Origin: Desulfoscipio sp. XC116
Lineage (GTDB): Bacteria; Bacillota; Desulfotomaculia; Desulfotomaculales; Desulfallaceae
Direction of reading: 5' to 3'
Length of the DNA stretch: 64,000 nucleotides
NCBI RefSeq assembly: GCF_039851975.1
Contig: NZ_CP156660.1
Location: 1,364,001-1,428,000 of the forward strand
Positions 1 through 64,000 of the stretch are shown here, in pieces. The position numbers and the translations under genes are program-made. The notes under the pieces were generated by a model. The model was not told the origin of the DNA and searched no databases. It saw only the letters and a list, made by a program, of their open reading frames with translations. Numbering within the stretch: position 1 is the stretch's first letter; each line of letters starts with the position of its first letter.

Positions 1-2
1 AC

Positions 3-164
3 GAGGATTTACTGATTAGTGCATTGATCACTATATCTCCCAGAAATATTACAGTTCATTTGGGAAATGGCGATTTTCCGACACATACTTTGGAAACCAT
101 CAGCAAAGTTTTTATCGGCCGCGTTTCCCAGTGCCGGGGTTGTCCGCTATGCCGGCAGCAATGA
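3..164 (+). CDS. ytxC: YtxC-like sporulation protein, C-terminal end only
   Basis: An open frame enters from the left edge and stops at TGA 162-164, giving 53 residues. It starts EDLLISALITISPRNITVH and ends with a cysteine cluster (SQCRGCPLC). In Bacillus ytxC lies just upstream of thrS, and this fragment has that position and a plausible YtxC tail. The family assignment comes from remembered similarity and synteny. YtxC is a poorly understood protein linked to sporulation. Most of the gene lies outside the window. A different 60-codon frame at 67-249 overlaps it and looks like a shadow. Confidence 0.6.
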   Translation, partial: EDLLISALITISPRNITVHLGNGDFPTHTLETISKVFIGRVSQCRGCPLCRQQ

Positions 165-213
165 TTTTACTATTTCGCCGCTTGGTGCTGTAATACTTTT
201 GTTCGGTATGTCG

Positions 214-242
214 TTGACAATTAAAATGTGGTCACATATAAT
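214..242 (+). promoter_or_regulatory. Sigma-A type promoter of thrS
   Basis: TTGACA at 214-219 and TATAAT at 237-242 are both consensus, with 17 bp between. Transcription would begin near 249 and run into the T-box leader. A perfect inverted repeat overlaps the -10 box. Confidence 0.8.
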
Positions 243-262
243 ATTTTAAGATATTATATGTG
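233..262. repeat. Perfect 12-bp inverted repeat over the thrS -10 box
   Basis: CACATATAATAT (233-244) and its exact reverse complement (251-262) flank a 6-nt spacer. The left arm contains the whole -10 hexamer and the right arm covers the predicted start site. It could be an operator or the ytxC transcript end. No T-run follows, so a terminator is less likely. Confidence 0.6.
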
Positions 263-284
263 ATAAATAACATAACTATAAATG

Positions 285-545
285 TAACGATGAGGAAAAG
301 TAAACTTCGACCGGTTCCCAGAGAGAAGGTGTCAGTGGCTGGAAGCACCTTTGTACGCGGGAAGCTGAAAACCACCTCTAAACAGCTGCATGGAAATCGT
401 AGTATATACAGCCGGTCGGCACCGTTATGAGCTTTTAAGTAAAGCCCCATAAAAAAATTGAGGCTTTTTAATCAGGGTGGAACCGTGGGATAACAAAATC
501 TCGCCCCTGGCACTTGTGCCGGGGGCGTTATTAATTCTTTTGTTT
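285..545 (+). promoter_or_regulatory. T-box leader of thrS (tRNA-Thr sensing)
   Basis: The conserved T-box AGGGTGGAACCGTGGG is at 474-489. Upstream lie stem I features: AGAGAG near 330 and the GGTG...ACC distal loop near 338-359. A likely ACC threonine specifier is at 371-373, preceded by GAAA. The GC-rich hairpin at 502-526 followed by T-rich sequence is the terminator, with the T-box in the competing antiterminator. Uncharged tRNA-Thr would allow read-through into thrS. Confidence 0.92.
502..545 (+). terminator. T-box-controlled terminator before thrS
   Basis: CGCCCCTGGCAC and GTGCCGGGGGCG form a strong stem (502-526), followed by a T-rich stretch to about 545. It is the OFF structure of the thrS T-box leader. 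Confidence 0.85.
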
Positions 546-604
546 TTAATAATTATTATTTGGCTGCCTAATATGGCCGGCCTGGTTAAGAAAGGGGTAT
601 CTAA

Positions 605-2515
605 ATGATTAACGTGGCATTAAAAGACGGCTCGGTACGCCGTTACGAACCTGACACATCTCTTTTGGAAATGGCTTTTGATATCAGCCCCAGGCTGGCC
701 AAGGAGGCGCTGGTGGCCAGGGTAAACGGTGAACTAACCGACCTGAGCGAAAAAATTAACGGGGATAGTAGCGTTGAATTTTTGACTTTCGACAGCGACG
801 AGGGTAAGCACGTTTTTAGACACAGTGCCTCGCACGTATTGGCCCAGGCTGTACAAAGGCTTTTACCCGGCACTAAGTTGGCTATTGGGCCGGCTATTGC
901 CAACGGTTTTTATTACGATTTTGATACTGCTCAAAGCTTTACTCCGGAACAGCTGGCTAAAATTGAAGCGGAAGTAACCAAGATTATTAAGGAAGATCTG
1001 CCGTTCAGCCGGGTGGAGCTGTCCCGTCAAGAGGCCCTCCGTAAATTTAATGAACGGGGCGAGCGGTATAAAGTAGAACTAATTAACGATTTACCTGAAG
1101 ATGCGGTTATTTCATGTTACCGGCAGGGTGAGTTCGATGATTTATGTGCCGGGCCGCACGTGCCTTCCACCGGGCGGCTTAAGGCACTTAAATTGCTGAG
1201 TGTAGCCGGGGCATACTGGCGTGGCGATGAGCGCAACAAAATGCTGCAGCGTATTTACGGCACGGCGTTCCCCAAAAAATCACTGTTGGAGGAACACCTG
1301 CACCGGTTGGAAGAAGCTAAACGCCGGGATCACCGCAAGCTGGGGGCGGAACTGGACCTATTCAGCATTCAGGATGAAGGCCCCGGGTTTCCCTTTTTTC
1401 ATCCCAAGGGCATGATTTTGCGCAATGAACTGGAAAACTTCTGGCATGAAGAGCATAAAAAACATGGCTATGACGAAATACGCACACCGGTGATACTAAA
1501 CCGCGCGCTTTGGGAGCAAAGCGGCCACTGGGACCATTACCGGGAAAATATGTACTTTACCCGTATTGATGAGGCCGACTATGCTATCAAGCCCATGAAC
1601 TGCCCGGGCAGTATGTTGATTTACAGGAGCCGGATGCACAGTTACCGCGAATTGCCCATACGCATGGCCGAACTGGGCCTGGTGCACCGGCACGAGCTTT
1701 CCGGGGTGCTGCATGGGTTGATGCGGGTGCGCTGTTTTACCCAGGATGACGCGCATATCTTTATGCTGCCCGGGCAGGTAAGAGATGAAATTGTTGGCGT
1801 TATTGATATGGTAAGCGATTTTTACCAGGTGTTTGGATTCAAGTATCATGTTGAATTGTCCACCAAGCCCGAGAAGGCGATAGGCTCCGATGAAATGTGG
1901 GAGCTGGCCACCGGCACTTTGCAAGAGGCTCTGGAGGTGCGGGGGCTGCCTTACAAGATTAATGAAGGGGATGGCGCTTTTTACGGCCCCAAAATTGATT
2001 TTCATCTGGAGGATTGCTTGGGCCGTACCTGGCAGTGCGGCACTATTCAATTGGATTTCCAGATGCCCGAGCTATTTGACCTGACCTATGTGGGGGAAGA
2101 CGGTCAGAAGCATCGCCCGGTGATGGTTCATCGGGTGGTATTCGGCAGCATCGAGCGGTTCATTGGTATCCTCACCGAGCATTTTGCCGGTGCTTTTCCG
2201 GCTTGGCTGGCTCCGGTGCAGGTAAAGGTGCTGCCCATCACCGACCGGCATATGGAATACGCTCATAAAATAGTTGAAAAGTTGGCTCAGAGGGATATTC
2301 GGGTGGGACTGGATTCCCGCAATGAAAAGGTGAACTATAAAATAAGGGAGGCCCAGGCGCAGAAGATACCTTATATGCTGGTGGTAGGCGACCGGGAAGC
2401 CGAAGCGGGGGCAGTGGCGGTACGCCACCGCAGCCGGGGGGATTTAGGTGCGGTGCAATTGAAACAGTTTATCGAAGATTTGACGCAGGAGATTAACAAT
2501 AAAGAAAATAAATAA
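605..2515 (+). CDS. thrS: Threonine--tRNA ligase
   Basis: It charges tRNA-Thr with threonine in the cytoplasm. The 636-residue length is normal. An N-terminal TGS domain covers about residues 1-60. The editing domain contains the HSASH motif (H73, H77) and DDLCAGPH. The class II catalytic core has MNCPGS and HRHELSG, which supply zinc ligands, and the C-terminus is an anticodon-binding domain (from about residue 535). The ATG follows GAAAGGGGT by about 6 nt. It is expressed behind its own promoter and T-box, and infC follows after 293 bp with a separate promoter. Confidence 0.98.
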   Translation: MINVALKDGSVRRYEPDTSLLEMAFDISPRLAKEALVARVNGELTDLSEKINGDSSVEFLTFDSDEGKHVFRHSASHVLAQAVQRLLPGTKLAIGPAIANGFYYDFDTAQSFTPEQLAKIEAEVTKIIKEDLPFSRVELSRQEALRKFNERGERYKVELINDLPEDAVISCYRQGEFDDLCAGPHVPSTGRLKALKLLSVAGAYWRGDERNKMLQRIYGTAFPKKSLLEEHLHRLEEAKRRDHRKLGAELDLFSIQDEGPGFPFFHPKGMILRNELENFWHEEHKKHGYDEIRTPVILNRALWEQSGHWDHYRENMYFTRIDEADYAIKPMNCPGSMLIYRSRMHSYRELPIRMAELGLVHRHELSGVLHGLMRVRCFTQDDAHIFMLPGQVRDEIVGVIDMVSDFYQVFGFKYHVELSTKPEKAIGSDEMWELATGTLQEALEVRGLPYKINEGDGAFYGPKIDFHLEDCLGRTWQCGTIQLDFQMPELFDLTYVGEDGQKHRPVMVHRVVFGSIERFIGILTEHFAGAFPAWLAPVQVKVLPITDRHMEYAHKIVEKLAQRDIRVGLDSRNEKVNYKIREAQAQKIPYMLVVGDREAEAGAVAVRHRSRGDLGAVQLKQFIEDLTQEINNKENK

Positions 2516-2607
2516 TCGGGAATACCGTGTAATCGGTCAAGAGTATAAATTTCCCGCAGTGCTGTCTTGAGCGGTCGGTGTAATTCCCGGTCGGTTGTTG
2601 GAGATAG

Positions 2608-2636
2608 TTGACGGCGTCGGTGACCCGTGCTATAAT
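2608..2636 (+). promoter_or_regulatory. Sigma-A type promoter of the infC operon
   Basis: TTGACG at 2608-2613 and TATAAT at 2631-2636 are separated by 17 bp. Transcription would start near 2643, giving infC a leader of about 165 nt. Confidence 0.78.
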
Positions 2637-2642
2637 AGGCTA

Positions 2643-2808
2643 TAAATTGTATATTCCTGTATTAAGAAGAGGCTGCTCGCTTCTCACCCTGAATGGCGTC
2701 CAGTGGATTGTCTTAGGGTTATAATACTACCATAGATGGTTATATTTACTGGTATTTATTAGCGGGTGCTTGACACCTGCTTTTTTATTTGATGGGGAGG
2801 TGAAATTT
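2643..2808 (+). promoter_or_regulatory. infC-rpmI-rplT leader, probable L20-type attenuator
   Basis: The leader holds a GC-rich segment near 2668-2700 (GAGGCTGCTCGCTTCTCACC) and ends in a terminator hairpin just before the infC ribosome binding site. In Bacillus this operon is repressed by L20 through transcription attenuation in its leader. The arrangement fits, but L20 binding cannot be shown from sequence alone. Confidence 0.6.
2762..2786 (+). terminator. Attenuator hairpin upstream of infC
   Basis: GCGGGTG and CACCTGC pair with one G-T wobble around a 5-nt loop and are followed by TTTTTT. It lies between the operon promoter and the infC ribosome binding site, so it must be read through for expression. 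Confidence 0.75.
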
Positions 2809-3327
2809 ATTTCCAGGGATCATCGGATAAATGAAGGTATCCGGGTCAGAGAAGTTCGAGTGGTGGATGTTGATGGCAAGCAGCTGGGTGTGTTGCCTAC
2901 TCGTGAGGCATTTAAGCTGGCTGAGGAGAAACAGTTGGATCTGGTTGAGATAGCGCCCCAGGCCAAGCCACCGGTTTGCCGCATTATGGATTACGGCAAA
3001 TTTAGATATGAGCAAAGCAAGCGGGAGAAGGAAGCCAGGAAAAACCAGCGCATCATCAATGTAAAGGAAGTTAAGCTGAGACCGAATATTGAGGATCATG
3101 ACTTTGAGGTAAAGGCTAAAAACGCCGTTCGATTTTTAAAAGACGGCGATAAGGTCAAGGTAACTATAATGTTTCGCGGCCGGCAGATTGTGCACCCCGA
3201 CCTGGGGAAAAAACTATTGGTACGGATGGCTGAACAAGTTACTGATCTGGCCAACGTAGAAAGGCAGCCCAAGCTTGAGGGCAAAAATATGATTATGATT
3301 TTGGCGCCCAAGCAACAGCAAGAGTAG
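2809..3327 (+). CDS. infC: Translation initiation factor IF-3 (ATT start)
   Basis: IF-3 binds the 30S subunit and controls start-codon fidelity. The protein contains the conserved N-terminal RINEGIRVREVRVV and VEIAPQAKPPVCRIMDYGK, and the C-terminal domain with KEVKLRPN and GRQIVHPDLG. From ATT at 2809 it has 172 residues, the family norm. GGGGAGG (2794-2800) lies 8 nt upstream of the ATT. The alternative in-frame TTG at 2770 has no ribosome binding site and lies inside the attenuator hairpin. Rare AUU starts on infC are a known autoregulatory device in enteric bacteria. rpmI and rplT follow in the same operon. Confidence 0.95.
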   Translation: MSRDHRINEGIRVREVRVVDVDGKQLGVLPTREAFKLAEEKQLDLVEIAPQAKPPVCRIMDYGKFRYEQSKREKEARKNQRIINVKEVKLRPNIEDHDFEVKAKNAVRFLKDGDKVKVTIMFRGRQIVHPDLGKKLLVRMAEQVTDLANVERQPKLEGKNMIMILAPKQQQE

Positions 3328-3357
3328 TGCCATATACAGGAAGGAGTGAAGGTATCG

Positions 3358-3549
3358 ATGCCCAAAATCAAAACGCACCGTGGTGCCGCCAAACGTTTTA
3401 AAAAGACGGGAACAGGCAAATTTAAGGGCTCGCACGCATTTCACAGTCATATTTTAGGGAAGAAGTCGGCCAAACGTAAGCGCAACTTGCGCAAGGCAAC
3501 GATTGTCCATAAATCTGATGCTGCTAAACTACAGCGCCTTCTCCCTTAA
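3358..3549 (+). CDS. rpmI: 50S ribosomal protein L35
   Basis: It is a small basic protein of the large ribosomal subunit, 63 residues, starting [18 protein letters not shown] as the family does. AAGGAG at 3340-3345 precedes the ATG by 12 nt. An in-frame GTG at 3346 exists but would add four residues not seen in the family. It sits 30 bp after infC and 42 bp before rplT in the classic operon. Confidence 0.97.
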
Positions 3550-3591
3550 TCTTAGTAAGAGTTTTTAGTCCGCAAAAAAGGAGGAATTACC

Positions 3592-3951
3592 ATGCCACGG
3601 GCGAAGAGTAGTGTGGTTTCACGCAAAAGACATAAGAAGATATTAAAACTGGCCAAGGGCTATAGAGGTTCCAAAAGCAAATTATTTCGGGTAGCCAACC
3701 AGCAGGTAATGAAATCCCTGATGTACGCCTACCGGGACCGCAAAGCGAGAAAACGGGATTTTAGAAGACTTTGGATTACCCGTATTAACGCCGCCGCGCG
3801 CGATAACGGTATGTCCTATAACCGTTTTATCAATGGGCTGAAAAATGCCGGTGTGGATATCAACCGTAAAGTACTGGCTGATTTGGCGGTGAACGACAGC
3901 AAGGCCTTCGGCCAGCTGGTGGAAATGGCCAAGAGCCGGGCGCAGTCCTAA
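3592..3951 (+). CDS. rplT: 50S ribosomal protein L20
   Basis: This 119-residue, very basic protein binds 23S rRNA early in large-subunit assembly and in Firmicutes represses its own operon. The start [19 protein letters not shown] and the C-terminal [19 protein letters not shown] are diagnostic. AAAGGAGG lies just upstream of the ATG. A terminator hairpin follows, closing the operon. Confidence 0.98.
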
Positions 3952-3967
3952 TAATTCAGTAGAGATG

Positions 3968-4006
3968 ATAAGCATGGCAGATTAGAACCATGCTTATTTA
4001 CTTTTA
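3968..4006 (+). terminator. Terminator after rplT
   Basis: ATAAGCATGG (3968-3977) and CCATGCTTAT (3988-3997) form a 10-bp stem followed by TTACTTTTAT. Confidence 0.7.
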
Positions 4007-4062
4007 TAGTGCCTGGACTAGCCAGTAGTGCGAGGCAGGTAACTAATCGGGAGAATGTTAAA

Positions 4063-4866
4063 ATGCTACAGAGCAGGCACAACCCGCGCATAAAATATGT
4101 GCACCGCCTTGCCCGGCGCAAGTTCAGGGAACGGGAAGGAAAATTTATCATTGAAGGTATACGTTTTCTGGAGGAAGCGCTGCAGGTAGACTGGCCTTTG
4201 GAAATAGTTCTGCATACGGGTTGTGCGGCCGGACAGGCGCGGGCCGGTTACCTTCTGGATATGTTGGCCCGGCGCGGCGTGCCTCTGCTGGCCGTGGATG
4301 ATGCATTGTTCCGGGAACTGGCGGATACGGAATCGCCCCAGGGGGTGCTGGCGGTGGCCCGGGTGCCCGAGGTGCCGGATATAGATCCGTGGGGGTGGGC
4401 CGCCCGGGGCCGGGATTTGCTGCTGCTGGTGGATGGTATCCGGGACCCGGGCAATTTGGGCACTGTCATTCGCAGTGCGGATGCAGCCGGGGCGGATGGT
4501 GTGCTTATTATAAAGGGCTCTGTCGAACCATATAACCCCAAAACTCTGCGTTCTACTATGGGATCGATATTTCATGTGCCTGTGATACCTGTTTTGGAGC
4601 GGGACGCGCTGCTGTCTCAACTGCGTGCGGCCGGTTGGCGGCTGGTGGTTGGTGAACCCGGTGCCTGTAAGCTTATTCACCAGTGCGATTTGACCGGTCG
4701 GGTAGTACTGGCTGTGGGCAGCGAGGCCGACGGTGTATCCGATGCGGTGTGCCGGGCGGCCCGGGAGCGGGTGCGCATACCCATGCCGGGCCGGGCCGAA
4801 TCGCTCAATGCCGGGGTGGCGGCCGGAATAATGCTTTACGAAGCATTGCGTCAGAGAACTGGTTAA
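4063..4866 (+). CDS. TrmH/SpoU-family RNA 2'-O-methyltransferase
   Basis: It is predicted to methylate a ribose 2'-OH in rRNA or tRNA using S-adenosylmethionine. The 267-residue protein has an N-terminal substrate-binding region (HNPRIKYVHRLARRKFRER) and the SPOUT knot motifs DGIRDPGNLGTVIRSADAAG, VLAVGSEADGVS and the C-terminal SLNAGVAAGIMLYEALR. The start ATG is preceded by GGGAG about 9 nt upstream; an earlier in-frame ATG at 4009 lacks one. Bacillus ysgA lies next to pheS in the same way. The exact RNA target is not determinable here. Confidence 0.9.
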   Translation: MLQSRHNPRIKYVHRLARRKFREREGKFIIEGIRFLEEALQVDWPLEIVLHTGCAAGQARAGYLLDMLARRGVPLLAVDDALFRELADTESPQGVLAVARVPEVPDIDPWGWAARGRDLLLLVDGIRDPGNLGTVIRSADAAGADGVLIIKGSVEPYNPKTLRSTMGSIFHVPVIPVLERDALLSQLRAAGWRLVVGEPGACKLIHQCDLTGRVVLAVGSEADGVSDAVCRAARERVRIPMPGRAESLNAGVAAGIMLYEALRQRTG

Positions 4867-4874
4867 AACCTTAC

Positions 4875-4903
4875 TTGTTTTAAAAACGGCCATATGGTAT
4901 AAT
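4875..4903 (+). promoter_or_regulatory. Probable promoter of the pheST leader
   Basis: TTGTTT at 4875-4880 and TATAAT at 4898-4903 are separated by 17 bp. Transcription would start near 4910, about 600 bp before pheS. Confidence 0.65.
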
Positions 4904-5059
4904 CGATTCGAATAAAGGTCCCCAAAAAATGAGGGAAAGGTTGTGGTTAAGTGTTTTTAACCGCCGATTTTTTTTGGAGGCTGTTTGAAGCAACGGGTTC
5001 CATCCGGGCATACATGCTGTACAGAAGACTTGCCGTCCACTAGTGTAGAATAGATACTC

Positions 5060-5320
5060 AAATGGTAATGAAGGGGATAAGTAAGCGGCTATTTGCCTTC
5101 CAGGGAGACGGGGTCGTGGACTGGGAGCCTCATTAAGTGCAATCCGCCCAAATTCGCCCCGGAACTGCAGCTGAACGTTTTTTCAGTAGGTGTAGCCGGA
5201 TTCCCGCCGTTACCGGGAGTCGGGTCGAATTTATCTTCGCCCGGGCCGAGTTGTTGAGTTTTTATGCACAAAATTAGGGTGGTACCGCGGATTAATCCGT
5301 CCCTTGGGGCGGTTTTTTAT
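5060..5320 (+). promoter_or_regulatory. T-box leader of pheST (tRNA-Phe sensing)
   Basis: The T-box TAGGGTGGTACCGCGG is at 5275-5290. Stem I is suggested by AAGTAA near 5080, AGGGAG near 5102 and the distal loop around 5110-5130. TTC at 5153-5155 is a plausible phenylalanine specifier, though the flanking bases deviate from the usual GAA. A terminator follows directly. The region between the promoter and stem I (about 4910-5060) is unusually long for a T-box leader. Confidence 0.88.
5296..5320 (+). terminator. T-box-controlled terminator before pheS
   Basis: CCGTCCC and GGGGCGG form a 7-bp stem around TT, followed by TTTTTTATTTT. It is the OFF structure of the pheST leader. Confidence 0.85.
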
Positions 5321-5508
5321 TTTGTCTACATGAGATGGAATAATGATGAAAATTTAAACAATTGGCTTTTTTATGGTAAAAAGTATTGCATATTAATAGC
5401 ACTGCTAAGCTCGCAGGCAGGTGGCTAAAGCTAAAAATTGTTGAAGGAATATTAATTTTCATGAGTTCTGATTAGTATCCATCATGGTTGTAAGAGGGGG
5501 AACAGCAA

Positions 5509-6531
5509 ATGCAGGAAAAATTAAAGAATATTTTATCCGAGGCTCGGCAGGCGTTATCTCAATTGGGCGATCTGGAGGAATTAAACGACATTCGGGTGCG
5601 CTTTTTAGGTAAAAAAGGGCTGTTAACGGGCGTGTTGCGGGGGATGGGTTCTCTGTCCGCCGAGGAGCGGCCGATAATAGGTCAGCTGGCCAATGAAGTG
5701 CGTTCGCAGATAGAGGATATTTTAGAACGCCGTACAGCCGAAATTAAGGAAAAAATCAAATTAGTACAGCTTGAGAGCGAGAGAATTGATGTTACGCTGC
5801 CCGGTACTCCTATTATGACGGGGCGCAGGCATCCTTTATCTGTTATCCAGGAGGAAATAGAGGATATTTTCCTGGGTATGGGCTACACCATTGAAGAAGG
5901 GCCGGAAATCGAATCGGATTATTATAATTTTGAGGCGTTAAACTTACCCAAAGACCACCCGGCCCGTGATATGCAGGATTCATTTTTCATTAACCCCGAG
6001 GTGCTGCTGCGCACCCACACTTCGCCGGTACAGGTGCGTACAATGGAACGTACCGCGCCCGCATTGCCCGTACGTATAATTGCACCGGGTCGGGTGTACC
6101 GCCGGGATGATGATGCTACTCATTCGCCTATGTTTAATCAGGTGGAAGGATTGGTGGTGGACCGCAGGGTGACTTTTGCCGACTTAAAAGGTACCTTACA
6201 AGTGTTTGTTGAAAAAATGTTTGGTTCGGCTACTAAAACCAGGTTCCGGTCCAGCTTCTTCCCCTTTACCGAGCCCAGCGCCGAGGTGGATATTTCCTGC
6301 GTCATGTGCGGCGGCCGGGGTTGTCGGGTGTGCTCGCATTCAGGCTGGCTGGAAATATTGGGTTGCGGCATGGTGCATCCCCGGGTATTGGAAGTGTCGG
6401 GCTATAACCCGGAAGAAGTTACCGGCTTTGCCTTTGGTATGGGTGTGGAGCGCATTACTATGCTTAAATACGGGATAGACGACCTGCGGCTGCTGTTTGA
6501 GAACGACCTGCGTTTTTTAGCGCAGTTTTAA
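5509..6531 (+). CDS. pheS: Phenylalanine--tRNA ligase, alpha subunit
   Basis: This is the catalytic subunit of the alpha2-beta2 enzyme that charges tRNA-Phe. The 340-residue length is typical. The N-terminus is a coiled-coil tRNA-binding arm. The class II core includes [19 protein letters not shown], the ARDMQDSFF segment, LRTHTSPVQ and the C-terminal [26 protein letters not shown] lies 8-9 nt before the ATG. pheT follows after 155 bp that include a small non-terminating stem (ACATCG near 6540 with CGATGT near 6571). Confidence 0.98.
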
Positions 6532-6686
6532 GGGAAAATCACATCGTTATAGTTCTTCGCTATGACAGGGCGATGTTCGTTTCGTCGATTGGATTTCTAT
6601 TATTAGCGGAATTTGGCGATGATCGGCTTTCGGATAAATTATGGTAACTATGATGTTAAAAAGAGCATATGAGGAGGTCAAAATCG

Positions 6687-9107
6687 TTGCGCGTTTCCTT
6701 TAAATGGCTACAGGAATATGTAGATATAGATGTAACCCCGGATACACTGGCCGAGTCTTTGACTTTGGCGGGCCTGGCGGTGGAAGCCATGGAAGAACCC
6801 GGCAAAGGCATTGAAAAGGTTTATACCGGTAAAATACTAAAAATAGATAAGCATCCCAATGCGGACAAGCTGGTAATTTGCCAGGTGTCGGTAGGTGGGG
6901 AAGAAACCCAAATTGTTACCGGGGCCCCCAATGTACGGGAGGGTCATGTAATACCCGTGGCCGTGGTGGGTGCCAAGCTGGCCGGTGGTCTGACTATCAA
7001 AAAGGCTAAGCTGCGCGGGGTGGAATCTCGAGGAATGCTTTGCTCCGGTGCGGAGCTGGGTTTGGACCCGGATATACTGCCGGAAGACCAGCGGCATGGC
7101 ATCATGATATTGCCTTCAGACACGCCCATAGGCGTGGATGTAAAGCCATTAATCGGCTTGGATGATGTCGTGCTGGAGCTTGAACTTACTCCCAACCGGG
7201 GCGACTGCATGAGCATGCTGGGCGTGGCCCGGGAGGTGGCGGCTATCTTGCAAAAACCGTTGAAGATGCCTGCCGCTGAGTTTTTCGCTATCCCTCCCGG
7301 GCCGGAGGACAGGGTACGGATTGATATTGATGACGCTGACTTATGCCGCCGTTATGTGGCCCGCTTGCTTAAAAATGTTAAGATTGGGCCTTCGCCGAGC
7401 TGGATGCAGGAGCGGCTGCGGGCGGCCGGTGTGCGGCCTATCAGTAACGTAGTGGATGTGACCAACTATGTGATGATGGAAATGGGCCAGCCCATGCACG
7501 CCTTTGACTATCATAAGCTTAAAAACGGCCATATCATTGTGCGTCGGGCGAATCCGGGCGAAGCTATTGTTTCTCTTGATAAGGCAGTCAGAAAACTTAC
7601 CCCGGATATGCTGGCTATCACCGACCCGGACGGGCCGGTGGCGGTGGCCGGGGTAATGGGCGGCCTGGAGTCCGAGGTGACGGAGGGGACTGCGGCCGTG
7701 TTGCTGGAGTCGGCGTACTTTAAACCCGTGAGCGTGCGGCGCACCTCCCGGGATCTGGGGTTGCGCTCCGAGTCTTCTTCCCGTTTTGAAAAGGGCATCG
7801 ACCAAACGGGCTGTCTGCGGGCCGCTGATCGGGCCGCCGCGCTGCTGGCCGAAATGGGAGCGGCCGAAGTAGTAGACCTGGTGGTAGATAACTACCCCGA
7901 GCCCGCAGTGGAGAAAACCGTGCTGTTACGTCCCGAGCGGGTCAACAGTCTTCTAGATACCGAGTTAGCGGTTTCTGAAATAAGCGTTCTCCTGACCCGC
8001 CTGCAGTTTAAAGTACGGGAGGATATGGGGGGACTGTTGGTTACTGTGCCCGGTCACCGGCCTGATGTTGGCATTGAGGCTGATTTGATAGAAGAAGTGG
8101 CTAGGCTGTACGGGTATAACCGGGTAAAAAATACTCTGCCCACCGGTGCAATTACTCAGGGGACCAGAACTTCTGCCCAGCGGTTGGCTATGCATGTAAA
8201 GGATTTTTTGGCCCGGAGCGGGTTTAATGAGGTAATCACCTATAGTTTTATCAACAGCCGGGTATTTGACCGGCTGGGGCTGCCGGAGAATGATACATAC
8301 CGGAAGGTAGTTGCTCTGCAAAACCCGCTGAGCGAAGAACAGGCTGTAATGCGCACGTTGTTGTTCCCCGGTCTGCTGGAGGTGCTGCAGCGCAATAGCA
8401 ATCGTCGGGTTAAGGATGGCGCTGTTTATGAGTTGGGCAGGGCATTTTATCCACGGGAAGGGGAACCTTTGCCCGAAGAGGTGTCGGTTCTGGCGGCCGC
8501 TGTCACCGGAGTCACTCCGGGCGGCTGGAATGCACGACCCACATCAATGGATTTCTATTACTTGAAAGGTATTCTGGAAGCATTGATGTCCTATGTGGGG
8601 ATAAAGGATGTAACTTACGTTCCCGCTGTTGATGTCAGAGGCTTTCATCCCGGGCGGGTTGCCGGCGTGTTGGCCGGTGATGTGGAACTGGGCGTGATTG
8701 GTGAGCTGCATCCCGACGTACAGGAGAACTATGACCTGAGTCAAAGGGTGACAGTAATGGAGCTTAACTTTGACCGGCTTATTCGGGCTGCGGGGGCACC
8801 TAAAAAGTATCAACCGCTGCCTAAGTTTCCCGGAGTGGAACGAGATCTGGCTATAGTGATACTGAAAGATATACCGGCCCGGCAAATCATGGAAACAATT
8901 TATCGGGCGGGCGGTGCTATTTTACGTGGCGTGCAAGTGTTTGATATTTACCGGGGCGAACAGTTTGCGCCGGACCGGCACAGCATGGCTTTTGCTCTGA
9001 AATTTCAGGCTGTGGACCGCACGCTTACCGATGAGGAAGTGGCTAAAAAAACCGATGCCATTATGACTGCTTTGCAAAAGAATTATGGGGCAGCCCTAAG
9101 GAAATAG
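6687..9107 (+). CDS. pheT: Phenylalanine--tRNA ligase, beta subunit (TTG start)
   Basis: The beta subunit carries tRNA-binding, editing and structural domains. The order is typical: N-terminal helix, EMAP-II-like tRNA-binding domain (about residues 40-150, KIDKHPNADKLVICQV), B3/B4 editing domain (RSESSSRFEKGID), B5 domain, catalytic-like core, and C-terminal anticodon-binding domain. I chose TTG at 6687 because the family begins MRVSFKWLQEYV and AGGAGG (6672-6677) is 9 nt upstream. The ATG at 6669 overlaps that ribosome binding site. Length is 806 residues. Confidence 0.97.
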   Translation: MRVSFKWLQEYVDIDVTPDTLAESLTLAGLAVEAMEEPGKGIEKVYTGKILKIDKHPNADKLVICQVSVGGEETQIVTGAPNVREGHVIPVAVVGAKLAGGLTIKKAKLRGVESRGMLCSGAELGLDPDILPEDQRHGIMILPSDTPIGVDVKPLIGLDDVVLELELTPNRGDCMSMLGVAREVAAILQKPLKMPAAEFFAIPPGPEDRVRIDIDDADLCRRYVARLLKNVKIGPSPSWMQERLRAAGVRPISNVVDVTNYVMMEMGQPMHAFDYHKLKNGHIIVRRANPGEAIVSLDKAVRKLTPDMLAITDPDGPVAVAGVMGGLESEVTEGTAAVLLESAYFKPVSVRRTSRDLGLRSESSSRFEKGIDQTGCLRAADRAAALLAEMGAAEVVDLVVDNYPEPAVEKTVLLRPERVNSLLDTELAVSEISVLLTRLQFKVREDMGGLLVTVPGHRPDVGIEADLIEEVARLYGYNRVKNTLPTGAITQGTRTSAQRLAMHVKDFLARSGFNEVITYSFINSRVFDRLGLPENDTYRKVVALQNPLSEEQAVMRTLLFPGLLEVLQRNSNRRVKDGAVYELGRAFYPREGEPLPEEVSVLAAAVTGVTPGGWNARPTSMDFYYLKGILEALMSYVGIKDVTYVPAVDVRGFHPGRVAGVLAGDVELGVIGELHPDVQENYDLSQRVTVMELNFDRLIRAAGAPKKYQPLPKFPGVERDLAIVILKDIPARQIMETIYRAGGAILRGVQVFDIYRGEQFAPDRHSMAFALKFQAVDRTLTDEEVAKKTDAIMTALQKNYGAALRK

Positions 9108-9153
9108 CGGGTTACAGGCGAAGTTTAACTGTATTAGCTGGTTATTGGTTACT

Positions 9154-9199
9154 GGCAGTGAGCTTGCTTGTCAGCTGCAAGCCAACTGCCCGTTTATTA
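9154..9199 (+). terminator. Probable terminator after pheT
   Basis: GGCAGT-GA-GCTTGC (9154-9167) pairs with GCAAGC-CA-ACTGCC (9177-9190), with one internal mismatch pair, followed by CGTTTATTAT. Confidence 0.6.
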
Positions 9200-9260
9200 T
9201 AAGGGAAATTTTATAAACACTTGCCTATATTGCGGCTGCATCTTTTGTACAATGCTTCCG

Positions 9261-9287
9261 TTGACAAAAAAGTTAAAAATATAATAT
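9261..9287 (+). promoter_or_regulatory. Possible promoter of zapA
   Basis: TTGACA at 9261-9266 is consensus. TAATAT at 9282-9287 is a plausible -10 with a short 15-bp spacer; the exact -10 is uncertain in this AT-rich stretch. Confidence 0.45.
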
Positions 9288-9361
9288 TCAGCAGCAGGAA
9301 TAAAGCAATATATGCCGAATTATTTACCAAATGTGCGGATGATTGCTGGGGAGGCCTGTCC

Positions 9362-9628
9362 ATGTCAGATGAGCATAACCGGGTAGATGTGGAGATAAAC
9401 GGAGAACGTTATACTCTAAAGGGAGATACTACGCCGGAGAATATGTTTAAAATGTCTCGATATGTGGACGAGAGAATTAAACAGATCATGCGACGCAATC
9501 CCAGGCTTTCCCTGTATAAAGCCGCAATTCTGGTATCACTGAATATAACCGAAGAACTATTTGACTTGCGAGAAGAATACGATAACTTGATGCATATGTT
9601 GGAACCCGAAAGCAAGCAAAAAAAATAG
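9362..9628 (+). CDS. zapA: Cell division protein ZapA
   Basis: ZapA bundles FtsZ filaments at mid-cell. The 88-residue protein starts MSDEHNRVDVEINGERYTLKG, has the N-terminal beta-rich head and ends in a coiled-coil helix (EELFDLREEYDNLMHML). ATG 9362 has GGGGAGG (9348-9354) 7 nt upstream. The longer in-frame extension from 9221 is unlike ZapA and contains the promoter-like sequence. A terminator follows. zapA downstream of pheT is common in Firmicutes. Confidence 0.9.
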   Translation: MSDEHNRVDVEINGERYTLKGDTTPENMFKMSRYVDERIKQIMRRNPRLSLYKAAILVSLNITEELFDLREEYDNLMHMLEPESKQKK

Positions 9629-9638
9629 TTACCCATGT

Positions 9639-9669
9639 ACTCATGGAGTGGGCTTCATGAGTTTTTTTA
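9639..9669 (+). terminator. Terminator after zapA
   Basis: ACTCATG (9639-9645) and CATGAGT (9656-9662) are a perfect 7-bp stem followed directly by TTTTTT. Confidence 0.85.
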
Positions 9670-9777
9670 TATTTTTAAGGGTAAATTAATTTTGTGATAT
9701 TGGTAGGTGGTGTTGGGAAAGGATTGATTACTTTACGCCCATCTATGCGGCAATATAAATTATATAGGTGTTCTTAA

Positions 9778-10479
9778 ATGACTAAGATAAAATATTCAGA
9801 TGCCACTGTAAAGCCGGGAGCCAAGTCACGGAAATCGGCTACCCGAAGCAAAAAAGATAGCATGGGTAAACCGCCGCAGATGGAGTTTTCCCTTGCTTCC
9901 GGGAATCTGGACAGCGCCGTGCCCCGGGAATTTTACGCTCGGGATACGGTTACCGTAGCCCGTGAATTGCTGGGCTGTATACTGGTGCACCGCACTCCCC
10001 AGGGCATCACAGCCGGGAGAATCGTGGAAACCGAGGCCTATTTGCAGGGCGATCCGGCTTGTCACGCGGCCCGGCGAATGACGCCCCGCAACAGCGTTAT
10101 GTTCGGGCCGCCCGGTTATACTTATGTCTATTTTACATATGGCATGCATTATTGTTTTAATGTGGTTTCCGCCCCCGAGGGGGTAGGTGAGGCGGTGCTG
10201 GTGCGCGCGCTGGAACCTGCGCTGGGCATAGCGCTGATGCAGCAGCGACGGGGCCGGTCGGGCCTGCGGGAGCTTTGCTCCGGCCCCGCCAAATTGACAC
10301 AGGCGATGGGCATTGTCCGGGAGCACAACCGGCTGGATTTGACAGTGGGTGATTTATATATTAGCCCGAGGAATGCGGAGGCGCCCGTTGTCACTACCAC
10401 TCGCATTGGTATTAAGGAGGGAGCGGAGCTGCCGCTGCGCTTTTATCTGCAGAATAACGGGTACGTGTCCAGGAAATAA
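9778..10479 (+). CDS. DNA-3-methyladenine glycosylase, AAG/MPG type
   Basis: It is predicted to excise alkylated purines from DNA, starting base-excision repair. The domain runs from about residue 45 to the end: [36 protein letters not shown] with the catalytic glutamate, [17 protein letters not shown] and [14 protein letters not shown]. The first 45 residues are a lysine- and serine-rich, low-complexity extension, longer than most relatives. No strong ribosome binding site precedes ATG 9778 (AGGTG is near). ATG 9862 is an alternative start that would remove most of the extension. Confidence 0.92.
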
Positions 10480-10545
10480 CTAAATATTTCCTGCTTTTTA
10501 CGTTGCCCGGCGAAGTATAAAATATCTAAAAAGGAAGTGGCAATA

Positions 10546-11499
10546 ATGAGGATTAGTGAAATATATCAATACGTAGTAGCCAGGGGGATGGAGAGAGATC
10601 CCCGGGGAGCCGAAGCAGTGGCTCGCGATTTGTCTCTGATTAAGAAACGTTACAATGACTTAAAGGAAGAAGAAAAAAAAGATTTCGACACCGATCGTCT
10701 GGCTAATCCTTACAGCGATACCCGGGTGCTTTACGGTAATCCGGAGACGGAAGTAAAACGTATGTTGGTGGGCATTGACATTGAAGCGGGTGAAGTGCTG
10801 CTGGCGGATCGTCTGGCGGATAAGGGGGCCAAAGTGGACTTGATTATGTCCCACCACCCCGAGGGTAAAGCACTGGCGGCGCTGCACGATGTTATGCACC
10901 TGCAGGAGGACATACTGGCTCAGTTCGGGGTGCCCATCAATGTGGCAGAGGGTATCATGGTTTCTCGTATTAATGAAGTCAAGAGAGGTTTGATGCCTTT
11001 AAACCATAACCGGGCGGTGGATGTGGCCAGAATCCTCAATTTACCGCTGATGTGCGCTCATACCGTGGCTGATAATCAGGTGACCAGCTATTTGCAGGAG
11101 CTGATGGATGCGGAAAAACCCGATACTTTGGGTGATGTACTCAAAATGCTTAAAAAAATACCTGAATACGCCGAGGCCGCTAAATATAACGCCGGGCCAA
11201 ATATTGTTGTAGGCAGTAAAGACCGGCGGGCCGGTAAAGTACTGGTGGATATGACCGGAGGCACAGGCGGTTCCGCGGATGCCTACGCCAAGCTGTCCCA
11301 GGCCGGGGTAGGTACGTTGTTGGTCATGCATATCGGGGAAAAGCATCGCAAAGAAGCGGAAAAGAACCATGTCAACGTGATTATTGCCGGGCATATGGCC
11401 AGTGACTCGCTGGGTGTTAATCTGCTGCTGGACGGTCTGGAGGAAAAGGGTGTGGAGATTATACCTTGTTCGGGGTTAATCAGGCATAAACGCAATTAA
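10546..11499 (+). CDS. NIF3-like dinuclear metal-centre protein
   Basis: It matches the NIF3/DUF34 family, whose members form hexamers with a two-metal site and have no settled function. MSHHPEGKALAALHDVM resembles the family metal-ligand histidine segment, and GHMASDSLG near the C-terminus resembles the second metal region. The 317-residue length is somewhat different from YqfO-type proteins. ATG 10546 has AAGGAAG (10531-10537) 8 nt upstream. The GTG at 10537 overlaps that site. The U32 gene follows after 32 bp, probably co-transcribed. Confidence 0.72.
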   Translation: MRISEIYQYVVARGMERDPRGAEAVARDLSLIKKRYNDLKEEEKKDFDTDRLANPYSDTRVLYGNPETEVKRMLVGIDIEAGEVLLADRLADKGAKVDLIMSHHPEGKALAALHDVMHLQEDILAQFGVPINVAEGIMVSRINEVKRGLMPLNHNRAVDVARILNLPLMCAHTVADNQVTSYLQELMDAEKPDTLGDVLKMLKKIPEYAEAAKYNAGPNIVVGSKDRRAGKVLVDMTGGTGGSADAYAKLSQAGVGTLLVMHIGEKHRKEAEKNHVNVIIAGHMASDSLGVNLLLDGLEEKGVEIIPCSGLIRHKRN

Positions 11500-11531
11500 G
11501 ACAGCCAACAATCAAGGAGCAGGATTTAACC

Positions 11532-14063
11532 ATGAGAAAACCTGAATTGCTGGCACCGGCGGGCAGCCGGGATGCGCTGGTGGCGGCCGTGCAAAACGGT
11601 GCGGACGCTGTATACCTGGGTGGCAGGCGGTTTAACGCCCGACGCAGTGCGGCTAATTTTGACGATGCAGAATTAGCCGGAGCCATAGAATATGCCCATG
11701 TACGCGGCGTAAAAATCTATGTCACAGTGAATATACTGTTGGCTGACACTGAACTTAAGGAAGCCGTATGTTTTTTGCGCACTATTTATAATGCGGGTGC
11801 CGATGCCGCTATCGTGCAGGATCTGGGGCTGATTCGATTGGCCCGGCGGGTGATACCGGAGCTGGAATTACACGCCAGCACCCAGATGACGGCACACAAT
11901 GTGCCGGGGGCTTTGTTGTTGCGGGATGCGGGCGTTAAGCGTATTGTGCTGGCTCGTGAGCTTGATTTGGAATCGATACGGGAAATACGCAAACGGGCCG
12001 GTGTACAGGTGGAAACGTTTGTTCACGGGGCCCTTTGTGTATGCTATTCCGGGCAGTGTCTGATGTCCAGCATGATCGGCGGGCGCAGCGGCAACCGGGG
12101 CCGCTGTGCTCAGCCTTGCCGCCTGGAATACCGCCTGGTGGACGATAATGGTAAGCTGCTGGCTGATTACGAAAAGGTGGGCAACTATCTGCTCAGCCCG
12201 CGGGATTTAAATATCAGCGCGCATATTCCGGATTTAATCAAGGCGGGTATTGATTCATTTAAAATAGAGGGGAGAATGCGGCGCCCCGAATATGTAGCCA
12301 CAGTGACCAGAATATACCGTTCTTTAATTGACCGGGCAGCCCGAGGGGAAGAATATGCCGTCACCGGGGAAGAAAGTGGGCAGCTGACCCAGATATTTAA
12401 CCGTGACTTTACCACGGGTTACTTTTTTGGTGTGCCCGGACGGGATTTGATGAGCTATAAAAGGCCCAACAACCGGGGTGTCAGGCTTGGCCGGGTGCGC
12501 TCTTATAATCGTGAGGCCGGACGGGCGGAGATAGAGCTTGAGGCCCCGCTTAGGGTTGGCGACGGTATAGAAGTGTGGGTGACCCGGGGAGGCCGGGTAG
12601 GCACCGAGGTAAATCAAATTTTCGTGGAAGGGAAAAAAACTTCGTTTGCTGATGCCGGTACAGTGGTGGTGGAGCTAAAGGGGCATATACGGCCTGGGGA
12701 CCGGGTATTTAAGACCAATGATGTGCGGTTGATGGAAAATGCTGTGCAAACATACTCCTCCAGCCGGGAAACACGGTGCATTCCACTTGATTTTAAAGTG
12801 CGGGCGCATGTGGGTGAGCCAATGCTGCTGGAAGCGGCTGATCCACAAGGGATTACCGCCCGTGCCGCTACCGGGGCGGTGACCCAGACTGCTCAAAAGA
12901 GGCCGCTGACAGCGGAGTTTCTGGCCGAACAGCTGGACCGGCTGGGCAATACTCCCTTTGCCTTAAATAAATTAGCCTGTGACCTGGGAGACAATGCAAT
13001 GATCCCGGTCCGGGAAATTAACGATGTGCGCCGGCAGGTGGTGGAACAGATAGCGGCGGCCAGGGCCGCATTACGTAAACCGGTACCGCTGTCTGGGGCC
13101 GACATAGAACATAAGCTGTCTGTTGTTTTAGATAAAGAGGAAATCGAGCGGGTTGAGCAATTTCCGGTGCTGGCCGCAGCGGTGGGCGGTGCCCCGGAGG
13201 CGCGGGCCGCGTTGGAAAGCGGTGCCGAACTCTTGTATTTCAGTGGCGACCGCTTCAGGAGCAGGAGCAATGTAACAGTAGATGAAATTGAACGGGTCCG
13301 GCGGTTTTGCAGAGATGCCGGAGTTGAATTTTATTTAACCACACCCCGCATTGCCCATGACCGGGAATTGAAACGGTATTTACCATTTCTAAAGTCTTTA
13401 CTGGCGACAGAACCGGATGGTATAATGATTGCCTCTTATGGCTGGCTGCCTGTACTGCGCCAATTGACCGGTTTGCCCCTGGTTGCCGATTTTTCACTGA
13501 ATGTGTTTAATCGCCAAAGTGGGGCGTTTCTAATGGAACATGGGATCGGCCGGGTTACTCTGTCCCCCGAACTTACCGGCGAACAGGTCAAATGCCTGGC
13601 CGGTTGCTCTCCGGTGGCTACCGAGGCTATCGTGCATGGCGCTTTACCGCTGATGATATCCCGTTATTGCGCGGTAGGCAGCGTGCTGGGCGGTAAAGAT
13701 GAAGACAGCGGTTGTTCCATGCGGTGCCGCGATGCTTCCTTTGCACTGCTGGACCGTAAGGGAGTGGTTTTCCCTGTGGAAACGGATCAACACTGTCTGA
13801 TGCATATATATAATTCTCGGGAACTTTGCCTTCTGGACACCCTTCCTTATCTGGTGCAAGCGGGCCCTGCTGTACTGAGAGTTGAAGCCCGCCGGGAAGA
13901 CCAAAATTATGTGGCACGTACCGTTAAAACTTACCGGTGGGTTTTGGATAGCCTGCGCAATTCTCCTGACCGGCTGCCGGATTTAACAGCCGTCATGCAG
14001 AAAATGGTGCAAGGGGGACCGGGCTTCACCCGGGGGCATTATTATAGGGGCGTAATGGATTAA
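11532..14063 (+). CDS. U32 family protein with DUF3656 (RlhA/YrrO-like)
   Basis: The U32 domain is at the N-terminus (PELLAPAGSRDALVAAVQNG; ADAVYLGG; VHGALCVCYSGQC; CAQPCR), then a DUF3656-like middle region and a C-terminal segment (about residues 560-840) with a second, weaker U32-like barrel (ESGAELLYFSG; HGALPLMISRYCAVG). Once annotated as peptidases, this family includes E. coli RlhA, which hydroxylates C2501 of 23S rRNA, and TrhP, which modifies tRNA. At 843 residues it is longer than E. coli RlhA. Cysteines at C-Y-S-G-Q-C and C-A-Q-P-C are likely cluster ligands. AAGGAG is 12 nt before the ATG. Confidence 0.88.
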   Translation: MRKPELLAPAGSRDALVAAVQNGADAVYLGGRRFNARRSAANFDDAELAGAIEYAHVRGVKIYVTVNILLADTELKEAVCFLRTIYNAGADAAIVQDLGLIRLARRVIPELELHASTQMTAHNVPGALLLRDAGVKRIVLARELDLESIREIRKRAGVQVETFVHGALCVCYSGQCLMSSMIGGRSGNRGRCAQPCRLEYRLVDDNGKLLADYEKVGNYLLSPRDLNISAHIPDLIKAGIDSFKIEGRMRRPEYVATVTRIYRSLIDRAARGEEYAVTGEESGQLTQIFNRDFTTGYFFGVPGRDLMSYKRPNNRGVRLGRVRSYNREAGRAEIELEAPLRVGDGIEVWVTRGGRVGTEVNQIFVEGKKTSFADAGTVVVELKGHIRPGDRVFKTNDVRLMENAVQTYSSSRETRCIPLDFKVRAHVGEPMLLEAADPQGITARAATGAVTQTAQKRPLTAEFLAEQLDRLGNTPFALNKLACDLGDNAMIPVREINDVRRQVVEQIAAARAALRKPVPLSGADIEHKLSVVLDKEEIERVEQFPVLAAAVGGAPEARAALESGAELLYFSGDRFRSRSNVTVDEIERVRRFCRDAGVEFYLTTPRIAHDRELKRYLPFLKSLLATEPDGIMIASYGWLPVLRQLTGLPLVADFSLNVFNRQSGAFLMEHGIGRVTLSPELTGEQVKCLAGCSPVATEAIVHGALPLMISRYCAVGSVLGGKDEDSGCSMRCRDASFALLDRKGVVFPVETDQHCLMHIYNSRELCLLDTLPYLVQAGPAVLRVEARREDQNYVARTVKTYRWVLDSLRNSPDRLPDLTAVMQKMVQGGPGFTRGHYYRGVMD

Positions 14064-14105
14064 GGTAATTGGTTTATATAATAGTCATACAAGCGGGGAG
14101 AGATT

Positions 14106-16475
14106 ATGGACGAACGCAATTTAAAAAGGCTGGAATTCAACAAGGTCAAGGAAAAATTAGCCTTATTTGCGGCATCGGAACCAGGCCGGGAGCTGATTTA
14201 TAATTTAATCCCCTACGGTCATCGGGATGAAATAGTAACTGCTCTGGAGGAAGTGACCGAGGGGAGGGAACTTTTGCGCCTGGACCCCACCGCGCGTTTG
14301 GATGGGTGGAATGATGTTCGGCAGCAGGCCCGCCGCAGTGAGCGGGGAGCCCTTTTGGATCCACAGGAGTTATGGCATGTATTGCAAACGCTAATGGCCT
14401 GCAGGCACATAAAGAGTTTTTTCAGCGAGCGGCAGGACAGGTATGTTCGTTTAAATGAAATAGCTCAGGGTTTGGGTAATTTTAAAGAACCGGAAAAAAG
14501 GATTGCTTCCGCTATTGCCCCCGGCGGTGAGGTGCTGGACCGGGCTTCGGAGCGCTTGTTTAACATCAGGCGTCGCCTAACGGCGGGCCAGCAGCGGATC
14601 AAAGATCGCCTTAATGAAATTATTCGGTCGACCAGCTATCAAAAATACCTGCAGGATCCCATTGTGACTATGCGAGAGGGCCGTTATGTGGTACCTGTCA
14701 AACAGGAATACCGGTCGCAACTGCCCGGTATCGTGCACGATCAGTCGGCCAGCGGGGCTACCCTGTTTATTGAACCCATGCCGGTGGTGGAGGCCAATAA
14801 TGAAGTGCGTGCGCTCATGGCGGAAGAAAAACAAGAAATTGTCCGCATTTTAACGGAGCTATCCGCCGCAGTGGGCGGGCAGGCCCAAGAGCTGCTGTAT
14901 GCCCTGGAGAACCTGGGCAGGCTGGATTTTATTATGGCCAAAGCCCGCTATAGCGATAGTCTGGATGCTTGGGCACCGCGAATTGTCCCGGGCGCCAAAC
15001 TGGATATCCGGCAGGGCAGACATCCCCTTTTGCCGGTGAAAGCTGTGCCCATCAGTATTCAGCTGGGTGAGGCATTCGACATGCTGGTGATTACCGGACC
15101 CAATACCGGCGGCAAAACGGTGTCTCTTAAAACGGTGGGGCTGTTGGTGCTCATGGCTCATGCTGGTTTACATGTGCCCGCTGACGATGGTACGTTAATT
15201 GGTATGTTTGATCAGGTATTTGCCGATATTGGCGATGAGCAGAGTATTGAGCAATCACTGAGTACTTTCTCTTCTCATACCACTAATATTGTAAAAATAT
15301 TAGCCGGGGCGGACAGCAGAAGCCTGGTGCTGCTTGATGAACTGGGTGCGGGTACTGATCCTACCGAAGGGTCCGCCCTGGCCCGGGCTATTCTGGATCA
15401 ACTGCGGCAGCAGGGGTCCAAGGTGGTGGCTACCACTCACTATGGAGAATTAAAAAGTTATGCTTTTGCCAATGAGCGGGTGGAAAATGCCAGTGTGGAG
15501 TTTGATATAAAAACTCTGCAGCCAACCTACCGGCTGTTAATTGGGCGGCCAGGACGCAGCAATGCCTTTGAAATAGCGCTGCGGCTGGGATTGTCCGAAT
15601 CCGTGGTGCAAAGTGCCAGAGGGTTTTTAACCGAAGAACAAGTACAGGTAGCCGATCTGATGCGGGAATTGGAGAAAGCCCGCTTACAGGCGGAGCGGGA
15701 GCAGGCTGAGGCGGAAAAAATCCGCCTGGAAGCCGAGCAATATAGGGAACAATACATGCTCCGGGCGGAAAAAATACGCCGGCGCAAGGATGAGATTATT
15801 TCCCGTGCAATAGCTGATTCCAGGGAAATGGTGAAAAAGGCTAAACTGGAAGCCGAACAAATGGTTGAAGAGCTGCGGGCTGCGCTTAAAGAGCAAACGA
15901 CCCATAGCCGGGAGCAATCCATAAATAATGCCAGGCAGCGGCTTAGGCAGCTGCAAGCTAAAATTAATGCTAAAGCACCCATTGATATTCCCGAGTATTC
16001 CTCTGAAGCTGTGGCCGATGTAAAACCGGGCGATGAAGTTTTTATACCTAAATACGGGCAGCGGGGGGTGGTGTTGGAGGCACCCGGTCAGGACGATCAA
16101 GTACAGGTGCAAGTGGGTATGATTAGAATGACCATAGCCCGCCGGGAACTGCACCGAGTCCCTGTAAAAGAGAATGCCCGGCCACGGCGTATTGGCGGTG
16201 TTGGCCAGTTAGTACATCAAAAGGCCAGGGATATATCTCCCCGGTTGGACATGCGCGGCATGCGGGTAGATGAAGGGCTGGCTGAGGTGGAAAAGTACCT
16301 GGACGATGCCTGCGTGGCCGGGCTGCCGATGGTGCAGCTGGTACATGGCAAAGGCACCGGGGCACTGCGCTCTGCGGTACAGCAATTGCTGAAGGAACAT
16401 CGTGGGGTCAAAACTTTTCGTTTGGGGGAATCAGGTGAAGGAGGCAGCGGGGTAACTGTGGTGGAATTAAGGTAA
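14106..16475 (+). CDS. mutS2: Endonuclease MutS2
   Basis: It is a MutS paralogue lacking the mismatch-recognition domain; family members suppress recombination or rescue collided ribosomes. The core and clamp regions come first, then the ABC ATPase with Walker A GPNTGGKTVSLK (about residue 332), the DELGAGTDPTEGSA segment and a TTHYGELKSYAF switch. A long coiled coil (about residues 510-625) follows, and a C-terminal Smr nuclease domain has LDMRGMRVDEGL and LVHGKGTGALR. Length of 789 is standard. The ATG follows GGGGAGA. A bidirectional terminator separates it from the convergent penicillin-binding protein gene. Confidence 0.96.
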   Translation: MDERNLKRLEFNKVKEKLALFAASEPGRELIYNLIPYGHRDEIVTALEEVTEGRELLRLDPTARLDGWNDVRQQARRSERGALLDPQELWHVLQTLMACRHIKSFFSERQDRYVRLNEIAQGLGNFKEPEKRIASAIAPGGEVLDRASERLFNIRRRLTAGQQRIKDRLNEIIRSTSYQKYLQDPIVTMREGRYVVPVKQEYRSQLPGIVHDQSASGATLFIEPMPVVEANNEVRALMAEEKQEIVRILTELSAAVGGQAQELLYALENLGRLDFIMAKARYSDSLDAWAPRIVPGAKLDIRQGRHPLLPVKAVPISIQLGEAFDMLVITGPNTGGKTVSLKTVGLLVLMAHAGLHVPADDGTLIGMFDQVFADIGDEQSIEQSLSTFSSHTTNIVKILAGADSRSLVLLDELGAGTDPTEGSALARAILDQLRQQGSKVVATTHYGELKSYAFANERVENASVEFDIKTLQPTYRLLIGRPGRSNAFEIALRLGLSESVVQSARGFLTEEQVQVADLMRELEKARLQAEREQAEAEKIRLEAEQYREQYMLRAEKIRRRKDEIISRAIADSREMVKKAKLEAEQMVEELRAALKEQTTHSREQSINNARQRLRQLQAKINAKAPIDIPEYSSEAVADVKPGDEVFIPKYGQRGVVLEAPGQDDQVQVQVGMIRMTIARRELHRVPVKENARPRRIGGVGQLVHQKARDISPRLDMRGMRVDEGLAEVEKYLDDACVAGLPMVQLVHGKGTGALRSAVQQLLKEHRGVKTFRLGESGEGGSGVTVVELR

Positions 16476-16523
16476 TTAATTTTTAGACAATATCATTATT
16501 ACACTAATTGCATATTATCGATA

Positions 16524-16556
16524 AAAACCCTTAACCGGTGCCGGGTTAAGGGTTTT
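16524..16556. terminator. Bidirectional terminator between mutS2 and the PBP gene
   Basis: AAAACCCTTAACC (16524-16536) and GGTTAAGGGTTTT (16544-16556) form a perfect 13-bp stem with A- and T-tracts, suiting both convergent transcripts. Confidence 0.85.
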
Positions 16557-16561
16557 AAGGT

Positions 16562-16607
16562 TTATCAAATTCCAAGACTCCCACTTATAGAAGCAGGGGG
16601 TTCCTAT
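16562..16607. repeat. Hairpin repeat, copy A
   Basis: The flank TTATCAAATTCCAAGACTCC and the right part GGGGGTTCCTATT recur at 61260-61310 with different middle sequence. ACTCCCACTTATAG folds imperfectly with AAGCAGGGGG. The right end overlaps the stop codon of the minus-strand PBP gene. Confidence 0.5.
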
Positions 16608-18916
16608 TCATCGTTATCAGTATTGTTTGAAAAACGCCCGCTATTCGGCTTGAAAGGCGTTTCTATCGGTTGTTCATTGCTATCGTCTCTTTCAGGGTTG
16701 GACATGCTTTCTTCTGCATCGTCAGTCTCTTCAGGTGTCACAAAGCTGTCCACACCATGTACATCACAAATTTTGGTTGGCACTCGCAGGTTATAATCTG
16801 CTACCGCAGGTGATACGGTATATGGCAGCTTAAGCATTACCCGGGTAATTCTTTCCGGGCAATACTGGTTGGGCAGTAAACCCGTGGTAGCGCAAACCTC
16901 GGTTAATACATGCACATCATCAGTTTTAGTCGGCACGGTGCCGGATGCAAACAGATCGGTCACCATGTGCTCCGGTGGTGTATTGGGGCCGGGCAAAAGT
17001 CCCGACTTGCTGTCCACGGTGGCCGATGTCAGACCCTGCGGTCTGATAAAATCACGGGACTCAATCCCCTGGTGCGCCTGCTGCATAACCTCTCGCCATA
17101 TTTTAGCGGGATATGTACCCCCATAGCTGGTGGGCATCTTAACCGGAATGTCATAACCGATCCATACTACACCCACCAGGTCGCGGGTATAGCCGGCGAA
17201 CCATATATCCTTACCCTCGTCGGTAGTGCCTGTTTTCCCTGCCGCTGGACGACCGATTTGTGCACCTGTGCCGGTACCTGATTGAACAACCGATTTCATC
17301 ATATCAGTCATTAAATAAGCTGTAGTTTCTTTCATGGCTCTGTGGGGAGACTGCTCCGCTTCAAATAAGACAGTGCCGTCGTAATCTTCCACGCGTAAAA
17401 TGGATGTGGGGTTGTTATATATGCCATTGTTGGCAAAGGTAGCGTACGCGGCCGTTAATTGTATCGGTGTTACCCCGTGGGTTAATCCGCCCAATGCTAT
17501 GGCCGGTCCCGTAGGGTCAATATTAATGTTCATTTGGGCGGCAAACTTAACGGCGTTGGGAATTTTAACATGATCCATGAGCAGTTTTACCGCTGCAATG
17601 TTAACTGAATGAGTGAGTGCCGTACGCAAGGTGATCAAGCCTCTATAACCGCCGCCTGAGTTTCGCGGCGAATAGTTGCCGTAACTGTTGTAAGTGACCG
17701 GTGCATCGTCGATGACACTGGCCGGAGCCATGCCCATGAACTCAATGGCCGGGCCGTAGGCCAGGATTGGTTTAATGGCCGAGCCGGGCTGTCTGGGGGA
17801 CATGGTGGCTCTGTTCAGCGATCTTTGGTGAGTATGTTCCCGACCGCCCACCAGTGCTTTAATATCACCGGTCCCGGGGTCCATAATTACCATAGCTCCT
17901 TGAGGCTGCAATACTCCGTTGCTATCTTTTTGGGAAGCCGGGAAATTAGCATTGTTGGCCAGAGCCTTTTCCGCATAAGTCTGAATTTGTGGGTCAAGGG
18001 TGGTATATACTTTCAATCCCCCCCTAAAGACCTTCTCATCACCAAACTTATCTGCCAATTGTTCAGTAACGTAATCCACGAAATACGGGTAGGGGTACCT
18101 GCTGGCACTGGGGTCGCTATGTTTTAATTCAACCTCTTCCGTTTTGGCCTGTTGGTAATCTCCTTCACTGATAAAATTATAACGGTACATATTGTCCAGT
18201 ACCTGGTCGCGATGGGATATGGCCGCATCCATATTTTGATAGGGCGAGTAGTTATTGGGTGATCTAATCAATCCCGCCAGTAAAGCCCCCTGGGCTATTG
18301 TTAAATCACCGGCATCCCTGCCGAAGTAAGTTTGGGCCGCGGCCTGTACGCCGTAGGCTCCTTCGCCAAAATATATCCGGTTTAAGTACATGGCCAGAAT
18401 TTCTTCTTTGGAGTACCTATTCTCCATTTTAAAGGATAAAATGGCTTCCTGAATCTTTCTTTTGATAGTCCTTTCCGGGTTTAAAAACGATAGCTTAACT
18501 AATTGTTGGGTAATAGTGCTGGCGCCCTGAAAATTGCGTTCCATGCCAATAATATGCAAGGCGTCGTTAATAGCGGCCCGGGCTATGGACTCAACCCTTA
18601 TGCCGTGGTGCTTATAAAAAAGATGATCTTCAGCAGCTAAAAAAGCTTCCTGAACATGCAATGGAATTTTGTTTAATGAAACCTGAGTCCGGTTTTCTAC
18701 GCCAATTTGGGTGACCAGCTTATTATTGCTGTCGTATATCTGGGTGGTGGTGGCTGGTATTAAATTTGCTTCATTAAATGCAGGTAAATCTTTTATGCTT
18801 ACCAATAGCAATCCTGCTAAAGCACCGGCTGAAATTAAAAAAAGTATAATAAGTATAAACAGTATAAACCTGGTAGGATTGAGTTTTCTTTTTTTGCGTT
18901 TTTTCTTTGCGGTCAA
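16604..18916 (-). CDS. Class A penicillin-binding protein, PBP1A-like (TTG start)
   Basis: It is a bifunctional peptidoglycan synthase at the membrane. A basic cytoplasmic tail is followed by one membrane helix (about residues 17-40). The glycosyltransferase domain has E96 in AAEDHLFYKHHG, and the transpeptidase domain has S379-AIK, S437-VN and K561-TG. The tail after about residue 680 is acidic and disordered. TTG at 18916 is chosen because GGAGGG lies about 8 nt upstream and no ATG is near. It is the only gene besides rsgA on the minus strand. Length is 770 residues. Confidence 0.96.
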   Translation of the reverse strand: MTAKKKRKKRKLNPTRFILFILIILFLISAGALAGLLLVSIKDLPAFNEANLIPATTTQIYDSNNKLVTQIGVENRTQVSLNKIPLHVQEAFLAAEDHLFYKHHGIRVESIARAAINDALHIIGMERNFQGASTITQQLVKLSFLNPERTIKRKIQEAILSFKMENRYSKEEILAMYLNRIYFGEGAYGVQAAAQTYFGRDAGDLTIAQGALLAGLIRSPNNYSPYQNMDAAISHRDQVLDNMYRYNFISEGDYQQAKTEEVELKHSDPSASRYPYPYFVDYVTEQLADKFGDEKVFRGGLKVYTTLDPQIQTYAEKALANNANFPASQKDSNGVLQPQGAMVIMDPGTGDIKALVGGREHTHQRSLNRATMSPRQPGSAIKPILAYGPAIEFMGMAPASVIDDAPVTYNSYGNYSPRNSGGGYRGLITLRTALTHSVNIAAVKLLMDHVKIPNAVKFAAQMNINIDPTGPAIALGGLTHGVTPIQLTAAYATFANNGIYNNPTSILRVEDYDGTVLFEAEQSPHRAMKETTAYLMTDMMKSVVQSGTGTGAQIGRPAAGKTGTTDEGKDIWFAGYTRDLVGVVWIGYDIPVKMPTSYGGTYPAKIWREVMQQAHQGIESRDFIRPQGLTSATVDSKSGLLPGPNTPPEHMVTDLFASGTVPTKTDDVHVLTEVCATTGLLPNQYCPERITRVMLKLPYTVSPAVADYNLRVPTKICDVHGVDSFVTPEETDDAEESMSNPERDDSNEQPIETPFKPNSGRFSNNTDNDE

Positions 18917-19073
18917 ACAATATTCCCTCCTTTAGGGAATTCTCACCCTAGTTTATAAACGCAATTATACCATACTACTAACAAAAGTATTAGCACAGAA
19001 ATTGCCACCTGTAACTGATCTTGCATATTGATACAATCTAAAGATTGAGGCAAGGAGAGGAGTAATAATTAAG

Positions 19074-19145
19074 ATGTTCGGCGTCGATGAGCGGTTGGTA
19101 ATAATTAGAAGGGGTCAAAAAACAAATCCGTGCAGGGTACGATAA
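19074..19145 (+). CDS. Possible 23-residue ORF before a terminator
   Basis: ATG 19074 opens a 23-codon frame (starts MFGVDERLVIIRRG). AAGGAGAGGAG at 19052-19062 is a strong ribosome binding site, though about 11 nt away. A terminator follows at 19187-19211. No family is recognised. It could instead be a small RNA or chance ORF. Confidence 0.3.
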   Translation: MFGVDERLVIIRRGQKTNPCRVR

Positions 19146-19186
19146 TTAAAGCGATAAAAGAAAATTTATACGTATTATGCTTTAAC

Positions 19187-19211
19187 CCGAAAAATATTCG
19201 GTTTTTTTTTT
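19187..19211 (+). terminator. Terminator upstream of yunB
   Basis: CCGAA (19187-19191) pairs with TTCGG (19197-19201), followed by ten T residues. It ends a short transcript that arises between the PBP gene and yunB. Confidence 0.65.
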
Positions 19212-19266
19212 GCTGTTGTTCCATATAGATATAACATAGACCGTTGTGGAAAACGGAGGTGACCTG

Positions 19267-19920
19267 GTGTTTAGAAGGAAGAGACCCGTAAAAAAAATAT
19301 TACTTTTTACATCATTGTTCTTATTAATAGTAGCGGTTTATTTTTTCCTGGATAGGCGGGTGCGTCCGACGCTTTTTTCTATTGCTGAGATCGAAGCAAC
19401 CCACATGGCTGTGGAGGCGATTAATCAAACTGTGCAAAGAGAAGTTTCCAGTGGTAATATTGACTACCGGGACTTTATAACGGTGCACCGGGACTATAAT
19501 GGCCGGGTGGCGTTAATGCAGGCTAATACTATATGGATAAACCGAATGGCTGCCGATATTACATTGGAAGTGCAGGATAAATTACAGGGTTTAAATGCGA
19601 AACAAGTGTCAGTGCCTATGGGCCAGATGTTGGGCAGTTATATATTCGCCAAAATGGGACCACATGTAAAGGTTGGGATCTATCCAATGGGTACGGTTAG
19701 CGTAAGTGTACAGGATTGTTTTGAACAGGCTGGCATTAATCAAACCAGGCATAAAATATATTTGGATTTTAAAACGATGGTGCGGGTAGTAATACCGCTG
19801 CGCAGTGGTGAGGTTAAAGTTGCGACCAAAGTTCCCGTGGCGGAAAGCATTATTGTGGGGGATGTTCCCGAAGCCGTAATTAATATACCGGGAGGCGTAT
19901 TGGGGGTTGATAATAAGTAA
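19267..19920 (+). CDS. yunB: Sporulation protein YunB (GTG start)
   Basis: The 217-residue protein has a basic N-terminus, one membrane helix (roughly residues 10-30) and an outside domain with EIEATHMAVEAINQTVQ and the C-terminal ESIIVGDVPEAVINIPGG. These are typical of YunB, a sigma-E regulon protein of Bacillus needed for normal spores. GTG 19267 has GGAGGTGA (19255-19262) 4-5 nt upstream. The in-frame GTG at 19246 precedes that site. It is monocistronic, with the rRNA operon next. Confidence 0.88.
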   Translation: MFRRKRPVKKILLFTSLFLLIVAVYFFLDRRVRPTLFSIAEIEATHMAVEAINQTVQREVSSGNIDYRDFITVHRDYNGRVALMQANTIWINRMAADITLEVQDKLQGLNAKQVSVPMGQMLGSYIFAKMGPHVKVGIYPMGTVSVSVQDCFEQAGINQTRHKIYLDFKTMVRVVIPLRSGEVKVATKVPVAESIIVGDVPEAVINIPGGVLGVDNK

Positions 19921-20057
19921 AGTGAGTTGGGGAGGCACGTTGAGGATCAATATATAGTATAGCGGTTAGCATTAATATTTAAAACTAATAGAAAATGTGT
20001 TAGTTATGTATAAAAGCTGATAAATCAATAATAATACCATTAGCAGCTAAAAAAGTA

Positions 20058-20086
20058 TTGACAGCTAACTATGTAGGTGCTAATAT
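20058..20086 (+). promoter_or_regulatory. rRNA promoter P1
   Basis: TTGACA (20058-20063) and TAATAT (20081-20086) with a 17-bp spacer, about 400 bp before 16S rRNA. Confidence 0.75.
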
Positions 20087-20138
20087 ATAAAAGTCGCTGT
20101 GAGCCGTGATGTGAGCGCTAAAGATTCTTAAAATGTTG

Positions 20139-20167
20139 TTGACATCAATGCTCTAAAGTGATAAAAT
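20139..20167 (+). promoter_or_regulatory. rRNA promoter P2
   Basis: TTGACA (20139-20144) and TAAAAT (20162-20167) with a 17-bp spacer, 81 bp after P1. The tandem arrangement is typical of rRNA operons. The leader from here to 20482 holds no recognisable gene; it is presumably processed rRNA leader. Confidence 0.8.
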
Positions 20168-20482
20168 AACAAATGTCGCTAAATAAGCGGTCAAGTAATA
20201 AGGTCCTTGAAAACTAAACAGTGCAAAGAGATGGAAACGGACGCCGGACGTGGTTGGTTATTAATAACCGAGCCAAGCGACGGCGGCCAATCAAACCTCG
20301 TCAAACGAAGCTAAAAGCCAAAGCCAAACAGCAGCGGTTTTTAGCAAACGAATAAACGAGTAAATCATAAAACGAGCAGATTAAACTCACTTAAAAAGCA
20401 AACGGGCACAAGCTGCTATAAAGTCATCCAGCCCAATAAGGCTGGGCAGCCTAAAGCAGACCAAACCCGCTTAGCATAAACT

Positions 20483-25271
<4,789 letters not shown>

Positions 25272-25490
25272 AAATTCGGTGCTCTGATTTTGTTACGGAA
25301 GTTGGCGGTTGGTTGCCGTTAGGCGATAAACCAACCATACTGCTGCCGGATACAAGATAGTTTACTTGTTGAAATAAAACTTGCTTAGCTGTGCATTTTT
25401 GAGGGAACTGCTTGACAAATACCTAAGCAATATGTTTAGATAATATACGTGACATAGTTTAATGAGGTTTCCTAAAAGTTTATAAAGTTT
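25272..25490 (+). other. 23S-5S spacer
   Basis: No tRNA is visible. TTGACA at 25412-25417 followed by AT-rich sequence (TAATAT at 25441) could be an internal start for 5S, but the spacing is poor. Confidence 0.5.
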
Positions 25491-25605
<115 letters not shown>

Positions 25606-25617
25606 TTAATTTTAAGC

Positions 25618-25651
25618 AAACCCCCTGGTTTTATTGCCGGGGGGTTTTATC
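25618..25651 (+). terminator. Terminator of the rRNA operon
   Basis: AACCCCCTGG and CCGGGGGGTT form a strong stem with a TTTTATTG loop, followed by TTAT. Confidence 0.85.
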
Positions 25652-25690
25652 ATACTGATGGGAAGCAATGATGACGCTTCATCTGCCTTG

Positions 25691-25728
25691 AAAAGGCCAA
25701 AAAATCAGTTTAGATTTTTTGGCCTTTT
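25691..25728. terminator. Perfect 16-bp inverted repeat, likely rsgA terminator
   Basis: AAAAGGCCAAAAAATC (25691-25706) and its exact complement (25713-25728) flank AGTTTA. It lies 31 bp past the rsgA stop on the minus strand and also faces rRNA read-through, so it could terminate both ways. Confidence 0.7.
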
Positions 25729-25759
25729 GCAATAGTAATTACTGCAGTACGGAAATTCC

Positions 25760-26839
25760 TTATCTTTTTTTACTTTTTGCTTTGATAAATTTCCTGGCGT
25801 TTTTTATACCACCCATACTGGAAAACATGGCATTAATTTTTTCTGTCTCAATTTGCCTTGAACTCATTCCATCGTATTTTACTTCTTTTTTAAGTTTTCG
25901 GTAGCTTTCCAATCGTTTTTCCGTAAGTTCACCATTTTGGATAGCTCTCTGCACTGCGCACCCCGGTTCATTTTGGTGGGAACAGTCACAAAATTTGCAT
26001 TGCTTAGATAGCTTATCAATATCTGCGAATGCTCTTGATAAATCAGCACTTTCAACCCCCAGCTCTCTCATTCCGGGTGTATCAATGACAATTCCACCGT
26101 TTTGAAGAAGCAGTAGCTGTCTCCGCGTAGTGGTATGTCTGCCTTTACCATCCTTGCGGATATCGCTGGTTTGCAGGATTTCCCCACCTGCCAGACGGTT
26201 AATTAGTGTAGACTTACCCACACCGGAGGAGCCAATAAAAGCTACAGTTTTGCCGGGTTTAATATATAACTGAATACTTTTGTATCCGTTCTCCGGCATA
26301 GCCGAAGTGACCAGTACATCTACGCCAATTGCCACAGACGAAACCTGTGCTAACTTCTCCTGTAAGTTTTGGCAAATATCAGATTTGGTTAGCACAACTA
26401 CAGGCACAGCGCGGCTATCCCATGCGATGGATAGGTAGCGCTCCAACCGCCGCAGATTATAGTCATTATTCAGTGCCATGCAGAGAAATACTGTGTCAAT
26501 ATTTGCTGCCACTATTTGTGTGCCGTTCTCCGTTCCTATCGCTTTGCGCTCAAAGGAACTCTTTCTGGTGAGAACATGGTGAATAATTGCATTTCCTTTT
26601 TTATTATCACTGCGGTCAAGCATCACAAAGTCTCCCACCGCAGGATAATCAGATAAGCGGGCGGCTGCATATCGAAACTTACCGGATATTTCTGCCGAAA
26701 CATTTTCCCGGTGGGTAACTGCTTGGTATAAATTCTTGTATTGCGAACAAATTCGGCCCATAACCAAATTTGGATATAAAGTTGCTTCCTGTATAAAGCG
26801 TTCGCTTATGCCATATTTTATTAAAATATTATCCGTCAA
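25760..26839 (-). CDS. rsgA: Ribosome small-subunit GTPase RsgA (TTG start)
   Basis: RsgA is a circularly permuted GTPase that helps 30S maturation. The N-terminal OB-like domain is followed by G4 (LTKSD), G1 (GSSGVGKSTL), the HTTTRR switch and G3 (DTPGMREL). A zinc knuckle follows (CKFCDCSH...GCAV). At 359 residues it has a longer N-terminus than Bacillus YloQ. TTG is the start because GAGGAGG lies 8 nt upstream. The gene is AT-richer than its neighbours and stands alone, whereas rsgA usually sits near rpe and prkC. It may be a transferred or second copy. Confidence 0.94.
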   Translation of the reverse strand: MTDNILIKYGISERFIQEATLYPNLVMGRICSQYKNLYQAVTHRENVSAEISGKFRYAAARLSDYPAVGDFVMLDRSDNKKGNAIIHHVLTRKSSFERKAIGTENGTQIVAANIDTVFLCMALNNDYNLRRLERYLSIAWDSRAVPVVVLTKSDICQNLQEKLAQVSSVAIGVDVLVTSAMPENGYKSIQLYIKPGKTVAFIGSSGVGKSTLINRLAGGEILQTSDIRKDGKGRHTTTRRQLLLLQNGGIVIDTPGMRELGVESADLSRAFADIDKLSKQCKFCDCSHQNEPGCAVQRAIQNGELTEKRLESYRKLKKEVKYDGMSSRQIETEKINAMFSSMGGIKNARKFIKAKSKKR

Positions 26840-26877
26840 TACATTTTCCTCCTCAAAAATGATTAAATCACTCTTTG

Positions 26878-26917
26878 GGAGGTTTTATGTGTTTATTTTA
26901 CTTTACACGCACCTCCC
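26878..26917 (-). other. Hairpin in the rsgA 5' leader
   Basis: GGGAGGT (26878-26884) and ACCTCCC (26911-26917) are exact complements, with further TGTGT/ACAC pairing. On the rsgA transcript the ACCTCCC arm lies about 40 nt before the start and could also pair with the ribosome binding site. The rest of 26840-27238 shows no gene. Confidence 0.35.
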
Positions 26918-27238
26918 TGTTATATACAATGGCTGCAATATCCGTTGTTTTATACATAAATCAATATCCCCTTTCGTTATAATCGCCAATAGTATACATG
27001 ATTTTTAAATTTTTTGCCACTGATGAAATTGAATGCCGCTGCTTAGTACAAGATAATTTTACTTGCCAAGGAACTTATCAAGCCGTATATATTTGAAAGA
27101 ACTATGGGCTAACCAAGGTGTCGGGTGTTTTTGTAATATGCGACCTTTAAATTTTATCTACAATTGGTTTGCTAAATAGTGTATTATTAGTCTAGAGGTT
27201 CCTAGTAATAAAATATTTGGCTAAGATGGGGTTGAATA

Positions 27239-27709
27239 ATGATTTTTTCATTGCTTTGCATTGGAGCCGTGCTGGTTATTGTTGTTTTTGTCGTTATTAT
27301 AGCAGCTACAGAACTTAAGGCTGAAAAGAATAAGGGGGAGAGAGAAGTGGTTAAAAATATTTATATATATTTGGTTTTATTCGCCACATTGATGATGACT
27401 ATCGGCGGAAGTGTGGGAGTTTTTATGGCAATAGCCGATATAGTGGCACCTGTTCCCTACCACCAAACCTTTGAGGAATTTAAACGTTTCGATGTTGAAA
27501 AACACGCTGGTACGGATACAATAGATAAACAAGCAAGTCCTTCAGAAGAAAAACTAAAACAACAATATGAAGCAATGGTTTTAGCGGAAAAAGAAAAGCA
27601 AGCTAACAGAGCCAAGAATAATCTTATTAAAAGCTTTGGCTGGATTATAATTCCGTTACCGGTTTTTATCTACTTTCAACGTCGCTTGGTTAATAAAGAA
27701 ATCTCATGA
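27239..27709 (+). CDS. Small membrane protein, hypothetical (DUF5671-like)
   Basis: It has 156 residues and three hydrophobic segments (about 2-24, 41-66 and 134-148). A polar, lysine- and glutamate-rich stretch lies between the second and third. GGSVGVFMAIADIVAPVPY and the third segment recall DUF5671-type membrane proteins, but I am not sure. GGGG at 27231-27234 may be its ribosome binding site, 4-5 nt before ATG. The function is unknown. It lies in the AT-rich block with rsgA and the M24 peptidase, and looks monocistronic. Confidence 0.6.
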   Translation: MIFSLLCIGAVLVIVVFVVIIAATELKAEKNKGEREVVKNIYIYLVLFATLMMTIGGSVGVFMAIADIVAPVPYHQTFEEFKRFDVEKHAGTDTIDKQASPSEEKLKQQYEAMVLAEKEKQANRAKNNLIKSFGWIIIPLPVFIYFQRRLVNKEIS

Positions 27710-27875
27710 CTAATCCAGCTTTTTAAGAACACCTTGACTTAATACCAGGTTACTAGGTCCGAGGGGGCAATGTTCTATTTATTAAACATTGCAACAGTAG
27801 AAAGACGGCTTTTTAATATTTAACCTGAATTCGTGTTGCATCTTGCGCAAAATATTAGGGAAGGTGGTTCCGGGG

Positions 27876-29054
27876 ATGATAAATAAGATTAAGACAATGA
27901 GGTTGAATTATCTTCAAACAAGACTTATAGAGTTGGAAATAGATGCTGCTATCCTCGTTCTTTCTAGAGATATTCTTTATTATATCGGAACAGCACAACC
28001 TTGTATTTTAGTAGTAACCCAAAACGATTATTTTCTGATTGTAAGAAGGGCATTGGATTTTGTATTAAACGAAGCATGGATAGATAGTAGTAAAATTCTC
28101 AACGGTGGTAGCTTTAAGGAAACATTGTTAAAAATAAAAGAAATCGGCATAAATAAAGGAAAATTAGGATTAGAATTGGATGTTATTCCTGCAGAACTAT
28201 TTTTAAAGATAATGAGAATATTTACTGATTTCGAGTTCGTTAATATTTCAGAAGAAATAATGATGCAAAGAATGAAAAAGGATCAGGAAGAAATCGGCTT
28301 AATTAGGACAGCTTGCAACATAATGAATGCTGGCCACCAAAGAGTCCTTGACGTGCTTACCGAAGGAATGACAGAGCTAGAACTTGCGGCAGAAGTTGAA
28401 TATGCTCATAGAAAAGTCGGGCACGAAGGAATATTGTCTATGAGAAATTTTGATTTTTATATAAGTCGTGGTCCGCTTTCTTCTGGTGAAAACTTGTTTA
28501 AGGTAAGTGGTTTTTCCAATACAATTACTGGTATAGGTCTGAGTCCGGCAGTACCCGCTGGACCGTCTTTAAGAAAAATAAGAAGTGGAGATATAATTAT
28601 AGTTGATATACCTACTTGCCACCAAGGCTATCATTGCGATGAGACGCGTACATATGTATTAGGTAAAGCCTCTGCAGAGGTGACGGATTTATTTAAGGTT
28701 CTTAGGGACGTTTCAGATAATGTTATCGCTTCTTTGAGAGAGGGAGTTAAATGTAGTGAAGTATTTGATAAAGCGTATTCTTGTGCTAAGCGATGGGGTG
28801 CCGAAGAGTACTTTTTGGGGCTGACACCGAGGAAGGGCAACTTTGTTGGTCATGGAATAGGTTTAGATGCCAATGAACCACCTATATTATTTGAAAAATC
28901 AAACTTTGAATTAAGAAGTAATTTTGTTATGACTATTGAGATTCATTTGACCCACCCGGAACATGGTGCGGTAAAATTGGAGGATATGGTTTTGATAAGA
29001 GAAAATGGATGTGAAATACTATCTGTTACTAAGAGGGAACTATTTGTAGTATAA
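27876..29054 (+). CDS. M24 family metallopeptidase (Xaa-Pro peptidase-like)
   Basis: It has a creatinase-type N-terminal domain (about residues 1-125) and a C-terminal pita-bread domain. All five expected metal ligands are visible: IIVD, the CDETRTY aspartate, FVGHGIGLD, MTIEIHL and VKLEDMVL. It probably removes residues next to proline from peptides, in the cytoplasm. ATG 27876 gives 392 residues, with GGAAGGTGG upstream; ATG 27897 is an alternative. It is clearly AT-richer than most genes here. No operon partner is evident. Confidence 0.85.
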   Translation: MINKIKTMRLNYLQTRLIELEIDAAILVLSRDILYYIGTAQPCILVVTQNDYFLIVRRALDFVLNEAWIDSSKILNGGSFKETLLKIKEIGINKGKLGLELDVIPAELFLKIMRIFTDFEFVNISEEIMMQRMKKDQEEIGLIRTACNIMNAGHQRVLDVLTEGMTELELAAEVEYAHRKVGHEGILSMRNFDFYISRGPLSSGENLFKVSGFSNTITGIGLSPAVPAGPSLRKIRSGDIIIVDIPTCHQGYHCDETRTYVLGKASAEVTDLFKVLRDVSDNVIASLREGVKCSEVFDKAYSCAKRWGAEEYFLGLTPRKGNFVGHGIGLDANEPPILFEKSNFELRSNFVMTIEIHLTHPEHGAVKLEDMVLIRENGCEILSVTKRELFVV

Positions 29055-29717
29055 ATGATTAACAGTGTAGCCTTGGCTTAAAGCCTTAACGTTCTTTTTA
29101 GGGTTATTATACAATATATAGATAGAACAAAACCGCTGGCGCGGTGCTATTAACTGGTTCAGGGCCGATTGCCAAAGTGATTCTGAAACATTTTTAGCCT
29201 TGGTTATATACTCTTCTTGTGTATGGATGCTTTTAGACCTCTAAGATCCATATCAAACATTGCTTGTTCAAGCAATGTATTCCTGGAACAAAGTGCAAAA
29301 CGGGTTTATCAGGGTTGGATGTATACCGGTAATTTGGCTAGCTAAGGCAAAAGCGAATATATAACTATTGTTAGCAGAAAAGACGATATGCTTATGTTCG
29401 GCGGGAGAACGTTTTTCCGGTACAGGTTGAGGACGCTTAATGAAAACCCGAAAATTTTACGATTCGGTAGTGGTGGGGTTGCGTGACATCTTCGAATCAT
29501 GGCCGATAAAACTTTTAAATTTCCCATAGAGCAATCTGTATCTTAACCGCATACGTTTTCCTGGCTTATGATCACGATAAGGATTTAAGCACAGGGATTT
29601 TTTTGTAACTTTTTCCGGGGTGCGATAGTAAGATTATGCATACCATTTGCCTAATACAAAAAAAATATGATAAAATAACAACGCGCGTTTATATATGCTT
29701 GAATGGAGGCGAAGAAC
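29055..29717. other. 663-bp region with no convincing gene
   Basis: No well-supported ORF is present. On the minus strand an open stretch without a start (roughly 29040-29230) encodes a segment such as HTQEEYITKAKNVSESLWQS and may be a decayed gene. CATTGCTTGTTCAAGCAATG at 29258-29277 is a perfect palindrome. The nadE promoter lies at the right end. Confidence 0.4.
29647..29676 (+). promoter_or_regulatory. Probable nadE promoter
   Basis: TTGCCT (29647-29652) and TAAAAT (29671-29676), 18-bp spacer, about 40 bp before the nadE start. Confidence 0.5.
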
Positions 29718-30443
29718 TTGGTAGGCGACCTGGCTGGAAAAATAGAGAATTGGCTGCAAGAACAAATTAATAATGGAGGGGCCAGGGGTTTTGTCGTAGG
29801 ACTAAGCGGTGGTATTGATTCAGCGGTTACGGCGGCATTATGTCGCAATGTTTGTCCCAAAACAACTTTTGGTGTAATTATGCCTTGCTATAGTAATCCC
29901 CAGGATGCCCAGCATGCTGAATTACTGGCTAGATCAATAGGTATTGAGTATGAAACCGTACAATTGGACAAACCATTTGCGGAAATGGTAAAATTACTAA
30001 CTGGTGAAAATTATAACCCGGAGAAGAAGGACCTGGTTATTGCTAATATAAAACCACGTCTTAGAATGACAACACTTTACTATCATGCGGCCAGAAGGCA
30101 AAGCCTTGTGGCTGGCACCGGCAACCGTAGTGAGCTTACCGTGGGCTATTTTACAAAACATGGCGATGGTGGTGTTGATTTGCTGCCTATTGGCAACCTG
30201 GTAAAAAAACAGGTTTTCGAATTGGCTGAATTTCTCAATATCCCGGCTCCTATAATTAATAAGCCACCTTCCGCCGGTCTGTGGGAGGGACAGAGTGACG
30301 AAAAAGAAATGGGCTTCACATACGAAGAGCTGGATAGATATATCTTAACGGGGCAAGCTGAAGATGAATTAAGAAGGAAAGTAAACAATCTGGCTATGAA
30401 GAGTATGCATAAAAAACAATTACCGGCCATGCCTCCCTCATAA
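29718..30443 (+). CDS. nadE: NAD(+) synthetase, ammonia-type (probable TTG start)
   Basis: It converts nicotinate adenine dinucleotide to NAD with ATP and ammonia. The PP-loop LSGGIDSAVTAAL, the GTGNRSELTVGYFTKHGDG segment and the KPPSAGLWEGQSDE loop are typical. There is no glutaminase domain, so ammonia must come from elsewhere. TTG 29718 has GGAGG (29706-29710) 7 nt upstream. The ATG at 29703 overlaps that site, giving only five more residues. Length is 241 residues. yebC follows after 34 bp. Confidence 0.95.
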   Translation: MVGDLAGKIENWLQEQINNGGARGFVVGLSGGIDSAVTAALCRNVCPKTTFGVIMPCYSNPQDAQHAELLARSIGIEYETVQLDKPFAEMVKLLTGENYNPEKKDLVIANIKPRLRMTTLYYHAARRQSLVAGTGNRSELTVGYFTKHGDGGVDLLPIGNLVKKQVFELAEFLNIPAPIINKPPSAGLWEGQSDEKEMGFTYEELDRYILTGQAEDELRRKVNNLAMKSMHKKQLPAMPPS

Positions 30444-30477
30444 AAGAGTATTTTCCGATGAAGAGGTGATGAATTAG

Positions 30478-31215
30478 GTGTCAGGGCATTCTAAATGGTC
30501 AACTATAAAAAGAAAAAAGGCTAAAGTTGATTCGCAGCGAGGGAAAATTTTCACTAAAATAGCCAAGGAGATAATTGCCTCTGCCAGGCAGGGCGGAGGT
30601 GACCCGGAGGCTAATTTACGATTAAAGAACGCCATTGCTAAAGCCAAGGAAGAAAATATACCTAACGATAACATACAGAGAGCCATTAAGCGGGGTACCG
30701 GTGAATTAGGCGGTGCTAATTATGAGGAATTAACCTACGAAGGTTATGGCCCCGGAGGGGTTGCCGTAATGCTCGATATTATGACGGATAATCGTAACCG
30801 TACGGCTGGTGAAATAAGACATTTATTTTCCAAGTACGGCGGCAACCTTGGTGAAACCGGTTGTGTTTCCTGGATGTTCGATACCCGCGGGGTACTGATT
30901 ATTGAAAAAGCCAATCTGGAAGCGGACACTGATGAGTTTTTGCTTACCGCTCTTGACGCCGGTGCGCTGGATGTCAAGGAGGAGGACGACAGCTTGGAAG
31001 TAATCACTGAACCGGATGCTATGAACCAGGTGGCTGAAACGCTGGCAGTTGAGGGGATAAAAATAAGCCTTGCGGAGGTAACCAGGATACCTCAAACTAC
31101 TGTAATGATTACCGGCAGCCAACAGGAGCAAATGCTTAAGCTGATGGATATGCTGGAGGACCATGAAGATGTACAGGAAGTTTACGCTAATTTTGATATT
31201 GTAGATGAAGAATAG
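30478..31215 (+). CDS. yebC: YebC/PmpR family protein (GTG start)
   Basis: The start [18 protein letters not shown], the [15 protein letters not shown] segment and the three-domain, 245-residue length identify the family. Members act as transcription regulators or, as recent work on the family indicates, help translation of proline stretches. GTG 30478 follows GAGGTGAT by about 7 nt. In Bacillus it also sits beside bofC and ruvAB. A hairpin follows. Confidence 0.95.
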
Positions 31216-31246
31216 GTTGCTGTAACAGCAACCTATGTTACTTTTT
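31215..31246 (+). terminator. Hairpin after yebC
   Basis: GGTTGCTG (31215-31222) and CAGCAACC (31226-31233) form a perfect stem starting in the last base of the stop codon. CTTTTTG follows 8 nt later, so termination is plausible but not certain. Confidence 0.5.
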
Positions 31247-31354
31247 GTATAAAATGGCAATAATCCTTTTATTAACATATTTAGCCCGTGTAATATGGGG
31301 TTGGCATGCATTGCCTATTATATGCCTGTTAATAAATAATAAAGGAGTATTGCC

Positions 31355-31972
31355 ATGATAAATAAGCTATTTGGTATGATAGCAGCGGCTGCGTTGGTGT
31401 TTTTAGTGGCTATGGTTGTATATTTTACTTTAAGTACTGTCAGCGACCCGGCCATGAAGCCCATATTTACCGGTGACAAGGTGGAACCGTTGATTAAATC
31501 CACCACTACTGTGCGCCAGGAGAAGGAATACACAGCCTGCGGTGATGTGGAGGTATATTACCGGGGTCCGGCTGCGCCTGATTTAATTGGCTTGGATGAG
31601 CATCGCCTGCAGATGAAGTTTCCCCGGCAGGATGGTTGGGATGTTGCCATGCAAGGCGATGAAGTGGTTATAACAAAACAAATAGATGGTTTGTGCGGTA
31701 TGCATAAGGAGTACAGACACTTAGGTATTCATGATGGTCAGCTGGCTGTTTATCAGGGTCCGCTGGGCTATGATGAAATATTGTTGCGTTTGGAGACAGG
31801 TATAAACATTGACCTTTTGCCGGAAGCGTTTCTGAATAAGCTAAACAAAACCGACGCTTTTCAGAGTTTAAGCGCTGATGAAAGGCTTGATTTGCAAAAT
31901 ACACTGGAGTTCACTGATGAGCAGTTGCTGAACGCCTTGCTGGAAAATTTGGACGAATATAGCAACTCATAG
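31355..31972 (+). CDS. BofC-like protein
   Basis: The 205-residue protein has an N-terminal signal-anchor helix (residues 4-28) and a secreted domain. In Bacillus, BofC in the forespore intermembrane space holds back SpoIVB signalling, and its gene lies between yebC and ruvA, as here. GMHKEYRHLGIHDGQLAVYQG resembles the BofC C-terminal domain. The assignment rests on position and this weak resemblance. AAAGGAG precedes ATG by 8 nt. ruvC starts 127 bp downstream. Confidence 0.65.
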   Translation: MINKLFGMIAAAALVFLVAMVVYFTLSTVSDPAMKPIFTGDKVEPLIKSTTTVRQEKEYTACGDVEVYYRGPAAPDLIGLDEHRLQMKFPRQDGWDVAMQGDEVVITKQIDGLCGMHKEYRHLGIHDGQLAVYQGPLGYDEILLRLETGINIDLLPEAFLNKLNKTDAFQSLSADERLDLQNTLEFTDEQLLNALLENLDEYSNS

Positions 31973-32099
31973 ACAGAACACATGTTGTGGTTAGCCGGCT
32001 ATTTGTGTTATTATGGGGAGAGCAAGGCTTCCGGGCTGGGTCCCGTATAGCCGCAGTTATGTGTTTATAACTTAAACAAGGCAGATGCGGAGTGATTTA

Positions 32100-32585
32100 A
32101 TGCGTGTTTTGGGGGTAGACCCCGGAATCGCTATTACCGGCTTTGGTATTGTGGACTATGCCGGTAATAGTTTTACACCTGTGGCCTACGGTTGTATACG
32201 AACTGCGTCGGATATGCCGCCGCACTTAAGGTTATATAAATTATATAATGAGTTAAAGAATTTAATAGTTAAATATCGTCCCCAATGTTTGGCTGTGGAA
32301 GAGTTATTCTTTAACAGTAATGTACGTACAGCTATGTCGGTGGGCCAAGCCCGGGGAGTGATTATACTGACGGCGGCTCAGGCTGACCTTGCAGTTTTTG
32401 AATACACGCCTTTACAAGTGAAACAAGCTGTGGTGGGACGCGGTCGGGCAGACAAACAACAGGTACAATATATGATTAAAATTATACTGAATTTAACGGC
32501 TGTTCCCCGGCCTGACGATGTAGCCGACGCGTTGGCTGTGGCCGTTTGCCACGTCAATAATAGCAGTAGCCTAATTGGAAAATAA
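32100..32585 (+). CDS. ruvC: Holliday junction resolvase RuvC
   Basis: RuvC cuts Holliday junctions made by homologous recombination. D7 ([10 protein letters not shown]), the glutamate in AVEELFF and the C-terminal [14 protein letters not shown] acidic residues form the RNase-H-like active site. ATG 32100 (MRVLGVDPG) has GGAGTGA (32089-32095) upstream; the ATG at 32085 is five codons longer and overlaps it. Length is 161. ruvA and ruvB follow. Bacillus itself lacks ruvC, so this supports a clostridial rather than bacillar host. Confidence 0.96.
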
Positions 32586-32706
32586 ATATGATTAGCGATA
32601 CATAAATACATATATAGGATCTGTAGTTGTTATTTAGACCATGATGCCGCAAGAGCAGCTTAGTAGAAATGAAAAGTTTAAGGCGATGTTAGGTGGGCGA
32701 ATCTGT

Positions 32707-33327
32707 ATGATAGCGTTTTTAAGGGGCACTGTGGCCAACGTGGAAACCGACGCAGTAGCGCTTGATGTGCATGGTGTTGGCTATAAGGTTAACGTAACTG
32801 CCGCGTGTGCTGCCGGTTTGTCCGGGCTGGGTGAGCAAGAAGTTTTTTTACATACGCATATGATTGTCCGGGAAGATGACATGCAGCTGTATGGCTTCTT
32901 CAGCACTGACGAAATAAATGTTTTCCTGCTGTTGTTGGGAGTGAACGGTGTGGGGCCGCGGGCCGCTCTGGCCGTTCTGTCTCACTTAACGCCGCGGGGA
33001 CTGGCCCGGGCTGTAACGCTGGAGGATATATCGGCACTTACTAAGGTGCCGGGAGTAGGTAAAAAGATTGCTCAGCGGATTGTGCTGGAGTTAAAGGATA
33101 AATTTAAAAAGTTAGGCGTTAAACTAACCGAAACGCTGCCACAGCAGGGTGAAGCAGCGGCAGCCGGTGTTCTGGATGATGCCTTGGCCGGTCTTTTGGC
33201 ACTGGGCTATGGTGCAGGTGAAGCTCGGGAAGCTGTACATCGGGCAAGGGAATCAACACTGGATAAAACAGCTGGTGTGGCCGAGTTAGTCAAGCTGGCT
33301 CTGCGTTTTTTGGATAAAACCAAGTAG
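32707..33327 (+). CDS. ruvA: Holliday junction DNA helicase subunit RuvA
   Basis: RuvA tetramers hold the junction and load RuvB. MIAFLRGTVANV begins the OB domain, GVNGVGPRAALAVLSHL and LTKVPGVGKKIAQRIVLEL are helix-hairpin-helix motifs, and the C-terminal domain III (about residues 150-206) binds RuvB. ATG 32707 is chosen by family alignment, with AGGTGG about 10 nt before. The in-frame extension from 32641 is not family-like. Length is 206 residues. Confidence 0.95.
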   Translation: MIAFLRGTVANVETDAVALDVHGVGYKVNVTAACAAGLSGLGEQEVFLHTHMIVREDDMQLYGFFSTDEINVFLLLLGVNGVGPRAALAVLSHLTPRGLARAVTLEDISALTKVPGVGKKIAQRIVLELKDKFKKLGVKLTETLPQQGEAAAAGVLDDALAGLLALGYGAGEAREAVHRARESTLDKTAGVAELVKLALRFLDKTK

Positions 33328-33436
33328 GCTGCATAGTGTGAAGTTTAAATAAATCACCAAGTCCGAAAACGCAAATACATATCTACATCTAAACAAAGTA
33401 TAATTATTGAAATAAAAGGAGGAGCGGGCCGGGCGG

Positions 33437-33487
33437 ATGTTTTTCAAAAGCGTGTTCACATCGATTGCACCTTTTAGCCTGTGCTAA
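33437..33487 (+). CDS. Possible 16-residue leader ORF before ruvB
   Basis: AAAAGGAGGAG (33415-33425) is the strongest ribosome binding site between ruvA and ruvB. The ATG at 33437 opens [16 protein letters not shown], ending at TAA 33485-33487. The stop overlaps an in-frame ruvB GTG at 33481, which suggests translational coupling. It could be chance. Confidence 0.3.
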
Positions 33488-33543
33488 CCGGTATCAATGG
33501 CAACATGATCATTAATGCCTGTCTAGCGCCCGGAATGTGTGGT

Positions 33544-34575
33544 ATGGGGGACTTAAATAAAGAAAGAATAATAACGGCTGCCCTGAGGGAAGAAGATACG
33601 GATACCGAGGTCAGCCTGCGCCCGCGCAAACTGAGCGAATATATTGGACAGGATAAGGTTAAAGAAACTATTGGTATATTTATTCAAGCCGCTTTGCAGC
33701 GTGGCGAAACGCTGGATCATGTGCTTTTATTCGGCCCGCCAGGTTTGGGTAAAACTACGCTGGCCAATATCATTTCCAATGAGTTGGGCGTTAATATCCG
33801 TACTACCTCCGGGCCGGCTATCGAACGTCCCGGGGATTTAGCGGCTATTTTAACCAACCTGCAGCAGGGAGATGTTTTGTTTATTGATGAGGTGCACCGC
33901 CTCAGCCGTACGGTGGAGGAAATACTATACCCGGCGATGGAGGATTTTTCCCTGGATATTATTATTGGCAAAGGGCCCGGGGCCCGTTCCATAAGAATTG
34001 ATTTGCCTCGTTTTACACTGATTGGCGCCACTACCAGGGCGGGTTTAATGACTTCTCCCCTACGGGATCGGTTTGGCGTGATTAGCAGACTGGATTATTA
34101 TCGTACCGTTGACCTGGTAACTATTATCATTCGAGCGGCCAGAATCTTAAACGTGGATATTGACGGCGGCGGTGCGGAGGAAATCGCTCGTCGGTCTCGC
34201 GGCACTCCACGCATTGCCAATCGCCTGTTGAAACGGGTGCGTGATTATGCTCAGGTTAAGGCTGATGGGGTGCTTACCCGGACTGTGGCCGTCGAGGCGC
34301 TGGAGTTTTTTGAAGTTGATCCGCTGGGACTGGACCAGGCTGACCGCCGGGTATTGTCAGCGGTGATCACCAAGTTTGCCGGCGGTCCCGTGGGGGTGGA
34401 AACTATTGCGGCGGCTACCGGTGAGGAGGCGGGCACCGTAGAGGATGTTTATGAGCCTTATCTGTTGCAGTTGGGTCTTTTAGCCCGTACTCCGCGTGGC
34501 CGGGTGGCCACGCCTGCCGCCTATAAACATTTGGGTGTGGAGATGCCCGGAGCAAAACAGCCCACGTTGTGGTAA
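33544..34575 (+). CDS. ruvB: Holliday junction DNA helicase RuvB
   Basis: RuvB is the AAA+ motor for branch migration. Walker A is [12 protein letters not shown], Walker [11 protein letters not shown], the sensor GATTRAGLM, and the C-terminal winged helix ends [13 protein letters not shown]. The start is uncertain: ATG 33544 (343 residues) matches family length but has only a weak ribosome binding site. GTG 33481 would add 21 residues and may be coupled to a 16-codon ORF. queH begins 19 bp after the stop. Confidence 0.95.
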
Positions 34576-34594
34576 CGAAGGAGAATGGTCAGTC

Positions 34595-35134
34595 ATGAAA
34601 ATTTTATTGCATGCCTGCTGTGGTCCCTGCACCATTTACCCACTGAAAAAATTAAGGTCTGATAACCATAAGGTTTATGGCTATTTTAGTAACCCCAATA
34701 TACATCCCTATACAGAGTGGCGGAAAAGAAAAGAAACCTTGCTGGATTATGCCCGGGACAATGATTTACAGATGATTGTCAACGATGATTACGATTTGGA
34801 TGGCTACCTGCGGGAGGTAGTGCATCGGGAAAGCGTACGCTGCCGGTATTGTTATATTATGCGCCTGCGTCAAACGGCCAAAGTGGCGAGGCATGGCAAA
34901 TTCGACGCTTTCAGTACCACATTGTTGGTCAGCCCCTTTCAAAAACATGACTTAATTGCTGAGATCGGCCGTGCCGTGGGTGAAGAAGCGGGGGTGCCCT
35001 TTTATTATACCGATTTCAGGACGGGTTATCGGGAGGCTACGGAGATATCCCGGTCGCTCAATATGTACAGGCAGCAGTACTGCGGCTGCATATACAGTGA
35101 AAGGGAACGCTATGACAAGAAATATAAAAAATAA
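34595..35134 (+). CDS. queH: Epoxyqueuosine reductase QueH
   Basis: QueH does the last step of queuosine synthesis, reducing epoxyqueuosine in tRNA, and is unrelated to QueG. It begins MKILLHACCGPCTIYPL, has CRYCYIMRL in the middle and ends with QQYCGCIYSERER. The paired cysteines match the family iron-sulfur and metal ligands. ATG 34595 has AAGGAG (34578-34583) 11 nt upstream; upstream in-frame codons overlap ruvB. Length is 179. queA and tgt, two other queuosine genes, lie about 2 kb downstream. Confidence 0.92.
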   Translation: MKILLHACCGPCTIYPLKKLRSDNHKVYGYFSNPNIHPYTEWRKRKETLLDYARDNDLQMIVNDDYDLDGYLREVVHRESVRCRYCYIMRLRQTAKVARHGKFDAFSTTLLVSPFQKHDLIAEIGRAVGEEAGVPFYYTDFRTGYREATEISRSLNMYRQQYCGCIYSERERYDKKYKK

Positions 35135-35351
35135 ACTAAAAGAGCCGTGAGACATGGATCATGGAGGGATCATCATGAATTCCCCGGCAGGTTTAGGTAA
35201 AATCACTTGCTGTTCAGAAGATAAGGTCTTTAGCTATAGATGCGTGATTGTCGGCTCAACTATTTATCCGAACATTATACGCGTTGGCAGGAAAAAATTC
35301 TTTTTTGTCGAACTTTCCACGATATGGTTATGCGGGGGAGGTTCTTTTTTT

Positions 35352-36776
35352 ATGGCGGGAAGGTATATAGTTAAACGCTTTTATTCGAAGTTATGGATAT
35401 TTGCGTTATTGCTGCTGATTGTCTTATGGCCGGGCGGACCGGCTTGGTGTGACGTACAGGTTGTTCCCCATACCGTGCGGGTGGGGCTCATGCAAAACGT
35501 ATCGCAGGTGTCCATTGTTTTGCAAGGTGAGTACAGGCTAATCAATGTTGATACCGGCCAGGTGATTGGTGAGAGCGGAGCAGGCCGTTGGACGGTGGAA
35601 AATGCAAATGGTCTGTGCCGGGTGCTAAAAGACGGTGCATATGTGGGCCTGTACAATGGCCCCGTTAAGGCCGATGGCATTGCTGCCTCTGAAATAAACA
35701 TATTATCCGGTGCTGATATGCTGTTGTCTAAAGACTCTCCGGCGGACCTGACGGCACAGGGTGCCGATGGTTTTGAATACCTGGGTGCAGACAGGGCGGG
35801 CTGTTACGTGCTGGGCGAGAGCGGTTCGGTCAAGCAGCTTTCCAGGGGAGGATTAAATATCGCCGGTGTGGAAAAGGGCGGTCAATTAAAGCATTACCGG
35901 GGCAGCTTAGAAATCAGGCCTGCTGAAAACGGCCTGACGGTGATTAACGAATTACCCATTGAACAGTATTTGTATGGCGTAGTTCCGGCGGAGATGCCCG
36001 TGTCTTTCCCCGAAGAAGCGCTGAAGGCCCAAGCGGTGGCGGCCCGCAGCTATTTGCTTACCCAACTGGGCAACTATGCCAGTTATGGGTTTGATGTATT
36101 GGACGGTCAGTCCAGCCAGATGTACCAAGGTTATGACGGCGAAAAACCGGCTTCCAGCATGGCTGTTGATGCTACCAAAGGCCTGGTATTGACCTATCGC
36201 GACCGGCCGGTGGAAGCATTTTTCCATTCCTCCAGCGGCGGTTATACTGAAAACAGCGAAGACGTCTGGGGTGATGCATTGGGTTTTATTCGAACTAAAG
36301 AAGATTTCTTCGATAATAACAGTAAACATTATAACTGGTCGGTTACTTATTCGGCCGGTGAGTTGGTAACGTTAGTTAACCGGCAGTTAAAACAGTATGT
36401 AAATAGCAGCGGGTTTACCGGGTTGACCGGTATAACCGATTTAAAGGTACTGGAATATACCGCTTCAGGTCAGAGGGTTAAAAAGCTGTCGATTGAAGGT
36501 ATTGACGTTGGGGGTGGTCCACAAGCATATACTGTTGCCAATGCTGACCGGGTGCGTACTGTTCTTGGCCTGTGCAGCGCATTATTTACCATGCAGAAGC
36601 AAACCGATGACAGTGGTTTGATTAGCAGTATAACATTCACCGGCAGTGGTTTGGGGCACGGGCTGGGCATGTCACAATACGGAGCAGCCGGTTGGGCCGA
36701 TCAAGGTTATAGTTTCCAGGATATTTTGCAATACTATTATACAGATATAAAGCTGGCGGAAAACTACGGTATGTAA
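35352..36776 (+). CDS. SpoIID/LytB domain protein, secreted
   Basis: A signal peptide or anchor (about residues 10-32) is followed by a linker and a SpoIID domain: VINELPIEQYLYGVVPAEMP, AVAARSYLL, AFFHSSSGGYTEN and GLGHGLGMSQYGA. SpoIID is a lytic transglycosylase acting in spore engulfment; this relative may cut peptidoglycan in a similar way. ATG 35352 has GGGGGAGG (35334-35341) 10 nt before. The frame is open back to 35154, but that would bury the signal peptide at residue 70. Length is 474 residues. Confidence 0.88.
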   Translation: MAGRYIVKRFYSKLWIFALLLLIVLWPGGPAWCDVQVVPHTVRVGLMQNVSQVSIVLQGEYRLINVDTGQVIGESGAGRWTVENANGLCRVLKDGAYVGLYNGPVKADGIAASEINILSGADMLLSKDSPADLTAQGADGFEYLGADRAGCYVLGESGSVKQLSRGGLNIAGVEKGGQLKHYRGSLEIRPAENGLTVINELPIEQYLYGVVPAEMPVSFPEEALKAQAVAARSYLLTQLGNYASYGFDVLDGQSSQMYQGYDGEKPASSMAVDATKGLVLTYRDRPVEAFFHSSSGGYTENSEDVWGDALGFIRTKEDFFDNNSKHYNWSVTYSAGELVTLVNRQLKQYVNSSGFTGLTGITDLKVLEYTASGQRVKKLSIEGIDVGGGPQAYTVANADRVRTVLGLCSALFTMQKQTDDSGLISSITFTGSGLGHGLGMSQYGAAGWADQGYSFQDILQYYYTDIKLAENYGM

Positions 36777-36825
36777 AGTGTTGCTTTGTTATCGCGAAAT
36801 TACTTAATAGTAAAAGGGGTACGGC

Positions 36826-38980
<2,155 letters not shown>

Positions 38981-39091
38981 ATGCATTGCTTTACATTAAA
39001 TTACATGATGAAATTTAAAAAAGGGAAATGAATAATAATAAAGAATAAGTATTATGTTTTGATTTATAATTGGGAAAGGGGGGGGAACACA

Positions 39092-39382
39092 GTGAATGAA
39101 ACAACTATTGGCATATTATATATTGTCGGTTTATTTGCATTGCTTTGGTTTTTAATGATCAGACCCCAGCAGCAGCGCCAAAAAAAGCATGCTCAAATGG
39201 TATCCAATATAAAGGTAAATGATCGGGTTGTCACGGTGGGCGGCATTTACGGCACTATAATAAAAGTTAAAGAAGATACTTTTATTTTGCGGGTAGCTGA
39301 AAATGTACGTATTGAAATATTGAAAACCGCAGTGGCGCAGATTATTTCGAGCAGTGAAAGTATTGACCTTAAAAAAGATTAA
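39092..39382 (+). CDS. yajC: Preprotein translocase subunit YajC (GTG start)
   Basis: It is a single-pass membrane partner of SecDF. One N-terminal helix (about residues 5-22) is followed by MIRPQQQRQKKHAQMVSNI and an SH3-like tail (VNDRVVTVGGIYGTI). GTG 39092 has a run of G residues (39077-39084) 7 nt upstream; the earlier in-frame start at 39059 lacks one. Length is 96. A terminator separates it from the HD gene. Confidence 0.93.
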   Translation: MNETTIGILYIVGLFALLWFLMIRPQQQRQKKHAQMVSNIKVNDRVVTVGGIYGTIIKVKEDTFILRVAENVRIEILKTAVAQIISSSESIDLKKD

Positions 39383-39389
39383 TTATTGG

Positions 39390-39413
39390 GAGTAGACCCG
39401 GTCTACTCTTTTT
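39390..39413 (+). terminator. Terminator after yajC
   Basis: GAGTAGAC (39390-39397) and GTCTACTC (39401-39408) are perfect complements followed by TTTTT. It lies inside the yajC-secDF cluster, so secDF may be attenuated relative to yajC. Confidence 0.75.
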
Positions 39414-39450
39414 GCTGAAAATTTTTCACGGCACAAGGAGGCATTCATGC

Positions 39451-40110
39451 TTGGTAACCCTGGATGATGTCAAAGGCAATCCGGTGTTGGACAGTTTTAT
39501 TCGCAAAGGTAATGAATTTCTGGGCGCTATGGGTTACACGGAACATAGTTATCGACACATCAATCTGGTGTCCAGCATTTCTAAAAACATACTGGACAAG
39601 CTTGATTATGGTAAACGGGAGGCCGAACTGGCGTCTATTGCCGGTTATCTGCATGACGTGGGTAATGTGGTGAGCCGCAACGACCACGGTATTTCAGGGG
39701 CTGCCATTTGCTGTCCCATACTGTTGCAAATGGGCATGAATCCCGATGAAGTGGCCATCGTTATTTCAGCGATTGCCAATCACGAGGAACAGTATGGCCA
39801 GCCCGTGAATACTGTAGCGGCTGCGCTGATACTGGCCGACAAATCGGATGTGCATCGCTCCCGGGTGCGCAACCGGGAGTTTGCCACCTTCGATATTCAT
39901 GACCGGGTTAATTACGCTGTGGAAAATTCCCTTGTTTGGGTTGATGAAAAGAAACGAACCATTACTATGGAGCTGACTATTGATATAGAAATTACTCCGG
40001 TAATGGAGTATTTTGAGATTTTTTTAACCAGGATGATATTGTGCAGAAGGGCGGCGGTTTTTTTAAATTGTGTATTTGAGTTGGTGGTCAACGGAGCCAG
40101 GTTACTGTAA
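39451..40110 (+). CDS. HD-domain phosphohydrolase-like protein (TTG start)
   Basis: An HD domain is seen with EHSYRH, YLHDVGNVV and NHEEQYG, the expected metal-binding residues. ADKSDVHRSRVRN follows. Proteins like this often hydrolyse phosphate esters of nucleotides, but the substrate is unknown. TTG 39451 follows AAGGAGG (39435-39441) by 9 nt; a nearer ATG at 39447 is out of frame. Length is 219. It sits between yajC and secD, 23 bp before secD. Confidence 0.8.
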   Translation: MVTLDDVKGNPVLDSFIRKGNEFLGAMGYTEHSYRHINLVSSISKNILDKLDYGKREAELASIAGYLHDVGNVVSRNDHGISGAAICCPILLQMGMNPDEVAIVISAIANHEEQYGQPVNTVAAALILADKSDVHRSRVRNREFATFDIHDRVNYAVENSLVWVDEKKRTITMELTIDIEITPVMEYFEIFLTRMILCRRAAVFLNCVFELVVNGARLL

Positions 40111-40133
40111 TTGAACTAAGGGGGAATGGCTAA

Positions 40134-41375
40134 ATGAGATGGAGTAAAGTATTGACCATGGCCGCCATTATACTGGTTGCTGCAGTGGTGGGCATAACAG
40201 CGGCGGTGCCGCTGCCAATTTTCAAGAATATTTCATGGCTGCCCTGGGGCAATCAGGTTATTCTCGGCCTTGACTTACAGGGCGGTGTGCATGTGGTGTT
40301 GGAGGCCAAGGATACGGCTACATCCAAAGTTAATGATGAAACTATGAAAAGGGCCCAGTCTGTGCTGGAAAGAAGAATTAACGAAACCGGGGTATCCGAG
40401 CCGATTATCCAGCGCCAGGGCGAACGAAGAATAATTGTGGAACTGGCGGGTATAGACGACCCTGAACAAGCCGTTGTAAAGTTAATTCAGCCTGCTTATC
40501 TGGAATTTAAAAATGAACTTGGTCAGACCGTTATAACCGGGGCGGATTTAAAGGAAGCTAAGGAATCCCGGGATCCCAACTCCGGTCAGGTGGAGGTAGA
40601 TCTTACTTTTACCAAAGAGGGCACCACTAAATTCGCCCAGGCTACCGCGGCCAACGTGAATAAGCCCATTGGTATTTATCTGGATGGCAAGCTGCTGCAA
40701 AACCCGGTGGTGGAGGGGCCTATCACCACCGGTCGGGCTCGCATTACGGGCTATGAAAACCTGGATGAGGCGCACACCATAGCCATACTTTTGAATTCCG
40801 GCGCACTGCCCGTACAGCTTGAAGTGATGGAGAAGCGGACCGTAGGCCCGCAGCTGGGTCAGGATTCCCTGGGTAGATCCATAAATGCCGGTATTGTCGG
40901 TCTTGTGGCTATTTTAGTTTTTATGCTTGTCTATTATCGCGTTCCCGGATTAATTGCCGATATGACACTAATTTTTTATGCGCTTATCGTACTGGCCATA
41001 TTTATCGGCATCCATGCTACCATGACGCTGCCCGGCATTGCCGGTTTCCTGCTGTCTATTGGTATGGCCGTGGATACTAACGTGGTTATTTTCGAGAGGA
41101 TAAAGGAAGAAATGCGTACCGGCAAAAGTATTCGTTCGGCCATTGACGCCGGTTTTCACAGGGGCTTTGTGGCTGTGTTCGATTCCAACGTCACAACGCT
41201 GATTGTCGCGGCCGTGTTATATTTTTTAGGTTCCAGTATGATTCGCGGATTTGCGGTGACGCTGAGCATTGGTATCTTGGTCAGTTTGTTCACAGCCATC
41301 AGCATGACGAGATGGATGCTGCACCTGACCGCTGCCACCAATGTAGTTAAAGATCCTCGCTATTATGGCGCTTAA
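40134..41375 (+). CDS. secD: Protein translocase subunit SecD
   Basis: SecD uses the proton gradient to help pull exported proteins. It has an N-terminal helix, the LGLDLQGGVHVVLE segment, a periplasmic domain, and a cluster of membrane helices from about residue 245 with GIAGFLLSIGMAVDTNVVIF. Length of 413 is typical for clostridial SecD without the long E. coli domain. GGGGG lies before ATG, and secF follows after 14 bp. Confidence 0.96.
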   Translation: MRWSKVLTMAAIILVAAVVGITAAVPLPIFKNISWLPWGNQVILGLDLQGGVHVVLEAKDTATSKVNDETMKRAQSVLERRINETGVSEPIIQRQGERRIIVELAGIDDPEQAVVKLIQPAYLEFKNELGQTVITGADLKEAKESRDPNSGQVEVDLTFTKEGTTKFAQATAANVNKPIGIYLDGKLLQNPVVEGPITTGRARITGYENLDEAHTIAILLNSGALPVQLEVMEKRTVGPQLGQDSLGRSINAGIVGLVAILVFMLVYYRVPGLIADMTLIFYALIVLAIFIGIHATMTLPGIAGFLLSIGMAVDTNVVIFERIKEEMRTGKSIRSAIDAGFHRGFVAVFDSNVTTLIVAAVLYFLGSSMIRGFAVTLSIGILVSLFTAISMTRWMLHLTAATNVVKDPRYYGA

Positions 41376-41389
41376 GGAGGGCAGGACAA

Positions 41390-42256
41390 ATGTTTAACTT
41401 TATCCGACACAGGAAGATTTGGTATATTTTTTCGCTGCTGGTAATATTGCCGGGCCTGTTCTCTATGCTGACCCGGGGTTTTAACTTGGGTATTGATTTT
41501 ACCGGCGGTAATCTTGTGGAAGTCCGGCTGGAGCAGGACGTGAAGATTGAACAAGTGCGGGAAGCAGTGGAGGAACTGGGCTACGCAGCTTCCAATAATA
41601 TTCAGGAAAGCGATAACAACAGTTATATGATTAGAACCCGGGAGCTTACCGAGACAGAAAGCGCCACTCTGATTTCCACTTTAAAGCAAAAAATAGGAGA
41701 AGTTACCTTGCTGCGCAACGAACGGGTGGGACCGGTGATCGGCAAAGAGATTACCACGAATGCCATTTTGTCCTTACTGATTGCGTCGGCGCTGATGCTG
41801 GTGTATATAACCTTCCGTTTTGAATTTAAACAAGGCGTGGCAGCAGTTGTTGCGTTATTGCACGACTTGCTGGTGGTCCTGGGTATATTCTCCATTTTAC
41901 AGATTGAGGTGGACACTACCTTTGTGGCGGCCATATTAACCATTATCGGTTATTCTATTAATGACACTATCGTTATTTTTGATCGTATCAGGGAAAACCT
42001 AAGGATGTGCAAGAAGGGGGAAACCCTGGAGGACTTGGTCAACGTCAGTTTATGGCAAACCATGGTCCGGTCGTTAAATACCGGCATGTCAGTGCTATTT
42101 GTGTTGTTCACTTTGTACTTCCTGGGTGGCACTACTTTAAAGTACTTTGTTCTAGCCTTATTAATTGGAGTAATATCCGGTACTTACTCATCAATATTTA
42201 ATGCCAGTCCGTTTTGGGTTGATTTAAAATTGATGGAGAAAAAAGCAGCCAGATAA
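41390..42256 (+). CDS. secF: Protein translocase subunit SecF
   Basis: The partner of SecD. FNLGIDFTGGNLVEVRLE near the N-terminus and GYSINDTIVIFDRIRENL in the fifth helix are diagnostic, with six membrane helices overall. Length is 288. AAGGAGGGC precedes ATG. A terminator closes the operon. Confidence 0.96.
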   Translation: MFNFIRHRKIWYIFSLLVILPGLFSMLTRGFNLGIDFTGGNLVEVRLEQDVKIEQVREAVEELGYAASNNIQESDNNSYMIRTRELTETESATLISTLKQKIGEVTLLRNERVGPVIGKEITTNAILSLLIASALMLVYITFRFEFKQGVAAVVALLHDLLVVLGIFSILQIEVDTTFVAAILTIIGYSINDTIVIFDRIRENLRMCKKGETLEDLVNVSLWQTMVRSLNTGMSVLFVLFTLYFLGGTTLKYFVLALLIGVISGTYSSIFNASPFWVDLKLMEKKAAR

Positions 42257-42306
42257 TAAAATTTCCATAATAAATATAGCTAGCTGATAATATAATGTGT
42301 CAAAGG

Positions 42307-42346
42307 CGTCTTGGGTGAGCTGAAATCTATCCAAGGCGTTTTTTTA
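42307..42346 (+). terminator. Terminator after secF
   Basis: CGTCTTGG and CCAAGGCG pair (one G-T) around a 15-nt loop, followed by seven T residues. Confidence 0.8.
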
Positions 42347-42569
42347 TACTTTAGGGAATTATTTTTGTCATATTTATAATAAGCGCTAAGGATTAAATTA
42401 CTGAAAAGCGTGCGCAAAGGGAACTGAATGAGCGCGCTTTTCTTGTTGGTTTTGGGAGCATTGGTATTTAAAAGCCGTTTAAATATTTAGGTGCGGTGCT
42501 GAACCTCACACTGTTTATTTTTTTATATAACCCGGGGCAAATTAAAAAAAGGTTTGGAGGGCTAAGACA
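42347..42569. other. Intergenic region with a second hairpin
   Basis: AAAAGCGTGCGC (about 42404) and GCGCGCTTTT (about 42432) form a stem with a bulge, followed by CTTG, so it may be a second terminator. Nothing else is recognised before the next ribosome binding site. Confidence 0.45.
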
Positions 42570-42935
42570 ATGAATAAGCAAAATCTTAAATCACGCAAAT
42601 ATTTTTCGGCTTCCGGGGAAATTGGCTGTTGGGAGGCGGGCAGGCAGGAAAAGGTCTTGCAAGCTCTGGAGAGCAAAGTCAGGGAATTGGCCATTAATAT
42701 GGAAAAAATGAAGCTGGCCGAATACGTTGATCTATTAGAAAAGCCATATAAGCTGATGTATATTAATTTCATCAGTGGCATTGCCAGGGGGTTTGGTATT
42801 GCTGTTGGGTTTGCTATTTTAGGTGCGATAATAGTATTGATTTTGCAAAGACTGGTGTCTCTGAACCTGCCCGTCATTGGCGATTTCATTGCCGATCTGG
42901 TTAAAATAGTTCAATTGCAGCTGGGCACAAAATAA
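42570..42935 (+). CDS. DUF5665 family membrane protein
   Basis: The 121-residue protein has a helical amphipathic middle (about 25-60) and a membrane helix (about 73-92) in LMYINFISGIARGFGIAVGF. This segment and the LNLPVIGDFIADLVKIVQ tail match my recollection of DUF5665 proteins of Clostridia, which have no known function. TTGGAGGG lies 10 nt before ATG. The zinc-finger gene follows 14 bp later, so the two are probably co-transcribed. Confidence 0.75.
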   Translation: MNKQNLKSRKYFSASGEIGCWEAGRQEKVLQALESKVRELAINMEKMKLAEYVDLLEKPYKLMYINFISGIARGFGIAVGFAILGAIIVLILQRLVSLNLPVIGDFIADLVKIVQLQLGTK

Positions 42936-42949
42936 CAGGGGGGAAAACG

Positions 42950-43651
42950 ATGGAACAGGGATTATTAAACGAATTCAAGCGTCAATTAGAACAGGAAAAA
43001 AACAATTTAATGCAAACCATAAGCCATATCGACGATGGAGGTCTGGGCGTTTCCCTGTCGGAATCCGTAGAAGAGCTATCTACCTATGACCAGCACCCGG
43101 CAGACGTGGGTACCGAAGTATTTGAGCGCAGTAAAGATTTTGCCCTGCGTGAAGATGCCATGATTAAAATACAGGCTATTGAGCATGCCATGCAAAGAAT
43201 GCAGAACGGCACTTACGGTACTTGTGAAATATGTGGGGAAAAAATACCCTTGGAACGGCTGCAGGCGGTACCTTATACCACCCAGTGCGTCAATTGTCGA
43301 GCTCAGGTAGAGGAGCCTGCCCATAGAAAAAACGTGCGTCCTGTGGAGGAGGATATTTTGGAGCCGCCTTTTGCCCGTACTTTTAATGACCCCACGGATA
43401 AAAACGGTTACGACGGCGAAGACGCCTGGCAAGATGTGGCCAGATGGCAGGAACATTCGCCCCTTTCCGGGGCCGGGGCCTACTATGGCGGTGGTGAATT
43501 TGGCGGGGATGAGCCGGGTGATACGGATTTAATCGACCATATACCATACGAGGTGGGCAGTGATGGTATCTTTTATGAAAGTACTCGGGATATGGATAAT
43601 GAAAATGACCCTGCGGAAAGAATCGATGTTGGCATAAACCATGAAGATTAA
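42950..43651 (+). CDS. TraR/DksA-type C4 zinc-finger protein (YteA-like)
   Basis: An N-terminal coiled-coil region (EFKRQLEQEKNNLMQTI; DVGTEVFERSKD) precedes a C4 zinc finger, CEICGEKIPLERLQAVPYTT then CVNC. This is the layout of DksA/TraR proteins and of YteA, a sporulation-linked relative in Firmicutes. About 100 further residues are acidic and glycine-rich (from about residue 130) and probably disordered. It may bind RNA polymerase. AGGGGGG precedes ATG. Confidence 0.85.
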   Translation: MEQGLLNEFKRQLEQEKNNLMQTISHIDDGGLGVSLSESVEELSTYDQHPADVGTEVFERSKDFALREDAMIKIQAIEHAMQRMQNGTYGTCEICGEKIPLERLQAVPYTTQCVNCRAQVEEPAHRKNVRPVEEDILEPPFARTFNDPTDKNGYDGEDAWQDVARWQEHSPLSGAGAYYGGGEFGGDEPGDTDLIDHIPYEVGSDGIFYESTRDMDNENDPAERIDVGINHED

Positions 43652-43713
43652 TTAAGTGTTTTTCCATTGGAATTGTCACCGTCTTTAGCATATGGTATAT
43701 TAAGAGTGATTTT

Positions 43714-43824
43714 AAAAGTCGGGCTGGGAAAAGCACACGTCATAGCCGGGCCCTTGAGGCAGCGAATATGCCCGCGGGACTTCATCTTGGCTCTTAAGAT
43801 GAGGGCCCCCGGGTATTATTTTTT
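43714..43824 (+). promoter_or_regulatory. Riboswitch-like leader with terminator, possibly NiCo (czcD) type
   Basis: AAGTC (43716-43720) pairs with GACTT (43778-43782), enclosing AGCCGGG (43744-43750), GGCAGC (43758-43763) and GCGGGAC (43774-43780). These resemble NiCo riboswitch core segments in the same order. The closing 3' strand also belongs to a terminator stem, as expected for a switch. The first GGCA segment of the class is not clear here, so the class is tentative. Confidence 0.42.
43771..43824 (+). terminator. Strong terminator upstream of the CDF gene
   Basis: The arm at 43771-43788 (CCCGCGGGACTTCATCTT) pairs with 43796-43813 with two mismatches, followed by TATTATTTTTT. It sits about 55 bp before the CDF start and must be avoided for expression. 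Confidence 0.75.
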
Positions 43825-43878
43825 GTGCATTGGTAACTGGTGTGGTTGCCGGGTTGTTATATATAGGGGGAAGGATAT

Positions 43879-44844
43879 ATGTTTGCTGAAGAGAAAATAA
43901 AAGTGGCTCGTCTATCTATCATATCCAATTCAATATTGACAGTAGGCAAGTTGGCCGTCGGTCTTTCAATGAATTCAATTAGTGTTATATCCGAAGCCAT
44001 CCATTCGGGGCTGGATTTAATGGCGGCCCTGATTGCCTTTGCGTCGGTGCGGGAATCCAACAAACCGGCTGATGACCGGCACAGGTACGGGCATGGTAAA
44101 TTTGAAAACCTGGCGGCTATTATTGAAGCGATTTTAATACTGCTGGCTGCGGGCTTAATCGTTAAAGAGGCATTACCCCAATTATACGAAGCAACTGAAG
44201 TTAAGTCGCTGGGTTTGGGAGTTGTAGTCATGGGTGTCTCCGCTGCAATGAACTTTTTTGTCTCCACCAGGTTGATGAAGGTGGCTAAAAAGACTGATTC
44301 ACCGGCTCTTGCCGCCGATGCCTGGCACTTACGTACTGATGTTTTAACTTCTTTGGGTGTGTTGATTGGCATAGTGATTATGAAATTCACCGGCTGGCTT
44401 ATAGTTGATCCGCTTATTGCCATTGGCGTAGCGATATTAATTGTAAAAGCAGCTTATGATCTGCTGAGGGAGTCTCTGGGCAGTATGTTGGACGTTCGGC
44501 TGCCGGACAGCGATGAACAAGCTATCAGAGACATTTTAGAAGGTTATGCCAGCCGGTATGTTGACTATCGAAATTTGCGCACTCGCAAAGCCGGGCCACA
44601 GCGGTATATCGATTTTAACCTAATTGTGCCGCGAGGTAAAAAGATTATCACCTCTCATGAATTATGCGATAGCATTGAACGGGATTTGCGTCAACACTTG
44701 CCCGGAGTGGAAGTTATTATTCATGTTGAACCTTGTGTGCCCGAAGCGGGAGACTGTGATATATGTAAGATCCGTTTACATTATCAAGGGGAGGGAAGCA
44801 GCGATACTTGCGCTGTGTGTGATAAGTGTCGCGGTAAGCTATGA
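43879..44844 (+). CDS. Cation diffusion facilitator metal exporter
   Basis: It is a proton-coupled exporter of divalent metals in the cytoplasmic membrane. Six helices cover about residues 10-210. Metal ligands are H42 and D46 in ISEAIHSGLD and the DAWHLRTD pair in helix 5. RHRYGHGKFENL is typical. A cytoplasmic domain follows, then an unusual cysteine-rich tail with CDIC and overlapping CAVC and CDKC motifs. AGGGGGAAGG precedes ATG. The upstream leader suggests metal-controlled expression. Length is 321. Confidence 0.92.
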   Translation: MFAEEKIKVARLSIISNSILTVGKLAVGLSMNSISVISEAIHSGLDLMAALIAFASVRESNKPADDRHRYGHGKFENLAAIIEAILILLAAGLIVKEALPQLYEATEVKSLGLGVVVMGVSAAMNFFVSTRLMKVAKKTDSPALAADAWHLRTDVLTSLGVLIGIVIMKFTGWLIVDPLIAIGVAILIVKAAYDLLRESLGSMLDVRLPDSDEQAIRDILEGYASRYVDYRNLRTRKAGPQRYIDFNLIVPRGKKIITSHELCDSIERDLRQHLPGVEVIIHVEPCVPEAGDCDICKIRLHYQGEGSSDTCAVCDKCRGKL

Positions 44845-44948
44845 TTTCATTAGCTGCCCCTTAAAAAAACGGCTAATTCCCGTATAGTAAATAAAACGAC
44901 TTACTTCGGGAAGGAGAGATGAGGTAGCACCAGAGGGAGTGTGGCAGT

Positions 44949-45665
44949 GTGCTATTTGGGGATGAAGTGGAAGTTTGCTTACAGAGAATCAGGGAAGGTG
45001 ACGAATCGTCAAGGGAAAAGTTAATAACGGATGCCAAACCCTTTATTGCCGGGGTGGTAGGTCGCCTTTGCGGCCGCAGTCTAAGCTGGGACCGCGATGA
45101 TGAACTGAGTATTGGACTGATCGCCTTTAATGAGGCTATTGAACGGTTTAAGGAAAAAATGGATGTGCCTTTTACCGCCTTTGCACGCATGGTGATCAGG
45201 AGCAGGGTGACCGACTATTTGCGCAAAGAATCAAGATGGAACCGAGTGGATTTACATACGTGGGAGATGCCGCCTGAAGGGGCAATCAGCCAGGCGGAGA
45301 AAAATGCTTCGTGGATGAAATATGTTGATGAAACTGCTCGGCGTGAAAGAATTGAGGAAATAAATAATTATAATTTAAAAATCAGCAGTCTGGGCATCAC
45401 ATTTAAGGACCTCGTAAAAGTGTCGCCAAAGCACCGGGATACCCGGCAAACATTAATTCGGGCGGCCTGCTATATTGTAGAACACCGTGTGTTATACGAT
45501 GCTTTACAAGCCAGCAAACGACTGCCCATGCGAGAGTTGGAGCTGGGTACGGGCATAAGCCGCAAGGTACTTGAGCGAGGTCGTAAATATATTATCGGTA
45601 TAGCTACTTTGCTGTATTATCGTGAAGAGTTTATTTACTTAAGTTCGTATGTCAGGTTACCATGA
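44949..45665 (+). CDS. sigI: RNA polymerase sigma factor SigI (GTG start)
   Basis: SigI is a small sigma-70 family factor for heat, envelope or, in cellulolytic Clostridia, polysaccharide signals. Region 2 is seen in DDELSIGLIAFNEAIERF and PFTAFARMVIRSRVTDYLR. The C-terminal SigI-specific domain has LPMRELELGTGISRKVLERG. GTG 44949 has GAGGGAG (44934-44940) 8 nt upstream. The next gene encodes the matching anti-sigma factor, 15 bp away. Length is 238. Confidence 0.92.
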   Translation: MLFGDEVEVCLQRIREGDESSREKLITDAKPFIAGVVGRLCGRSLSWDRDDELSIGLIAFNEAIERFKEKMDVPFTAFARMVIRSRVTDYLRKESRWNRVDLHTWEMPPEGAISQAEKNASWMKYVDETARRERIEEINNYNLKISSLGITFKDLVKVSPKHRDTRQTLIRAACYIVEHRVLYDALQASKRLPMRELELGTGISRKVLERGRKYIIGIATLLYYREEFIYLSSYVRLP

Positions 45666-45680
45666 GGGGAGTGTTGATTG

Positions 45681-46844
45681 ATGAGACCGGGCCGGGGATT
45701 AGTTCTAGAAATAAAAAAAAGAAGCTGTGTTGTCGTAACCGGTGACGGTCAGTTTTTGGAAGTACCCAGACCTTGCAGCGATCTGGTTTTGGGACAGGAA
45801 TTAGTATTTAACCGATCAGTCCGGCCAGGGTTTAAATCTGTCTATTTAGCAGTGGCATCGGTAATGGTAGTTGTTCTGGCCTGGTTTGTTTTTAACTCTA
45901 CGCTCCCCCGGGCAGTGGCATATGTTGCACTGGATATTAACCCCAGCCTGGAGTTGGGGATTAATAGCGGAGGGGAGATTATCTCTGCCAGGGGTGTTAA
46001 TGATGATGGCAAGGAACTTCTAAAAAAGGTAACGGTGGTGAATGAGCCGTTGGCTGAAGGTGTACAGAAAATTATAGCCGGCTGTATTACATACCAATAT
46101 CTAAATTCCGGCCAAGAGAATCTCGTGTTGGCCACAGTAACCGATGTTGTGCCTAAAAAATCAGATAAAGAAAGTACTGCGTCAATTAATGAGGTTCATG
46201 ATTGTGTATACAACTCCATAAACAGCTCGATAGATGAAGCTGGAGTGAGAGCGAAATTGATAGTAGCCGATACTAATTTAGAAACCATGAAAAAAGCTCG
46301 TGATAGCGGTGTTACTCCCGGTCGTTATATATTGCAAAAAGAAGCGCTGAAAAAAGGAGTACAAATAACCGACCGGGAATTAAGGGAAGAACCTATTCGG
46401 GAATTAGAAGTACAGAAAAATTTTCGGATCGGAGATCTGATGCAAAAGGAAATTAACAATGGGTTATCCGACAAACCTGATAAGTTTGGCAAAACCGGAA
46501 AACCTGCAAAAAAAAGCAACTCTGACGATCACAATAAACCTGCATCATTCTCACCGGAAAAATTCGATGATAGTCAAAATAATCGCGTGGGACGTAATGT
46601 TACCCGTGATAATGAAAATGATAAAGAAAGTACTAATAACGCCCGGGGAAAATCGCCTGTTTTCCGGGATAATGGTGATTTTTCTAAGAGACAACTGTTC
46701 CATCGGGATAAAGAATTACAGAAAAAAGACAACCCCAAACAAAAAGAAACGAACAGATATGAAAGAGATGATACGGTTTGGAAATTTAATAGAGATAAAC
46801 ATAAGGACAAAGGTAAGGATAACGATAGATATAAAAATAATTAA
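45681..46844 (+). CDS. rsgI: Anti-sigma-I factor RsgI family
   Basis: It probably holds SigI at the membrane until an outside signal. Residues 1-50 form the cytoplasmic RsgI N-domain, one helix covers about 54-72, and an outside domain begins AYVALDINPSLELGIN. In studied RsgI proteins the chain self-cleaves between N and P of this motif (here N87-P88). From about residue 245 the tail is a long run rich in K, D, N and R with no domain, unlike the carbohydrate-binding RsgI of cellulolytic species. ATG 45681 follows GGGGAGTG. Confidence 0.9.
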   Translation: MRPGRGLVLEIKKRSCVVVTGDGQFLEVPRPCSDLVLGQELVFNRSVRPGFKSVYLAVASVMVVVLAWFVFNSTLPRAVAYVALDINPSLELGINSGGEIISARGVNDDGKELLKKVTVVNEPLAEGVQKIIAGCITYQYLNSGQENLVLATVTDVVPKKSDKESTASINEVHDCVYNSINSSIDEAGVRAKLIVADTNLETMKKARDSGVTPGRYILQKEALKKGVQITDRELREEPIRELEVQKNFRIGDLMQKEINNGLSDKPDKFGKTGKPAKKSNSDDHNKPASFSPEKFDDSQNNRVGRNVTRDNENDKESTNNARGKSPVFRDNGDFSKRQLFHRDKELQKKDNPKQKETNRYERDDTVWKFNRDKHKDKGKDNDRYKNN

Positions 46845-46912
46845 TCAAATATATTGCATGTCGGTATATTCCCAACAACTGTTATATAGCAGGCAATGCA
46901 AGTCAATACGAT

Positions 46913-46937
46913 GCCCTCCGCAGTTGCGGGGGCGTTT
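46913..46937 (+). terminator. Probable terminator after rsgI
   Basis: GCCC-T-CCGCA (46913-46922) pairs with TGCGG-GGGC (46925-46933) leaving a bulged T, followed by GTTTAGG. The T-run is weak. Confidence 0.45.
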
Positions 46938-46972
46938 AGGTGTCGGCAATTAAGCTGCAAAGATTCATTGGC

Positions 46973-47001
46973 TTGATTTCTAATGTATAATTAAGTATAA
47001 T
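46973..47001 (+). promoter_or_regulatory. Promoter of an intergenic RNA
   Basis: TTGATT (46973-46978) and TATAAT (46996-47001), 17-bp spacer. No ORF follows for 250 bp, but a terminator lies at 47121-47170. Confidence 0.7.
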
Positions 47002-47007
47002 TTGCCA

Positions 47008-47170
47008 TAGGGTTCGGGAAGGCGGAAACTAATATAGCTTTTATTTGCCCGCAAGTGTTGTGCAAGCTTAATTGCCGGAGGCTTAATACAAAGAGTGAGT
47101 TATTAATATCAACAACGTTGGCCATGAAGGCATCCGGTCTAAGAAAAGACAGGAGTTCATGGCTTTTTTT
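47008..47170 (+). ncRNA. Candidate structured RNA or leader, class unknown
   Basis: A unit of about 163 nt lies between a good promoter and a clear terminator, without a supported ORF. It contains GGGTTCGGGAAGGCGGAAAC (47010-47029) and TTGCCCGCAAGTGTTGT (47045-47061), the latter similar to the CCCGCAACTGT box of cobalamin riboswitches; other cobalamin elements are not evident. It could be a riboswitch for the following DUF4198 gene or a free small RNA. Confidence 0.45.
47121..47170 (+). terminator. Terminator of the intergenic RNA
   Basis: GCCATGAA (47121-47128) and TTCATGGC (47156-47163) pair perfectly, followed by TTTTTTT. The 27-nt loop contains GTCT...AGAC, a second small stem. Confidence 0.8.
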
Positions 47171-47253
47171 GTAGTCTTGCTATGTGGACTGATTTTTTAT
47201 TTAACATGACACTAATAATATGATAAGAGGAAAATAAGAAAGGTGGCGCAAAA

Positions 47254-47883
47254 ATGGCAGAACAATCGGCAATCCGGCAGGCTATTTGGCTGGAACCAGC
47301 TCATTTACATTTTCACCACGGCGATAACATTGAAGTTAAAGTGTTGTGGGGACGGGCTATGCATAAGGACGGTGTCGGCGACTCCAGCGGTTGGAAAGGA
47401 TATGCGGTTGATCCCGACGGCGTTGAAATACCTGTACAAATAAGGCTCGCTCCGGATGGTCAGCATAATGTTCTTCTTTTTAATTCCGGATACGAGGGGA
47501 TGTATACCGTACAAGTCGAAAGTGATGCCGCCGCTGGGCAGTGGGCCCGGGTACTGGTGCCTGTGGGACATCATATACACGGGCATGGCAAGGCACTTAA
47601 CCGGGGTTTGGAAATTGTGCCGGGCACATACGGTGAATTTCATCCGGGAGATGCTGTTGATCTAACCGTGCTGTATAACGGCGCGCCACTTGCCGGAGCC
47701 CGGGTACAGGCTACTTACCATCTTTATGAAGATGATGGTTTTGCGCACATCCTAAAAGCCGATGAGCAGGGCAAAGTGCAGTTTACTTTTGATGCCCGGG
47801 GGCACTGGTTGTTCCAAGTCGACAGTAATGCGGATAATCGTGATCTGACGGTTACGTTAGTGATACCCGGGGTCAGGGGGTGA
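47254..47883 (+). CDS. DUF4198 family protein, possible metal-uptake accessory
   Basis: The 209-residue protein is beta-rich, with histidine clusters HLHFHHGD (about residues 22-29) and GHHIHGHGKALN (about 107). The layout of two Ig-like halves (PGTYGEFHPGDAVDLTVLYNG in the second) is like DUF4198, a family often found with nickel and cobalt transporters. No signal peptide is evident, which is odd for a family usually exported. AAAGGTGG is 8 nt before ATG. A glutaredoxin gene follows 8 bp later, so the pair is an operon. Confidence 0.75.
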   Translation: MAEQSAIRQAIWLEPAHLHFHHGDNIEVKVLWGRAMHKDGVGDSSGWKGYAVDPDGVEIPVQIRLAPDGQHNVLLFNSGYEGMYTVQVESDAAAGQWARVLVPVGHHIHGHGKALNRGLEIVPGTYGEFHPGDAVDLTVLYNGAPLAGARVQATYHLYEDDGFAHILKADEQGKVQFTFDARGHWLFQVDSNADNRDLTVTLVIPGVRG

Positions 47884-47891
47884 TGTAATAA

Positions 47892-48107
47892 GTGGCTGGA
47901 ATCATGATTTACACTAAAACAGGTTGCCCTTATTGTCAAAAGGCGGTGAAGGATTACAAGGCCAGGGGTATTAACTTCAAGGAAATAAATATCAGTCTGG
48001 ATGTTGCGGCCAAACAATTGGTCCAAGAAAAATTTGGGGCCGGCCAAGTGCCGGTAATTGTGGAAGACGGTAAATTAGTAAGCACCGGGTATAGCGGTGG
48101 CGGGTGA
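47892..48107 (+). CDS. Glutaredoxin-like thiol protein
   Basis: At 71 residues it is a minimal glutaredoxin fold. CPYC near residue 13 is the redox motif, and GAGQVPVIVEDGKLVSTGYS has the cis-proline. It would reduce disulfides or bind a metal in the cytoplasm. The C-terminus ends YSGGG. GTG 47892 has GGGGGTGAT about 7 nt upstream; ATG 47904 is an alternative. Coupling with the DUF4198 gene suggests a shared metal or redox role. Confidence 0.88.
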   Translation: MAGIMIYTKTGCPYCQKAVKDYKARGINFKEINISLDVAAKQLVQEKFGAGQVPVIVEDGKLVSTGYSGGG

Positions 48108-48143
48108 GGAATTTAACAGTACCGGCGGTTGCCTGGTTAGATA

Positions 48144-48172
48144 CCACGCCGTAGGGCGTGGTTTATTGTTTT
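48144..48172 (+). terminator. Terminator after the glutaredoxin gene
   Basis: CCACGCC and GGCGTGG form a perfect 7-bp stem with a GTAG loop, followed by TTTATTGTTTT. Confidence 0.8.
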
Positions 48173-48218
48173 GCCGCTAATGGAATGATATAATTTTTAA
48201 TTGGGAGGGACGAAGAAT

Positions 48219-49166
48219 TTGCTGCCTGTTTATCAACTGGCTATTCCTACTCCTTATGCAGTTGGCCCCGTAAATGCTTATTTAATAAAGAGTGATCCCA
48301 TAACACTTATAGATATCGGACCCGATACGCCGCGTGCCGATAAGTTTTTGCGGAATATGCTGGCGTCGCTGGATTGCCGGGTTGAGGACATCAAAAGGAT
48401 TGTGGTTACCCATTCTCACCCCGACCACTGCGGCCTGGCGGCACAAGTCGCCAAAGCGGCCGGTGCGGCGGTATTAATACATCCCCTGGAAGAGAGCAAG
48501 TTAATGGGAGAGCCTGATTATTTCAGGGAGCGGCTGCCCTTTATCGTGGAAACCGGCGTTCCGGCGGAGGTCGTGCAGGAAATCATAGGTGAAAGAGATA
48601 AGTTGCCCCACCCATCCGTAAAGGGCGTACATACCAAGCCAATGAGCGGGGGGGAAACCATTGAATTTGACGGGGGCGCGCTAAAAATTATGCATTTTCC
48701 CGGACACAGCCCCGGGCATCTGTGCCTTTATGCCCCGGAACAAAAATTCTTTTTTTCGGGTGATTTTTTGCTGCCTCATATCACTCCCAACCCGCTGATG
48801 GAGCCTGACCATGACAAACCCGGATCACGCTTACCGGCCTTAAAACAATACCTTGCCGGTCTGGACACGTTGGAAAAGCTGGAAATCGCCATGGTGTTCC
48901 CCGGCCACGGCGGTACCTTTAACGATTATCGCAGTGTGATAAACGTAGGGCGGCGACACCATCGGTCTCAGTTCGCGCGAATTAAAGATAAGCTTAAGAT
49001 GGGAGAACTTAGTGCTTATCAAATAAGTAAAGCCATGTATCCGGATCTGAAGGGATGGGAAATCTTTCTGGGGTTATCGGAAATACTGGCCCACCTGGAT
49101 TTGCTGGTGGAAAAAGGCCGGATCAACTGCTCAAACAGGCAGGGGGTCAATTACTACAGCAATTAA
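48219..49166 (+). CDS. Metallo-beta-lactamase fold hydrolase (TTG start)
   Basis: The zinc motif HSHPDH is at about residue 70, followed by GHSPGH, the FSGDFLLPH segment and PGHGG. A C-terminal winged-helix-like extension follows, as in the LACTB2-like branch. It is a soluble hydrolase of unknown substrate. TTG 48219 (MLPVYQLAIPTP) has GGGAGGG (48203-48209) 9 nt upstream. Length is 315. murT begins 42 bp later. Confidence 0.88.
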   Translation: MLPVYQLAIPTPYAVGPVNAYLIKSDPITLIDIGPDTPRADKFLRNMLASLDCRVEDIKRIVVTHSHPDHCGLAAQVAKAAGAAVLIHPLEESKLMGEPDYFRERLPFIVETGVPAEVVQEIIGERDKLPHPSVKGVHTKPMSGGETIEFDGGALKIMHFPGHSPGHLCLYAPEQKFFFSGDFLLPHITPNPLMEPDHDKPGSRLPALKQYLAGLDTLEKLEIAMVFPGHGGTFNDYRSVINVGRRHHRSQFARIKDKLKMGELSAYQISKAMYPDLKGWEIFLGLSEILAHLDLLVEKGRINCSNRQGVNYYSN

Positions 49167-49208
49167 CGGGTATTTTAAATTAACCCATTAATTTATTTGA
49201 GGTATAGT

Positions 49209-50624
49209 ATGAATTTGCGTTTAATTATAGCCATACTGGCGGCTAAATTAGCCATGTACTTAAGCAGGCTGACCGGTCGGGGGCGTGGCTCGTCTCTTCC
49301 GGGTATGCTGGCATTGCGCATATATCCCGAATTATTAAAACATTATCAGGGCCGGACCCGCAAAGGCGTGATTATGACTACCGGCACCAACGGTAAAACC
49401 ACTACCAGTAATATGCTGGCTGATATTATGGAACAAGCCGGCTACCGGGTGGTGACCAACCGTGAAGGGGCTAATTTAATTACCGGTGTGGCGACGGCAT
49501 ATATCAAATCCGGCACTCTGACAGCCCGCTTAAATTGCGATTATGCAGTGCTGGAAGTTGATGAGGCTGCTTTCCCGGCGGTGACGCGCTGGATAAGGCC
49601 CAACCGGGTGCTGGTAACTAATTTTTTTCGCGATCAGCTGGATAGGTATGGGGAATTGGACACTACAGTTGCTAAAGTACTGGGGGCCTTAAAAAAACTG
49701 TCTGGAGACACCGAATTAATCTTAAATGCTGATGACCCTCTGGTGGCCCGCCTATTCAAGGAAACCGGTCGGACCACGATGTTCTATGGGGTATGTCCGG
49801 ATGCGGCATTGTCAAGTGCGGCGGCCTATAGCCGGGAGGCCAAGTTCTGTCCTTTTTGCGGCGTTACTCTTGTTTATGACTTTTACATATACAGCCAGCT
49901 GGGCGATTTTAAATGTCCGCAGTGTGGATTTGCCCGGCCCCGGCCGGATATAGAGGCTAAGGACGTTATTAGTGATGCGGCGGGCATAAAAGCGACTATT
50001 AGAGGCAGCGGTGCGTACGGGGGCACATGGTCATTGTTCATACCGGTGCGTGGTATATACAATGCCTACAATGCTCTTGCTGCCTTTGCTGCGGCATTGT
50101 CACTGGGGGTGGCCCCGGAGAAAGCCGCCTATTATTTAACTAAATATATCCCGGCTGCAGGTCGCATGGAATCATTTTGTTATGCTGAAAAACAGGTGAC
50201 CTTAACCCTGGTGAAGAATCCCACCGGTTTTAACCAAGCTCTGACGAGTCTTTTAGCATATAAGGGCAAGCAGGATGTTATGATCGCTATTAATGATAAC
50301 GATGCGGATGGCCGGGATATTTCCTGGCTCTGGGATGTGGATTTTGAAGTGCTGGTACGGTATCTTAATCAATTTAACGGATTTATTTGTTCCGGTCGGC
50401 GAGCCGAAGAAATGGCTTTGCGTTTAAAATACGCCGGGGTGCCCACTTGTCTGCTGACCACGGAAAGGAATTACCGGCGGGCTTTGGATGCGGCTTTGCA
50501 TGGGGAAGGAGCGGCGGTGGGTATACTGGCTACTTATACAGCTCTATGGCCGGTGGAAAAAATTTTAGGTCAAAAGGCCGAGAGGGTGAGTAATAGTGCT
50601 GACCGTGTGCCATCTGTATCCTGA
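49209..50624 (+). CDS. murT: Lipid II isoglutaminyl synthase, MurT subunit
   Basis: MurT with GatD amidates the glutamate of lipid II, needed for peptidoglycan cross-linking in many Gram-positives. It is Mur-ligase-like: ATP loop MTTGTNGKTTTSNM, a four-cysteine zinc ribbon (CPFCG...CPQCG, about residues 216-240) and a C-terminal DUF1727 domain. ATG 49209 has TGAGG just upstream. Its 3' end overlaps gatD by 29 bp, so the two are translationally coupled. Length is 471. Confidence 0.95.
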   Translation: MNLRLIIAILAAKLAMYLSRLTGRGRGSSLPGMLALRIYPELLKHYQGRTRKGVIMTTGTNGKTTTSNMLADIMEQAGYRVVTNREGANLITGVATAYIKSGTLTARLNCDYAVLEVDEAAFPAVTRWIRPNRVLVTNFFRDQLDRYGELDTTVAKVLGALKKLSGDTELILNADDPLVARLFKETGRTTMFYGVCPDAALSSAAAYSREAKFCPFCGVTLVYDFYIYSQLGDFKCPQCGFARPRPDIEAKDVISDAAGIKATIRGSGAYGGTWSLFIPVRGIYNAYNALAAFAAALSLGVAPEKAAYYLTKYIPAAGRMESFCYAEKQVTLTLVKNPTGFNQALTSLLAYKGKQDVMIAINDNDADGRDISWLWDVDFEVLVRYLNQFNGFICSGRRAEEMALRLKYAGVPTCLLTTERNYRRALDAALHGEGAAVGILATYTALWPVEKILGQKAERVSNSADRVPSVS

Positions 50625-51318
50625 CTTGTTAAACTTGTACGGTGATCGCGGCAATGTGCTGGCTTTTGTTCAACGCTGCAATTGGCGGGGGCTGCCGGTT
50701 CGTGTGGAAGAGGTCAACCTTGGTGATCCGGTAGAGTTTGCTGATTATGATTTTTTATTTATCGGCGGCGGCTCGGACCGGGAGCAAACTCTGATGGCCG
50801 CGGATCTCAAGGCTCGGGTAACCGGTTTACGTGCCGCGGTTGATAATGGTTTGGTGGTGCTGGCTATCTGTGGCGGGTATCAGTTACTGGGATGTTACTA
50901 TCGCACACCGGAGGGGCGGGAAATTCCCGGGTTGGGCCTGCTGGGTTTTTACACCGAAGCGGGAGACAAACGATTTATTGGTAATGTGGTTTTGGAAACA
51001 GAACTGGCCGGAAAAAAAACCAAATTGGTGGGTTTTGAAAACCACGGAGGACAGACCTTTTTAAACGGCCTTGAGCCACTGGGCAGTGTTCTATATGGCA
51101 GCGGCAATAACGGGCGTGATGGCCTGGAAGGGGCTCGCTATAAAAACGTATTTTGTTCTTATTTACACGGTCCTCTTTTACCTAAGAATCCGGCCTTGAC
51201 CGATCATTTAATCGCTTTGGCCCTGGCCAGGAGAGGTTATGCATCCCAATTGGCCGTGCTGGATGATAGTGTAGAAAATATGGCTAATCAGGCTATGCTA
51301 AAAAGATTGTTAAGTTAA
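50596..51318 (+). CDS. gatD: Lipid II isoglutaminyl synthase, GatD subunit
   Basis: It is the glutaminase half of MurT-GatD, supplying ammonia. VCHLYPDLLNLYGDRGN begins the class I amidotransferase fold, the catalytic cysteine is in LAICGGYQLLG, and FCSYLHGPLLPKNP holds the histidine. GTG 50596 lies inside murT with GAGGGTGAG upstream. Length is 240, as usual. Confidence 0.95.
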   Translation: MLTVCHLYPDLLNLYGDRGNVLAFVQRCNWRGLPVRVEEVNLGDPVEFADYDFLFIGGGSDREQTLMAADLKARVTGLRAAVDNGLVVLAICGGYQLLGCYYRTPEGREIPGLGLLGFYTEAGDKRFIGNVVLETELAGKKTKLVGFENHGGQTFLNGLEPLGSVLYGSGNNGRDGLEGARYKNVFCSYLHGPLLPKNPALTDHLIALALARRGYASQLAVLDDSVENMANQAMLKRLLS

Positions 51319-51353
51319 AAAATAAAAGGTTGCCGGTATGAATATGTTTTGTT

Positions 51354-51375
51354 AAAATAATGTTAACATTATTTT
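51354..51375. repeat. Perfect 22-bp palindrome
   Basis: AAAATAATGTT and AACATTATTTT are exact complements with no spacer. It lies 36 bp after gatD and 33 bp before a small ORF. It may be an operator or the gatD terminator, though no T-run follows the stem. Confidence 0.7.
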
Positions 51376-51407
51376 GTATACAGTGTACCACCTGTGGAGG
51401 TGAGAGC

Positions 51408-51530
51408 ATGACCTACCTGGCAACCTGGATGGAAGGAAAAGAAGTGTTTTACCGGTTTGTTAGCGAAAAGGAATTGCGGGAGCTGTGGGAACCGGAAAAA
51501 AACTTTATAGTGGTTGAGCTTTCCAATTAG
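51408..51530 (+). CDS. Small 40-residue protein, unknown
   Basis: ATG 51408 opens 40 codons (MTYLATWMEGKEVFYRFVSE, then a Leu-Trp-Glu-rich stretch and EFLSN-like end) and stops at TAG 51528. GGAGGTGA (51397-51404) lies 3-4 nt from the ATG and is among the best ribosome binding sites here. The peptide is acidic with three tryptophan or tyrosine clusters and no membrane helix. A perfect palindrome lies upstream and a strong terminator downstream, so this looks like an independent small gene. No family is recognised. Confidence 0.65.
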   Translation: MTYLATWMEGKEVFYRFVSEKELRELWEPEKNFIVVELSN

Positions 51531-51553
51531 TTATTTAATATTGATTAATTATA

Positions 51554-51593
51554 ATCTGGTTTCGGTTTTTGACTAACCAAACCGGATTTTTTT
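51554..51593 (+). terminator. Terminator after the small ORF
   Basis: ATCTGGTTT-C-GGTT pairs with AACC-AAACCGGAT (one bulge, one G-T), followed by TTTTTT. Confidence 0.85.
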
Positions 51594-51944
51594 ATGGGGA
51601 CGGGCGGATTTTCTTTTTTGAGAAATCACTCGTCCTTTAATATTTTTATTGTTATTATAATTTGCCGCAAGGCGTTGTAAATCACCACAATTAACTTGGC
51701 TGGTTACAATTCAGGAGTCGGTTGAAAATTTTTTGTAACCCCGATCTAGATCAATAATAATAGCGCTAGCTGTCGATTTCAGGTAAAAGTAGTCTTTTAT
51801 CACAATTCAGTCGGATACTCATTTTAACATTACCGCATATAAATATAGTACTTGTTTGTTTTTTACTGTAGAGAAGTTGGTTAGTCAACCATATGGTGGT
51901 TATAAACCAGTAATAACATTAGCACTAGGAGGGAGTGTGAAACA
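51594..51944. other. Non-coding region upstream of prkA
   Basis: No gene is seen. GGTTACA (51712-51718) and TGTAACC (51734-51740) are complementary. CATATAAAT near 51836 resembles a sigma-E -10 box, which would fit prkA control in Bacillus, but the matching -35 is weak. Confidence 0.35.
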
Positions 51945-53843
51945 GTGGATTTTGTCAAGAGGTTGGAAGAATTCCGCTCTCTGGAAAAACAGTATAAATG
52001 GGAGGGGACATTTGGGGAATATCTGGCAATGCTCAAGGAAGACCCTATAATATCACAATTAGCCCATGCTAGGATTTACCATATGCTGTATGACGCGGGA
52101 GTGGATGATCTGGAATATGGCGGTAAGCGTTATAAATTTTTTAATCAAGAGATCTTTGGGCTGGATAAAACGTTGGAAAAACTAGTGGAGGAATATTTTC
52201 ACCCTGCGGCCCGGCGTCTGGATGTACGCAAGCGAATTTTGCTTTTAATGGGTCCGGTGAGCGGCGGTAAGTCCACTTTGGTAGCTATGTTAAAAAGAGG
52301 ACTGGAGCGGTATAGCAAGCTGGACCGCGGTGCGGTTTACGCTATTAAACATTGCCCTATGCATGAGGAGCCGCTGCATCTTATTCCCAAAGAATTGCGC
52401 GCTGAATTTGAGAAAGAGTATGGGGTCTACATTGAAGGGGAGTTATGTCCTTCTTGTCGGATGATGTTGGAAAATGAATATGACGGCAATATAGAGAACG
52501 TATTGCTAGAAAGAATAATTCTTTCTGAGGACCACCGCGTGGGTATAGGCACATTTACTCCGTCCGACCCCAAATCTCAGGATATTGCAGATTTAACAGG
52601 CAGTATTGATTTCAGCACGATAGGCGAATACGGCTCCGAGTCGGATCCCCGGGCCTACCGGTTTGACGGCGAATTGAACATAGCCAACCGGGGGATTATG
52701 GAATTCCAGGAAATGCTCAAATGTGATGAAAAATTTCTATGGAATTTGCTCAGCCTGTCGCAGGAGGGAAATTTCAAGGCGGGGCGTTTTGCCTTGATTT
52801 ATGCTGATGAAATGATTGTTGCCCATACCAACGAGAACGAGTACAAAGCATTTATCAGCAATAAGAAAAATGAAGCACTGCAATCCCGGATCATTGTCAT
52901 GAAAATACCCTATAATCTTAAAGTTAGTGAAGAGGTCAAAATATATGATAAGTTAATTAAACAAAGTGATCTTAAGGATATTCACATTGCGCCTCATACT
53001 TTAAAGGTAGCCAGTATCTTCTCCGTGCTCAGCCGCTTAAAAGAAAGTAAGAAACAGGGCATGGACCTGGTCAAAAAGATGAAGCTGTATGACGGCGAGG
53101 ATGTAGAAGGATTTAAACAAAAGGATTTAACTGAGCTGCAAAATGAACATACGGATGAAGGTATGAGCGGGGTGGACCCACGTTATGTAATCAACCGCCT
53201 CAGTTCGGCACTAATTCGCACCTCCACTCGTTGCATTAATCCGCTGGATGTACTGCGGGCGTTAAAGGATGGGCTGGACCAGCATCCTTCCATTACTAAA
53301 GAGGAAAAGGAACGGTTATTAAACTTTATATCGGTAGCTCGTAAGGAGTATGATGAGCTGGCTAAAAAAGAGGTGCAAAAAGCATTTGTGTATTCATATG
53401 AAGAGTCGGCCCGGGTATTGTTTGACAATTACCTGGATAATGTGGAAGCATACTGTAACGGCGTGAAGTTAAAGGATCCTATTACCGACGAGGAGATTGA
53501 CCCTGATGAGAAATTAATGCGTTCTATTGAAGAACAAATCGGAGTTTCGGAAAGTGCTAAAAAAAGCTTTCGTGAAGAGATATTGATTAGATTATCCACT
53601 TATGCCCGTAAAGGAAAACGCTTTGACTACAAATCCCATGAAAGATTGCGGGAAGCCGTGGAGAAAAAACTGTTTGCCGATTTAAAGGATGTGGTTAAAA
53701 TCACCACTTCCACCAAAACACCCGATGCCGAGCAGCTTAAGCGCATGAATGAGGTTAGCGCCAAATTAATTGATGAATACGGATATTGCAGCATATGTGC
53801 CAATGAATTGTTAAAATATGTAGGCAGCCTGTTGAACAGATAG
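51945..53843 (+). CDS. prkA: PrkA family serine protein kinase (GTG start)
   Basis: PrkA is an AAA+-type protein kinase, or protease in some reports, used in sporulation or starvation. The P-loop GPVSGGKST is at residues 103-111, and LFDNYL... and the C-terminal PrkA domain follow. [12 protein letters not shown] and LCPSCRM are typical. The 632-residue length is standard. GTG 51945 has AGGAGGGAG (51928-51936) 8 nt before. yhbH and spoVR follow within 15 bp, forming the widespread YeaG-YeaH-YcgB operon. Confidence 0.95.
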
Positions 53844-53854
53844 GTGGTGGTATA

Positions 53855-55009
53855 ATGTCAGGCGAATATACAGTTTCCAGGGAAGACTGGTCACTGCATC
53901 GCAAAGGTGAAATTGACCGGGAACGTCATCGAGAAAAGGTCCGGGAGGCCATTAAAAAAAATCTGGCGGATGTAGTCAGTGAGGAAAGTATTATTTTATC
54001 GGATGGGCGAAAAGTAGTTAAGGTGCCCATCCGCTCTTTGGAGGAATATCATTTCCGTTTTGACAGCGGAAAACGCAAACATGGCGGGCAGGGTCAGGGC
54101 GATACCAAAGAAGGGGATGTGCTGGGCAGTGATCAAAGGCAGGCCGGTCCCGGCAAGGGCAAGGGAGCCGGAGAGGAACCGGGAGTGGATTATTACGAGG
54201 CCGAAATTACCATTGATGAATTGGCCCAGCTAATTTTTGAAGACCTTGGATTGCCTAATTTGCAGCCCAAGAAAAAGCATGAGCTGGCATCCGAAGCATT
54301 TGAATTTAAGGATATCAGGAAGAAAGGTATTTCCAGTAATATAGATCGTAAGAGGACAATTTTAGAGGCGCTAAAGCGTAATGCCAGACAAGGCCGGCCT
54401 GATTCTAAAAAAATAACTAAAGAGGATTTGCGCTTTAAAACCTGGGATATCACCTATAAATATGAAAGTAACGCCGTAGTGTTGGCTATGATGGACACGT
54501 CGGGGTCAATGGGCCCTTATGAAAAGTATATTGCCCGCAGCTTTTTCTTTTGGATGGTGCGCTTTTTGCGCACTAAATATCAAAATGTGCAAATTGTTTT
54601 TCTGGCACACCATGTGGAGGCCAGGGAAACAACCGAGGAGGAGTTTTTTACCAAGGGAGCGAGCGGGGGCACGCGCTGCTCATCGGTTTATAAACTGGCC
54701 CTGGAAATAATCGAGAGCCGTTATAGTCCGGATGATTATAATATTTACGCCTTCCACTTTTCCGATGGGGATAATTTAACATCGGACAATGAAAAATGCG
54801 TGAGTTATGTAAAAGAACTGCTTCAGCTATGTAATCTGGTCGGTTACGGTGAAATCGAAGGGCCATATTACCACACCAGCACGCTAAGAACCGCATTAAA
54901 AAAAATTGTTGATCTTAAATTTACCAGCGTGGGTATCAAGGGTAAGAGTGACGTATATCCCGCATTGAAAACATTTTTTAATCCCCATCCGGAAAATAAA
55001 GCGCAGTAA
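53855..55009 (+). CDS. yhbH: YhbH/YeaH-like DUF444 protein
   Basis: It has a VWA-like domain with the metal-site motif MMDTSGSMG (about residue 213). The basic, glycine-rich linker (about residues 75-110) precedes it. It is the usual middle member of the PrkA-YhbH-SpoVR set and may link the kinase to its target. GGTGG lies before ATG. Length is 384. Confidence 0.93.
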
Positions 55010-55024
55010 GGGGAGGTGTAGGCT

Positions 55025-56527
55025 TTGCATCCACAGGAAGAAATAAAAAAGCTGGAAAAATCTATTGAGCAAATAACCGACATAGCCAGGAAGTTTAACC
55101 TTGACTTCTACAACATGTATTTTGAAATATGCCCGGCGGATATTATCTACTCATTTGGTTCATATGGCATGCCCACTCGTTTTTCACATTGGACCTTCGG
55201 CAAGGCGTATCACAAGATGAAAACGCAATATGATTATAATCTCAGCCGTATTTATGAAATGGTTATCAATAGCGATCCCTGTTATGCGTTTTTGCTGGAA
55301 GGAAATTCGCTGGTGCAAAATAAAATGGTTATTGCCCATGTATTGGCGCACTGCGATTTTTTTAAGAACAATTATTACTTTAACAGAACATCAAGGAAAA
55401 TGGTGGAAAGTATGTCGGTGGCAGCGGACCGCATTAGGGGTTACGAGTTTAAATTCGGGCGGGATAAAGTGGAAAGTTTTTTAGATGCGGTAATTTCATT
55501 GCAGGAAAATATAGACTCCGAGCGGCATATTGATCCGGGCGAGGGTAAAAAGAAAAAATATAAAAATAAAGGTCACTCTTGTCGGGAGCAAACCTGTTCC
55601 GGTGATAAATGCTGCCAAGGCAGTTGTCACCGGGATACTCACCGGCAAAGCGATTCCGGGCAGAGCACTCCCTATGACGATCTTTGGAATCTGGATAAAC
55701 GTGAGTGTGATGGAAAATGCGATGAAGCGGAAGATGAGGTAAAGAGAATACCCGAACAGCCGGAAAAGGACTTGCTGCTTTTTATGATGAATTACGGGCG
55801 TGATTTACAAGATTGGCAAAGGGATGTAATTTCCATTATTCGGGAAGAAATGCTGTATTTTTGGCCTCAAATGCAAACTAAAATTATGAACGAGGGTTGG
55901 GCTACTTACTGGCATATGCGTATTATGCGGGAAATGGATTTAACCGAGGATGAAGCGGTGGAATTTGCCAAGACTCATTCCGGGGTTATCCAGCCGTCTA
56001 AATACCAAATAAACCCGTATTATTTGGGACTGAAAATGTATGAAGATATTGAAAAGAGATGGGATAATCCCACTGACGAAGAAAAAGAAAAATACGGGCG
56101 TCCGGGTGGCGAGGGCAAACAGAAAATTTTTGAAGTACGTGAAACAGAAAACGATTTGTCGTTTATACGCAATTATTTAACCAGAGAGCTAGTGGAAGAA
56201 TATGACCTGTATTTATATAAGAAAATCGGTTACGATTGGAAGGTTAGCGATAAAGATTGGGAAAAAGTACGGGACGGATTAGTAATAAATCTGTATAACT
56301 GCGGACTGCCGTATATTGTGGTTGAGGACGGTGATTTCGGCAAGCGAGGCGAAATTTATTTGAGGCATGTGCATGAGGGATCGGATTTGGACGTTTATTA
56401 CTTGGAAAGAACGCTGCCCCATGTATATAAAGTATGGGGCCGGGCGGTGCATATGGAAACGATAGTGGATGGCAAAAAGGTTTTATTTACCTTTAACGGA
56501 GATAAAACAAGCAAAAAATTTATTTAG
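55025..56527 (+). CDS. spoVR: SpoVR family protein (TTG start)
   Basis: SpoVR affects spore cortex formation in Bacillus. The helical family core is present: FEICPADIIYSFGSYGMPTR, MVIAHVLAHCDFFKNN, NEGWATYWHMRIMREM and the C-terminal part. Residues about 173-240 form an insertion with seven cysteines (186, 191, 196, 197, 201, 228, 232), unusual for the family as I know it. TTG 55025 has GGGGAGGTG (55011-55019) 5 nt upstream. Length is 500, and a terminator follows. Confidence 0.93.
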   Translation: MHPQEEIKKLEKSIEQITDIARKFNLDFYNMYFEICPADIIYSFGSYGMPTRFSHWTFGKAYHKMKTQYDYNLSRIYEMVINSDPCYAFLLEGNSLVQNKMVIAHVLAHCDFFKNNYYFNRTSRKMVESMSVAADRIRGYEFKFGRDKVESFLDAVISLQENIDSERHIDPGEGKKKKYKNKGHSCREQTCSGDKCCQGSCHRDTHRQSDSGQSTPYDDLWNLDKRECDGKCDEAEDEVKRIPEQPEKDLLLFMMNYGRDLQDWQRDVISIIREEMLYFWPQMQTKIMNEGWATYWHMRIMREMDLTEDEAVEFAKTHSGVIQPSKYQINPYYLGLKMYEDIEKRWDNPTDEEKEKYGRPGGEGKQKIFEVRETENDLSFIRNYLTRELVEEYDLYLYKKIGYDWKVSDKDWEKVRDGLVINLYNCGLPYIVVEDGDFGKRGEIYLRHVHEGSDLDVYYLERTLPHVYKVWGRAVHMETIVDGKKVLFTFNGDKTSKKFI

Positions 56528-56540
56528 AATTTTTACATCT

Positions 56541-56566
56541 ACCCTGCATCGCGGGGTATTTTTTAT
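56541..56566 (+). terminator. Terminator after spoVR
   Basis: ACCCTGC and GCGGGGT pair (one G-T) around ATC, followed by ATTTTTTAT. Confidence 0.75.
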
Positions 56567-56693
56567 GAGTAAATATTGGGGGGATATAAAATTAACTGTC
56601 CTTTTTTATGTAGTCTATTATGAGTTAACGCAGTTGTTTTTTACATATCATTAATGCAGTATCTGTTTAAATATCTCCAGCATTGTTAAAGTA

Positions 56694-56722
56694 TTGACTT
56701 CAATTCTTTAGTTGGTTAAACT
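56694..56722 (+). promoter_or_regulatory. Promoter of the amino-acid ABC operon
   Basis: TTGACT (56694-56699) and TAAACT (56717-56722), 17-bp spacer, 44 bp before the first gene. Confidence 0.6.
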
Positions 56723-56765
56723 GTTGGAGAAGTATTTTATTATTTGTCGAAGGAGATGGAGATAA

Positions 56766-57626
56766 TTGCGTAGAACCAAGTGTTTATGGCTGCTAATGCT
56801 GGTGCTTAGCCTGGCGCTGGTGGCGGCGGGATGCGGTGGTGAAGAGCCTGCCGGCAAGTCTGATGGACAAGCTGTAAGCGGGGATACCGAAAAAACCAGT
56901 TGGGAACTGATCCAGGAAAAGGGCGTCATGACTATCGGTCTGGATGATACTTTCCGTCCCATGGGGTTTAGGGATGAGAAAGGTGAACTGGTTGGTTTTG
57001 ACATTGATATGGGTAAAGAAATTGAGAAACGCCTGGGCATAAAGATGGAGTGGATTCCCACCGACTGGAATGGTGTGACAGGCGCGTTGAACGCTAAGAA
57101 ATTTGACGTAGTTATCAATGGCATGAGTATTACCAAAGAGCGCGAGGCCGCGATTGGTTTTTCCATACCGTACGTTAACGCCAGTATTGGCATGGCGGTA
57201 CTTAAGGATAACACGGATATCAACACCAAGGATGATTTAAAAGGCAAAACAGTGGCCACTCAGGCCGGTAGTTCCGGATGTGAGGCCTGTAAGTCTCTGA
57301 TAGAAGAAGGCATTATCAAGGAAGCCGGCCTTAGGCAGTATAACCAGTACCCCGAAGCCTTCCAGGATCTTTCCATCGGTAGAGTTGACGTGGTAGTGGT
57401 CGATGTGACTACGGCTGAAGATTATATCGGTGAAAAGCCGGATGCTTACAAAATTATTAAAAAGCCTCTGGTGGAAGATATGTACGCCATTGGTTTGCGG
57501 AAGGAAGATAAGGACCTCAAGGAAGCACTGGACAAAACTTTACGGGAAATGATGGCGGACGGTACCTTGACCGAAATATCCAAGAAGTGGTTTGACGGTA
57601 AAGATATGATTGCTATGCCGAAGTAG
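56766..57626 (+). CDS. Polar amino-acid ABC transporter, substrate-binding lipoprotein
   Basis: A signal peptide with lipobox LVAAGC (about residues 18-23) anchors it outside the cell. MTIGLDDTFRPMGFRDEKGE and GFDIDMGKEIEKRLG start the family 3 binding fold. QAGSSGCEACKSL and DVVVVDVTTAEDYI are ligand-side segments. The exact amino acid is not predictable. TTG 56766 follows AAGGAGATGGAG. Permease and ATPase genes follow. Confidence 0.92.
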   Translation: MRRTKCLWLLMLVLSLALVAAGCGGEEPAGKSDGQAVSGDTEKTSWELIQEKGVMTIGLDDTFRPMGFRDEKGELVGFDIDMGKEIEKRLGIKMEWIPTDWNGVTGALNAKKFDVVINGMSITKEREAAIGFSIPYVNASIGMAVLKDNTDINTKDDLKGKTVATQAGSSGCEACKSLIEEGIIKEAGLRQYNQYPEAFQDLSIGRVDVVVVDVTTAEDYIGEKPDAYKIIKKPLVEDMYAIGLRKEDKDLKEALDKTLREMMADGTLTEISKKWFDGKDMIAMPK

Positions 57627-57633
57627 AATATCG

Positions 57634-57653
57634 GGGCGCGATTTATCGCGCCC
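57634..57653 (+). other. Intercistronic hairpin after the binding-protein gene
   Basis: GGGCGCGA and TCGCGCCC form a perfect stem with a TTTA loop and no T-run. Such stems often protect the upstream mRNA so that the binding protein is made in excess of the permease. Confidence 0.6.
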
Positions 57654-57689
57654 TATCAAGCTTTAAGCTAACTAACGGGGTGTTTTATA

Positions 57690-58364
57690 TTGCACATCGG
57701 TCCAATCGACGTTGATTTTTTGCTGGCTATATTACCAATACTTTTCAAAGGTGCATTAATGACCGTTGAATTAACTGTGCTGGCTATTCTTTTCGGCACT
57801 ATTATCGGGTTATTTGTTGCCCTGATGAAAATCTCTCGTATTAAACTGCTGTCAATGATCGGCGGTTTTTATACCTGGGTAGTTCGCGGTATACCGCTGT
57901 TGGTGCAACTCTATATTTTGTATTATGGTTTGGCGCAGTATCTTGATATACAACTAAGTCCCAAGGCTGCGGCGGTGCTGGGACTGAGTATCTGCGGCGG
58001 GGCGTACATAGCGGAAATCATTAGGGCGGGTATCCAGTCTATCGACAAGGGGCAAATGGAAGCGGCTCTATCCCTGGGCATGTCCACCGGCCAGGCCATG
58101 CGGCGGGTAATTCTACCCCAGGCTTATCGGCGTTTACTGCCGCCTATGGGCAATGAGTTTATTGCCTTGATGAAGGATACTTCGCTGGTTTCGGTGATTA
58201 CAATGGTAGAGCTGATGCGCAGTGGTATACTGCTGAATACTACTTACTTTCGTTCTATGGAAATATATTTGACTGTAGGTATTATTTATTTAATTATGAC
58301 AACGTTTTTCATTTATATTATTACTCGCTTGGAAAAACGCCTGGCCATATCCGACGGGGATTGA
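57690..58364 (+). CDS. Polar amino-acid ABC transporter, permease (TTG start)
   Basis: It has five membrane helices and the HisM-type motif [22 protein letters not shown] where it meets the ATPase. [15 protein letters not shown] near residue 70 is typical. TTG 57690 has ACGGGGTG about 7 nt upstream. Its stop overlaps an in-frame start of the ATPase gene. Length is 224. Confidence 0.93.
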
Positions 58365-58375
58365 CGGAAGGTGAA

Positions 58376-59137
58376 ATGATAGTGATAGTTGCGGAGCGCG
58401 TGAATAAACATTTTGGCGAACTACATGTTTTAAAGGATGTCAGCCTTACCGTGGCCAAAGGCGAAGTAGTGGTTATTATCGGACCCAGCGGTTCCGGTAA
58501 AAGTACTTTTTTGCGCTGTTTGAACTATTTGGAGACTATTGATAACGGTTACATTACCATGGAGGGTCAGCCCATCGGTAAAAGGAAACTAGCCGATGGC
58601 CGTTTGGTGGACGATGGCAGAAAAAATGTCTATCGCCTAAGAAGCCAAATGGGTATGGTTTTTCAGCGTTTTAATTTGTTTCCGCATCAGACAGCATTGC
58701 AAAATATAATGGAAGGGCCTATTACCGTATTCAAAGTTCCGCCGTCCGAGGCGAAGTCCCGTTCCCTGGCGTTGCTGGCCAAGGTGGGACTGGCCGATAA
58801 AGCCGACGTTTACCCGGTGCAGCTTTCCGGCGGCCAGCAGCAGCGGGTGGCTATTGCCCGGGCGCTGGCTATGCAGCCCCGGGTGATGCTGTTTGATGAG
58901 CCGACCAGTGCCCTTGACCCCGAACTGGTGGGCGAAGTGCTTGAGGTGATTAAGGACTTGGCGAGAGAGGGTATGACTATGGTTGTGGTCACGCACGAGA
59001 TGGGCTTTGCCCGGGAGGTGGCCGACAGGGTTATCTTTATGGATGACGGAAGAATTGTAGAAGAGGCCAAGCCGCAAAAGATTTTTACTGACCCTGCTCA
59101 TCCCCGTACCAGGGAGTTTCTAAGCAAAATATTATAG
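58376..59137 (+). CDS. Polar amino-acid ABC transporter, ATP-binding protein
   Basis: Walker [11 protein letters not shown]-loop [14 protein letters not shown], signature [15 protein letters not shown] and Walker [14 protein letters not shown] place it in the GlnQ/HisP family. The start is uncertain: ATG 58376, GTG 58382 (better spaced from AAGGTGA) or TTG 58361, which overlaps the permease stop. A terminator follows. Confidence 0.93.
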
Positions 59138-59210
59138 CTTTCTGTTTTGGGGGTTTAGGTTTACTTGCCCGGCCTGATTGGGCCCCGGAATATTAAACTA
59201 ATAGGATTTT

Positions 59211-59241
59211 AAAAACCAGCGACGAATTTGATAGGCTGGTT
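59211..59241 (+). terminator. Terminator after the ABC operon
   Basis: AAAAACCAGC and GCTGGTTTTT pair around a 14-nt loop, followed by TTAT. Confidence 0.8.
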
Positions 59242-59293
59242 TTTTATGTTTATATGCAATATCTTTTGCCGGTAAACCGGCAGGAACAATTTA

Positions 59294-59318
59294 CCCCGTA
59301 CCACGGGGTTTATTTTTT
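59294..59318 (+). terminator. Second terminator before ku
   Basis: CCCCGT (59294-59299) and ACGGGG (59303-59308) form a short stem with TTTATTTTTT after it. Confidence 0.65.
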
Positions 59319-59405
59319 GAGCAGCCAAACAATAATAAAACCGACACAGATTGCTTGGCGGTTTTGCTGTGTACAATCTTCGATATTATCAGGGACGGTG
59401 AAATA

Positions 59406-60224
59406 ATGCGTGCTCTTTGGAAGGGCGCTATTACCTTTGGATTAATATACGTTCCCGTTAAAATGTACGCTGCTACCGAAAAAAAAGATGTTAAATTTAA
59501 CTATCTGCACGCCCGGTGCCACACGCCGCTGCGCTATGTGCGCTATTGTCCCCACTGTGACGGGGAAGTGAAAAATGATGAAATAGTGCGGGGCTACGAA
59601 TACGAAAAGGGCCGGTATGTAACCGTTACAGAAGATGAACTGGCCGGCTTGTCCGGGGAAAAGAGTCGCAGTGTAGATATTATGGATTTTGTGGATATGC
59701 AAAAGATTGATCCGGTTTACTTCGATCGCTCTTATTACCTTGGCCCGGGTGAGGGCGGCAAAAAAGTGTACGAGCTATTAAGACGATCCATGCTGGAGAC
59801 TGCCCGGGCGGCTATTGCACTTATTACCATCAGGAACAGGGAGTCTTTGGCTGTAATCAGGCCCACTGGTCGGGCGTTAATTATGGAAACAATGTTTTAT
59901 GCCGATGAAGTCCGCTCGGTGGAGCAAATCGAGGAAATTGGCGGTCAGATTAATCTGCATGCAAACGAAGTGCAAATGGCGGTAAATTTAATTGAAAATC
60001 TTTCCACGGATTATGAACCCGGCAAGTATAATAGTGCCTATCGTGAAAAGCTGCATGAAATGATCAGGGCTAAAATTGCCGGTGAAGCGGTAGTGGAAAA
60101 ACCGGCTGCTCCGGCTGCGGAAAATGTAGTTGACCTGATGTCGGCACTAAAGGCCAGCATCGAATTAGCCAAAGAGGAGCGTGGCCAACATAAAAAACGC
60201 CGGGTGTCGGGTAAAGGGTCGTGA
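59406..60224 (+). CDS. ku: Non-homologous end-joining protein Ku
   Basis: Bacterial Ku homodimers bind broken DNA ends and recruit a ligase. MRALWKGAITFGLIYVPVKM starts the beta-barrel core, and HTPLRYVRYCPHCDGEV is family-like. The last 30 residues are lysine-rich, typical of the DNA-binding tail. ATG 59406 follows GGACGGTGA. The in-frame start at 59355 lies in the terminator region. Its stop overlaps the ligase start by 4 bp. Length is 272. Confidence 0.95.
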   Translation: MRALWKGAITFGLIYVPVKMYAATEKKDVKFNYLHARCHTPLRYVRYCPHCDGEVKNDEIVRGYEYEKGRYVTVTEDELAGLSGEKSRSVDIMDFVDMQKIDPVYFDRSYYLGPGEGGKKVYELLRRSMLETARAAIALITIRNRESLAVIRPTGRALIMETMFYADEVRSVEQIEEIGGQINLHANEVQMAVNLIENLSTDYEPGKYNSAYREKLHEMIRAKIAGEAVVEKPAAPAAENVVDLMSALKASIELAKEERGQHKKRRVSGKGS

Positions 60225-61189
60225 TTCCGGCCGGCACAGGCGTCCTGCCGCTGATAGAACCAATGCTCGCGGTCCCGGCCCGGCCTTTTGACGACTCTGA
60301 ATACTACTTTGAAGTCAAGTGGGATGGCTATCGTTGTCTTGCTTATCTGGATAATTTAACTACTTTGGTTTCCAGGAACTTAAAAGATATTACCGGTACC
60401 TTTCCCGACCTGGGCGGTTTATTCCGCCGGGTAAAGGATACGCCTCTGGTGCTGGATGGCGAAATTATTGTCTTAAATGATGACAAACCATCTTTTGCTG
60501 CTTTGCAGTCCCGGGCCAAGCTGGAGGATAAAAACCGGATTATTTCGGCAGCGCGGTCGCTGCCGGCTATTTATATGGCCTTCGATATTTTATATTATCG
60601 GGGTGTGTCCATCATGCAGCGTCCTTTAAGTGAACGCCGGGAATGTCTGCAGACTGTTGTCGATGCAAATGATTATTTTTTAATTTCTGAGCTGGTGCGG
60701 GGGGAGGGGGTGGCGTTTTATCGGGCTTGTGTTGCCCAGGGGCTTGAAGGTGCCATGGCTAAAAGAGTTGACAGCAAATATACCCCTGGTAGTCGTTCGG
60801 TTTACTGGAAAAAACTGCGCCATACCCGGGAGGCCGATCTTACTGTTTGTGGATATCGCAGGGGGCGGGGGAGCAGACTATTAGGTTCGCTGGTGCTGGC
60901 TGCCTGGAACGGGGCGGACTTTGTTTACCAGGGCATGGTGGGCAGTGGATTAAGCCGGGATGAGGAAATAAATTTGCTAAAAGCAATGAACGGTCTTGCC
61001 GCAGATAGTTGTCCTATCAAAAGCGGATCGCTGCCGGTGCGGGGCGTACAGTGGGTGCGGCCGCGGCTGGTCTGCCGGGTGGAATACTTGACCCTCACCC
61101 GGGAGGGTATTATGCGCCATCCGGTATACAAGGGACTGCGCGGAGATAAATCTCCCGAGGAATGTACACCGGCCGGACAACAAAATTAG
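60221..61189 (+). CDS. ATP-dependent DNA ligase, LigD/LigC-type (GTG start)
   Basis: Motif I EVKWDGYRCLAYL contains the lysine that takes AMP. VLDGEIIV, MAFDILYYRG and EGAMAKRVDSKYTPG are motifs III-IV, and WKKLRHTREADLTVCGY is motif V. A C-terminal OB fold follows. It lacks the polymerase and phosphoesterase domains of large LigD, so it is the ligase part alone. GTG 60221 overlaps the ku stop (GTGA), so both products are made together. Length is 322. Confidence 0.93.
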   Translation: MIPAGTGVLPLIEPMLAVPARPFDDSEYYFEVKWDGYRCLAYLDNLTTLVSRNLKDITGTFPDLGGLFRRVKDTPLVLDGEIIVLNDDKPSFAALQSRAKLEDKNRIISAARSLPAIYMAFDILYYRGVSIMQRPLSERRECLQTVVDANDYFLISELVRGEGVAFYRACVAQGLEGAMAKRVDSKYTPGSRSVYWKKLRHTREADLTVCGYRRGRGSRLLGSLVLAAWNGADFVYQGMVGSGLSRDEEINLLKAMNGLAADSCPIKSGSLPVRGVQWVRPRLVCRVEYLTLTREGIMRHPVYKGLRGDKSPEECTPAGQQN

Positions 61190-61484
61190 ACAGAACAATT
61201 GGGGGTTATCCGGCATGTTCACAGGTAACTAATGGCAACCGTAATCATTAATCACATTATTTATCAAATTTCAATACTCCCTTTTTATTTATAAGTGGGA
61301 GTTCCTATTTTTACTCCAGGTGGGGCGGAGTTCCCGGCTGAAGCTCCGATGTTCAGCTTTAGCTGAACGAGTTTAGTAAGCGAGGTTTACAATTACAATG
61401 TTCTTGGTTCGGGGCTTGCCTTATTCTTAGCAATTTTTAGGCATATAAATCAGTCGCCTAAGGTCTGGCGGGTGGGTGTCACTA
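61190..61484. other. Intergenic region with hairpins, possible IS200/IS605-like remnant
   Basis: Besides the repeat copy at 61260-61310, GTTCAGC-TTTA-GCTGAAC (61351-61368) is a perfect stem, next to a GGAG...GCTCC pair. Hairpins with a CTTTAG centre recall IS200/IS605 ends, but there is no transposase. Confidence 0.35.
61260..61310. repeat. Hairpin repeat, copy B
   Basis: TTTATCAAATTTCAATACTC matches the copy at 16562-16607 at all but about two positions, and GGGAGTTCCTATT matches its right end. ACTCCC (61276-61281) pairs with GGGAGT (61297-61302). Confidence 0.5.
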
Positions 61485-61512
61485 TTGACTCAACTTCATT
61501 ATAAAGTATAAT
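61485..61512 (+). promoter_or_regulatory. Promoter of dprA
   Basis: TTGACT (61485-61490) and TATAAT (61507-61512), 16-bp spacer, about 119 bp before the start codon. Confidence 0.7.
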
Positions 61513-61630
61513 GTTGCAATAGAGTTTTTGGAACAAGCAGGAAAAAGCTTGTTAATCTTGAACATGATGCTGTAATACTTATTTGCCCATTGGTGAGATT
61601 CCTAATAAAATTGACCGGGGTGGTGATAAT

Positions 61631-62725
61631 GTGGATGATAGAATATACTGGCTGGCCTGGCATATTATCCTGGCCGGGCAGGCCCGGAAATTCTGGACGA
61701 TAATAAAGCATTTCGGAACACCCAAGGCTGCCTGGCATGCCCCCGACAGTGAGTTTAATTCCCTGGTGGGAGCACGCCAGGCAAATAACAAGGAAATGTT
61801 GGCGCGTCGGAGAAACTGTGATTTATCCAGAGTGGCTAGTTATTTGGATGGTAAAGAAGCTGGCGTAATCTTATATGAAGATACCGAATACCCCGGGCAG
61901 TTGAAAAATATTTATGACCCGCCGCCGGCTTTATTTTTATGCGGTCGAACGAAATGTTTGGAAAACGTTTCCGCGGCCATGGTGGGTGCAAGGAAGGCTA
62001 CCCCTTATGGTCTGAGTGTGGCGGAAAAATTAGCCCGGGATTTAGCAAGGGCCGGGGTAACTGTGGTTAGCGGCATGGCCCGGGGAATAGACGCCGCTGC
62101 TCACCGCGGGGCATTGGATGCCGGCGGTAATACTATTGCCGTACTGGGCTGCGGGGTGGATGTGGTTTATCCCAGAGAAAACGGCAGGTTAAGGGACGGC
62201 ATTATGCAAAACGGTTTGCTAGTCAGTGAATTTCCACCGGGCACCCCGCCGGATGCCTGGCATTTTCCGGTGCGCAATCGGGTAATCAGTGGTCTGTGCA
62301 AGGTAGTGGTGGTAGTAGAGGCTGCCGAGCGGAGCGGCGCCCTGATAACTGCTCATGTGGCGCTGGAGCAGGGGCGGGATGTGATGGCGGTGCCGGGAAA
62401 TATTACTTCCAAGCTAAGCCGTGGTTCAAATGAACTAATTAAGCAGGGGGCCGCACCGGTATTGGGGGTCGGTGAAATTGTGGAGGAACTGGGTCTTTCA
62501 TTAATTGAAACGTCCTTGCCCCGACAGTCCGCCGGGGGTTTAAAATTAAACGATAATGAAACACTATTGCTTAAAATATTGAATTACGAAGCTGTTTCCC
62601 TGGAGCTGGTAGTGCAGAAATCGGGACTTGCGGCTGGAGAAGTGATGTCGGCGTTAATGTTTCTGGAAGTCAAGGGGTTGGTCAGGCAGATGCCCGGCAG
62701 GCTTTACGCTCTTGCCGGCAATTAA
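61631..62725 (+). CDS. dprA: DNA processing protein DprA (GTG start)
   Basis: DprA loads RecA on single-stranded DNA taken up in transformation. The Rossmann core has MVGARKATPYG, VVSGMARGIDAAAHRGAL and VYPRENGRLRDGI, and the C-terminus is a winged-helix DML1-like domain (ETLLLKILNYEAVSLELVVQ). GTG 61631 has GGGGTGGTGA about 8 nt upstream; an earlier in-frame start at 61583 has none. Length is 364. topA follows, as in most Firmicutes. Confidence 0.94.
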   Translation: MDDRIYWLAWHIILAGQARKFWTIIKHFGTPKAAWHAPDSEFNSLVGARQANNKEMLARRRNCDLSRVASYLDGKEAGVILYEDTEYPGQLKNIYDPPPALFLCGRTKCLENVSAAMVGARKATPYGLSVAEKLARDLARAGVTVVSGMARGIDAAAHRGALDAGGNTIAVLGCGVDVVYPRENGRLRDGIMQNGLLVSEFPPGTPPDAWHFPVRNRVISGLCKVVVVVEAAERSGALITAHVALEQGRDVMAVPGNITSKLSRGSNELIKQGAAPVLGVGEIVEELGLSLIETSLPRQSAGGLKLNDNETLLLKILNYEAVSLELVVQKSGLAAGEVMSALMFLEVKGLVRQMPGRLYALAGN

Positions 62726-62824
62726 TGTTCTAAATAACAGTGATTTAGGATAGATTTAATAAAATGATACTCGGTAAGGGAAAACTAAGCCGGCTATCAA
62801 ACCTAGAACTTTGAGGTGATATGT

Positions 62825-64000
62825 GTGGCAAAAACTTTAGTAATTGTGGAATCACCGGCCAAAGCCAAAAGTTTGGGCAAGTTTCTCGGCAAGAAATACA
62901 CCGTTAAGGCATCTATGGGACATGTGCGGGATTTGCCCAAAAGTCAATTCGGAGTTGATATACAGGAGGATTTTAAGCCTAAATATATAACTATTCGAGG
63001 CAAAGGAGATATTATTAAAGAGCTGAAGGCCGCCACAAAAAAGGCTGACAGAGTATTGCTGGCTTCCGACCCCGACCGGGAAGGAGAGGCCATTGCCTGG
63101 CACTTGGCCAACGTATTAAATATTGACGAACAGGATTCGTGCCGGATTGCTTTTAATGAAATCACCAAACAAGCAGTACAGCAGGCGGTTAAACACCCAC
63201 GCCCGGTTGACCGGCGCAAAGTGGATGCTCAGCAGGCCAGGCGTATTTTAGACAGGCTGGTGGGCTATAATTTAAGCCCGCTGTTATGGCGTAAGGTGAA
63301 AAAGGGTTTGAGTGCCGGGCGGGTGCAATCAGTCGCTATGCGGTTGATCTGTGACCGCGAAGAAGAGATCCAGGCTTTCGAGCCGGAAGAATACTGGTCT
63401 TTGCTTGCCAAGCTGGCCAAGGGCAGAACGAACAGTCTGGAGGCCAAATTACATAAAATTGACGGAGAAAAAGCGGATATTCCCAATGAAGCGCATGTAA
63501 ATGAAATTAAGAATGATTTACAAAAAGCTTCTTTTGAAGTGGCTAAAATAATCCGGCGGGAGAAAAAGAGACAGCCTGCGCCGCCTTTTATTACCAGCAG
63601 TATGCAGCAGGAGGCTTATCGCAAGTTAAATTTTACAGCCCGGAAAACTATGATGGTAGCCCAACAGCTTTATGAGGGGCTGGATTTAGGCAAAGAGGGC
63701 CCGGTGGGATTGGTTACTTATATTCGTACCGATTCTACCCGAATATCTGAAAATGCGGAGCAGGAAGCGGATGCCTTTATTGCTGAACGCTTTGGCGCTG
63801 AGTACGTGCCAATCGAAAAAAAACGCGGGGCGCCTAAGGGCCGGACTCAGGATGCCCATGAGGCTATTCGGCCCACCTCGGTGCAGCGGGAACCGGATAA
63901 TATCAAACAATTCTTAAGCCGTGATCAGTACAGACTATATAAATTAATTTGGGAAAGGTTTGTAGCCAGCCAGATGAGCCCGGCGATTATAGATACCACC
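62825..64000 (+). CDS. topA: DNA topoisomerase I, N-terminal part (cut by window end)
   Basis: It relaxes negative supercoils. The first 392 codons are inside the window with no stop. KTLVIVESPAKAKSLGKFLG starts the TOPRIM domain, SDPDREGEAIAWHL carries its acidic motif, and VTYIRTDSTRIS has the active-site tyrosine. GTG 62825 follows GAGGTGAT by about 8 nt. Confidence 0.96.
   Translation, partial: MAKTLVIVESPAKAKSLGKFLGKKYTVKASMGHVRDLPKSQFGVDIQEDFKPKYITIRGKGDIIKELKAATKKADRVLLASDPDREGEAIAWHLANVLNIDEQDSCRIAFNEITKQAVQQAVKHPRPVDRRKVDAQQARRILDRLVGYNLSPLLWRKVKKGLSAGRVQSVAMRLICDREEEIQAFEPEEYWSLLAKLAKGRTNSLEAKLHKIDGEKADIPNEAHVNEIKNDLQKASFEVAKIIRREKKRQPAPPFITSSMQQEAYRKLNFTARKTMMVAQQLYEGLDLGKEGPVGLVTYIRTDSTRISENAEQEADAFIAERFGAEYVPIEKKRGAPKGRTQDAHEAIRPTSVQREPDNIKQFLSRDQYRLYKLIWERFVASQMSPAIIDTT

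Follow-up and report, generated by a model that had tools for sequence, protein, structure and literature searches.

The window, a 64,000-nucleotide stretch of the genome of Desulfoscipio sp. XC116, contains a leader just upstream of a CDF metal exporter gene. This arrangement raises the question whether the leader is a metal-sensing riboswitch and, if so, how it relates to the NiCo riboswitches of Rfam family RF02683. A preliminary description had placed the leader between a zinc-finger gene and a CDF exporter gene, and these neighbours were identified as a DksA/TraR C4 zinc-finger gene (yteA family) and a CDF gene. The paired segments AAGTC (43716-43720) and GACTT (43778-43782) were found, in the order and at the places described, around AGCCGGG (43744-43750), GGCAGC (43758-43763) and GCGGGAC (43774-43780). 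A sigma-I (sigI) gene and then an RsgI-like anti-sigma gene lie directly 3' of the CDF gene (44949-46844 of the window). The features of the locus are given below, with scores of the covariance model R1, for which 27 leaders of orthologous CDF genes were aligned with MAFFT without regard to structure (alignment A1); counts out of 64 refer to distinct compact elements.

42950-43651: DksA/TraR C4 zinc-finger gene (yteA family), upstream neighbour of the leader
43673-43701, + strand: promoter-like site TTGTCA-17-TATATT with extended TG, a consensus match only
43714-43785, + strand: compact NiCo-like aptamer, R1 model match of 57.1 bits
43716-43720, + strand: P1 5' strand AAGUC, pairing with GACUU at 43778-43782; column 4/83 covaries (AU, UA, GU)
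43721, + strand: J1/2 nucleotide, G in the window and A in 63/64 compact elements
43722-43747, + strand: P2, a contiguous GGCUG/UAGCC stem without the canonical NiCo bulge; double changes in 5/6 pairs
43748-43749, + strand: unpaired GG of J2/3, probable counterpart (mapped by position) of Co-binding guanines of NiCo; G in 62/64 and 64/64
43750-43760, + strand: P3, GCC...GGC; double changes in 3/3 pairs
43762-43775, + strand: P4, GCG...CGC; fourth pair A43765/C43772 mismatched in the window only
43771-43824, + strand: intrinsic terminator, hairpin 43771-43813 and U-run 43814-43824; mutually exclusive with P1, J4/1 and P4
43776-43777, + strand: unpaired GG of GGGAC (J4/1), probably corresponding to the other two Co-binding guanines; G in 61/64 and 64/64
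43778-43782, + strand: P1 3' strand GACUU, common to P1 and the 5' arm of the terminator
43879-44844, + strand: CDF metal exporter gene (Cation_efflux and ZT_dimer domains, HxxxD/HxxxD site, Cys-rich C-terminal tail)

From the promoter-like site, transcription is predicted to start at approximately 43708, a few bases 5' of P1, and TATA(C/T)T-like boxes were present at equal distance in the leaders of many relatives. The segment 43714-43785 folds as a four-way junction, of which the 3' strand doubles as the 5' arm of the terminator. That the closing strand forms part of a strong terminator, as previously described, was confirmed by a hairpin (CCCGCGGGACTTCATCTT...AAGATGAGGGCCCCCGGG, 43771-43813) followed by a U-run (TATTATTTTTT). 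The first GGCA segment, which had been reported as lacking a clear form, does have a counterpart, UCGGGC in the window and UCAGGC in relatives, which comprises a shortened joiner and the start of P2. The window element carries two private changes, a G for the near-invariant A of J1/2 at 43721 and the broken P4 pair A43765/C43772. Because of these two departures, it may be somewhat weakened.

Single-sequence folding of leader and terminator together gave a structure more stable than dinucleotide shuffles (z -3.41), whereas the aptamer part alone was no more stable than its shuffles (z -0.06). Since single-sequence folding thereby reveals the terminator and not the aptamer, comparative evidence was needed. 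RNAalifold applied to A1 yielded the four-way junction P1 to P4 de novo, with double changes in five pairs, and the named structure showed 28 double-change cells on this alignment as compared to 11.8 after shuffling and a maximum of 8 in slid controls. In an out-of-seed set of 21 elements from other classes of the phylum, RNAalifold again recovered the same junction de novo, with 8 covarying pairs. Among all 64 distinct elements, in an alignment fitted to the model, 89 double-change cells were counted, where shuffling gave 25.6 and slid controls no more than 23. Covariation in related genomes, on whose presence the preliminary description had made its proposal depend, was therefore found for the same four helices in 27 relatives and repeated in the 21 out-of-seed elements. 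The strict consensus of leaders of orthologous genes reads GUC-A-GGY(P2)RCC-GG-GCC(P3)GGC-A-R(CGG P4 CCG)Y-GG-GAC.

A strong terminator and an aptamer that alone folds no better than shuffled sequence are also what would be expected if the leader held just a conserved intergenic terminator, rich in G+C, that resembles NiCo by chance. This explanation is contradicted by the covariation of P2 and P3, which both lie outside the terminator. Conservation of the junction letters GG, GGCA and UCA across the phylum, and the ability of RF02683 to pick the exact slot of the element in relatives, also speak against it, and it is regarded as extremely improbable.

A search of the window leader (43500-44100) against 4227 Rfam models gave no match even at E<=10, RF02683 included. 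Application of RF02683, for which the curated cut-off is 37 bits, to 60 related genomes gave scores of 65-80 bits for the canonical NiCo elements present in some of them. In approximately 20 others, weak matches of 20-37 bits occurred just 5' of the orthologous CDF gene, of which a single one (37.1 bits) reached the cut-off. The Rfam NiCo search proposed in the preliminary description was thus negative for the window leader and positive, at low scores, for the same slot in its relatives, where NiCo was the only Rfam family to match the elements, mostly below cut-off. Elsewhere in the genome that contains the window, sub-threshold RF02683 matches scored 17-21 bits, and one of these (L029) looks like coding sequence. 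Conversely, R1 gave only 14-24 bits on canonical NiCo loci. Each model, at 14-24 bits for R1 on canonical and 20-37 bits for RF02683 on compact elements, therefore largely misses the other form.

The Rfam NiCo consensus consists, from its 5' end, of P1, an AG/A internal loop, a C-G pair, an unpaired A and a P2 with a 2-nt bulge. When features of RF02683 were examined one by one, the compact form showed P1-P4 in order as a four-way junction, the guanines of J2/3 and J4/1, and a 3' strand shared with a terminator that lies 5' of a heavy-metal exporter gene; it lacked the AG/A loop (the 4-nt A-N-C-A joiner) and the bulged P2. In place of this loop, the compact form can be drawn with C-G and U-A pairs whose columns hardly vary. 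As covariation consequently provides no proof of them, we infer the UC-GA pairing of the compact form, in which a U-A pair replaces the internal loop. Among canonical elements whose core could be read, the joiner from the last P1 pair to P2 measured 4 nt in 31/31; in compact elements that could be assigned, it was almost always 3 nt (UCA).

Absence of the P2 bulge by itself did not separate the two forms. Canonical-type elements without a bulge were found in L008, L009, L319 and L321, those in L008 and L009 with a contiguous P2, so that the bulge is not strictly defining. In L319 (G332) and L321 (G190), a 4-nt AACA or AUCA joiner precedes a 3-bp P2 with a GAAA or GAAAA loop, which is about the smallest P2 seen. 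Intermediates that combine AUCA joiners with a bulged P2 (L306, L311, L312) also occur. In view of such intermediates, the compact RNA is, as judged from sequence comparison, most readily understood as the short extreme of a continuous range of NiCo forms. It was not filed as a member of RF02683, because its score falls below the curated cut-off and it lacks the J1/2 feature. The compact element is almost certainly homologous to NiCo and almost certainly acts in the same way. The earlier suggestion of a divergent NiCo-type leader is supported by the exclusive Rfam match in relatives, the preserved junction and guanines, the exporter gene and the terminator overlap. The suggestion of a new metal-sensing RNA holds for a structural subtype of NiCo and for nothing beyond that.

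Searches with R1 identified one strong element per genome in approximately 40 of 113 genomes of the class, in genera that, according to record titles, include Desulfallas, Desulfoscipio, Desulfotruncus and Desulforamulus. In a sample of the phylum, 62 of 398 genomes, including Syntrophomonas-like ones, matched at E<=0.001, and some of the weaker matches were canonical or intermediate NiCo elements. A DNA pattern scan covered the whole collection; among the matches listed, 80 loci were rescanned with R1 and 32 of these scored at E<=0.01. Roughly half of these 32 look like real elements, while the others, from genomes rich in G+C such as those of Streptomyces, appear to match by chance.

A CDF gene was located 3' of every one of the 58 stronger compact elements with enough downstream sequence, out-of-class elements included; the other 8 of the 66 stronger elements are on short fragments cut just 5' of CDF genes. 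The seed set had been selected by CDF linkage, while the out-of-class hits had not. Among 20 weaker elements, 16 precede a CDF gene, one (L342) a P-type ATPase gene and one (L325) a decayed CDF gene; of the two without an assigned gene, L327 is cut short and the other is L336. Canonical elements sampled likewise preceded P-type ATPases in 18 cases and CDFs in 17. Several loci showed altered arrangements. In L325 (G040) and L326 (G081), the compact RNA has been kept before a decayed or truncated CDF gene, and G040 has a canonical NiCo element elsewhere in its genome. In five loci of one genus (g14; L044, L045, L046, L048 and L055), all 5' of a CDF gene, P2 is collapsed (AUCAGCAGGCCGGCCC...), whereas the remaining core and the terminator are retained. 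These elements score 10-28 bits with R1 and may represent a three-way form that has no P2, or a copy in decay. The first 50 bases of L089 (G042) contain a terminator-like remnant (CCCGCGGGAUUUCAUC...GAUGAACCUGCGGG) approximately 280 bases 5' of the CDF gene, and a search of G042 with R1 found no aptamer.

The crystal structure of the NiCo riboswitch (4RUM) shows Co ions I and II bound by G46, G47, G87 and G88 and associates G45 with site III (PMC7689651). The corresponding positions of the compact form, mapped onto the 4RUM numbering by sequence position rather than from coordinates, are the GG dinucleotides of J2/3 and J4/1, which are G in 95-100% of the 64 compact elements and are all four present in the window. 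The metal sensed by NiCo/czcD is itself disputed, with Co/Ni in the first reports and Fe(II) in later ones (PMC7689651; PMC9294342; PMC11477304). By analogy, the compact form would sense a metal, presumably Co/Ni or, as is now argued for NiCo, Fe, although without the two structured loops the RNA may bind metal differently or no longer at all.

Alternatively, a change in specificity might explain why the J1/2 and P2 loops are missing: the compact scaffold would have come to sense another metal than the canonical one does, such as Fe(II) or Zn instead of Co/Ni. Consistent with such a ligand switch, joiner length separates the forms, and a quick tree of CDF proteins showed strong clustering by RNA type, with 6 label changes as compared to 28.8 after shuffling, so that the compact form mostly tracks one CDF clade. 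Most CDFs under compact elements (L101-L158 and the window) have 4-8 cysteines in their last 60 residues, whereas those under canonical elements have 0-2. However, the directly ligating guanines are unchanged, the HxxxD/HxxxD site is present in most CDFs of both groups, and one compact element has a P-type ATPase gene 3' of it, an arrangement common among canonical elements. The 4-nt joiners without a P2 loop in L319 and L321 further make the change look gradual. Genomic context in one family of the same phylum also argues against a switch: a cobalamin riboswitch was found 5' of the compact element in 6 of 7 fetched loci (L345, L346, L347, L349, L350, L351), and in L345 and L347, both of which were read completely, it precedes cobT, which in turn directly precedes the compact element and its CDF gene. 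This context is a hint that points to cobalt. It is accordingly considered unlikely that the compact form is a riboswitch class in its own right, whose preference for a metal, such as Fe(II) or Zn(II), was retuned through the shorter J1/2 and the missing P2 loop, alongside a clade of Cys-rich-tailed CDFs. A single origin of the compact form was not supported by the quick tree. At least 4 label changes are forced on it. Although it follows a single main clade of CDFs, the compact form therefore seems to have emerged or moved at least twice.

Pairing of downstream sequence with either the GGG of GGGAC or the 3' strand of P4, to give a hairpin, was seen in 65 of 66 elements; in 55 of the 66 it is also followed by a U-run, as compared to 8% with shuffled downstream sequence. 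This overlap renders aptamer and terminator mutually exclusive. In NiCo riboswitches, metal binding prevents formation of the terminator (PMC7917058; PMC7689651), and, by analogy, excess metal should turn the exporter on. In the proposed mechanism, the P4 3' strand, GGGAC and the P1 3' strand would, without metal, pair downstream as a terminator and transcription would end before the CDF gene. With a divalent transition metal in excess, ions bound at the two guanines of J2/3 and the two of J4/1 would keep the four-way junction together; the metal-bound aptamer would then occupy the 5' arm of the terminator, allowing polymerase to read through and the exporter to be made.

The same overlap could in principle serve an attenuator controlled by a protein or sRNA, such as a metalloregulator acting on the leader, instead of a direct metal sensor, and direct ligand binding by the compact element is itself an inference. 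A protein site would not require what is conserved here, namely the NiCo junction and its Co-binding guanines, and the element accompanies the same CDF gene in many genera; such indirect control is judged quite improbable. Conservation, covariation, terminator overlap and gene linkage are observed here. Together with the analogy to NiCo, from which metal binding, the metal and the ON direction are drawn, they indicate that the leader is very probably a compact, NiCo-derived, metal-sensing riboswitch that turns on the CDF exporter gene.

A natural minimal form, linked to a single exporter clade, that retains the ligating guanines without the two neighbouring loops offers a clean test of the role of these loops in affinity, cooperativity and selectivity. 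As the Rfam model misses most of one widespread NiCo branch, regulation of metal exporters is under-annotated in Desulfotomaculia-type and related clostridial bacteria.

Divergent relatives of NiCo may have been sighted before: the "Sensei" RNAs of Bandyopadhyay et al. (2020) were reportedly NiCo-like and proposed as Fe(II) sensors, in a paper that is said to have been retracted later. The yybP-ykoY manganese riboswitch senses a metal, as the present element probably does, and resembles it in its four-way-junction fold and in its control of metal transporters. It differs in its junction sequences, and the window leader gave no Rfam match to it. The closest known system is RF02683 itself. Compared with canonical NiCo elements, the compact form has a core that is approximately 25 nt shorter (median 77 nt canonical, approximately 52 nt compact), a UCA joiner (UCG in the window) instead of AGCA, AUCA or AACA, a contiguous instead of a bulged P2, and P3 and P4 stems that are often short, with P4 usually closed by CGG/CCG; in the window and nearly all relatives it scores below the curated cut-off. 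Both forms share the junction order P1-P2-GG-P3-A-P4-GG-P1, the GCCGGG, GGCA and GGGAC core, an aptamer 3' strand that overlaps an intrinsic terminator, and control of CDF (and P-type ATPase) exporters.
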